A DNA stretch of 34,066 bases from an uncultured Flavobacteriales bacterium (GTDB taxonomy: Bacteria > Bacteroidota > Bacteroidia > CAIKAF01): contig CAILUT010000029.1 of assembly GCA_903837495.1 (NCBI GenBank), positions 1 through 34,066 on the forward strand, written 5' to 3'. Shown here piece by piece: positions 1 through 34,066 of the stretch (positions within the stretch are counted from its first letter, which is position 1; every line of letters starts with the position of its first letter). Below the pieces are notes generated by a model, which saw nothing but the letters and a program-made list of their open reading frames with translations, was not told the origin of the DNA and did no database searches. A program made the translations under genes and the position numbers.

Positions 1-86
1 CGACCTTGGGAGCCACTGCCTGGCCGCTGCACGCAGGCCCCAGGACTGCGGCCTACCGGTGAAAGCCCGGTATCCCGCCCAAAATC
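1..86 (-). repeat. Dispersed structured repeat, copy A (cut by window start)
   Basis: This is a GC-rich intergenic block just downstream of the RND transporter stop. On the minus strand it shows the landmarks shared with the copies at 6691, 27648 and 31294: GGGCGG, then CGGGCTTTCACCGGTA, CCGCAG, CAGCGG and GGCTCCCAAGGTCG at the window edge. The first hairpin here (TACCGG/CCGGTA around GCTTTCA) is a perfect 6-bp stem. The second half of the element lies outside the window, so its long stem cannot be checked. Confidence 0.8.
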
Positions 87-102
87 ACCTGAATGAAAAA
101 CC

Positions 103-3100
103 TTAAACCTTTGAAAAAAGGCCTTTAATTTTGTGTTTTGTCTTCCAAGCTGCCACGTACATGGAAGGTATCACGATGAGAGTCAGGAAGGTAGCAATGG
201 TCAATCCGAAAATGATGGTCCAGGCCAGCGGCCCCCAAAATGCCACGTTGTCGCCCCCCAAATGGATGTTGGGTTTGAATTCGCTGAGCAGGGTGCCGAA
301 GTTGATGTTGAAGCCAATGGCCAGGGGAATAAGCCCAGAAATGGTGGACACCGCCGTAAGGATTACCGGAGTGATGCGTGTGGCACCTGCCTGAATGCTC
401 GCTGTAACGGGGTCAACCCCGGCGGCGCGCTGTTCGTCAATAAATTCAATAAGCAAAATGCCGTTTCGAATGACGATGCCGGCCAATGCAAACATTCCAA
501 CCCCAGTCATAACCACCGACATGGTCATGCCGCTGAGGCCAAAACCAATGAAAATACCGATGAGGCTGAAGAGGACGGTCGAGAAAATGAGCAGGGGCTT
601 GACCACCGAGTTAAACTGAGTAACCATAACCGCAAACATGAGGGCCAGTGCGCCTAGAAAGGCAACTCCCAGAAAATCGGAGGTTTCTTTTTGGTCTTCT
701 TGCTCGCCGGTGAGCCGCACTTCGTAGCCTTCGGGCAAAGTGAGGGCATTTAGCACCTTGGCTTGCAGTTCTTGGTTTATTTGGTTGGCGTTGCCGCCTT
801 CTACCACGTTCGACGACAGGGTAACCACCCGTTTTTGGTTTTTGCGGTTGATTCCAGAATAGGCTGGTTTGTAGGAAATGCTGGCAAGAGCGGCCAAGGG
901 GACTTGCCGAAAGCGTCCGGTGGCCATGTCCATGAACGCAATGTTCAAGGCCAACAGTTGTTCGGGCGAGCTGCGGAATGATTCTTTCAAGCGCAGTTGA
1001 ATGGGGTGGTCGTCGTCGGCATCGCGCAGCTTAGATATTTCTTTTCCGTACAGTGCAGTACGCAGGCTCATTCCAATGCTGGCCAAGGAAATGCCTTCGC
1101 GTTGGGCCTTTTCTTGGTCGATTTCCAGAATGATTTCGGGTTTGTTTAGCTTTAAGTCTGATTTTAGCTCCTCAATGCCGGTGATGCCTGCGGCGGCAAT
1201 GTCTTGCCTTACCCGTTGTTCTAGGTCTTGCAGAGCGGTAAAATCCTCGCCCGAAATTTCAATGTTTACGGGTTTTCCGGTGGGGGGGCCTGCCCGTTCT
1301 TTTTCCACCGTCAGGGTGGCGCCTGGAATCGGATTTTTTTCAAAGTCCTTGCGGATTTCGTCCAGCATTTTTCGGGTTTCAAACCCATTCCGTTCCGAGT
1401 ATTTTACAAAAGCCACCGTAACTTTTGATTTGTTGGGGGTGGCTACCCGGTCTGGATTTTGGGGGTCGCCCGCATTTAGGCCCACGTTGGCAATCACCGA
1501 TTCAACCGCCGGATTGTTGGGGCCAATCAGGGCAAAAACCCGTTTTTCTAATATTTGAGTAATGGAATCGGTTACATTGGCATCGGTGCCTATGGGCAAT
1601 TCGCAGTACACATAAGCAAAATTGGGTTCTGGATCGGGGAAAAAGCTCACCTTTGGGTTGCTAAGACCGAATCCAATGGTGCTTAAAATCAAGGCAACTA
1701 CGGCCACCCCAACCACAGCATAGGGAGCCCGCCCGGCGGTGAGTTTGGTCAGCATGCGTTCGTAGGCACGAACGACCACGGGCCAATAGCTTTCTTGAAA
1801 ATTACGGATGGTTTTGTACAAGAAAAACTGGTAAGCGGCATGCGAAAGCAGCATAATCAAGGCGAAGGAGCCCAAAGCAGTAAATCCGCCCAAATACGAA
1901 AGCAAGGCAATCACTACGTAGGCAATCGCCCATTTTACGAAACTTGAGCGTTTGGGTACTTGAAGGTGTTCGTCGCGCACCATAAAATCAACCGCAAAAA
2001 CAGGGTTCATCACGAAAGCCACCAACAACGAAGCACCCAAAGTAATAATGAGGGTTACAGGCAGGTATTGCATAAAGTTGCCTACAATGCCAGGCCAAAA
2101 TAGCAGAGGGAAAAAGGGGCCTAAGGTGGTTAGGGTTCCTGCCAAAACCGGCACAAACACTTCGCCGGCTCCGGCTTGGGCGGCTTTGATGATGTTGATT
2201 TCGCGGTGTTTGTGCAAAAGGCGGTGGGTGTTTTCAATCACCACAATAGCGTCGTCCACAATAATGCCCAAAGCCAGCAGAAAGCTGAACAATACAATGA
2301 CGTTTAGGGTGTAATCAAGCCCCGGCATAATTAGGAATGCCACCAAGGTCGATAAGGGGCCGGCCAGAGCTACAAAAAAGGCGCTTTTAAGTCCCATAAA
2401 GAACATCAGCCCAACCAGCACCAAAATAAATCCAATGATGACGGTGTTCAGCAGTTCATTCAGGTCGTTTTTGGTGGATTCCGACTGGTCGCCAGTAATG
2501 ATCACATTTAAGCCTTCGGGGAATTTCGCTGCTTTGGCTTCTTCAATGATGCGTTGAATGCCCTCGGAGGCTTCGAGCAGGTTTTCGCCGGAGCGTTTAA
2601 TGATGTTCAGGGTAACAACGGGTTTGCCGTCCAATCGGGCGAAGTCTTGTTTTTCGGCGTATCCATCGACAATGCTGGCAAAGTCGCGCAAAAAGACCGT
2701 GTTGCCACGGCTAGAACGGACCACAATGTTTTTGATTTGTTCGGCGTCTTTGAATTGACCGGTAACCCGAACGTTGCGGCGCAGCCGGTCAATGCGGATT
2801 TCGCCACCTGAAATGTTCACGTTGTCGGCACCTACGGCCATCTCAATGTCGTTGAAGGAAATTCCAGCGGCTTGCATCTTATACAAATCCACATAAATTT
2901 GAATTTCGCGGTTTAGGCCTCCAACAATATCAACCCGGGTAATTTGGGGCAGGGTTTCGATGCGCTCTTCTAGGTATTCCCCGTACGATTTTAGTTTGTC
3001 TAAAGGCAATTCTCCCGCCAGGTTGATGTTCATGATGGGGAACTCTGAAAAATCCAGCTCATCAACCCGGGGGTCTTCATCCATGTCGGTGGGCAGGTCT

Positions 3101-3480
3101 TTGCTGGCTTTGTCAACGGCATCGCTTACCTTTTGTTTGGCTACGGCCACCTCGACATTGGTGTTGAATTCGACCACGATGGAGCTGAAATCGGAAATGG
3201 ATTTCGAGCTTATTTTCCGAACTCCATTGATGGATTTTAGCTGCCGCTCTATGGGTTTGGTAATTAGGTTTTCAACGTCAACAGGCGTGGCGCCGGGGTA
3301 AATGGTGCTTACCGAAATGGTGGGAATAACAATGTCGGGAAATTGTTCTTTTGGGATGCGCATAAACGACACAACCCCGGCAATAGATAGAATGACGGTG
3401 AATACGTAAATGGCCGTCCGGTTGCGGATGCACCAATTGGTAAAACCGAGCGATTTAAAGGAGTCGTTCATCTGGCTCAT
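103..3480 (-). CDS. RND efflux transporter permease subunit (AcrB/HAE1-like)
   Basis: Inner-membrane proton-driven pump of a tripartite efflux system, 1125 aa. The N-terminal helix is followed by the porter-domain start (RIPKEQFPDIVIPTISV, PGATPVDVEN), and TM4 carries the paired acidic motif GIIVDDAIVVIEN expected of proton-relay RND pumps. A second duplicated half follows from about residue 580. It is longer than AcrB (about 1050 aa), mainly because an extra hydrophobic hairpin sits at about residues 512-560 between the two halves. It is the last gene of the tetR-tolC-hlyD-rnd operon. Its ATG overlaps the hlyD stop by 4 nt (ATGA), which implies translational coupling. Substrate cannot be inferred; drugs, bile-type detergents or lipids are all possible. 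Confidence 0.95.
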   Translation of the reverse strand: MSQMNDSFKSLGFTNWCIRNRTAIYVFTVILSIAGVVSFMRIPKEQFPDIVIPTISVSTIYPGATPVDVENLITKPIERQLKSINGVRKISSKSISDFSSIVVEFNTNVEVAVAKQKVSDAVDKASKDLPTDMDEDPRVDELDFSEFPIMNINLAGELPLDKLKSYGEYLEERIETLPQITRVDIVGGLNREIQIYVDLYKMQAAGISFNDIEMAVGADNVNISGGEIRIDRLRRNVRVTGQFKDAEQIKNIVVRSSRGNTVFLRDFASIVDGYAEKQDFARLDGKPVVTLNIIKRSGENLLEASEGIQRIIEEAKAAKFPEGLNVIITGDQSESTKNDLNELLNTVIIGFILVLVGLMFFMGLKSAFFVALAGPLSTLVAFLIMPGLDYTLNVIVLFSFLLALGIIVDDAIVVIENTHRLLHKHREINIIKAAQAGAGEVFVPVLAGTLTTLGPFFPLLFWPGIVGNFMQYLPVTLIITLGASLLVAFVMNPVFAVDFMVRDEHLQVPKRSSFVKWAIAYVVIALLSYLGGFTALGSFALIMLLSHAAYQFFLYKTIRNFQESYWPVVVRAYERMLTKLTAGRAPYAVVGVAVVALILSTIGFGLSNPKVSFFPDPEPNFAYVYCELPIGTDANVTDSITQILEKRVFALIGPNNPAVESVIANVGLNAGDPQNPDRVATPNKSKVTVAFVKYSERNGFETRKMLDEIRKDFEKNPIPGATLTVEKERAGPPTGKPVNIEISGEDFTALQDLEQRVRQDIAAAGITGIEELKSDLKLNKPEIILEIDQEKAQREGISLASIGMSLRTALYGKEISKLRDADDDHPIQLRLKESFRSSPEQLLALNIAFMDMATGRFRQVPLAALASISYKPAYSGINRKNQKRVVTLSSNVVEGGNANQINQELQAKVLNALTLPEGYEVRLTGEQEDQKETSDFLGVAFLGALALMFAVMVTQFNSVVKPLLIFSTVLFSLIGIFIGFGLSGMTMSVVMTGVGMFALAGIVIRNGILLIEFIDEQRAAGVDPVTASIQAGATRITPVILTAVSTISGLIPLAIGFNINFGTLLSEFKPNIHLGGDNVAFWGPLAWTIIFGLTIATFLTLIVIPSMYVAAWKTKHKIKGLFSKV

Positions 3481-4598
3481 GGCTTAAAATCTATGGGTTG
3501 ACCATCAACAACTTCTGAATTCCCAGAGGCAATAAGAATGCTGTTGGGCTGCAGGCCTTTGGTAACTACCGTTACTCCGTTGTAGGAAGGGCCGGTTTCA
3601 ATGGCTTGGCGAAGGGCTTTTTTGCCTTGGGCCAGCATGATGAAGTTGCCTTCGGGCAAGGATTGAATCAGGTTTGTGGGAACCATCAAGGCGCTGTCGA
3701 TCGACAGGTCGTTGATTTTTAGACCTGCGGTCATGTTGGGCCGCAGGTTGGGGTGGGCTCCGGTTAAATCGACTTCAACCACCACCGATCGGTTTCCGGG
3801 GTTCACCACTCGGCTAATAAAAGTAACCTTGCGCTCCAATTGCAATCCCAAATCCGTCAAAAGAACGCTTACTGGGGTTCCTACCGAAATGTTGGAGGCC
3901 AAGGCATCGGCCAGGGGAGCTGTTAATTTAATGCGGCTTAGGTTCACCACCCGAATGCCCGACATGCCGGGGCTGGCCATTTCGCCCAATTTCAGAACCA
4001 CATCGTCCACTTCTCCGTCAATGGGCGATTTTATTTGCGACATGGCTACCTGGGCTTCCAGTCCTTTTACCCGCAATGCCATGGCCTCGTAGTTGGTTTT
4101 GCTTTGCAGGTATTGAATTTCTGAACCTATCTTTTGGTCCCACAGGCGTTGGGTGCGGCGGTAGGTTTCTTCGGCCAGCCGAAATCCGGTTTTGGCTTCT
4201 TCTAAGCCTTGAACCATGGCGGTGTTTTCTAGTTCGGCCAGCAATTGCCCCCTTTTTACTCGGTCGCCTTCTTTTACCAGAATGCGGCGAACAACCCCAG
4301 GCATTTCGGGGCCTGCAAGTATGTTGTTGTCGGCTTCTACGTTTCCTTGCACCTCTACAAAGCGCCGAAATGTTCCTAAGCTTGGTTGGGCGATTTCAAC
4401 GGCACGGGTTCGAAGGGTTCTAGAGAGCCCAGTATCTAATTTCGCAATTTCCGATTCTAGACTCAAGGCTTCTTTTTGCAGTGCCGCTATTTGGGCACGT
4501 ACTTCATCCAGCCTGGCTTTTTTCCGGTCTAAATCTGAAGAAGTACCGCAAGCCCAAAGCAATGCGATGCCTAAAACAATAAACAAAGGAGTTTTCAT
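3477..4598 (-). CDS. Efflux RND periplasmic adaptor subunit (HlyD/AcrA-like lipoprotein)
   Basis: Membrane-fusion protein linking the RND pump to the outer-membrane channel, 373 aa. The N-terminus is a lipoprotein signal peptide with a lipobox ending at Cys17 (LWAC), so it is probably anchored in the inner membrane. Residues 20-55 are charged and heptad-like (coiled coil). Lipoyl-type half-motifs follow (GVVRRILVKEGDRVKRGQLL, later IKSPIDGEVDDV), then a beta-barrel region with RPNMTAGLKI. The gene sits between tolC (27-nt gap) and rnd (4-nt overlap), so the three pump parts are made together. The AcrA-like order of hairpin, lipoyl and barrel is clear. Confidence 0.94.
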   Translation of the reverse strand: MKTPLFIVLGIALLWACGTSSDLDRKKARLDEVRAQIAALQKEALSLESEIAKLDTGLSRTLRTRAVEIAQPSLGTFRRFVEVQGNVEADNNILAGPEMPGVVRRILVKEGDRVKRGQLLAELENTAMVQGLEEAKTGFRLAEETYRRTQRLWDQKIGSEIQYLQSKTNYEAMALRVKGLEAQVAMSQIKSPIDGEVDDVVLKLGEMASPGMSGIRVVNLSRIKLTAPLADALASNISVGTPVSVLLTDLGLQLERKVTFISRVVNPGNRSVVVEVDLTGAHPNLRPNMTAGLKINDLSIDSALMVPTNLIQSLPEGNFIMLAQGKKALRQAIETGPSYNGVTVVTKGLQPNSILIASGNSEVVDGQPIDFKP

Positions 4599-4625
4599 GC
4601 GATTTAAGGTATAGGGTATGGTGGA

Positions 4626-5957
4626 TTAGAATTTTTCCATGGATTTTAAAACGTCGGCTTTCCGACTCAGCACATCAAACAAGGCCTGAAAATAGCCTTG
4701 TTGGGCTTCGTAAAACTGCCGTTCGATTTGGGTAAGCGTCAGGCTGTTGATTAGGCCTTCTTTAAATTTTATGGTGTTGACGCGGCGAACCTCACGCGCC
4801 AAATTCAGGTTTTTTTGCTGGGTTGTATAGCGCAGTACCGCTTCTTTGTAGGCATTGGAACTGCTCTGGTATTCCAGCTGCAGCGCCTGACCTAAATCTC
4901 CGCGTTGAATTTCGGTTTTTTTCTTTTCCAGTTGGTACTGTTTTAATTTGTACATGCGGTTCCAGCTTGAAAAAATGGGCACCGACAAGCGCATGCCAAA
5001 AGCCAATCCCCCGTTTGCCCCCTGGGTTCCGCTGCCCAACAAAAAGCGTTCGCTGTTAAAAAAATTGTGTTGGTAATTTAAACTGGAAGATAGGGTAGGC
5101 AGTGCCTCGGCTTTCTGCAATTTGATTTGAAAATCGTTGATGACCACTTGCCGAGAAATCAAGTCGTATTCTCTACGTTCTTGCACCGAAATGCTATCGG
5201 GCAACGAGGCCACCAAGCTTTCCCATTCAAGGGGTTTCACAAAATCGCCCAAGGTCTCGGCCAAGGTCAATTCTTGCATCAAAGGCCAGCCCATTTGGTA
5301 TTTTAGGCCCGCCAAAGCCAAGGTTTGACCGTTGGCAGCCTGTACGCGCAGATTTTGCGTGTTGTTGAACATCAATTCCAATTGTTGAACATCCAGCAGC
5401 TCCGCAAACCCTTGAATTTGGGTGGCCCGCAGTTCATTCAGGGTTTTTTCCATCAGCACCAAACTGGAATCCAAGGTGGCCACCGATTCTTGGGCCATCA
5501 GCACCAAATACACCGATTTTGTTACTTGAAGTCGAACGTCGCGTTCGGTCATTTCATGCTGAGCCCGGGTAAGTTCTAAAAACTGCTTTGCAGTGGCAAT
5601 GCCTACAAAATACTGGCCATTGAACAGCAGCATTGAGGCACTGAGCCCCAACGAGGCTTGATTCAGCGGGGCTGCCGGAATGGTAATAAATTGGTTCGGA
5701 TTTCCGTTGATAAAGTCGGGAAAGACAAATTCGGGCGATTGAATGTTGTAGGTATATCCGCCGCTGCCATCAATCTGAGGCAGTCCGGTCGCTATGTTTT
5801 CACGTATTTTCGCCTGACCAATTTTCAAATCAAGCTCGGTGGTTTTTACCTTGGCTTGGTTTTCTAAGGCATAGGCTACGGCCTGCTCTAAACTTAAGGT
5901 CTTTTGGGCGGCAACCGGCAGGAACGCGGCAATCCAGATTATTGCTATACTTCTCAT
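4626..5957 (-). CDS. TolC-family outer-membrane efflux channel
   Basis: Outer-membrane factor of the tripartite pump, 443 aa. It has a Sec signal peptide at residues 1-17 (ending PVAAQ), then the duplicated alpha-helical barrel pattern of TolC proteins. LSLEQAVAYALENQ starts the first half, and LPTLSSSLNYQHNFF with GLAFGMRLSVPIFSSWNR marks the start of the second half. The helical tail has NLAREVRRVNTIKFKEGLINSLTLTQIERQ, the usual motif near the C-terminus. The ATG overlaps the tetR stop by 4 nt (ATGA), so channel synthesis is probably coupled to the regulator. Length is normal for Bacteroidota TolC homologues. Confidence 0.94.
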   Translation of the reverse strand: MRSIAIIWIAAFLPVAAQKTLSLEQAVAYALENQAKVKTTELDLKIGQAKIRENIATGLPQIDGSGGYTYNIQSPEFVFPDFINGNPNQFITIPAAPLNQASLGLSASMLLFNGQYFVGIATAKQFLELTRAQHEMTERDVRLQVTKSVYLVLMAQESVATLDSSLVLMEKTLNELRATQIQGFAELLDVQQLELMFNNTQNLRVQAANGQTLALAGLKYQMGWPLMQELTLAETLGDFVKPLEWESLVASLPDSISVQERREYDLISRQVVINDFQIKLQKAEALPTLSSSLNYQHNFFNSERFLLGSGTQGANGGLAFGMRLSVPIFSSWNRMYKLKQYQLEKKKTEIQRGDLGQALQLEYQSSSNAYKEAVLRYTTQQKNLNLAREVRRVNTIKFKEGLINSLTLTQIERQFYEAQQGYFQALFDVLSRKADVLKSMEKF

Positions 5958-6574
5958 AGGTTGGGGAATTCAGATGCGTAATGCTGAGTTAAGTATTCAA
6001 GACCTTTAGAACTGCAAATGCCATGCATGTGGTACATCAACATTTCTCGGTGCAAGGTGTTAAAATCAAATCGGTCGGGCTGGAATATCAGCGGGTCCAT
6101 TTTCATGGGCATCAGTTGAATAAAGAGCCGCGATAAAATTTCTGGATTCAACGATGCTCGGTACCAACCGGCTTCTACACCGCCAATCAGATTTGCAACC
6201 ACTTGTTTTCTGATGGATTGTTGCTGGTAGTTTTCAAATAATTTGTAGGCGCTGGGAAAATACTTTCGCAGTTCAAGGTAAACCGAGGGCTTTACTTGCT
6301 GAAGCTGAGATTGTATGGCACCGGCAATGCCCCAAAGCTGGTCAATGGGGTTGGGGCAGGTCTGAAAAATGGCTTCAGCGGCCGCTTGATGTTGGCTTAA
6401 AAAGGAGGCTACTGCCGCTTCAACCAAGCTGTTTTTGTCGGTAAAATGCACGTATAAGGTCTTTTTCGAGACGCCCATTTCCCTGGCCAAATCCTCCATG
6501 GTTACGCCCCGCAGCCCATACTGCATAAACAATTGGTGCGCTTGCTCAACTATAAAATCTCGGCGTTCGTCCAT
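5954..6574 (-). CDS. TetR/AcrR-family transcriptional regulator of the efflux operon
   Basis: One-component repressor, 206 aa from the chosen start. Residues 24-46 form the TetR helix-turn-helix (VTMEDLAREMGVSKKTLYVHF), followed by DKNSLVEAAV. The C-terminal ligand domain is divergent, as is usual. The open frame extends upstream to a GTG at 6604, but a perfect Bacteroidota -7 box (TACCTTTG) lies inside that extension at 6583-6590. The ATG at 6574 (MDERRDF) is therefore preferred. It is first in the operon, so the repressor probably controls its own transcription together with tolC, hlyD and rnd. The ligand is unknown. Confidence 0.92.
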   Translation of the reverse strand: MDERRDFIVEQAHQLFMQYGLRGVTMEDLAREMGVSKKTLYVHFTDKNSLVEAAVASFLSQHQAAAEAIFQTCPNPIDQLWGIAGAIQSQLQQVKPSVYLELRKYFPSAYKLFENYQQQSIRKQVVANLIGGVEAGWYRASLNPEILSRLFIQLMPMKMDPLIFQPDRFDFNTLHREMLMYHMHGICSSKGLEYLTQHYASEFPNL

Positions 6575-6582
6575 CTGAGTGG

Positions 6583-6590
6583 CAAAGGTA
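6583..6590 (-). promoter_or_regulatory. -7 element of the tetR-efflux operon promoter
   Basis: TACCTTTG matches TAnnTTTG exactly. Transcription would start about 7 nt downstream, leaving a 5' leader of roughly 8-10 nt before the ATG at 6574. No clear TTTG is seen at -33; only a GTTT lies near 6609-6612. This site decides the start of tetR. Confidence 0.6.
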
Positions 6591-6690
6591 ATTCTTGTAC
6601 CCACAAGGAAACCGAAAGAACCAAAAAAGTTTCCGCAGTTTTAAAATATTAACATTTGAGAAACAAGGGGTTTGGAATTCGGTAAATTTT

Positions 6691-6843
6691 GGGGGGCGGC
6701 TGCGGGCTTTCACAGGTAGTCCGCAGTGGCAGCTTGCAGGGGCAGCGGGTTTGCGGGGGCTCCCAAGGTCGCCTCCGCACCGCGCGCCCCTGTAAGCCGC
6801 CCCTTTGCGGGCAACCTTGTTCAATCCCTGCCGCTGGGCGGCA
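6691..6843 (+). repeat. Dispersed structured repeat, copy B (complete)
   Basis: GC-rich element between tetR and pyk. The conserved 5' block is GGGGGGCGGCTGCGGGCTTT. A long stem pairs 6732-6743 (GCTTGCAGGGGC) with 6786-6797 (GCCCCTGTAAGC, one G-U), extended by GGC/GCC beyond an A-C mismatch. A central hairpin pairs 6753-6760 with 6771-6778 around loop TCCCAAGGTC. The 3' block is TTGCGGGCAACCTTG then TCAATCCCTGCCGC. GCGGC at 6696-6700 can pair with GCCGC at 6830-6834. The rest of the tetR-pyk gap (6575-6879) holds only the tetR promoter and a weak hairpin after pyk (6863-6881). Confidence 0.88.
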
Positions 6844-6879
6844 TCAAAAAAAACCGGGCTTCATAAGGCAAACGCAGCC

Positions 6880-8304
6880 TTACTTAACGTGGTGCAACTT
6901 CAGGGTGTTTGTTTGGCCTTTTTCCTGAATGGGTATGCTGGCGGTATGCACCAGCAAATCCCCTTCTTTCACATGTCCGTCTTTTTTCAGTAGGTGGGTG
7001 CTCTCGGCAATGGAGTGGTCGGTACTCACAAATTTGTCAAAAAAGAATCCTTTCACTCCCCAAACCAAGCTAAGTTGGTTTAGCAGGCTTTGGTTTCCGG
7101 TAAACACAAAGATGGGTGCCTTTGGCCGGTAGCTGCTAATTTCATAGGCCGTATAGCCGGTAAAGGTCATGGTAATTATTCCGTTTGCCCGGGCTTTGTC
7201 GGCCAGTTCCACCGCTGCTCGGCAAACGGCATCGGTAATAAAGCGTTCGCGGCTAATGTGGACGTTGTCCAAATGGTAAATTTGAGGGCTGGCCTCCATG
7301 CGTTCAATGATTTTTTGAACCGCCTCTACCACGCGCACGGGGAATTTGCCCACCGAGGTTTCGGCGCTCAGCATTACGGCATCGGCTCCATCTAAAATGG
7401 CATTGGCCACGTCGTTCACCTCGGCCCGTGTAGGGTTGTAGTTGGTAATCATGCTTTCCATCATTTGCGTGGCAATAATGACGGGCTTAGAGCTTTTTTT
7501 ACACCGCCTTACAATGTCTTTTTGCATCAATGGAACTTCCTGCATGGGTACCTCCACACCCAAGTCGCCCCGGGCCACCATGATGCCATCGGCTTCGCGA
7601 ATTATGTGGTTGATTTCTTCCATGGCCTCGGGCTTTTCGATTTTGGCAATGACCTTGGTGTTTTTCCCCGATTTTGAAATTAGGTGTTTCAATTCAATGA
7701 CATCGCTGGCCGAACGAACAAATGACAATCCAAGCCACTCAAATTCGTGTTCCAAAGCAAACTCCAAATCCTCCAAATCTTTTTCGGTCAGGCAGGGCAT
7801 CGAAATTTTTGTGTTCGGCAGGTTCACTCCCTTTTTTGAGGTTAAAAGGCCTCCGTTGATGATTTTCAACACCACCTCGTCTTTCAGGTTGGTTTGCAAA
7901 ACTTCAAGCACAATTTTACCGTCGTCCACCAATACTGTTTCTCCAGGCCTTACGTCTTCGGCAAAGCTTTTGTATTGAATAAACACTTTTTGCCGGGTTC
8001 CTATTCCTTTGTCGGTCGAAATTAAGAGCTCGGCCCCGTCTTCCAGTTCTATTCCCCCTTCTTGTACTTCACGTACTCGGATTTTTGGCCCTTGCAAATC
8101 GCCCAATATGGCCAGATTGTAATCAAAATCCGCATTTATTTTTCGAATCAGATTGACCTGGTTTTGCAAGGTAGATCGGTCCCCGTGCGAAAAATTTAGG
8201 CGGCATACATCCACTCCTGCTTGCACCATTTCCAGCAAACTTTCGTAGGTGTTGGTTGCAGGGCCAATGGTGGCCACTAATTTTGTTTTATGCTGTGTCT
8301 TCAT
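6880..8304 (-). CDS. pyk: Pyruvate kinase
   Basis: Converts phosphoenolpyruvate and ADP to pyruvate and ATP in the last step of glycolysis; cytoplasmic, 474 aa. Substrate-site motifs are present: RLNFSHG (35-41), GDLQGPKIR (68-76), VIAKIEKPEA with the catalytic Lys221, and MVARGDLGVEVP (242-253). ATQMMESM and DAVMLSAETSVGKFPV follow, and the C-terminal regulatory domain is present. The frame continues three codons upstream to a TTG at 8313, but the ATG at 8304 (MKTQHKTKLV) is the better start. It overlaps the upstream IPExxxVDY-like gene by 17 nt. It is last in the cysS operon, followed by repeat copy B. Confidence 0.97.
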   Translation of the reverse strand: MKTQHKTKLVATIGPATNTYESLLEMVQAGVDVCRLNFSHGDRSTLQNQVNLIRKINADFDYNLAILGDLQGPKIRVREVQEGGIELEDGAELLISTDKGIGTRQKVFIQYKSFAEDVRPGETVLVDDGKIVLEVLQTNLKDEVVLKIINGGLLTSKKGVNLPNTKISMPCLTEKDLEDLEFALEHEFEWLGLSFVRSASDVIELKHLISKSGKNTKVIAKIEKPEAMEEINHIIREADGIMVARGDLGVEVPMQEVPLMQKDIVRRCKKSSKPVIIATQMMESMITNYNPTRAEVNDVANAILDGADAVMLSAETSVGKFPVRVVEAVQKIIERMEASPQIYHLDNVHISRERFITDAVCRAAVELADKARANGIITMTFTGYTAYEISSYRPKAPIFVFTGNQSLLNQLSLVWGVKGFFFDKFVSTDHSIAESTHLLKKDGHVKEGDLLVHTASIPIQEKGQTNTLKLHHVK

Positions 8305-8740
8305 GGTCTTCAAATATGAGTAAACTCAAGCTTTTTTCAGATACGTTTTTTAGGATTCCACACCATTGTACGGTGGACAATTTTCTGATCCGCTGTATCC
8401 ACTCTTCTGCAAAGGTAGAAGGAGCATTGGATATTTGGAGAATAAAATCAAATCCTTCCGATTCCTTAATGCAAGGTTGAGGGTGGCTTTTATTTCCGAT
8501 CAGGCGGAATTGAGCTTCGCTAAATTCTAGGGGGCTGTAAAAAACGGAGTATCCTGGATTCTCTAAGGCCTGGGCTTTCAGGTTGGCAGGTGGCCGAAAA
8601 TCGGCCATGCGTTTTAGGTTTAATTTCAAGTGCGAATTTAAAAGCCAGGCCATTCGGTAATCCGGTTCCTGGGCCACTATGCCAATCAGCGTGAAATCCA
8701 GCCAGGAGCTGTCGTCAAGGTCCAGCCAAAGTTCAGCCAT
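8288..8740 (-). CDS. IPExxxVDY-family-like hypothetical protein (pyk-linked)
   Basis: A 150-aa soluble protein with no signal peptide. The N-terminal pattern LDLDDSSWLDFTLIGI followed by DYRMAWLLNSHLKLNL resembles the small Bacteroidota family named IPExxxVDY, whose gene usually sits directly upstream of pyk, as here. The signature itself is not evident: the C-terminal part reads AEEWIQRIRKLSTVQW where IPE..VDY might be expected. The assignment rests on the N-terminal pattern and on position. It overlaps pyk by 17 nt and starts 2 nt after the preceding gene, so it is translationally tied to both. Function is unknown. Confidence 0.65.
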   Translation of the reverse strand: MAELWLDLDDSSWLDFTLIGIVAQEPDYRMAWLLNSHLKLNLKRMADFRPPANLKAQALENPGYSVFYSPLEFSEAQFRLIGNKSHPQPCIKESEGFDFILQISNAPSTFAEEWIQRIRKLSTVQWCGILKNVSEKSLSLLIFEDHEDTA

Positions 8741-8742
8741 GC

Positions 8743-9288
8743 TTATTTTTGCTTGGCATTGTACTGCCGAACGATTTCACCTAAGTCGTCGGGGGTCATG
8801 TTTTTGTTCTGAAGCCTTTCGGTGCATTCGGGGCTCGATGTCATCAGTTCCGCCATTTGTTCTCTCCAGCGGTTTCCCCCGGTTTTAACCTCTTCCCAAT
8901 TTTCTGTTCCCCGAAGTCGGAAATACAATCGGTAGGCCGGCAAAGATTGGCCTTGATAATCGCGCAGGTATTCTTCTTCAACCAAGTCTATTCTCCCCAC
9001 CGCCAGTTCTTTCGCAAATGCCTGTTTTTTACCCAATTCAATTTTTACGTAGTGTAGGGAATCGGCTTGAAAGGCTTTTAAACCCATCAATGGCAGGTAT
9101 TTTTTTTCGGTTTCGCTGATTTTCAAGTAAATTTTGTCTTTCAATCCATCGCGAGAACGGTATCGCATTTCGCCCCGCAAGGTGTCGCCATTGTCAAGAA
9201 CCACATAGCCTTTAACTAAATCGGCGGTTTGTGCAAACAACCCTAGCGAAGAAAAAAGCAAAATCAAGACAGTAAAGAAACGCGGCAT
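8743..9288 (-). CDS. Secreted hypothetical protein
   Basis: A 181-aa protein with a Sec signal peptide (residues 1-20, ending LGLFAQ). The mature part begins ADLVKGYVVLDNGDTLRGEMRY; 'G-[YF]-[IV]-x-L-x-x-G-D-T-L-x-G' is a beta-strand pattern seen at the start of many uncharacterised exported Bacteroidota proteins. The remainder is charged, with no cysteine-rich, catalytic or membrane segment that I recognise. It lies between the M28 gene (14-nt gap) and the IPExxxVDY-like gene (2-nt gap) in the same operon. I do not assign a function. Confidence 0.8.
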   Translation of the reverse strand: MPRFFTVLILLFSSLGLFAQTADLVKGYVVLDNGDTLRGEMRYRSRDGLKDKIYLKISETEKKYLPLMGLKAFQADSLHYVKIELGKKQAFAKELAVGRIDLVEEEYLRDYQGQSLPAYRLYFRLRGTENWEEVKTGGNRWREQMAELMTSSPECTERLQNKNMTPDDLGEIVRQYNAKQK

Positions 9289-9302
9289 GGTTTAAAAAAG
9301 GG

Positions 9303-10328
9303 TTAAGGGGTTAATTCTCGACCCAGTACGGGTTCTTCGTAAAGTACTTGCAAAATTGTTTGTCCAACGGCTTTCAGGGTGGCGGGGTCTATGTTGTCCA
9401 GGTTGTCGTTGGCCGTATGCCAGTGCCCCGGAAATCCCATGGGCCGCGTTGGGTCGTAATTGATGATGTCGATGCTGGGAATCTTCGCTAGGGTATTGAT
9501 AAAATAGTGGTCGTCGGTAATGGGGCCATTGAGCTGAGCCATTTTAAAATACGGGGTGTAGCCTAATTTATGGGCGGTGGTCCACACTTTATGAACCACA
9601 TGTGGGGCGAACGAAACCGAGGCGCCTTCTTGATAAAATACGGCATCTTTTCCACCGACCATGTCCAGCAAAATGCCATACCGAGCAGCAATAGGTAAAG
9701 GTCTGTTTTTAGCCCAGTGTTGAGAACCTAGGCAATAGGTTTCGGGGTCGCCGCCGGAGTCTCCGTAATCTTCGGCATCAAAAAATACGATGTCAATGCC
9801 CGGAGCAGGTCCGCCCGAGGTGTCTCGGTGAATGGCGCGTGCAATTTCAAGTATTACCGCCACTCCGCTGGCCCCATCGTCGGCACCAAGAACCGGTTCT
9901 CCAGTTCCGGGCTTTCCTCTGTCGGCAAATGGGCGGCTGTCCCAATGGGCAAACAGCATAATCCTGTCCGTTCGGTTCGGATGTATTTGCGCCATGATGT
10001 TTCTAATTTTCAAGCCTTTTCCGGTGTAAGCCACCACGTTTGCGTCTTGAATGACCACCGCCTCGGTGTATTTTCTAAGTTCATTGATTAAATAATCGCC
10101 ACAGGCTTTGTGGGCTGGGGTGTTTGGAACCCGTGGCCCAAAGCCAATTTGGGCCTTTAAAAATACCATGGCGCTGTCGGAATTAAATTCCGGAACGGGT
10201 TTTTGAGGCAGTTCTGTTGGGCTGCTGGGTTCTCCCTTCGGTTCTTCCACCCTGGGTTCAACGCCTTTCCCCCCACAGCGGGTCAGAATCAAAATAAGTG
10301 CAAAAAGGGTTAGAATTCGAATTGCCAT
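9303..10328 (-). CDS. M28-family zinc peptidase / glutaminyl-peptide cyclotransferase-like lipoprotein
   Basis: A 341-aa exported lipoprotein with lipobox LTRC (Cys18), followed by a proline-rich linker to about residue 48. The zinc-hydrolase core has FAHWDSRPFAD (His129, Asp131), LGADDGASGVAV (bridging Asp151) and DIVFFDAEDYG (Glu187). Later come LLDMVGGKDAVFYQEG and ITDDHYFIN, the last likely holding a metal-binding His. The HWDSRPFAD form is typical of bacterial homologues of glutaminyl cyclase, which forms N-terminal pyroglutamate, rather than of broad aminopeptidases. The two activities cannot be separated by reading. It overlaps the end of cysS by 19 nt in another frame. Probable site of action is the periplasm or outer-membrane inner face. 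Confidence 0.88.
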   Translation of the reverse strand: MAIRILTLFALILILTRCGGKGVEPRVEEPKGEPSSPTELPQKPVPEFNSDSAMVFLKAQIGFGPRVPNTPAHKACGDYLINELRKYTEAVVIQDANVVAYTGKGLKIRNIMAQIHPNRTDRIMLFAHWDSRPFADRGKPGTGEPVLGADDGASGVAVILEIARAIHRDTSGGPAPGIDIVFFDAEDYGDSGGDPETYCLGSQHWAKNRPLPIAARYGILLDMVGGKDAVFYQEGASVSFAPHVVHKVWTTAHKLGYTPYFKMAQLNGPITDDHYFINTLAKIPSIDIINYDPTRPMGFPGHWHTANDNLDNIDPATLKAVGQTILQVLYEEPVLGRELTP

Positions 10329-11782
10329 GAGCTTGTGTCTTTTCCGTCTTTTACTACAATGCCGGCTTTGCTAAGCCGGTCGCGAATTAAATCGCTGGTG
10401 CCCCAGTCTTTTTTGATTCTGGCCTCGCGCCGAATTTCCAAAATCAATTCCATAACCTGTTCTAGAACCTCTTTGCCGCTGCTTTCTTGAATTTCATTTA
10501 GACCTAAAACGCGCACAAAATACCGTTCAAATTCTTGATTTAAGGTTTGAAGCACCTTTGGGCTCAGTTTTATATTCCCTGCTGCTGCAGATTGTATCCA
10601 TTTTGCTGCTTCAAACAGCTGAGCCACCAGGATGGGGCTGTTAAAATCGTCGTTCATGGCCTTGTGGCAACGTTCGGCCCAAACCTCAACCCCCGGATTT
10701 TCATTGCCTTCCGCTTTCAGTTCTTTTAGGGCTGAATAGGCTTGCGATAAGCGATGATAGCCTTTTTCTGCTGCCTGCAGTGCCTCTTCGCTCATGTCAA
10801 GGGTTGAACCATAGTGGGCTTGCATAAAGAAAAAGCGAATGGCTTGGGGAGAATAGCCGCGGCTCAGCAAAGCGTGCTTGCCGGTAATCAGATCGCCGGG
10901 CAACACAAAATTGCCGTCCGATTTGCTCATTTTTTTACCGTTAAGGGTTAGCATATTTCCGTGCATCCAGTATTGAACCGGACGGGAACAGCCGGTAGCG
11001 GCAACATTCTGTGCAATTTCACATTCGTGGTGCGGGAATTTCAAATCCATGCCTCCACCGTGAATGTCGAAGGGCATGCCCAGGTATTTGCTGCTCATCA
11101 CCGAACACTCCAAATGCCAGCCCGGAAATCCCTCTCCCCAGGGCGAAGGCCAGCGCATAATGTGTTCGGATGAGGCTTTTTTCCATAGGGCAAAGTCCAG
11201 GGAATCGCGTTTTTCAGATTGGCCGTCTAGGTCGCGGCTTCCGCTCATTAATTCGTCAATTTGCCTGCCGCTCAGTTCGCCATAGGCTTGGGTTTTTGAA
11301 AATTCCCGCACATCAAAATACACCGAACCATTGGTTTCGTAGGCCAAGCCCTTGGCCATAATCTGCTTCACCATTTCAATTTGCTCTACAATGTGTCCGG
11401 TAGCCGTTGGTTCAATAGATGGGGGGAAATTCCCAAAAATTCGCATTGCTTCATGAAACCCGTTGGTATATCGTTGAACGATTTCCATGGGTTCCAATTG
11501 TTCCAGCCGGGCTTTTTTCCCAATTTTATCTTCCCCTTCGTCCGCATCGTTTTCCAAATGTCCTACATCGGTGATGTTGCGCACGTACCGAACGGAATAG
11601 CCCAATTCGCGCAGCCATCGGTAAATTAAATCAAAAGAAGTAAAGGTGCGCAGGTTTCCTAGGTGTACATCGTTGTACACGGTGGGGCCACAAACGTACA
11701 TGCCGACTCGGGGCGGATTCAAGGGCTTGAAAAGCTCTTTTTGCCGGGTTAGTGAATTGTAAACCTGTAAATCTGCGTTCAT
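10310..11782 (-). CDS. cysS: Cysteinyl-tRNA synthetase
   Basis: Charges tRNA-Cys with cysteine in the cytoplasm; class I synthetase, 490 aa. Cys31 in YVCGPTVYN and the HLGN signature at 40-43 form the ATP site. Zinc ligands are Cys31, Cys226 (GWHLECSVM) and the HHEC motif at 251-254. KMSKS is at 284-288, followed by the DALR-type helical anticodon-binding region. The frame has a GTG at 11788, but the ATG at 11782 (MNADLQVYN) is preferred. A -7 box at 11803-11810 fits a short leader. It is first gene of the cysS-M28-hypothetical-IPExxxVDY-pyk operon. Confidence 0.97.
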   Translation of the reverse strand: MNADLQVYNSLTRQKELFKPLNPPRVGMYVCGPTVYNDVHLGNLRTFTSFDLIYRWLRELGYSVRYVRNITDVGHLENDADEGEDKIGKKARLEQLEPMEIVQRYTNGFHEAMRIFGNFPPSIEPTATGHIVEQIEMVKQIMAKGLAYETNGSVYFDVREFSKTQAYGELSGRQIDELMSGSRDLDGQSEKRDSLDFALWKKASSEHIMRWPSPWGEGFPGWHLECSVMSSKYLGMPFDIHGGGMDLKFPHHECEIAQNVAATGCSRPVQYWMHGNMLTLNGKKMSKSDGNFVLPGDLITGKHALLSRGYSPQAIRFFFMQAHYGSTLDMSEEALQAAEKGYHRLSQAYSALKELKAEGNENPGVEVWAERCHKAMNDDFNSPILVAQLFEAAKWIQSAAAGNIKLSPKVLQTLNQEFERYFVRVLGLNEIQESSGKEVLEQVMELILEIRREARIKKDWGTSDLIRDRLSKAGIVVKDGKDTSSWQFEF

Positions 11783-11802
11783 GAGCACGAATCTTAAAGG
11801 TA

Positions 11803-11810
11803 CGAAGATA
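11803..11810 (-). promoter_or_regulatory. Probable -7 element of the cysS operon promoter
   Basis: TATCTTCG matches TAnnTTTG at all but one fixed position and lies 20 nt upstream of the cysS ATG. No convincing TTTG is seen at -33, so this is moderate evidence. Confidence 0.45.
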
Positions 11811-11865
11811 GGGCTTTGCCTTCAGTTTTTTGGGGATTGGACTTCGATTTTACATGCATTTAAAG

Positions 11866-11970
11866 CGAAGTAGGCAGGCAGGAAAACAGGCATATTCTTG
11901 AATAAATTGTTTGCGGGTATGTATGCAGGCATCAAAGCACGAATATTCTTGGTTGCATTATCTGCGGCAT
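11866..11970. repeat. Degenerate copies of the CACGAATATTC repeat
   Basis: Two imperfect units sit left of the tRNA pair. The first contains ACAGGCATATTCTTG, AAATTG and TTTGCGGG. The second contains GCACGAATATTCTTG, ATTATCTGCGG. Both resemble the 39-nt unit of the array at 12313-12559 on the other side of the tRNAs (GGCACGAATATTCCTG then AAATTATCTGCGG). No open frame here looks real. Confidence 0.55.
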
Positions 11971-12007
11971 AAAAAAAAACGACTCCGAAAGGTCGGAGCC
12001 GTTTTTT
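11971..12007 (-). terminator. Intrinsic terminator of tRNA-Leu (bidirectional)
   Basis: A 10-bp stem, 11979-11988 pairing with 11993-12002 (one G-U on the minus strand), has loop AAGG. On the minus strand it is followed by nine T. On the plus strand it is followed by six T, so it could stop transcription from both sides. Confidence 0.88.
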
Positions 12008-12011
12008 GAAG

Positions 12012-12095
12012 TGCCCGGGAAGGGAATCGAACCCCCACGGTATTGCTACCACCGGATTTTGAGTCCGGCGCGTCTACCAGTTCCGCCACCCGGGC
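12012..12095 (-). tRNA. tRNA-Leu (anticodon CAA)
   Basis: An 84-nt class II tRNA. The acceptor stem GCCCGGG/CCCGGGC has discriminator A. The D arm contains AACTGGTAGACGC. The anticodon arm CCGGA-CTCAAAA-TCCGG gives anticodon CAA. A long variable arm (GGTAGCAATACC) is typical of tRNA-Leu. The T loop is TTCGATT. CCA is not encoded (A then C, followed by TTC). It diverges from tRNA-Arg at 12160 with a 64-nt shared promoter region. Confidence 0.95.
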
Positions 12096-12106
12096 TGAAC
12101 GGGGCA

Positions 12107-12152
12107 CAAAGATACATTATTTTAACTTTATCTACCAAATCGCATATCTTTG
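12107..12152. promoter_or_regulatory. Divergent tRNA promoters with mirrored -7 boxes
   Basis: TATCTTTG at 12145-12152 (plus, for tRNA-Arg) and the same TATCTTTG at 12107-12114 (minus, for tRNA-Leu) both match TAnnTTTG perfectly. They lie in the inverted repeat GGGCACAAAGATA / TATCTTTGTGCCC. A TTTA at 12121-12124 is 20 nt upstream of the plus-strand box and may act as its -33 element. The start sites would fall just before each tRNA. Confidence 0.75.
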
Positions 12153-12159
12153 TGCCCAA

Positions 12160-12231
12160 GGCCCCATAGTTCAAGGGATAGAACGAAAGTTTCCTAAACT
12201 TTAGATACAGGTTCGAGTCCTGTTGGGGCCA
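12160..12231 (+). tRNA. tRNA-Arg (anticodon CCU)
   Basis: A 72-nt tRNA. The acceptor stem GGCCCCA/TGGGGCC has discriminator A. The D arm is GTTC...GAAC. The anticodon arm AAAGT-TTCCTAA-ACTTT gives anticodon CCU. The T arm is CAGG-TTCGAGT-CCTG. CCA is not encoded. Confidence 0.95.
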
Positions 12232-12240
12232 CACCACCCT

Positions 12241-12266
12241 AAAAGCCCCTTTAATAGGGGCTTTTT
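12241..12266 (+). terminator. Intrinsic terminator of tRNA-Arg
   Basis: AAAAGCCCC, a 7-nt loop (TTTAATA), then GGGGCTTTTT: a GC-rich stem with an A/T extension and a T run, starting 9 nt after the tRNA end. Confidence 0.9.
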
Positions 12267-12312
12267 CGTTTAGAAAATCGAATTAATTTACGGCTTCTTT
12301 AATAGTTCAAAA

Positions 12313-12559
12313 AGTGCAGCCACGAATGCACGAATATTTTTGCCTAAATTATGTGCGGAAGTGTAGGCACGAATATTCCTGTCTAAATTATCTGCGGAAG
12401 TGCAGCCACGAATGCACGAATATTTACGCCTAAATTATGTGCGGAAGTGTAGGCACGAATATTCCTGTCTAAATTGTCTGCGGAAGTGTAGCCACGAATG
12501 CACGAAGATTTCCGCCTAAATTATGTGGGGCAGTGTAACCACGAATGAACAAAAATTCT
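12313..12559 (+). repeat. Tandem array of alternating 47-nt and 39-nt units (86-nt period)
   Basis: Units start at 12313 (47), 12360 (39), 12399 (47), 12446 (39), 12485 (47) and 12532 (partial). Each begins AGTGYAGSCACGAAT and ends AAATTATSTGCGGA. The 47-nt form differs by an 8-nt internal duplication (CACGAATGCACGAAT versus CACGAAT). The period-86 neighbours are nearly identical, so the pair was amplified as one unit. The array occupies most of the gap between the tRNA-Arg terminator and the hydrolase stop; no gene is seen in it. Confidence 0.9.
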
Positions 12560-12571
12560 AAGGGTACACTT

Positions 12572-13705
12572 TTAAGGCAACCACACCTTTTCGCTGCCTA
12601 CTATGCCATCCACAGAAAAGCGGGCAACCATCAAACCCGTTGCTTCCGAAGGAAGCTCCCATACCTCGTCTTCGCCTACGGCTCCATTTTTTTGGAAAAC
12701 AAGGCGGCCTTGAAGGTCAAACAGCTCCAAATGAATAAGGCCACCCTGATTCCAGGTCCACCGTCTTCCGTTTTGTTGAACCCATTGGGTTAAATGTATG
12801 GTTTCTGAGCCCAGGTAATTGCAGTTCTGGGTAAGGGCATCGGGCGAAGCATTGTTGATGGCTTGCAACACCGCAGCAGCGGGTTGTCCTTTGAGGAAAT
12901 GGTCGAGCCAGGGACGCACCACTCGAAAGGTCCTTCGATGTTGTTCGGCCCTATTTGCAATGCTGGGTGGGGTTAATAGTTCGCCCGCATCGCAGGCGGC
13001 ATCGGCATTCATAAAATAGCAATGCCCGCCTCCTTGAATAGAAACCATCACTTTGCAGTTGCTCAGGTTGTTGTAAATGGGTTGTTGGTGGGTGGCCAGT
13101 GGGGTAACTCCGTCGGCACTGCCAATCATGAGGAGGCAGGGAGCAGCAACTTGGCTTGCGGCTCCGGCCGCCGAAGGATTGGTTTCGGCAGCAGCAAAGG
13201 TAACCGTAGTTGCAAAAAGGGTAGGGGCATACGAGGCCGCCAGAAAGGTGGCTCCGCCTCCCATGGAATGCCCGCCGGCTGCCATTGCTGCAGACACTTT
13301 ACCAAATAAATAGGAATTGCTGTTTTGATTTTCTTGTTGAATGCGCTGTCCTAAAAATACCATGTCGCGCCCCAAGGCCTCGTGCGAAGGCAGAAATCCG
13401 GTTTCGGTTGATGGCAATACCATTATGTAACCAAGTGGAACAAGGCTGTCAACCATGTTTTTATAAGGACCTGTGCCTGTCAAGAATCCATGGCTCAGTA
13501 TAAAAACAGGGAATTGACCTTGGGCTACAGCGCTGCCCTGACCTCCAGAAGTGCTGGGGTACCAAATGTCGAAAGTAACGTTGCGGTTTCGTGAGGCATC
13601 TTGCCAGGTTTCACTTCGGTTTCCCAAGGCAAAAGGTTGAGCCATGCCCAGCTGAGCCAAGCCTAAAATTACGAGGAGCGGAAAATAAAATTTGCTGTTT
13701 ATCAT
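12572..13705 (-). CDS. Secreted PETase/cutinase-like alpha/beta hydrolase with T9SS type A sorting domain
   Basis: Exported serine esterase, 377 aa. The signal peptide is residues 1-22 (ending GMAQ). The fold has the oxyanion region LSHGF (70-74) and nucleophile elbow GHSMGGG (145-151, Ser147). The acid Asp198 lies in GSADGVTP, and the catalytic His228 in GGGHCYF. The GxSMGGG elbow and the run D-x-V-T-P, H-x-x-P-I-Y, G-G-x-H resemble polyester hydrolases of the cutinase/PETase/dienelactone hydrolase group. Chlorophyllase or PAF-acetylhydrolase relatives remain possible. From about residue 305 a separate beta domain (LELFDLQGRLVFQ ... KVWLP) matches T9SS type A signals, so it should be secreted and cell-attached or released. 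Substrate is unknown. Confidence 0.87.
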   Translation of the reverse strand: MINSKFYFPLLVILGLAQLGMAQPFALGNRSETWQDASRNRNVTFDIWYPSTSGGQGSAVAQGQFPVFILSHGFLTGTGPYKNMVDSLVPLGYIMVLPSTETGFLPSHEALGRDMVFLGQRIQQENQNSNSYLFGKVSAAMAAGGHSMGGGATFLAASYAPTLFATTVTFAAAETNPSAAGAASQVAAPCLLMIGSADGVTPLATHQQPIYNNLSNCKVMVSIQGGGHCYFMNADAACDAGELLTPPSIANRAEQHRRTFRVVRPWLDHFLKGQPAAAVLQAINNASPDALTQNCNYLGSETIHLTQWVQQNGRRWTWNQGGLIHLELFDLQGRLVFQKNGAVGEDEVWELPSEATGLMVARFSVDGIVGSEKVWLP

Positions 13706-13789
13706 GCCTGTTGATAATTGAATTTAGTAAAAATAAGGTCAAAAAATGGAGCTAAAAAACACGCCCTTTCCATAGCGCTTATCCCTTTT

Positions 13790-16543
13790 TTAATACCGCT
13801 TTTGGGGCAGTAAATTCACATGCCCTAAGAATACCTTCGGCTTATTGTTGTTGTCAACAATTCGGATTCGATACACATAGACCCCTTGAGCTAAGGTTTC
13901 GCCCGTGTTTCGGTCAAGACCGTTCCACCCTTTTTCGGGGTCGTTGCTGAAATACAACTCCTGACCCCAACGGTCAAAAATCCACATTTGGAAGGTTCTC
14001 CAGTTCACCCCATAGGCCGTAAAGAGCTCGTTTAGCCCATCGCTGCTTGGAGTAAACGCATTGGGAATGTAAATGGAGGTTTCGTCTTTAATGCGAATGG
14101 GGAATTGGATGCTGTCGATGCAACCGCTGGAGTTGGTTACCACCAAAATACCCGTGTAGTTGCCGGCTTTGTTGAAGTAATACGAGAAAACAGAGTCGGT
14201 ACTTGATGTTTCGCCGACAATGGTCCACTGTCTGCTCACGATATTGGATTGTGAGGCATCAATGAACGTAACCAATGGGTCGAGCATGTTTGGATTTTGA
14301 GGACTAAATGTGGGTATAACCTGGGGTGTTGGTAGAACCACAAACGATTTTGTGAGGGTGTCGGAGCAATTAAATGCATTGGTAACAATTAGGGTTGCCG
14401 TAAAGGTTCCATTGTAGTACACGGCCGACGGATTGGCATCGCCGGTTGTAATTCCCCGATCTAAATCCCATTGATAGGTTAGCATGCTGCCACTTCCGGG
14501 CTGACTTATATTAATAAAGGGCACCAAGGCCGGATCGCAAAACGGGTCGTTAACCAGAAAATTTGCTGCGGGGTCATGGTGAATGTGGATAATGACATTG
14601 TCCACCGCAACCTGTCCGCAGCTGTCGGTGACGGAGATGGTATAGGTTGTTGTATCGGCAGGGAGCAAGTTGGATCGGTTCAGAGTTGAAACCCCATCGG
14701 CCCACTGATAATTTAACACAGGCCAACCACCGCTTGCAACTGGATTTATGCCAACCGCAAGTCGAGGGCAGTTTATAAATAGGTCTGGTCCTGCATCTAC
14801 CTTTAAGGAATCTAAATTCCGGATGGTTAAGGTGGCCGTGAAAGGGTCTAGCGTTCCATCGCATAAGGTATCTACAATTCCAATAATCAAAGTCTCATTG
14901 CCTTCTGCTATTCCATCTAAAAAGGGACTTATGCTTATGGTTACTGTGGTTTGGTTGGGAGCGAAGTTTATAAGTGGGGCAATGGCCTGGAAATCTTGCC
15001 CATTGCTTGCCGTGCCTGTTATTTGAATGGGATAGGTTTTGGCTAGGGGAACAGAAATGCTCCTCGAAATTTGCAAGGTGGCTGTTCCGCATCCTTCAAT
15101 AACGCTGCTGGGGCTAAAGCCAACAAATCCGAAACCAGCGGTAACAGGTTCAATAAAATCAACGTACAACGAATCTGATTTGGTGTTTCCACAGGTATCG
15201 GTTACCGTAAATCTGACGTATCTATCTGAGGTGGGTACATAAAAGTACGAGGTGGTTGTTGAGGCTCCATTGTCCCAATTAAATTGGTATCCTGGGGCTC
15301 CACCTGAATATTGGCCTTGCAAAAGATGTCCGTTGCAATCAATAACGGTATCGTTCCCTGCATTTACCTGCAGAGGTTGATAGTCGTCAATGTAAAAGGT
15401 AATGCCTGTCGAGCCCGAATTGCAGCCCCCTTGCACATTGATGGTAATGGTTTCTTGTCCTTCTAGCAAAAGGTCAAGAATAGGAATGATGTCTAAGGTG
15501 TCGGTGGCTTGCCCTGCCGCAAAGGTAATGGTGGTGGGCAGCAGTTGGTAATCTGTTCCATTGGTGGCCGAGCCGCCGATGGTTAAATTCACACTTAAGG
15601 CTTGGCTTATTCCGGCCGTGCGGGTAATAATGAGTTGGGCCGAGCCGCAGCCTTCGGTCAAGATGGTGTCGCTGGCACTGGTTGTATTGTTGGCTACCGA
15701 TAAAACCAAGTTGTTTGAGCTAAAGCTTCCGGCTTCTAAAAATACAGCAGAATTTAAGGCTCCATCAATGATGTCGGCTACCGCCAAGGTAATGGTGTAG
15801 GTTGAGCAAGGCACCACCCGCGCTTCTGCCCACAAGGGAACGGTGGCCCCGCCAAAACCGTGTCCGTTGTTTTGATTGCAGTTGTCCACATAATATTGGC
15901 AGTTGGTGCAAGGTCCTGACCCACAAGCCCAGGATTGACCATTGTTTACTGAATTGATGGTTACCGGTTGAGTGGTGTTGGGTACCATCGCCACATTGGT
16001 GTTGGAGTAATTTCCGCCCTGGGGATTTGGCCCAGTCAAGAAAAAAGCGAAAATATCGTTGAATTGGGTGGTAACGTAGTTGTTGTATTCCTTAGAGGCA
16101 AAGACATAGCGAAATCGAAGGGTGTCGCCCTGAGGAACAAAATTAAAGGTAAGTACTGCCGCATTGTTTGTATTGGCAAAATTGCCGTAAATGGATTGGT
16201 AGTAAGAGGACAAAGGAGCCCAACCCGGGGTTCCTGCGCTAACGATGTTCGCATTTGGGAAAAACCCATTGGGAGGATTGATTTGACCTGTGGATAAAAC
16301 AATGCCATTGGTTAGGCCAAGGTTGGAATTGTTGCCACTAAAGGCCCCTATCTGTGTTATGGGATTGCCCTGAAAAGTTACGTTGCTCACCTGCAAGCCC
16401 TGCCCAATCAAGGTGTTTTGAACGTAATTTGTAGGGGTTTGCCCGGTAGAGGTGGTAACCTGACCTGAAGCGGTTTGAAAGGAAATTCCAATCAAAAGGG
16501 CTGACAAAAACAGCAAGAATTGCAGGGTTATCCGGTTGGGCAT
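13790..16543 (-). CDS. Large secreted adhesin-like protein with gliding-motility (T9SS type B) C-terminal domain
   Basis: A 917-aa exported protein with a signal peptide of about 27 residues (ending TASGQ). Residues of about 35-270 match a choice-of-anchor L domain (NGIVLSTGQI, LTFNFVPQGDTLRFRYVFAS, KEYNNYV). Two Calx-beta-like repeats follow (about 290-375 and 475-570), each with SATNGTDYQ- or TASNGQDFQ-type and EGQET- or EGNET-type motifs. They alternate with Ig-like segments (VNAGNDTVIDC, VDAGPDLFINC) and then PKD-like domains (VTNAFNCSDT). The final about 95 residues (IYIPNAFTPSSDGLNE, IFDRWGQELYFS, GWNG, GVYVYRI) are the CHU_C/type B sorting domain. It probably works at the cell surface; its ligand is unknown. 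It has its own promoter. Confidence 0.93.
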   Translation of the reverse strand: MPNRITLQFLLFLSALLIGISFQTASGQVTTSTGQTPTNYVQNTLIGQGLQVSNVTFQGNPITQIGAFSGNNSNLGLTNGIVLSTGQINPPNGFFPNANIVSAGTPGWAPLSSYYQSIYGNFANTNNAAVLTFNFVPQGDTLRFRYVFASKEYNNYVTTQFNDIFAFFLTGPNPQGGNYSNTNVAMVPNTTQPVTINSVNNGQSWACGSGPCTNCQYYVDNCNQNNGHGFGGATVPLWAEARVVPCSTYTITLAVADIIDGALNSAVFLEAGSFSSNNLVLSVANNTTSASDTILTEGCGSAQLIITRTAGISQALSVNLTIGGSATNGTDYQLLPTTITFAAGQATDTLDIIPILDLLLEGQETITINVQGGCNSGSTGITFYIDDYQPLQVNAGNDTVIDCNGHLLQGQYSGGAPGYQFNWDNGASTTTSYFYVPTSDRYVRFTVTDTCGNTKSDSLYVDFIEPVTAGFGFVGFSPSSVIEGCGTATLQISRSISVPLAKTYPIQITGTASNGQDFQAIAPLINFAPNQTTVTISISPFLDGIAEGNETLIIGIVDTLCDGTLDPFTATLTIRNLDSLKVDAGPDLFINCPRLAVGINPVASGGWPVLNYQWADGVSTLNRSNLLPADTTTYTISVTDSCGQVAVDNVIIHIHHDPAANFLVNDPFCDPALVPFINISQPGSGSMLTYQWDLDRGITTGDANPSAVYYNGTFTATLIVTNAFNCSDTLTKSFVVLPTPQVIPTFSPQNPNMLDPLVTFIDASQSNIVSRQWTIVGETSSTDSVFSYYFNKAGNYTGILVVTNSSGCIDSIQFPIRIKDETSIYIPNAFTPSSDGLNELFTAYGVNWRTFQMWIFDRWGQELYFSNDPEKGWNGLDRNTGETLAQGVYVYRIRIVDNNNKPKVFLGHVNLLPQKRY

Positions 16544-16560
16544 GGGATATTATGTAAAGG

Positions 16561-16593
16561 TAAAGTTAAACTTTTTTTCGTTGTTGTTTCAAA
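16561..16593 (-). promoter_or_regulatory. Promoter of the 917-aa adhesin gene
   Basis: -7 box TAACTTTA at 16561-16568 and TTTG at 16590-16593 on the minus strand, 21 nt apart, fit the Bacteroidota promoter spacing. The ATG is 18 nt downstream of the -7 box. Confidence 0.6.
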
Positions 16594-16616
16594 ATCTATT
16601 CATTTTGAATTGCTTG

Positions 16617-16639
16617 ACAGCCTAAGGCGGCTGTTTTTT
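16617..16639 (+). terminator. Orphan terminator-like hairpin upstream of the lipase gene
   Basis: ACAGCC - loop TAAGGC - GGCTGT followed by six T on the plus strand. No plus-strand gene lies upstream, so it may shield the lipase promoter from antisense readthrough or end a short antisense RNA. A weak -7-like TTTCTTTG follows at about 16653-16660. Confidence 0.55.
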
Positions 16640-16722
16640 CTGTGTATATCGATTTCTTTGTGTACTTTAACACAAGACAAAAAACGTTGGCAAAACGCTG
16701 TATGTCGCAAATTTTATCAAGT

Positions 16723-17577
16723 ATGAATACTAAGTTTTCTGAGTCATTTGTTCAATCCAGGGCTGGGTTTATGGTGCAGCGGTTTTTTCCAGAGCTCGGT
16801 CGGCTTAAGGCCATTGTGGTTCTTGTGCATGGCATGGGCGAGCATCCAGGGCGTTATTCAAGGTATGCAGAATCTTTAGCCATGCATGGAATTGGAACCA
16901 TCAGGTATTCCCAACAAGGCCATGCCGGCAGGCTGCAATCCAAGGGGCATTGCCAAGGGCTTGATTCGTTGATGGACGACCTTGCTTCTGTTTTGGCCGA
17001 ATCGCTGCATTCATGTCCCATTTTCATTTTTGGCCATAGCATGGGCGGAACCGTTGTTGCAAACTACATTTTGAAGCGCAAGCCCCCGGGCATTTCTGGG
17101 GTTATTTTGAGTTCGCCCTATTTTGAATTGGCTTTTGAACCGCCTACCTGGAAAATCGGTATGGCGAATTTGTTTTCAGGAATATGGCCTGGATTAACCC
17201 AACCTACCGGGCTTAATATAAACCACATTAGCCGGATTCCTGCCGAAGTAGAACGGTATAAGAACGACCCCGAGATTCACGGCAAAATGTCGGCGGCTTT
17301 TTTTCAAGCCATCCATCCTTCCGGCAAATGGGCCTTAAGTCAGGCGGCAGCTTGGCATGTTCCGGTTTTGATTGGCCATGGCTTGGCCGATAGAATAACC
17401 TCGGCAGAGGCCTCTCAACGGTTTTTTCAGGGATTGCCCAGCGGCCTAAATCGCCAGGGGTTTTGGCCGGAGCAGGGATTTCATGAATTGCATCATGAGC
17501 CCGAACGCGAGGAATGGCTGCAAGTCCAGGTTCAATTTATAAACGACCACAGTCATGCCTGTAATTTCCCATTTTAA
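16723..17577 (+). CDS. Monoacylglycerol-lipase-like alpha/beta hydrolase (serine aminopeptidase S33 / Hydrolase_4 type)
   Basis: Cytoplasmic esterase or lipase, 284 aa from ATG 16723. It has the family opening VVLVHGMGEHPGRY (33-46), nucleophile elbow GHSMGG (104-109, Ser106), acid Asp223 (GHGLADRITS) and His254 (QGFHELHHE). This order and the HGMGEH motif are typical of monoglyceride lipases and lysophospholipases. The usual DxRGHGxS after the second strand is replaced by RYSQQGHAGR, a small divergence. Upstream in-frame ATGs at 16642 and 16702 exist; 16642 precedes the likely transcription start, and 16702 remains possible. It is the only plus-strand gene here, and its stop overlaps the convergent tonB-like stop. 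Confidence 0.87.
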   Translation: MNTKFSESFVQSRAGFMVQRFFPELGRLKAIVVLVHGMGEHPGRYSRYAESLAMHGIGTIRYSQQGHAGRLQSKGHCQGLDSLMDDLASVLAESLHSCPIFIFGHSMGGTVVANYILKRKPPGISGVILSSPYFELAFEPPTWKIGMANLFSGIWPGLTQPTGLNINHISRIPAEVERYKNDPEIHGKMSAAFFQAIHPSGKWALSQAAAWHVPVLIGHGLADRITSAEASQRFFQGLPSGLNRQGFWPEQGFHELHHEPEREEWLQVQVQFINDHSHACNFPF

Positions 17578-18347
17578 TTTCCAGCCCCCCGTCTAAAATC
17601 ATAGCTAAGAATGGCAACGCGGCATTCTGGAGCATTGGGGTCGGCAGGAAATTTGGCTCCGCGGGCCGCACGAAGTGCAGCCTCTTTTAGCTCCACGGAA
17701 GTGCCTGTACTTCCTTTAAAGTTAGGGTCGGTGATGCTGCTAACCGTCCCTGTTCTAGAAATACACACTTTAATTTTCACAATTCCTTCGGCTCCAGAGG
17801 ACGAAATGGCTTTTGGCAAATGGGATGCATCTCCATTTTCAAGCGAGCCATTTCCCGGATAGCCTTTGCCGCCGGTTCCCCCGCCGCCACCGCCGGGCCG
17901 GCCATTGGGGCGGCCTTCATTTCCCCCGCCTTGGGTTTGGCCCGAAGCCCCACCTTTGCTGCCTTTCAGTATTTCATCAAACTCATTGGGCGGCTCCGGA
18001 CTGGGTTTGGGGTTGGGGTTGGGTTTTGTGGTTGGGCTGGGGGGATTGGGTGTTTTTTTGGGTTGGGTATTTACAACCACATCTGATTCGGCATCTGAAG
18101 CAAGGTCGTTTTGCACCGGGGCTTCGGAGGGGGGCGGGGTACTGGGCGTTACTTCTACGGGAATGGCATCGCCAAATCCGGCTTCGTCCATGCCTAAGGC
18201 CATTTCCATAGATCCTTGGTCGGGGTCCATCCGTTCGGCCTTAAGAGATAAAAACAAAAGCAAGCAAATTAGCCCTACGGAATATACGGCAACACCGATA
18301 AGTCCGCCGGCCCTGTTTTTTTTCTCTTTTTCTGTTTGAGTGCTCAT
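17574..18347 (-). CDS. TonB-like energy-transducing protein
   Basis: A 257-aa inner-membrane protein following exbB and exbD. The N-terminal cytoplasmic stretch is lysine-rich, and one TM lies at about residues 15-36 (GVAVYSVGLICLLLFLSL). A long low-complexity periplasmic spacer follows (PPSPTTKPNPNPKPSPEPP, then Gly-rich from about 130 to 170). The C-terminal TonB/TolA-like fold has GIVKIKVCISRTGTVSS, LKEAALRAARGAKF and a final strand ILSYDFRRG. It would pass proton-motive force from ExbBD to outer-membrane receptors. The spacing to exbD is 31 nt. A TolA-like role is an alternative. Confidence 0.85.
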   Translation of the reverse strand: MSTQTEKEKKNRAGGLIGVAVYSVGLICLLLFLSLKAERMDPDQGSMEMALGMDEAGFGDAIPVEVTPSTPPPSEAPVQNDLASDAESDVVVNTQPKKTPNPPSPTTKPNPNPKPSPEPPNEFDEILKGSKGGASGQTQGGGNEGRPNGRPGGGGGGTGGKGYPGNGSLENGDASHLPKAISSSGAEGIVKIKVCISRTGTVSSITDPNFKGSTGTSVELKEAALRAARGAKFPADPNAPECRVAILSYDFRRGAGN

Positions 18348-18378
18348 GATTCCTTGTACGAAGAATTCAGGAAAAGGT

Positions 18379-18792
18379 TCATCTTTTGTTGTTGGGACTG
18401 GTCATCAGAGTGATTTTGTATTTCCCTTGAACCCAGACTAGGTCGGCCAATTCCACAAAATACTTGTGGGGCACATTTTCATCGATGGCCAGCTGCACTT
18501 TTGTGTCGGCATTGGCGGGGCCTAGAGTTTCAATCAAAGAAGGCAGAATGGATTCCTTAGCAATGGGATTTCCGTCTAAGGCATATTCAAGTTGTTCACT
18601 GAGGGAAATGACGGGCATTTTATCTTGCGGTCGAGTATCGCTTGAGCTTTTGGGCAGAGATACGTCCATAATGTTGTTGTTCGTAACCAAGGTTGAGAGG
18701 ATTACGAAGAAAATCAACAGCAAAAATACAAGGTCGGTCATCGACGACATATTGAATTCGACGGAGACTTTATTCCGGCTTTTCAAGCTCAT
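18379..18792 (-). CDS. ExbD/TolR-family proton-channel protein
   Basis: A 137-aa partner of the ExbB-like protein. A short cytoplasmic N-terminus leads into a single TM with the essential aspartate in MSSMTDLVFLLLIFF (Asp20). A periplasmic domain follows (VQLAIDENVPHKYFVELADLV). Its ATG overlaps the exbB stop by 4 nt (ATGA), so the two are made in step. It powers the TonB-like protein encoded next. ExbD versus TolR cannot be decided by sequence alone; the gene order exbB-exbD-tonB favours ExbD. Confidence 0.92.
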   Translation of the reverse strand: MSLKSRNKVSVEFNMSSMTDLVFLLLIFFVILSTLVTNNNIMDVSLPKSSSDTRPQDKMPVISLSEQLEYALDGNPIAKESILPSLIETLGPANADTKVQLAIDENVPHKYFVELADLVWVQGKYKITLMTSPNNKR

Positions 18793-19487
18793 GAGGGTTC
18801 GTTTAATAAGTCCAGAAATTCAATGCTACGGGCTTCCATTTTGTACACTACTTTTTCGATGCTGGCAACGAGTAAGTTATAAAAGACATAGGCCAAGATA
18901 CCTACAACCAGACCTGCTACGGTGGTAACCATTGCCTCATAAATACCACCGGCAAGGGCTGAAATAACAACTCCTTGGTCGGAGTTAGCCATATTGAAAA
19001 AGGCTTTAATCATACCGAGTACGGTTCCTAAAAAGCCCAGCATGGGGCCGGCACCGGCGACGGTTGCCAACAAGGCCACACTTCGTTCTAAGCGATACAC
19101 CTCTAGTTTTCCTGTATTTTCGATCGAGGCAGAAATGTCTTGCAGGGGCCTTCCGATGCGGCTAATTCCTTTTTCAATCATTCTGGCGATGGGGCTGTCG
19201 GTGCTTTTGCACAGACCAATGGCAGCATCTATTCTCCCATTCAAAATGCAGTCTCGAATGTTGTTCATGAAATTGGAGTCCTCTTTTCCGGCCTTGCGAA
19301 TGGTCATCATTCGTTCAACGAAAATATAGATGGCCAGCATGCTCATGAGCAACAATGGAATCATAATCCAGCCACCTTTGACAGCTAGATCTAAGACCGA
19401 GATGGTTTTCGGATTGGCGGCTGCTTCAGCAGCCATCGAGGCGGTTTGGGCCGTACCGGCGGTTTCAATTTGAAGAAAAAAGTTCAT
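18789..19487 (-). CDS. MotA/TolQ/ExbB proton-channel family protein
   Basis: A 232-aa inner-membrane protein. A periplasmic alanine-rich N-terminus precedes TM1 (GGWIMIPLLLMSMLAIYIFVE). A cytoplasmic loop with IARMIEKGISRIGRP follows. The conserved pair of TMs carries LLATVAGAGPMLGFLGTV and GIYEAMVTTVAGLVVGI, the channel-forming motifs of ExbB/TolQ. It heads an exbB-exbD-tonB block and lies 34 nt after the dehydrogenase stop, so it may share that transcript. Confidence 0.93.
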   Translation of the reverse strand: MNFFLQIETAGTAQTASMAAEAAANPKTISVLDLAVKGGWIMIPLLLMSMLAIYIFVERMMTIRKAGKEDSNFMNNIRDCILNGRIDAAIGLCKSTDSPIARMIEKGISRIGRPLQDISASIENTGKLEVYRLERSVALLATVAGAGPMLGFLGTVLGMIKAFFNMANSDQGVVISALAGGIYEAMVTTVAGLVVGILAYVFYNLLVASIEKVVYKMEARSIEFLDLLNEPS

Positions 19488-19521
19488 AATGTATAAACGA
19501 GGGTTTTAGTAAATGGGTATG

Positions 19522-20751
19522 TTAAAGTAGTTTTTTTAAGGCAATTTCGATGGCCGTTTCGGTCAATCGGGTTGTGGAATGTGGTTTTAGGGTATGAATT
19601 TCTTGTAGGGCTTTGGCAATGGTGTCGCTCACATCTTTAAAAATGGCTTCATCTTGAATGCTGGGTTTGTCTCCCATTAAATAAGCAAAAACCCTAGCCA
19701 TGCCGCAATTGGCAATAAAATCAGGGATTAAGGCGACCTGTTGATCTACCGCACTGGTGATGGGGCCCATAAAGATTTCAGCATCGGCAAATGGAACATT
19801 GGCGCCGCAAGAAACAACTTCTAAACCTGCTGCCACCATTCGATTGCATTGTTCTTGGGTTACCAATTTTGATGCAGCGGCGGGAATGAAAATCTCGGCC
19901 CCAAGATCCCAGAAATTCAGTTTTATTTGTTCTGCGGGCTTCAGTTCTGGCGAAGCCAGTGAATTTCCTTTTTTATCTAGGAACAGCTGTCGAATTTCAG
20001 AGAACGAGAATCCATCGGTTTGGATTAAGCCCATGTTTTGGTCTAAAATGCCCACGATTCGAACCCCGTTTTGAGCTAAGTAATAGGCGGCTGCCGAGGC
20101 TACATTTCCCCATCCCTGAATAATGGCGCGTTTTCCGGCCATGTCTTTGTTCCAAATCCGATAAAAATGCAAGACGCCCTCGGCTACTCCATATCCGGTG
20201 ATTAGGTCAGCCACCACATATTTTCGCAATGGATTTGGGGTGTATCGAACATCTTCGACAATCTTAGAAACGCCTACACGAAGGTTGCCAATCTTTTGAA
20301 TTTTTTCGTTTTCTCTGGGTGTAAAATGACCAGATACAACCCCTTCTTGGGGGTGCCACAACCCAAGGTCTTCAGTAATGGGAATGACCTCATGGATTTC
20401 ATCTACATTCAAATCGCCACCGGTACCGTAGTAGTTTTTTAGCAAGGGCAATACCGCTTTGTACCAGCGGCGTAAAACATCGATTTTTCGGGGGTCTTCA
20501 GGATCGAAATTAATGCCCGATTTAGCCCCTCCAATGTTGGGGCCCGATACGGTAAATTTAATTTCCATGGTTTTAGCCAGTGAAACGACCTCGCCTCGAT
20601 CCAATCCTTTTCGCATGCGGGTTCCTCCCCCTGCGGCTCCGCCTCGAAGGGAATTAATGACTACCCACCCTTCGGCTCCTGTTTCTGAATCTTTCCATTC
20701 AAAAACCAATTCAGGCTGCTTGATTTCGAAGGCTTTGAGTAGCTCCAACAT
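19522..20751 (-). CDS. Glu/Leu/Phe/Val dehydrogenase family enzyme
   Basis: NAD(P)-dependent oxidative deamination of an amino acid; cytoplasmic, 409 aa. The N-terminal domain has RGGAAGGGTRMRKG and the catalytic lysine in GGAKSGI (Lys77). The catalytic aspartate is probably in GTGGDLNVDE (Asp113). The Rossmann domain has GYGVAEGV and GWGNVAS (213-219), then EIFIPAAASKLVT and PDFIANCGM. Length and motifs fit glutamate dehydrogenase. The loop around Asp113 differs from the PAPDVGT of classical enzymes, so substrate is not certain. A -7 box at 20769 suggests its own promoter. Confidence 0.88.
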   Translation of the reverse strand: MLELLKAFEIKQPELVFEWKDSETGAEGWVVINSLRGGAAGGGTRMRKGLDRGEVVSLAKTMEIKFTVSGPNIGGAKSGINFDPEDPRKIDVLRRWYKAVLPLLKNYYGTGGDLNVDEIHEVIPITEDLGLWHPQEGVVSGHFTPRENEKIQKIGNLRVGVSKIVEDVRYTPNPLRKYVVADLITGYGVAEGVLHFYRIWNKDMAGKRAIIQGWGNVASAAAYYLAQNGVRIVGILDQNMGLIQTDGFSFSEIRQLFLDKKGNSLASPELKPAEQIKLNFWDLGAEIFIPAAASKLVTQEQCNRMVAAGLEVVSCGANVPFADAEIFMGPITSAVDQQVALIPDFIANCGMARVFAYLMGDKPSIQDEAIFKDVSDTIAKALQEIHTLKPHSTTRLTETAIEIALKKLL

Positions 20752-20768
20752 GGCTAACTGGTTTGCGT

Positions 20769-20776
20769 CAAAGGTA
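20769..20776 (-). promoter_or_regulatory. -7 element upstream of the dehydrogenase gene
   Basis: TACCTTTG matches TAnnTTTG exactly, 17 nt before the ATG at 20751 in the 42-nt dut-dehydrogenase gap. No clear -33 TTTG is visible. It suggests that the dehydrogenase-exbBD-tonB part can be transcribed separately. Confidence 0.5.
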
Positions 20777-20793
20777 TGAATTTATCTGTAGGC

Positions 20794-21237
20794 CTATACT
20801 GTGGTGCTGCCAAACCCACCTGCTCCACGTTGGGTTTCTGACATTTCATGGCTCATGTCCCACTGTACCCGTGTATAAGGGGCTACAACCATTTGGGCAA
20901 TGCGTTCAAGGGGTTCTATCTGAACTGGTTCTTGGCCTAGATTGATTAAAACAACTCCAATCACACCTCGGTAATCGCTGTCGATGGTGCCGGGCGAATT
21001 CAGAACGGTTAGCCCCTTTTTTAGGGCCAATCCGCTTCGGGGGCGAATCTGTGCTTCAAATCCGTTGGGCAATTCCAACTGCAAGCCCGTAGAAATTAAT
21101 GTGCGTTCCCCTGGATTCAAGGTGATGGTTTTTTCCAGATGGGCATGTACATCCATGCCGGCCGCTCCTTCACTGGCATAGTAAGGAAGCGGTATTTGGG
21201 GGTCAATGGATTTTATGCGTACAGGTATGGTTTTCAT
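20794..21237 (-). CDS. dut: dUTP diphosphatase (dUTPase)
   Basis: Hydrolyses dUTP to dUMP, keeping uracil out of DNA and supplying dTMP synthesis. The protein is 147 aa, the usual trimeric dUTPase size. All five family motifs are in order: [39 protein letters not shown] and the C-terminal P-loop-like RGAGGFGST. The ATG overlaps the flippase stop by 4 nt (ATGA). Confidence 0.97.
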
Positions 21238-22733
21238 TTCGAAGAAAACAGGTGTTTAAGGGTTGGGAATTCGGTTAATACAGCAAAAGCGATGAATCCC
21301 AACCACAAGGCAAATCCACTGCCCAGCCGAATCGGCACATTGGCCGAATCGAAAACCCGGTGAAACAAGTAAAGGCCCACCGACAGGCTTAGGTACAATC
21401 CAATTCGCTTTAGATTGTAAGGAATGGGATATTTTTTCAAGCCCCACAAATACGATATTACCATCATGGTTCCGTATGCGACCAAGGTGGTGTAGGCCGA
21501 GCCAACAAATCCAAAATGAGGGATCAAAGCGGCATTAAGTCCAATGGTCAGGGCGGCCCCAATCACCGAGAAAATCGCACCATACCGGGTTTGACCGCTC
21601 AGTTTGTACCACATCGACAGGTTCATGTAAATGCCCAGAAATATATTGGCCAGCATGATGACCGGAACAATGCTTAAGCCCTCCCAATAACTGGAATCTC
21701 GAAGAAAATGCTTGAAAAGATCCAGATGAAGCACCACCATTAAGAATAAGACCGAGCAAAAGGCTACAAAATAATTCATAACCGAGGCATACATTTCTTT
21801 GGCGTCGGTCCGTTTCTGTTGGCTAAAAAAGAAGGGTTCGGCGGCGTATCGAAAGGCTTGAATGAAAATGGTCATTAAAATGGCCAATTTGTAGCAGGCT
21901 CCGTACACCCCCACTTGATGCATGGCCTCCTTCGGACTTAAGGGTAAAATGTATTTAAGCATCAAAACATCTAAGCGTTCGTTTAAAATAAAGCCCAAGC
22001 CGGCCACCAATAGGGGAGCGGCATAGCGCAGCATTTGTTTGAGCAAGCTAAAGTCAAGATGAAGGCCACCGGTTCGAAAAAAGGGAATGCAGAGCATGAG
22101 TTTTACTGCCGAGGCGATTAGGTTGGCCAAGAAAATATAGCCTACGCCGATCTCGGGGTTGTATTCCAGCAGCCCCCAACCCTCAAAGGGAGAAATCTGC
22201 CCCGATAAATGCACGTCTCGGCCCCATTTTAACCAAAATAGGTTTAGCCCAATGTTCACTCCTATATTGATTAGGGTGATTGTGCTGAAGAGTCCGGGCC
22301 GGCCTTTTAGCCTTAACCAGGCCATGGGCAAGCTGCTCAGGGCGTCAAACCCAATAATCAATCCCAACCAAACGACGTAGTCTGGGTGGCCTGGATAGTT
22401 CATCAGGTTGGCTACAAATGAGCTGTTGGGGAAAAGAAGCACCCAGAAAACCGATGTGGTTAGCAGCAAGGAGGCTGCTGCAGTGGAAAAAACCCGTTTG
22501 GGATTCGGATTTTTTTGCACAAAATGAAACAAGGCCGTTTCCATTCCATAGGTTAAAACGATCAGAAGGATTGCGATGTAGGCATAGGCCTCTGAATACG
22601 TTCCAAAGGCCTCGGCAGCAAAAATGCCCGTGTACAATGGGGTAAGCAGGTAGTTTAATACCCGACCTAATATGGTTCCCAACCCGTAAACGGCGGTTTG
22701 GCCGGCCAGTTTTTTTAGCAAGGGTGAGCTCAT
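21234..22733 (-). CDS. Polysaccharide flippase (Wzx/oligosaccharide-translocase type)
   Basis: A 499-aa integral membrane protein with about 12-14 hydrophobic segments. It opens [30 protein letters not shown], the normal start of Wzx/MurJ-superfamily exporters in Bacteroidota (polysaccharide biosynthesis protein). It probably flips undecaprenyl-linked glycans across the inner membrane. No glycosyltransferases are nearby, and it sits instead between a DUF4412 gene and dut, an arrangement that suggests a housekeeping rather than capsule-locus copy. It overlaps dut by 4 nt. Confidence 0.88.
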
Positions 22734-22742
22734 GCCCTGGGA

Positions 22743-23420
22743 TTATTTCCCCATTTGAAAGACGGGCGGCAGGCCTTCTTTGGTGGTGTAGCCGGCAGGA
22801 AGAGTTAAGACATTGTTCGGCAGTTCTTTCAGGTCTTTTAGCTGGGTAACCACCATTTCCATTTTTAAGTTCCCCATTCCAGGAATTGGCAAAGAAGTCT
22901 CAATTTTCATTGGAAATCCCTCTACTTTCACGTTGGGGGTGTTCATGCCTATGCTTTTAATTTCCTTTGCCGGAGCAAATTGGGTGGTGGTCCAATAGGT
23001 GGAGTTGATGAGCATGTCGTTGACCTTGACTTCAACGGTGTAGGGCTTGCATTCATACCCCATTATCATCATTTTGCCTTTTCCTTTTTTTACCACCGGC
23101 TTAATGTCATCTGCTTTGGGCATTTGGTCTTCGGTGGTGGAGAAAATAATCTTGTTGCTGTGGTTAATAAAATAGGTTTTGCCTGTGGCATGGTCTGACA
23201 GCATATCGCCCAGCATGTCGGCTTGCACGCCCCCTTCCATTCGGGTAAGGCTTCTTTTTTTGCTGACAATGGTTTCGCTGGCTTTGGGCAACATGCTCTC
23301 CATTCCAGGAATGTTTGCGACATAGCTGATGTCGTATCGAATTAACCCTTCAAAACTCGTTTGAGCTAGGGCAATGCTAGGGGCAATTAACGCAAAAAGG
23401 AAAGCTGTAATCAGGCGCAT
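22743..23420 (-). CDS. DUF4412-type secreted protein
   Basis: A 225-aa exported protein. The frame extends to 23459, but a -7 box (TACTTTTA) at 23439-23446 lies inside that extension, and the ATG at 23420 gives a clean signal peptide (MRLITAFLFALIAPSIALAQ). Matching DUF4412 features include FEGLIRYDISY near the N-terminus, KGKGKMMIMGYECKPYTVE in the middle and LPAGYTT near the C-terminus. It is methionine-rich. The family is a periplasmic or outer-membrane beta protein of unknown role. It lies 48 nt after gldD and 9 nt before the flippase. Confidence 0.8.
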   Translation of the reverse strand: MRLITAFLFALIAPSIALAQTSFEGLIRYDISYVANIPGMESMLPKASETIVSKKRSLTRMEGGVQADMLGDMLSDHATGKTYFINHSNKIIFSTTEDQMPKADDIKPVVKKGKGKMMIMGYECKPYTVEVKVNDMLINSTYWTTTQFAPAKEIKSIGMNTPNVKVEGFPMKIETSLPIPGMGNLKMEMVVTQLKDLKELPNNVLTLPAGYTTKEGLPPVFQMGK

Positions 23421-23438
23421 AAACAGAATTATTAGGGG

Positions 23439-23446
23439 TAAAAGTA
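23439..23446 (-). promoter_or_regulatory. Possible -7 element of the DUF4412 gene
   Basis: TACTTTTA resembles TAnnTTTG with the last G replaced by A. It lies 19 nt upstream of the ATG at 23420 and helps choose that start. Confidence 0.35.
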
Positions 23447-23468
23447 GGGAGAAATTCAATTTTCTGCT

Positions 23469-25355
23469 TTAGGGTTTCCAAACCAAGCTGGACATCATCC
23501 GGTCTATATCTTGGTTCAGGTAGGTTAGAATAGGAGCAATGCTGTCGTAGTTTGCGGCGTAATTGAAATACAAGCTACCCCGAAGAAAATGCCGAGCCGA
23601 GTCGGTCAAATAAAATTGAACGGGCGTGGCAACGGGACCCAACAATTGAAAAACACGGCCAAAGACCTTTCGTTCGGAGTCAACAAGGGCCCGTTCCTCG
23701 ATGCCTTCGGACATGGTTACGTGGCCTTGATATACCTGTTGGTTGGCGGCATCCAACAATTCGGGCAGATTGTTGGTTACAGGCAGATAGGTCAGGTAAA
23801 TGGTGCTCCGAAAATCGGGATAATCGATATTTAACCAGAGTCCGCCCGGAAATTCGGGGCGCCCGGGGGCCGGTCGAACAACGGCCACCTGAGCAATTTC
23901 AAATTCAAAGGGCCCAGGGTAGTTTAATGCTTTACTGGCATTGCTGGGCAGTTCAATGCGCGGATAGCCCTTTGGTTTGGGTTGGGGCACAACTGCATCG
24001 CAGCTCATCAACGAGAAACCCAAAAGGAAGGCCCAAAAAAGAGCAAGGTCGCCTGTTTTCGCCTTTTCAGCATGTTTTATGTACACTTTGACCCGCTTAA
24101 TTCTTCGCTGGTCGGCCGATTCTACGCAATATTCAATCTTGGGCGTGTTGATTTTAACCCCTTTGGCCGGAAGTTTTTGATGCAAGTGGAGCAGAAGGCC
24201 TGCAATGGTGTCGGCCTCTTCTCCAGCAGGGCCTAGGGCCTCGAAGGGCAAATCCACAATCCGGCACATTTGAATTAGGGTGGTTTTGGCCTCGAACACA
24301 AAGGTGTGTTCGTCCAATTTTGAGTAAACGATTTCTTCGTCGTCGAATTCATCGTTGATCTCGCCAACAATCTCCTCGATGATGTCTTCTAGGGTAATCA
24401 GTCCTGAGCAGCCTCCATATTCATCAACCACAATGGCCATGTGCATCTTCTTTAACTGAAACTCCTTTAAAAGATCATCGATGGGTTTGTTTTCCGGCAC
24501 AAAAAAGGGCTTTCGTGCCAATTGATTCCAATTGAATCCAGCCTGTTCAGATAAATAGGGGATTAAATCTTTGACATACAAGATGCCACTAACTTGGTCT
24601 AAGGATTCGGAATAAACAGGAATTCTGGAGTATCCGCTTTGAAGGATCAACGCTAAAACCTGTTGATAGGATTTTTTGGTTTCAATCCCAACAATGTCGG
24701 TGCGGGGCTTCATGGTTTCGCTGGCGGTAATCTTCCCAAATTCTACGATGCCTTTCCAAATTTTTCGTTCTTCGTCCGAGATTTCAACTCCTTCGGCCAT
24801 GTCAATAACGGCCGAAAGTTCTTCGTTGCTTAAGGTCTGCCCCCCTTTTGTGGCGTTTCCGGTTATTAGTCGGCCGCTGAGCAGAAGCAAACTGCCCAGA
24901 GGGCGGGTAATTAAGCCGACCACAGAAAGAGGGGTGGCCATTAAAACCAGGACTCCTTTGCCCCGATGCGTAGCCAAGATTTTTGGTAAAATTTCTCCAA
25001 AAATTAAAATAATCGAGGTAACTCCTAGGGCTTGGAACGCAAACTGAAGCCAAGACGGCCATGCCGCCAAAAATGGCAAGCCCGAGCTGGCCATAGACGA
25101 CAGCAGCACAATCAGAATGTTGGTGAAGTTGTTGGAGATTAATATGGTGGCCAGCAACCGGTTGGGGTGGGCCAACAGGTTGTTGACTTTTGCAAAGGTT
25201 TTGGGGTGGGTTGTTTCGAGCGCTTCCATGGTTTTGGGAGACACTCCGAAAAACGCAACTTCCGAGGCAGAAATCAATCCAGAAATAAGGAGCAGAGGCA
25301 GCAGAAGCAGAGCGGTTTCTAAAGGCAGGCTGCTGTAACTTAAAGGGTCTTCCAA
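23469..25355 (-). CDS. gldE-gldD: GldE-GldD gliding-motility proteins in one reading frame (apparent fusion)
   Basis: One 628-codon frame. Residues 1 to about 430 are GldE, a CorC/HlyC-type membrane protein. It has the DUF21 transmembrane part (SGLISASEVAFFGV, NNFTNILIVLL, FGEILPKILATH), two CBS domains (MKPRTDIVGIE, GYSRIPVYSESLDQVSGILY, MAIVVDEYGGCSGLITLEDIIEEIVGEI) and the C-terminal CorC domain. A hydrophobic stretch with lipobox LMSC (Cys452) begins the GldD lipoprotein (PKPKGYPRIELP, FEFEIAQVAVV, WLNIDYPDFRSTIYLTYL), about 177 mature residues. In Flavobacterium gldE and gldD are separate adjacent genes after ssb, and the same order is seen here. Either this is a true fusion, or a T6 run at 24035-24040 has lost one base. 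GldD is needed for gliding; the link to T9SS function is family knowledge. Confidence 0.88.
   Translation of the reverse strand: MEDPLSYSSLPLETALLLLPLLLISGLISASEVAFFGVSPKTMEALETTHPKTFAKVNNLLAHPNRLLATILISNNFTNILIVLLSSMASSGLPFLAAWPSWLQFAFQALGVTSIILIFGEILPKILATHRGKGVLVLMATPLSVVGLITRPLGSLLLLSGRLITGNATKGGQTLSNEELSAVIDMAEGVEISDEERKIWKGIVEFGKITASETMKPRTDIVGIETKKSYQQVLALILQSGYSRIPVYSESLDQVSGILYVKDLIPYLSEQAGFNWNQLARKPFFVPENKPIDDLLKEFQLKKMHMAIVVDEYGGCSGLITLEDIIEEIVGEINDEFDDEEIVYSKLDEHTFVFEAKTTLIQMCRIVDLPFEALGPAGEEADTIAGLLLHLHQKLPAKGVKINTPKIEYCVESADQRRIKRVKVYIKHAEKAKTGDLALFWAFLLGFSLMSCDAVVPQPKPKGYPRIELPSNASKALNYPGPFEFEIAQVAVVRPAPGRPEFPGGLWLNIDYPDFRSTIYLTYLPVTNNLPELLDAANQQVYQGHVTMSEGIEERALVDSERKVFGRVFQLLGPVATPVQFYLTDSARHFLRGSLYFNYAANYDSIAPILTYLNQDIDRMMSSLVWKP
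24035..24073 (-). other. Hidden gldD start codon and T6 homopolymer at the gldE-gldD junction
   Basis: On the minus strand an ATG at 24073-24071 opens another frame reading MLKRRKQATLLFF up to a T6 run (24040-24035), then stops shortly after (TGA). With one extra T the frame would run on into WAFLLGFSLMSC and the GldD body. That would give a textbook lipoprotein signal peptide with a KRRK n-region and lipobox. In the sequence as given, GldE reads through instead. An in-frame GTG a few codons upstream of the run could also serve as a separate gldD start. Confidence 0.75.
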
Positions 25356-25370
25356 GGGGGCTGAATTTAA

Positions 25371-25772
25371 TTAGAAAAACGGAAAATCAGGCTCTGATGT
25401 TCCGCCTGTGTGGTCAGCTCCCGGACTGGAACTTTCCGTTTTTTTGCTTTCAAGCATCGTAAGTTGGTCAACTTCGATTTCGGTGGTCTGTCTTTTTTGA
25501 CCCTCTTGCTCCCAGGCCCGTGTTTTTATACGCCCTTCTACATACACTTTATGTCCTTTCTTTAAGTACAATTGAGCGATTTCGGCAAGGCGGCGGCGAA
25601 AAACCAAGTTGTGCCATTCTGTGTGTTCAACCTGATCTCCGTTCTTGTTTTTGTACGATTCAGAGGTGGCCAATGAAACCTTGGCCTGTTTTGCCCCATC
25701 TGGGAATTCACGGACCTCGGGGTCGCGGCCCAGATTGCCAACCAAAATTACTTTATTCACGAAACCCGACAT
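25371..25772 (-). CDS. ssb: Single-stranded DNA-binding protein
   Basis: Binds ssDNA in replication and repair; cytoplasmic, 133 aa from ATG 25772 ([20 protein letters not shown]). The OB-fold has [33 protein letters not shown] and ends with an acidic/aromatic tip (PDFPFF) that recruits partner proteins. The frame runs 13 codons further up, but the -7 box at 25793-25800 lies in that extension. It is first in the ssb-gldE-gldD run, with a 15-nt gap to gldE. Confidence 0.95.
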
Positions 25773-25792
25773 ACGCTGTTGTTTGAATGTGG

Positions 25793-25800
25793 TAAAGTTA
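25793..25800 (-). promoter_or_regulatory. Probable -7 element of the ssb-gldE-gldD transcript
   Basis: TAACTTTA, one fixed base from TAnnTTTG, lies 21 nt before the ssb ATG. It is the same sequence as the -7 box of the adhesin gene at 16561. It decides the shorter ssb start. Confidence 0.5.
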
Positions 25801-25868
25801 TAAAAAAACAAAGATTGTTGGTTTTCCTTGAAACCGTGCCCTAGGGCCCCCTTTTTTCCGCATGGGGC

Positions 25869-27524
25869 TTATTGCTGCTCTTTAAAAACAGGCAAAAAGA
25901 AGCAAAAGGTGCAGCCGCCCTTGGGCTCAGAATGAAACGACAGGTCGCCCCCTTGCTGTTGAATAAACTTTTTACAGATTTTCAAACCGATGCCCGACCC
26001 TGTTTCTCCGTTGGTTCCAACGGAGGATTTAAAAAAGTCTTCCTGCAAAAGGCTGCTTGAATGTTCGCGGAGAATCCCAAGGCCAAAGTCTTGGATTTCA
26101 AAATGCACAAAAGGGCCATTCGGTTTAGACCGGAGAAGAATACGGCCTTTTTGATGGCTAAATTTAATGGCATTGTGCAGCAAATTCCGAAATACAATGC
26201 CAAGCAATACCTTGTCGGCAAAGACGTGTTGGGGACTAAATTCCGTTAAATCGATCTGAATGGATTTAAAATCCAGGGCTTGCTGAAGGTGTTCAATCTC
26301 CATTTTGGCAATCTCGAAGGCATCGAAGTTTTCAGGAAAAAAAGCCAGGGGCCCTTTTTGGAATCCCGCCCAATGAAACAAATTCTCAAGCAAATTCAGG
26401 CTGTTTTTAGCCATCGATTCTTGGGCAAACAGCAAAGCATGCCAATCTGATTGTTTTAAATTTCCATTGCCTTTGGTTGAAGCGGCCATTTGCATTATAG
26501 ACAGCAAGGGGGCTTTTAAATCGTGTGCCAACACCGAAAAGAAAAGGTCTTTCGAGGTGTTTAGGTGGCGAAGTTCCTCCTCAATTCTTTTTTGTTTGTC
26601 AATATCGATAAGGGTTCCAACGGCCCGCTGGGCTTTGTTTGCCGGGGTCCATTCTACCACTTTTCCCTGAATGCGAACCCATTTCCATGTCCCTTCGGCG
26701 GTTTTTACCTGATGGCTGTTGTCTATGTCAACCCTTTTGCCGCTGCCCATTTCATCCATATTTAGGACAAAGGCATTCACATCAGAGGGGTGCATGCGGT
26801 CTTTCCAATCCTGCATTAAATATAGATGTTCCGGCGCTTCCAGTCCAAGCATCCAGCCTCCTTCTTTATTTAAGGAAAGGCTGCCGCTTTCCATGTTCCA
26901 ATCCCAAAGTCCAGTTCCGGCGTTTTCCAAGGCCATGCTTAAACGTATTTCGCCCAAATTTAGTTGGGCACGGATGTGTTCTCGCTCGTACGTAGAAGAC
27001 AACACGCCCGAAAGGGAGCGCAGCAATTCAAGGTCTTCTTGTGCCCATTCTCGGTTGCGGGTGCATTCGTCAAATCCGATAAACCCAAATCGGCGGCCGG
27101 CCCGATGAAGGGGTATAATAAGGATGGATTTAATGCCTTGAGGGCCCAGCACGGCTAAAAGGTCTTCAGGCAGTTCCAGCTGGATGTTGGTCGAAAAGAT
27201 GCGCCCATCGCGGTCTAACAAGCGGTTCCAACTCGGAATCATTGCATAATCAACTCCTTGCAGCTCTTGAATTTGAGGTTCAATGCCCGAATTGCACCAT
27301 TCAAAGGTGTTTGAGGTACTAAGCCCGTCGATGCTGTCTTCAAAAATATAAATACGGCTTACCTCGGCATCGGCGCCCATCCATTGAAGCGCCAAGTTGA
27401 TTTGTTCAGAGAAGGGTTTGGTTCCCAGGAACAGCTGTGCCACATCGGCCAGCAAACGCTGCCTTTGCACCGAACGCAAGGGATGGACTGCCCCTTTGTT
27501 TTGGGCAACAGAATCAAAAGGCAT
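25869..27524 (-). CDS. Sensor histidine kinase (GAF-PAS-HisKA-HATPase), orphan
   Basis: A 551-aa soluble-looking kinase with no transmembrane segment. Residues of about 20-185 form a GAF domain (SRIYIFEDS, IKSILIIPLHRAGRRFGFIGFDE), and about 190-315 a PAS_3-type domain (GLWDWNMESGSLSLN, GTWKWVRIQGKVVEW, GTLIDIDKQKR). HisKA has the phospho-acceptor His334 in SVLAHDLKAPL, and the HATPase has NLLHNAIKFS, DFGLGI and GSGIGLKICKKF. No response regulator is adjacent. The frame extends 70 codons upstream through the promoter and into the repeat at 27648; ATG 27524 (MPFDSVAQ) is chosen because a perfect promoter lies just upstream. The signal is unknown. Confidence 0.92.
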   Translation of the reverse strand: MPFDSVAQNKGAVHPLRSVQRQRLLADVAQLFLGTKPFSEQINLALQWMGADAEVSRIYIFEDSIDGLSTSNTFEWCNSGIEPQIQELQGVDYAMIPSWNRLLDRDGRIFSTNIQLELPEDLLAVLGPQGIKSILIIPLHRAGRRFGFIGFDECTRNREWAQEDLELLRSLSGVLSSTYEREHIRAQLNLGEIRLSMALENAGTGLWDWNMESGSLSLNKEGGWMLGLEAPEHLYLMQDWKDRMHPSDVNAFVLNMDEMGSGKRVDIDNSHQVKTAEGTWKWVRIQGKVVEWTPANKAQRAVGTLIDIDKQKRIEEELRHLNTSKDLFFSVLAHDLKAPLLSIMQMAASTKGNGNLKQSDWHALLFAQESMAKNSLNLLENLFHWAGFQKGPLAFFPENFDAFEIAKMEIEHLQQALDFKSIQIDLTEFSPQHVFADKVLLGIVFRNLLHNAIKFSHQKGRILLRSKPNGPFVHFEIQDFGLGILREHSSSLLQEDFFKSSVGTNGETGSGIGLKICKKFIQQQGGDLSFHSEPKGGCTFCFFLPVFKEQQ

Positions 27525-27547
27525 GTTGGTTTTTAAATTGGGTAGGT

Positions 27548-27577
27548 CAAATGTAGCCAATCTTATTATTTTGCAAA
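27548..27577 (-). promoter_or_regulatory. Promoter of the histidine kinase gene
   Basis: -33 TTTG (27574-27577) and -7 TACATTTG (27548-27555) on the minus strand, 18 nt apart, match the Bacteroidota housekeeping consensus at every fixed base. The ATG is 23 nt downstream of the -7 box. Confidence 0.8.
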
Positions 27578-27647
27578 AGCCGAATTTTAATGGGCTTAGG
27601 CAGTTTGGGGGATCCTTTGAAAGGAAAGGCCGCAAGGCATGAGGATT

Positions 27648-27794
27648 GCGGGCGGGATTGAGCAGCGGTAGCACGCAAAGCCGGCGGTTTAAGGGGCCCG
27701 CGTGCTGCGCAGGCGACCTCGGGAGCCCGCGCAAAGCCGCTGGGCCCCAAACCGCTGGCTGCGGACTACCCGCGAAAGCCCGTAACCCGCCCCG
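27648..27794 (-). repeat. Dispersed structured repeat, copy C (complete)
   Basis: Lies between the divergent promoters of the histidine kinase and rplM. Read on the minus strand it has GGGGCGGG, CGGGCTTTCGCGGGTAG and CCGCAG. The long stem pairs the arm at 27742-27759 (minus: GCCAGCGGTTTGGGGCCC) with that at 27680-27699 (GGGCCCC, bulge TT, AAACCGC, C, GGC). The central hairpin GCGCGGGC/GCCTGCGC (27725-27732 with 27707-27714) has loop TCCCGAGGTC. The 3' block is GCTCAATCCCGCCCGC. The stem sequence is unlike copies B and D but equally well paired. No gene is seen in 27525-27926. Confidence 0.88.
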
Positions 27795-27863
27795 ACCTTA
27801 GCCCTAAAGCTGTCCGATTTCTATAAAATCGCAAGGTTTTGCACAAAGCAATGTTGAATTTAC

Positions 27864-27894
27864 TTTGCGGAACGAAAAATTGTTCCTATTTTCG
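27864..27894 (+). promoter_or_regulatory. Promoter of the rplM ribosomal operon
   Basis: TTTG at 27864-27867 and TATTTTCG at 27887-27894, 19 nt apart, fit the Bacteroidota consensus with one change in the -7 box. Transcription would start in the CACCCC stretch, leaving a leader of about 25-28 nt before rplM. Confidence 0.7.
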
Positions 27895-27926
27895 CACCCC
27901 GATTAAAGATTTAAAGTACTTGAGCC

Positions 27927-28382
27927 GTGAATACACTCAGTTATAAAACCGTTTCGGTAAACAAGCAAAACTCCACTAAAACGTGGGTTTTGGTTGATGC
28001 CGAAAATGAAATTTTAGGCCGTCTAGCCAGCCGTGTAGCAATGATGCTGCGGGGCAAGCACAAGCCTTCGTTTACCCCGCATGCCGATTGCGGCGATCAG
28101 GTAATCGTTATCAATGCCGAAAAAGTGCGGTTGACCGGACAAAAAATGGAAACCAAAACATACCGCCGGCACACGGGTTATCCAGGTGGGCAGCGGGAGC
28201 CGGTGATCAGCGAAATTATGAAGGGGAAACCCGAATTTCCAGTTGAAAATGCGGTGAAAGGCATGCTGCCTAAAACCAAATTGGGCAGAGCCCTGCTTGG
28301 CAATTTGAAAGTATATGCCGGCGGCAATCACCCACACGAGGCCCAAAACCCTCAAACCATTAACTTAAACGACATTAAGTAA
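27927..28382 (+). CDS. rplM: 50S ribosomal protein L13
   Basis: Large-subunit ribosomal protein, 151 aa. The start is GTG, reading MNTLSYKTVSVNK, a start typical of Bacteroidota L13. Conserved blocks are WVLVDAENEILGRLAS, MLRGKHKPSFTPH, GDQVIVINAEKVRLTG, YRRHTGYPGG and AVKGMLPKTKLGR. It is first in the operon, 5 nt before rpsI. No ORF or clear hairpin leader lies between the promoter and the start. Confidence 0.98.
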   Translation: MNTLSYKTVSVNKQNSTKTWVLVDAENEILGRLASRVAMMLRGKHKPSFTPHADCGDQVIVINAEKVRLTGQKMETKTYRRHTGYPGGQREPVISEIMKGKPEFPVENAVKGMLPKTKLGRALLGNLKVYAGGNHPHEAQNPQTINLNDIK

Positions 28383-28387
28383 GTTTT

Positions 28388-28780
28388 ATGAGTATTCTTA
28401 ACACTTCAGGCCGCCGCAAAACCTCCATTGCACGCATTTACCTGAAAAAAAACGGAAAAGGAGTCTTCACGGTGAACCACCGCGATTACAAAGAGTATTT
28501 TCCGACCTCTACTTTGCAATATAAAATCACTCAAGCCTTTGAGGTTGCCAACGAAAATCCGGAAGCTTTCGATTTGAAAGTGAATGTAGCCGGCGGTGGC
28601 ATCAATGGACAGGCCGAAGCCATTCGCTTGGCCTTAGCCAAAGCCTTGGTGGGCGAAAATGAAGAGATTCGAAGCGATTTGCGCACGCATGGTCTGCTTA
28701 CCCGAGACTCCCGCATGGTTGAACGTAAAAAGTTCGGCCGCAAGAAGGCACGTCGCCGCTTCCAGTTCTCTAAACGTTAA
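28388..28780 (+). CDS. rpsI: 30S ribosomal protein S9
   Basis: Small-subunit protein, 130 aa. It opens with GRRKTSIARIYLKKNGKG and contains VNVAGGGINGQAEAIRLALAKAL. It ends with the conserved basic tail DSRMVERKKFGRKKARRRFQFSKR; its final SKR reaches the ribosomal P site in known structures. It follows rplM by 5 nt, the normal L13-S9 pair, and precedes rpsB by 16 nt. Confidence 0.98.
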   Translation: MSILNTSGRRKTSIARIYLKKNGKGVFTVNHRDYKEYFPTSTLQYKITQAFEVANENPEAFDLKVNVAGGGINGQAEAIRLALAKALVGENEEIRSDLRTHGLLTRDSRMVERKKFGRKKARRRFQFSKR

Positions 28781-28796
28781 TGGGATTTATACACGT

Positions 28797-29678
28797 ATGT
28801 CTAAAATTACTGTACAACAACTTCTGAATGCCGGGGTTCATTTTGGCCACCTGCGCCGCAAATGGAACCCGCAAATGGCTCCATATATCTTTATGGAAAA
28901 AAACGGCATCCATATTATTGACCTCAACAAAACCGTTCTTCAACTCGAAGATGCCTCCAATGCCCTGAAGCAAATGGCGCGCTCCGGAAAAAAGATTTTG
29001 TTTGTAGGCACTAAAAAACAAGCCAAAGACATTATTGCCGAAAAAGCAAAAGGATGCGATATGCCTTATGTTACGGAACGTTGGCCTGGAGGGATGTTGA
29101 CCAATTTTCAGACCATCCGCAAGACCGTGAAAAAAATGTCGCGTTTGGATTCAATGGTGAAAGACGGTACCGCTGAAACCCTTTCTAAAAAAGAACGGTT
29201 GGTATTAGACCGTACCAAAACCAAACTCGAAAAAGACTTTGGCTCCATCGCCGATTTGAACCGCCTTCCTGCGGCCATCTTTATTGTCGATATCAAGCGC
29301 GAACACATCGCCGTGGCCGAGGCCAAACGCCTGAACATTCCTACCTTCGGAATGGTAGATACCAACTCTAATCCAAACGATGTTGATTTTGCTATTCCCG
29401 CCAACGACGATGCCGCCGATAGCGTAGCCCTTATTCTGGATTATGTTACTCAAGCCATTCGCGAAGGTTTGGCCGACCGCAAAGCCAGCAAAGACGCCGA
29501 TGAAGACGATGATTCTTCGGATGTTGCTGCCGCCTTGGTGGCCGCCGCTCCCGAAAGCTCAATCGCTTCAGCCCCTGTGGCCGAGGTTGAAGAGGTTCCT
29601 GTGTTGGCCGTTGCCGAGACAGAAACGTCCGATATCCAAGAAGAGAACACTACGCCCGAAACCGAATCCAACGATTAA
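28797..29678 (+). CDS. rpsB: 30S ribosomal protein S2 with acidic C-terminal extension
   Basis: A 293-aa small-subunit protein. ATG 28797 begins MSKITVQQLLNAGVHFGHL; the frame extends upstream into rpsI but is not used. S2 motifs: RRKWNPQMAPYIFMEKNGIHIIDL, ILFVGTKKQAKDII, RWPGGMLTNFQTI and TFGMVDTNSNP. From about residue 232 a tail of about 60 residues rich in Asp, Glu, Ala and Ser (DADEDDDSSD and repeats of AAAP/EVEE) goes beyond the ordinary S2 end. Such tails occur in Bacteroidota S2 and have no known function. Confidence 0.97.
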   Translation: MSKITVQQLLNAGVHFGHLRRKWNPQMAPYIFMEKNGIHIIDLNKTVLQLEDASNALKQMARSGKKILFVGTKKQAKDIIAEKAKGCDMPYVTERWPGGMLTNFQTIRKTVKKMSRLDSMVKDGTAETLSKKERLVLDRTKTKLEKDFGSIADLNRLPAAIFIVDIKREHIAVAEAKRLNIPTFGMVDTNSNPNDVDFAIPANDDAADSVALILDYVTQAIREGLADRKASKDADEDDDSSDVAAALVAAAPESSIASAPVAEVEEVPVLAVAETETSDIQEENTTPETESND

Positions 29679-29690
29679 ATCTGTATTCCC

Positions 29691-30518
29691 GTGTCAATTA
29701 CAGCAGCCGACGTAAATAAACTCAGACAGCAAACCGGTGCCGGTATGATGGATTGCAAAAAAGCCTTGGTGGAAGCCGAAGGTGATTTTGAAAAAGCCAT
29801 TGAAATCCTTCGCAAAAAAGGACAAAAAGTAGCCGCCAACCGTTCTGATCGCACTGCGACCGAAGGGTATGTTTATGCCCATACTTCAGGCAACAACGGA
29901 GTGCTTATTGCCCTCAATTGCGAAACCGATTTCGTAGCGAAAAACGAAGAGTTTGTTGGTTTTGCTAAAGAAATAGCCGCTCTGGCTCTTTCCAATCAGT
30001 GCGATTCCATCGAAAGCATCTATGCCATTGGCATGGCCGATGGACGTACCATCCTTGACCACATCACCGAAAAAATCGGAAAAATTGGGGAGAAAATTGA
30101 AATCGGTGTTTGCCGCTTTCTAACAGCACCCGAATTGTTTGGATACAACCACCCCGGAAACCGAGTGGCAACCCTTGTAGGTTTGAACCAAACTGGCTCC
30201 GATGCTGTTGCCCAAGCCGCGAAAGATGTGGCCATGCAAGCCGCAGCCATGGCTCCGGTAGCCTTAGATAAAGACCATGTCTCTGCCGATGTGATTCAAA
30301 AAGAATTGGATATTGCCATCGATATTCTACGCAACGAAGGCAAGCCCGAAGACAAAATCGAAATGATTGCCAAAGGCAAACTCGAAAAGTTCTTTAAAGA
30401 ATCAACCCTGTTGAACCAGGAGTTCATTAAAGACAACAAACAAAACGTTCGTCAGTATTTGCAATCGATCGACAAGGGCCTAACGGCCACGGCTTTCCAT
30501 CGATATTCTCTTCAATAA
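29691..30518 (+). CDS. tsf: Elongation factor Ts
   Basis: Nucleotide exchange factor for EF-Tu, 275 aa. The start is GTG at 29691 (MSITAADVNKLRQQTGAGMMDCKKALVE). The N-terminal UBA-like domain is followed by the TDFVA motif (NCETDFVAKNEEFV), the EF-Tu contact region. GNRVATLVGL and DVAMQAAAMAP belong to the dimerisation region. It starts 12 nt after rpsB and is followed at 10 nt by a strong terminator hairpin. Confidence 0.97.
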   Translation: MSITAADVNKLRQQTGAGMMDCKKALVEAEGDFEKAIEILRKKGQKVAANRSDRTATEGYVYAHTSGNNGVLIALNCETDFVAKNEEFVGFAKEIAALALSNQCDSIESIYAIGMADGRTILDHITEKIGKIGEKIEIGVCRFLTAPELFGYNHPGNRVATLVGLNQTGSDAVAQAAKDVAMQAAAMAPVALDKDHVSADVIQKELDIAIDILRNEGKPEDKIEMIAKGKLEKFFKESTLLNQEFIKDNKQNVRQYLQSIDKGLTATAFHRYSLQ

Positions 30519-30527
30519 TGTAGGAAC

Positions 30528-30555
30528 AGAGAAACTTCGGTTTCTCTTTTTTTTT
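30528..30555 (+). terminator. Intrinsic terminator between tsf and pyrH (UUCG loop)
   Basis: AGAGAAAC - TTCG - GTTTCTCT is a perfect 8-bp stem closed by a very stable UUCG tetraloop and followed by a run of nine T. It begins 10 nt after the tsf stop and ends about 14 nt before pyrH. It should end or attenuate the ribosomal transcript. Confidence 0.9.
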
Positions 30556-30568
30556 ATCCTTTACGTCC

Positions 30569-31276
30569 ATGAAGTACAAACGCATCCTGTTAAAACTGAG
30601 CGGGGAATCCCTAATGGGACCCAAATCCTTTGGTATTGAACCCGAAATGCTGTCGCTGTACGCTCGGCAAATCAAAGGGATTCACGATGCCGGGGTTGAG
30701 GTGGCGGTTGTAATTGGAGGTGGAAATATATTCCGGGGCATCAATGCAGTTCAAGGCGGTTTTGACCGTGTGCAGGGCGATTACATGGGCATGCTGGCAA
30801 CGGTTATGAATGGAATGGCCTTGCAATCGGCACTTGAAAATTTACAGGTTCACACCCGGCTGCAAACGGCCATTGAAATGAAAGAAATTGGCGAACCCTT
30901 TATTCGCCGCCGTGCGGTTCGGCATTTGGAAAAACGCCGGGTGGTCATTTTTGGGGCTGGCACCGGCAATCCTTACTTTACCACCGACACAGCCGCTTCG
31001 CTTCGGGCCATTGAAATCGAGGCCGACGTAATTCTGAAAGGCACTCGGGTGGACGGCATTTACTCCAGCGACCCCGAGAAAGATCCGACTGCGACCAAGT
31101 ACGACCGCATCAGTTTCGATGAAGTTATACAGAAAGGGCTGAATGTCATGGATTTAACTGCGTTTACTTTGTGCAAAGAGAACAACTTGCCCATCATCGT
31201 TTTCAATGCGAATCAAGAAGGCAATTTGTTCCGGTTGGTGCAGGGCGAGACCTTGGGCACGCTGGTTAGCGCTTAA
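30569..31276 (+). CDS. pyrH: UMP kinase (uridylate kinase)
   Basis: Phosphorylates UMP to UDP for pyrimidine nucleotide synthesis; hexameric cytoplasmic enzyme of the amino-acid kinase fold, 235 aa. Motifs: [14 protein letters not shown] at the N-terminus, [60 protein letters not shown] and [20 protein letters not shown]. It lies behind the tsf terminator, so its transcription depends on readthrough or an internal promoter. The frr gene, which commonly follows pyrH, is absent here; repeat copy D starts 17 nt after the stop. Confidence 0.98.
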
Positions 31277-31293
31277 TTTTTTCGGACTTTTTT

Positions 31294-31443
31294 GGGGGGC
31301 GGCTGCGGGCTTTCGCAGGTTGTCCGCGGTGGCCCATGGCCTGCCCAGCGGGCTTGCGGTGGCTCCTGAAGTCGCCTCCGCGCCACGCGGGCAGCGCATG
31401 GGCCCCCTTGCGGGCAACCTTGCTCAATCCCTGCCGCGGGGCC
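31294..31443 (+). repeat. Dispersed structured repeat, copy D (complete)
   Basis: Immediately follows pyrH. The 5' block GGGGGGCGGCTGCGGGCTTT is identical to copy B. The long stem pairs GGCCCATGGCCTGCCC (31331-31346) with GGGCAGCGCATGGGCC (31389-31404), 14 of 16 positions paired. The central hairpin GCGGTGGC/GCCTCCGC (31356-31363, 31374-31381) has loop TCCTGAAGTC. The 3' block is TTGCGGGCAACCTTG, CTCAATCCCTGCCGC. The outer pair is GCGGC (31299-31303) with GCCGC (31433-31437). The rest of the gap to 31582 holds a terminator and otherwise nothing I recognise. Confidence 0.88.
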
Positions 31444-31473
31444 AACTCAATAATTGCAGGCCCCTGTTTTTTT
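31438..31473 (+). terminator. Terminator downstream of pyrH, fused to the end of repeat copy D
   Basis: GGGGCC (31438-31443), a 15-nt loop, GGCCCC (31459-31464), TG, then seven T. The 5' arm of the stem is the last bases of the repeat, so element and terminator are joined. Confidence 0.65.
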
Positions 31474-31582
31474 AAGAATCATATATAAGGAATGCCAAGG
31501 CCCCGAATTTTTCAGGGCAAATCGAACAACAAAGGGCAAAGCCCTGTGCCAGCCAATTCCCTATGCGCCTACTAAAATGCGT

Positions 31583-33073
31583 TTATCGAACGTAAAACCG
31601 CAAGCGCCCGAAGAATTTTTGGCCAGAAGTTAAGGCCGCATTGTTGTTGGTCGAAATTCCGCCGGTGTTGCTGTACATCAGTTCGTGGCCTGGGTCGTAG
31701 CTGTTGAAGGAACGCGTTCCACAATTCACATTGGGTTGGTTGTATTGGAAGGCGGCTACCACCATGTTCATGGCATAGGCAGGCGAAGTTTGTACGTTCA
31801 ATACGTATCCATTTCCCCAGCTGCCCCCCCAGCCCCCGTTGTCGGTGTTTTTTCCGGAAATACTAAACCGATGTCCTGTATTTAAGGCAATGGCATTGCC
31901 GTGCTGGGAACCGTGGTCGTATTGGCTGCTTGAACTTCCCGACGAGGTAAGGTTGTTGTAGGTCCAGTTGTTGGTGCGGGTGCCGGCCCCGCTGTAAATG
32001 ATGTTGCCGTTGTTGTCGATAAGTTGAACCATAATTTCGGAGCCCGACCAGTTGGCCATGGTCCAATCTACGGCCTGATCAAACCAGCCGTTGTTGGCCG
32101 AGCAGGCCAAATCGATGTTGCCGGTGTTTACGAAGGTAGCGGCTTCGGTCCAGCCTCCGTTTAAGGTACTCATGTCGCAGTGCACACTTATAGGGGCGTT
32201 GCCGCCTGGGCCATCGGGGTCAATGGTATAGCTGCCCGATGTGGCATTGGGATTGGCTTGTTTGATTGCAAGGCAGCTGATGGGGTTTCCGGCCGATGCG
32301 GTAATGGATTGGGGAGCGCTGGATCCACAGGTATCGTTGGCCGTCACCGTGATGGCACCGCTGCCGGTGCTAAAATTAACAGTAATGGAGGTGCTGCCTT
32401 GTCCTGAGGCAATGGTTGCCGAGTTTGGAACCGTCCAAGTATAGCTGCTGGCACCAGGAACGGCGGCGATGGAATAGGCTACGCCCTGTTGGTTTTGATT
32501 TACTAGGCTGGGGCCGGTAATGGGACCGGGTGCGTTGAGCAAGGGAACCACTACAACCAACTGCGACGGGCTGTACGCGGTTCCGCAGCTGGTATCAATG
32601 GCGCGCAGTCGGTAGAATTGATCGGGCCCTTGGCCGGGCAGGGTTTGGGTATGCGTAGCAGCGCTGGCATTTGGAATGTCGGTCCAGCTGTAGTTGTCGG
32701 TCGAGACTTGCCACTGCAGCAAACCATTTTGACCGGTGGTGCTCATGTTCAAGGCACTGCCCCCGCAAGCGGTGTCTTTCGAAAAACTGAGTATTCCAGG
32801 TTGGGCTCCGCATTCGCAGCCAAAGGAATTCCAAAAAGTGCCTCCAAACACTTCAAAGCATCGAATGTCGGTATTATATATAAGGAGTCCTTGTGCGGGG
32901 TTTTGAATGGCTTGGCGTTGGGCCGAGCTTAAGCGGGGCAGCAAGACGCCTTTGGTGCTGTCTTTCAGTTCAAGCAACGAACTGGGGTCGGGGGCATTGG
33001 TGTTGATGCCTACCGACTGAGAAAAAGCCGAAAAGCATAGGGCGGCAAATAGCAAGGAGAAGAACGTTTTCAT
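31583..33073 (-). CDS. Secreted protein with a fibrinogen-like C-terminal domain
   Basis: A 496-aa exported protein with signal peptide residues 1-19 (ending AFSQ). Residues 20-85 (VGINTNAPDPSSLLELKDST, KGVLLPRLSSAQRQAI, GLLIYNTDIRCFEVF, FWNSFGC) form the short N-terminal module common in Bacteroidota surface proteins. An Ig-like segment (about 95-175) and a PKD-like segment (about 180-258, SYTWTVPNSATIASGQG) follow. From 266 the sequence matches the start of fibrinogen-related domains: SCLAIKQ, SGSYTIDPDGPGG, HCDMSTLNGGWTE. The remainder to FGRLRFYVR is Trp/Gly/Asn-rich and diverges from animal fibrinogen. No T9SS sorting domain is recognisable, so its route past the outer membrane is unclear. 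A lectin-like role is inference only. Confidence 0.85.
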   Translation of the reverse strand: MKTFFSLLFAALCFSAFSQSVGINTNAPDPSSLLELKDSTKGVLLPRLSSAQRQAIQNPAQGLLIYNTDIRCFEVFGGTFWNSFGCECGAQPGILSFSKDTACGGSALNMSTTGQNGLLQWQVSTDNYSWTDIPNASAATHTQTLPGQGPDQFYRLRAIDTSCGTAYSPSQLVVVVPLLNAPGPITGPSLVNQNQQGVAYSIAAVPGASSYTWTVPNSATIASGQGSTSITVNFSTGSGAITVTANDTCGSSAPQSITASAGNPISCLAIKQANPNATSGSYTIDPDGPGGNAPISVHCDMSTLNGGWTEAATFVNTGNIDLACSANNGWFDQAVDWTMANWSGSEIMVQLIDNNGNIIYSGAGTRTNNWTYNNLTSSGSSSSQYDHGSQHGNAIALNTGHRFSISGKNTDNGGWGGSWGNGYVLNVQTSPAYAMNMVVAAFQYNQPNVNCGTRSFNSYDPGHELMYSNTGGISTNNNAALTSGQKFFGRLRFYVR

Positions 33074-33093
33074 GCGGGGTTTGTTTTGAGAAT

Positions 33094-33101
33094 TAAAGGT
33101 A
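33094..33101 (-). promoter_or_regulatory. Possible -7 element of the fibrinogen-like gene
   Basis: TACCTTTA, one fixed base from TAnnTTTG, lies 20 nt upstream of the ATG at 33073. No TTTG is visible at the right distance. The rest of the gap to 33386 is AT-rich with no convincing gene. Confidence 0.35.
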
Positions 33102-33386
33102 ATGTTATTTGGCGTTTTTGTTCGTTTTTGGGTTTGGTGCTAAGGCAACGAAAGGGATTTAAGCGGGACTTCCCTTTAGAAGCCTGGTTTGTCTGCTTGG
33201 TACATTGGAAGAGAAATGCGGACATTGAACTTGAGATTTGTTTGTTGGCTGGGGTTAAATCAAACGCCCAACTTTGAAAAAACCGTTTGAAACATAATAA
33301 TAAACCTAAAAAATACGTGGGGTTGGTTTAAAGTATATTAAAATGAAAATGATAATGCCTTTAAACAAAGAAAAAAAAGCAAAAGA

Positions 33387-33416
33387 TTTGTTTTATTTAA
33401 AAATTGTTTACATTTA
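33387..33416 (+). promoter_or_regulatory. Promoter of the Ig-like repeat protein gene
   Basis: TTTG at 33387-33390 and TACATTTA at 33409-33416, 18 nt apart, fit the Bacteroidota consensus with one change. They sit in a very AT-rich stretch (about 33290-33470) and leave a leader of about 50 nt before the ATG at 33473. Confidence 0.55.
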
Positions 33417-33472
33417 TAATCACTTAAAATGCATATTTGAAAACGAACAATTAATCCATTAATTTCTGCGTT

Positions 33473-34066
33473 ATGCAACACAACAACCCTACATTGCAGA
33501 GAGTACTGCGCCCGTTGACCTTGGTTTTGGGCTGGCTCTTGACCCTGGGCGTATGGGCACAATGTCCAACGCCTTCCGCTTTAAGTTCAGCCGCGACCTG
33601 TGGTCAGGCGGCCACGCTTACAGCCTCTGGTTCCACCGGATTGTACCGTTGGTACAACCAGCCTAGCGGTGGTTCCGTGCTTGGAACGGGCGGTTCGTAC
33701 ACCACTCCAGCCATGTTCGCACAAGGAACCTATTATGTTGAAGCGGTAAACAGCTACAACAACCCCAACTGCATTAGCCCTCGGGCCGCTTTGGTGGTTA
33801 CGGTGAATCCCTTGGCCATGCCAACGGGCACTGGAGCTACTGTAACGTGCGGCGGCGCGGCAACCCTAACTGCTTCGGGCTCTACCGGTTTGTTTCGTTG
33901 GTTTGCTGCTCCCACAGGCGGTTCTGTGTTGGGCACGGGGGCAAGTTTTACTCCGCCCAGCACCCTGCAAACAACAACCTATTATGTTGAGGCGACCAAC
34001 AACTTGAACCCCTCGGCCTCGGTTGCCTTTAACTATACCGGCGGTCAGCAAAACTGGACAGTTCCA
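33473..34066 (+). CDS. Secreted protein with CHU_C-associated Ig-like repeats (partial, cut by window end)
   Basis: Open from ATG 33473 to the last base (198 codons, no stop). A basic N-terminus and hydrophobic stretch (LVLGWLLTLGVWAQ) form a signal peptide of about 30 residues. Two about 80-residue Ig-like repeats follow, each with ATLTASGSTGL(Y/F)RW(Y/F), GGSVLGTG, a Thr-Pro stretch and TYYVEA.N. This is the pattern of Ig-like domains linked to CHU_C/T9SS cargo. The visible end (SVAFNYTGGQQNWTVP) starts a different module often found in very large Bacteroidota surface proteins. The full protein is probably long and ends with a T9SS signal, but that lies outside the window. Confidence 0.85.
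   Translation, partial: MQHNNPTLQRVLRPLTLVLGWLLTLGVWAQCPTPSALSSAATCGQAATLTASGSTGLYRWYNQPSGGSVLGTGGSYTTPAMFAQGTYYVEAVNSYNNPNCISPRAALVVTVNPLAMPTGTGATVTCGGAATLTASGSTGLFRWFAAPTGGSVLGTGASFTPPSTLQTTTYYVEATNNLNPSASVAFNYTGGQQNWTVP

Follow-up and report, generated by a model that had tools for sequence, protein, structure and literature searches.

A single reading frame for gldE and gldD

The window analysed here, a whole stretch of 34,066 nucleotides from an uncultured Flavobacteriales bacterium (contig CAILUT010000029.1 of assembly GCA_903837495.1; host genome of 2.5 Mb in 67 contigs), carries gldE and gldD on the minus strand as one open reading frame (ORF) without a stop codon between them (Table 1). 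Both halves score above the cut-offs of their families: the GldE half matches the full TIGR03520 model across residues 21-426 with 452 bits (curated cut-off, 376), and the GldD half reaches 174 bits against TIGR03512 (curated cut-off, 120) and 170 bits against PF25593 (cut-off, 27). As expected of a GldD, the cysteine of a lipobox (LMSC452) stands directly ahead of the mature domain; the signal itself is internal (residues 437-451 of 628), whereas GldD usually carries it N-terminally in an ORF of its own, an arrangement that lies outside what the curated model's cut-off covers. The start of gldE (window 25353-25355) is apparently TTG, followed by acidic, proline-containing residues (LEDP, LDDP, LDIP), and as it is common to the genus and to many fused relatives, it would represent a conserved rare start codon.

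Table 1. Features of the gldE-gldD locus, with positions counted in the window
Feature	Position	Strand	Description and basis
gldE-gldD fused ORF	23469..25355	-	628 codons, TTG start, TAA stop
GldE part, residues 21-426	24078..25295	-	CNNM transmembrane domain, CBS, CorC_HlyC domain (cytosolic); domain profiles; solved relatives CorC/CNNM 4hg0, 7m1t
Linker, residues 427-436 (KHAEKAKTGD)	24048..24077	-	Weakly conserved; alignment; low pLDDT
Internal hydrophobic signal segment, residues 437-451 (LALFWAFLLGFSLMS)	24003..24047	-	Sequence; modelled helix 438-451; hydropathy
Lipobox Cys452 codon	24000..24002	-	Where Lgt is predicted to add lipid and LspA to cut (S451/C452); invariant in fused relatives
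Mature GldD part, residues 452-628	23472..24002	-	Domain profiles; the genome's only GldD
T6 run	24035..24040	-	Sequence; missing in nearest relative L004
Hidden out-of-frame ATG and 21-codon frame with stop	24008..24073	-	Judged a chance feature
In-frame GTG (V424)	24084..24086	-	Sole codon from which a separate GldD could start internally; L004 has GTT

Elsewhere in the Bacteroidota, the same two protein families usually have separate genes, which in most relatives adjoin each other in this order; unlike these pairs, the window has one uninterrupted ORF, no separate ATG for GldD, and a GldD signal that is placed internally. In Flavobacterium johnsoniae, gldD and gldE are separate genes (Hunnicutt and McBride 2001, as cited in PMC9127263), and the lipoprotein GldD is needed for gliding and to keep GldJ and GldK stable (PMC9127263); the proteins given as required for gliding in PMC8444969 and PMC9127263 include GldD and do not include GldE. 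A search of the whole genome found no second, separate gldD elsewhere, so the fused GldD is the sole copy. GldB scored above its cut-off in this genome, with a GldJ-like protein just below the cut-off. The genome encodes another CNNM/CorC paralogue at G000:C59:43859-45148 (L037), which shares 32% identity with GldE and has no GldD part, and an ExbB/ExbD-type proton channel pair lies on the same strand downstream of the fusion (window 18379-19487).

Distribution of the fusion amongst relatives

The same fusion, also without a stop, was present in all five of the other genomes from the genus, at 81, 74, 74, 56, and 55% identity. An even sample of 395 genomes from the class contained at least 26 that were fused without a stop, representing at least seven families and at least 14 genera, a count that is a lower bound taken among the matches listed (down to ~349 bits). 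No fused genome besides the window's own occurred among the matches listed for the phylum sample, and a genome scan that returned 80 named loci showed no fusion amongst those with both genes resolved. In a phylogenetic tree of GldE and GldD (FastTree) constructed without the joint, the six fused proteins of the genus group as a single clade adjoining unfused genera of the same family, and a minimum of 10 changes of the fused state is needed, with 10 forced by well-supported branches, a figure that combines gains and losses, the direction not being separable.

A fusion common to the whole genus is more than chance, and its presence in all of the genus relatives, its occurrence across the class, and the at least 10 changes of state together rule out a lost base or a recent indel. 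Judged against its relatives, GldE-GldD is a true, long-standing gene fusion and not a sequencing error, and the fusion appears to have arisen independently in several other Bacteroidota lineages. A reading of the DNA made from the sequence alone (hereafter the sequence-only reading) had weighed a real fusion against a lost base and a slippage switch; the first of these is the one upheld by the fused state of the five other genus members and of 20 further genomes.

At several Bacteroidota loci (L067, L069, L101, L105, and L072-L079), gldE and gldD share a frame and stand just a stop or a few codons apart, and several pairs of this kind were among the matches listed for the phylum sample. Such same-frame pairs are a near neighbour of the fusion.

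Sequence evolution and topology of the joint

Between K423, where GldE ends, and P461, the proline at the start of GldD, C452 alone is invariant in an alignment of 24 fused proteins, and the same holds for the columns from position -24 to +2 within each of three separate fused clades. The lipobox has S, G, or A at position -1 in all 25 fusions and a hydrophobic residue at -3 in 24 of 25, a tally for which the automatic choice in L066 fell on the wrong one of two cysteines (the right one was used in the alignment and in the tally of start codons and charge). The mean hydropathy of the fused signal segments resembles that of 165 stand-alone GldD signals. The net charge of the n-region is -0.08 in the fusions versus +1.18 in stand-alone GldD, with related sequences treated as independent, and a lower charge in the fusions is expected because a folded cytosolic domain already fixes the orientation.

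Amongst the genus members, the joint evolves fast yet remains in frame, with an amino acid change in most codons (e.g., 18 of 28 between L003 and L004); both of its flanks have mainly silent changes between near relatives. The fused L010 and its unfused sister, L188, have flanks that are ~93% identical and differ over the whole linker and signal (~90 bases), with SSC/GE(E/Q)DYT identical in the two, such that just the lipobox and the start of mature GldD are shared at the joint. The joint of this pair shows very fast replacement of the signal region. Another genome (L063), at 99.8% identity to L010, has the same fused joint, which is therefore not an error of one assembly. A single-base origin of the fusions was considered and rejected, as L010 and L188, the sole close fused and unfused pair, differ by replacement of the whole joint.

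The GldE half shares the CNNM, CBS, and CorC_HlyC domains of the CNNM/CorC magnesium transporter family, from which its solved relatives come, and the usual members of that family are not known to have a lipoprotein domain after these. The CBS and CorC domains of the family are cytosolic, and with the C-terminus of GldE in the cytosol, the helix at residues 438-451 would run from inside to outside, as a normal lipoprotein signal does. An AlphaFold model of the fusion (mean pLDDT, 77.5) has this short helix between flexible stretches, followed by a folded GldD domain; the pTM is 0.32 and the placement of the domains in the model is therefore unreliable.

A predicted lipoprotein precursor and the alternatives

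Based on the conservation at the joint, GldE-GldD is probably a precursor (polyprotein) that is lipidated at C452 and cut by LspA into GldD and GldE. The single frame seen in the sequence would be translated as one chain of 628 residues, and the GldE part would insert via its CNNM transmembrane domain, with the CBS/CorC fold in the cytosol according to the topology of the CNNM/CorC family. The former GldD signal peptide (residues 437-451) would serve as an internal signal anchor putting GldD in the periplasm, Lgt would place a lipid on Cys452, and LspA would cut between S451 and C452, so that GldD is freed as a lipoprotein and GldE keeps one additional membrane helix at its C-terminus. These last three steps are suggested by conservation. 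A single precursor chain cut in two would thus supply GldE and GldD one to one. Both Lgt and LspA are encoded in the genome.

The lipobox segment might instead be a plain transmembrane helix in a fusion that stays uncut, with GldE inside and GldD tethered permanently outside the inner membrane. The helix predicted at 438-451 with its flexible flanks is compatible with this arrangement and being fused in itself favours tethering, but every fusion retains the cysteine and a G, A, or S at -1 amid free drift of the remaining segment, and a plain anchor needs neither. The strictly kept cysteine points to lipidation and cleavage, and an uncut fusion is unlikely. The sequence-only reading had proposed that GldE lies inside, the lipobox segment in the membrane, and GldD outside, a topology that is probably right; its further suggestion of a plain membrane anchor does not fit the kept cysteine. 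Quite improbable, also, is an internal translation start yielding a normal GldD pre-lipoprotein besides the fused protein. The window has an in-frame GTG at 24086, 28 codons ahead of the cysteine, and a GTG at 28-29 codons, a usual signal length, is found in five of the six genus members; against this, the codon is GTT in the nearest relative, the charge of the n-region is lowered and not retained, and V424 is part of a conserved C-terminal strand of GldE (RRIKRVKV), such that the GTG needs no other reason. No ATG, GTG, or TTG is present 17-36 codons ahead of the cysteine in nine of the 25 fusions, while 13 have GTG or TTG only and three have ATG.

The remaining explanations concern the T6 run and the ATG at 24073, which, like the in-frame passage of gldE into gldD over 628 codons and the LMSC lipobox, were located as the earlier reading had described. 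A normally separate gldE-gldD pair that had been misassembled or misread, or that had recently acquired an indel in the T6 run, would account for the hidden ATG and its KRRK start, one added base away from joining the lipobox. This ATG (24073-24071, minus strand) begins a 21-codon frame, MLKRRKQATLLFFGPSFWVSR, with a stop at 24010-24008, and adding one base would connect the frame to ...LLFFWAFLLGFSLMSC, a good lipoprotein signal that had been taken as the sign of a separate gldD start. A one-base insertion will join any upstream out-of-frame ATG to the lipobox, and what counts is how often such an ATG occurs by chance: 28% of codon shuffles of the segment have one, as do 27% of all 40-codon windows in the same ORF, and the hidden ATG is therefore no evidence of a lost start. 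It is absent from L005, L007, and L008, located elsewhere in L006, and followed by a stop after six codons in L004, and given the chance rate and this lack of conservation, it was rejected as a genuine remnant start. With all six genus genomes fused, at identities to the window protein down to ~55%, and no hidden start conserved amongst them, an error or recent indel is highly improbable and in effect refuted. Slippage of the ribosome or polymerase on the T6 run, producing both fused and separate forms, almost certainly does not occur: the window has the run but its nearest relative lacks it, and the genus members do not keep the other frame open.

For GldE-GldD as an LspA-processed precursor, FbcH of Bradyrhizobium, a cytochrome b/c1 precursor, is the nearest known precedent. 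As in FbcH, a polytopic inner-membrane protein is joined in frame to an exported protein via an internal signal that carries a signal peptidase motif, the cut in GldE-GldD being predicted; FbcH differs in that signal peptidase I is the presumed enzyme and no lipid is attached, whereas the lipobox of GldE-GldD points to Lgt and LspA. In the sources searched, mostly outside subscription journals, neither a GldE-GldD fusion nor an internal lipoprotein signal was described, and no paper was found in which LspA cuts behind a large N-terminal domain in the cytosol. On balance, the fusions may well constitute a natural class of LspA-processed polyproteins, repeatedly arisen in the Bacteroidota, in which a polytopic inner-membrane protein delivers a lipoprotein via an internal lipobox signal and GldE and GldD are coupled one to one. 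The fusion is also a natural system in which to ask if Lgt and LspA can process a signal that lies internally, after a large domain folded in the cytosol, and the repeated fusion of GldE and GldD is comparative evidence that both proteins act together.
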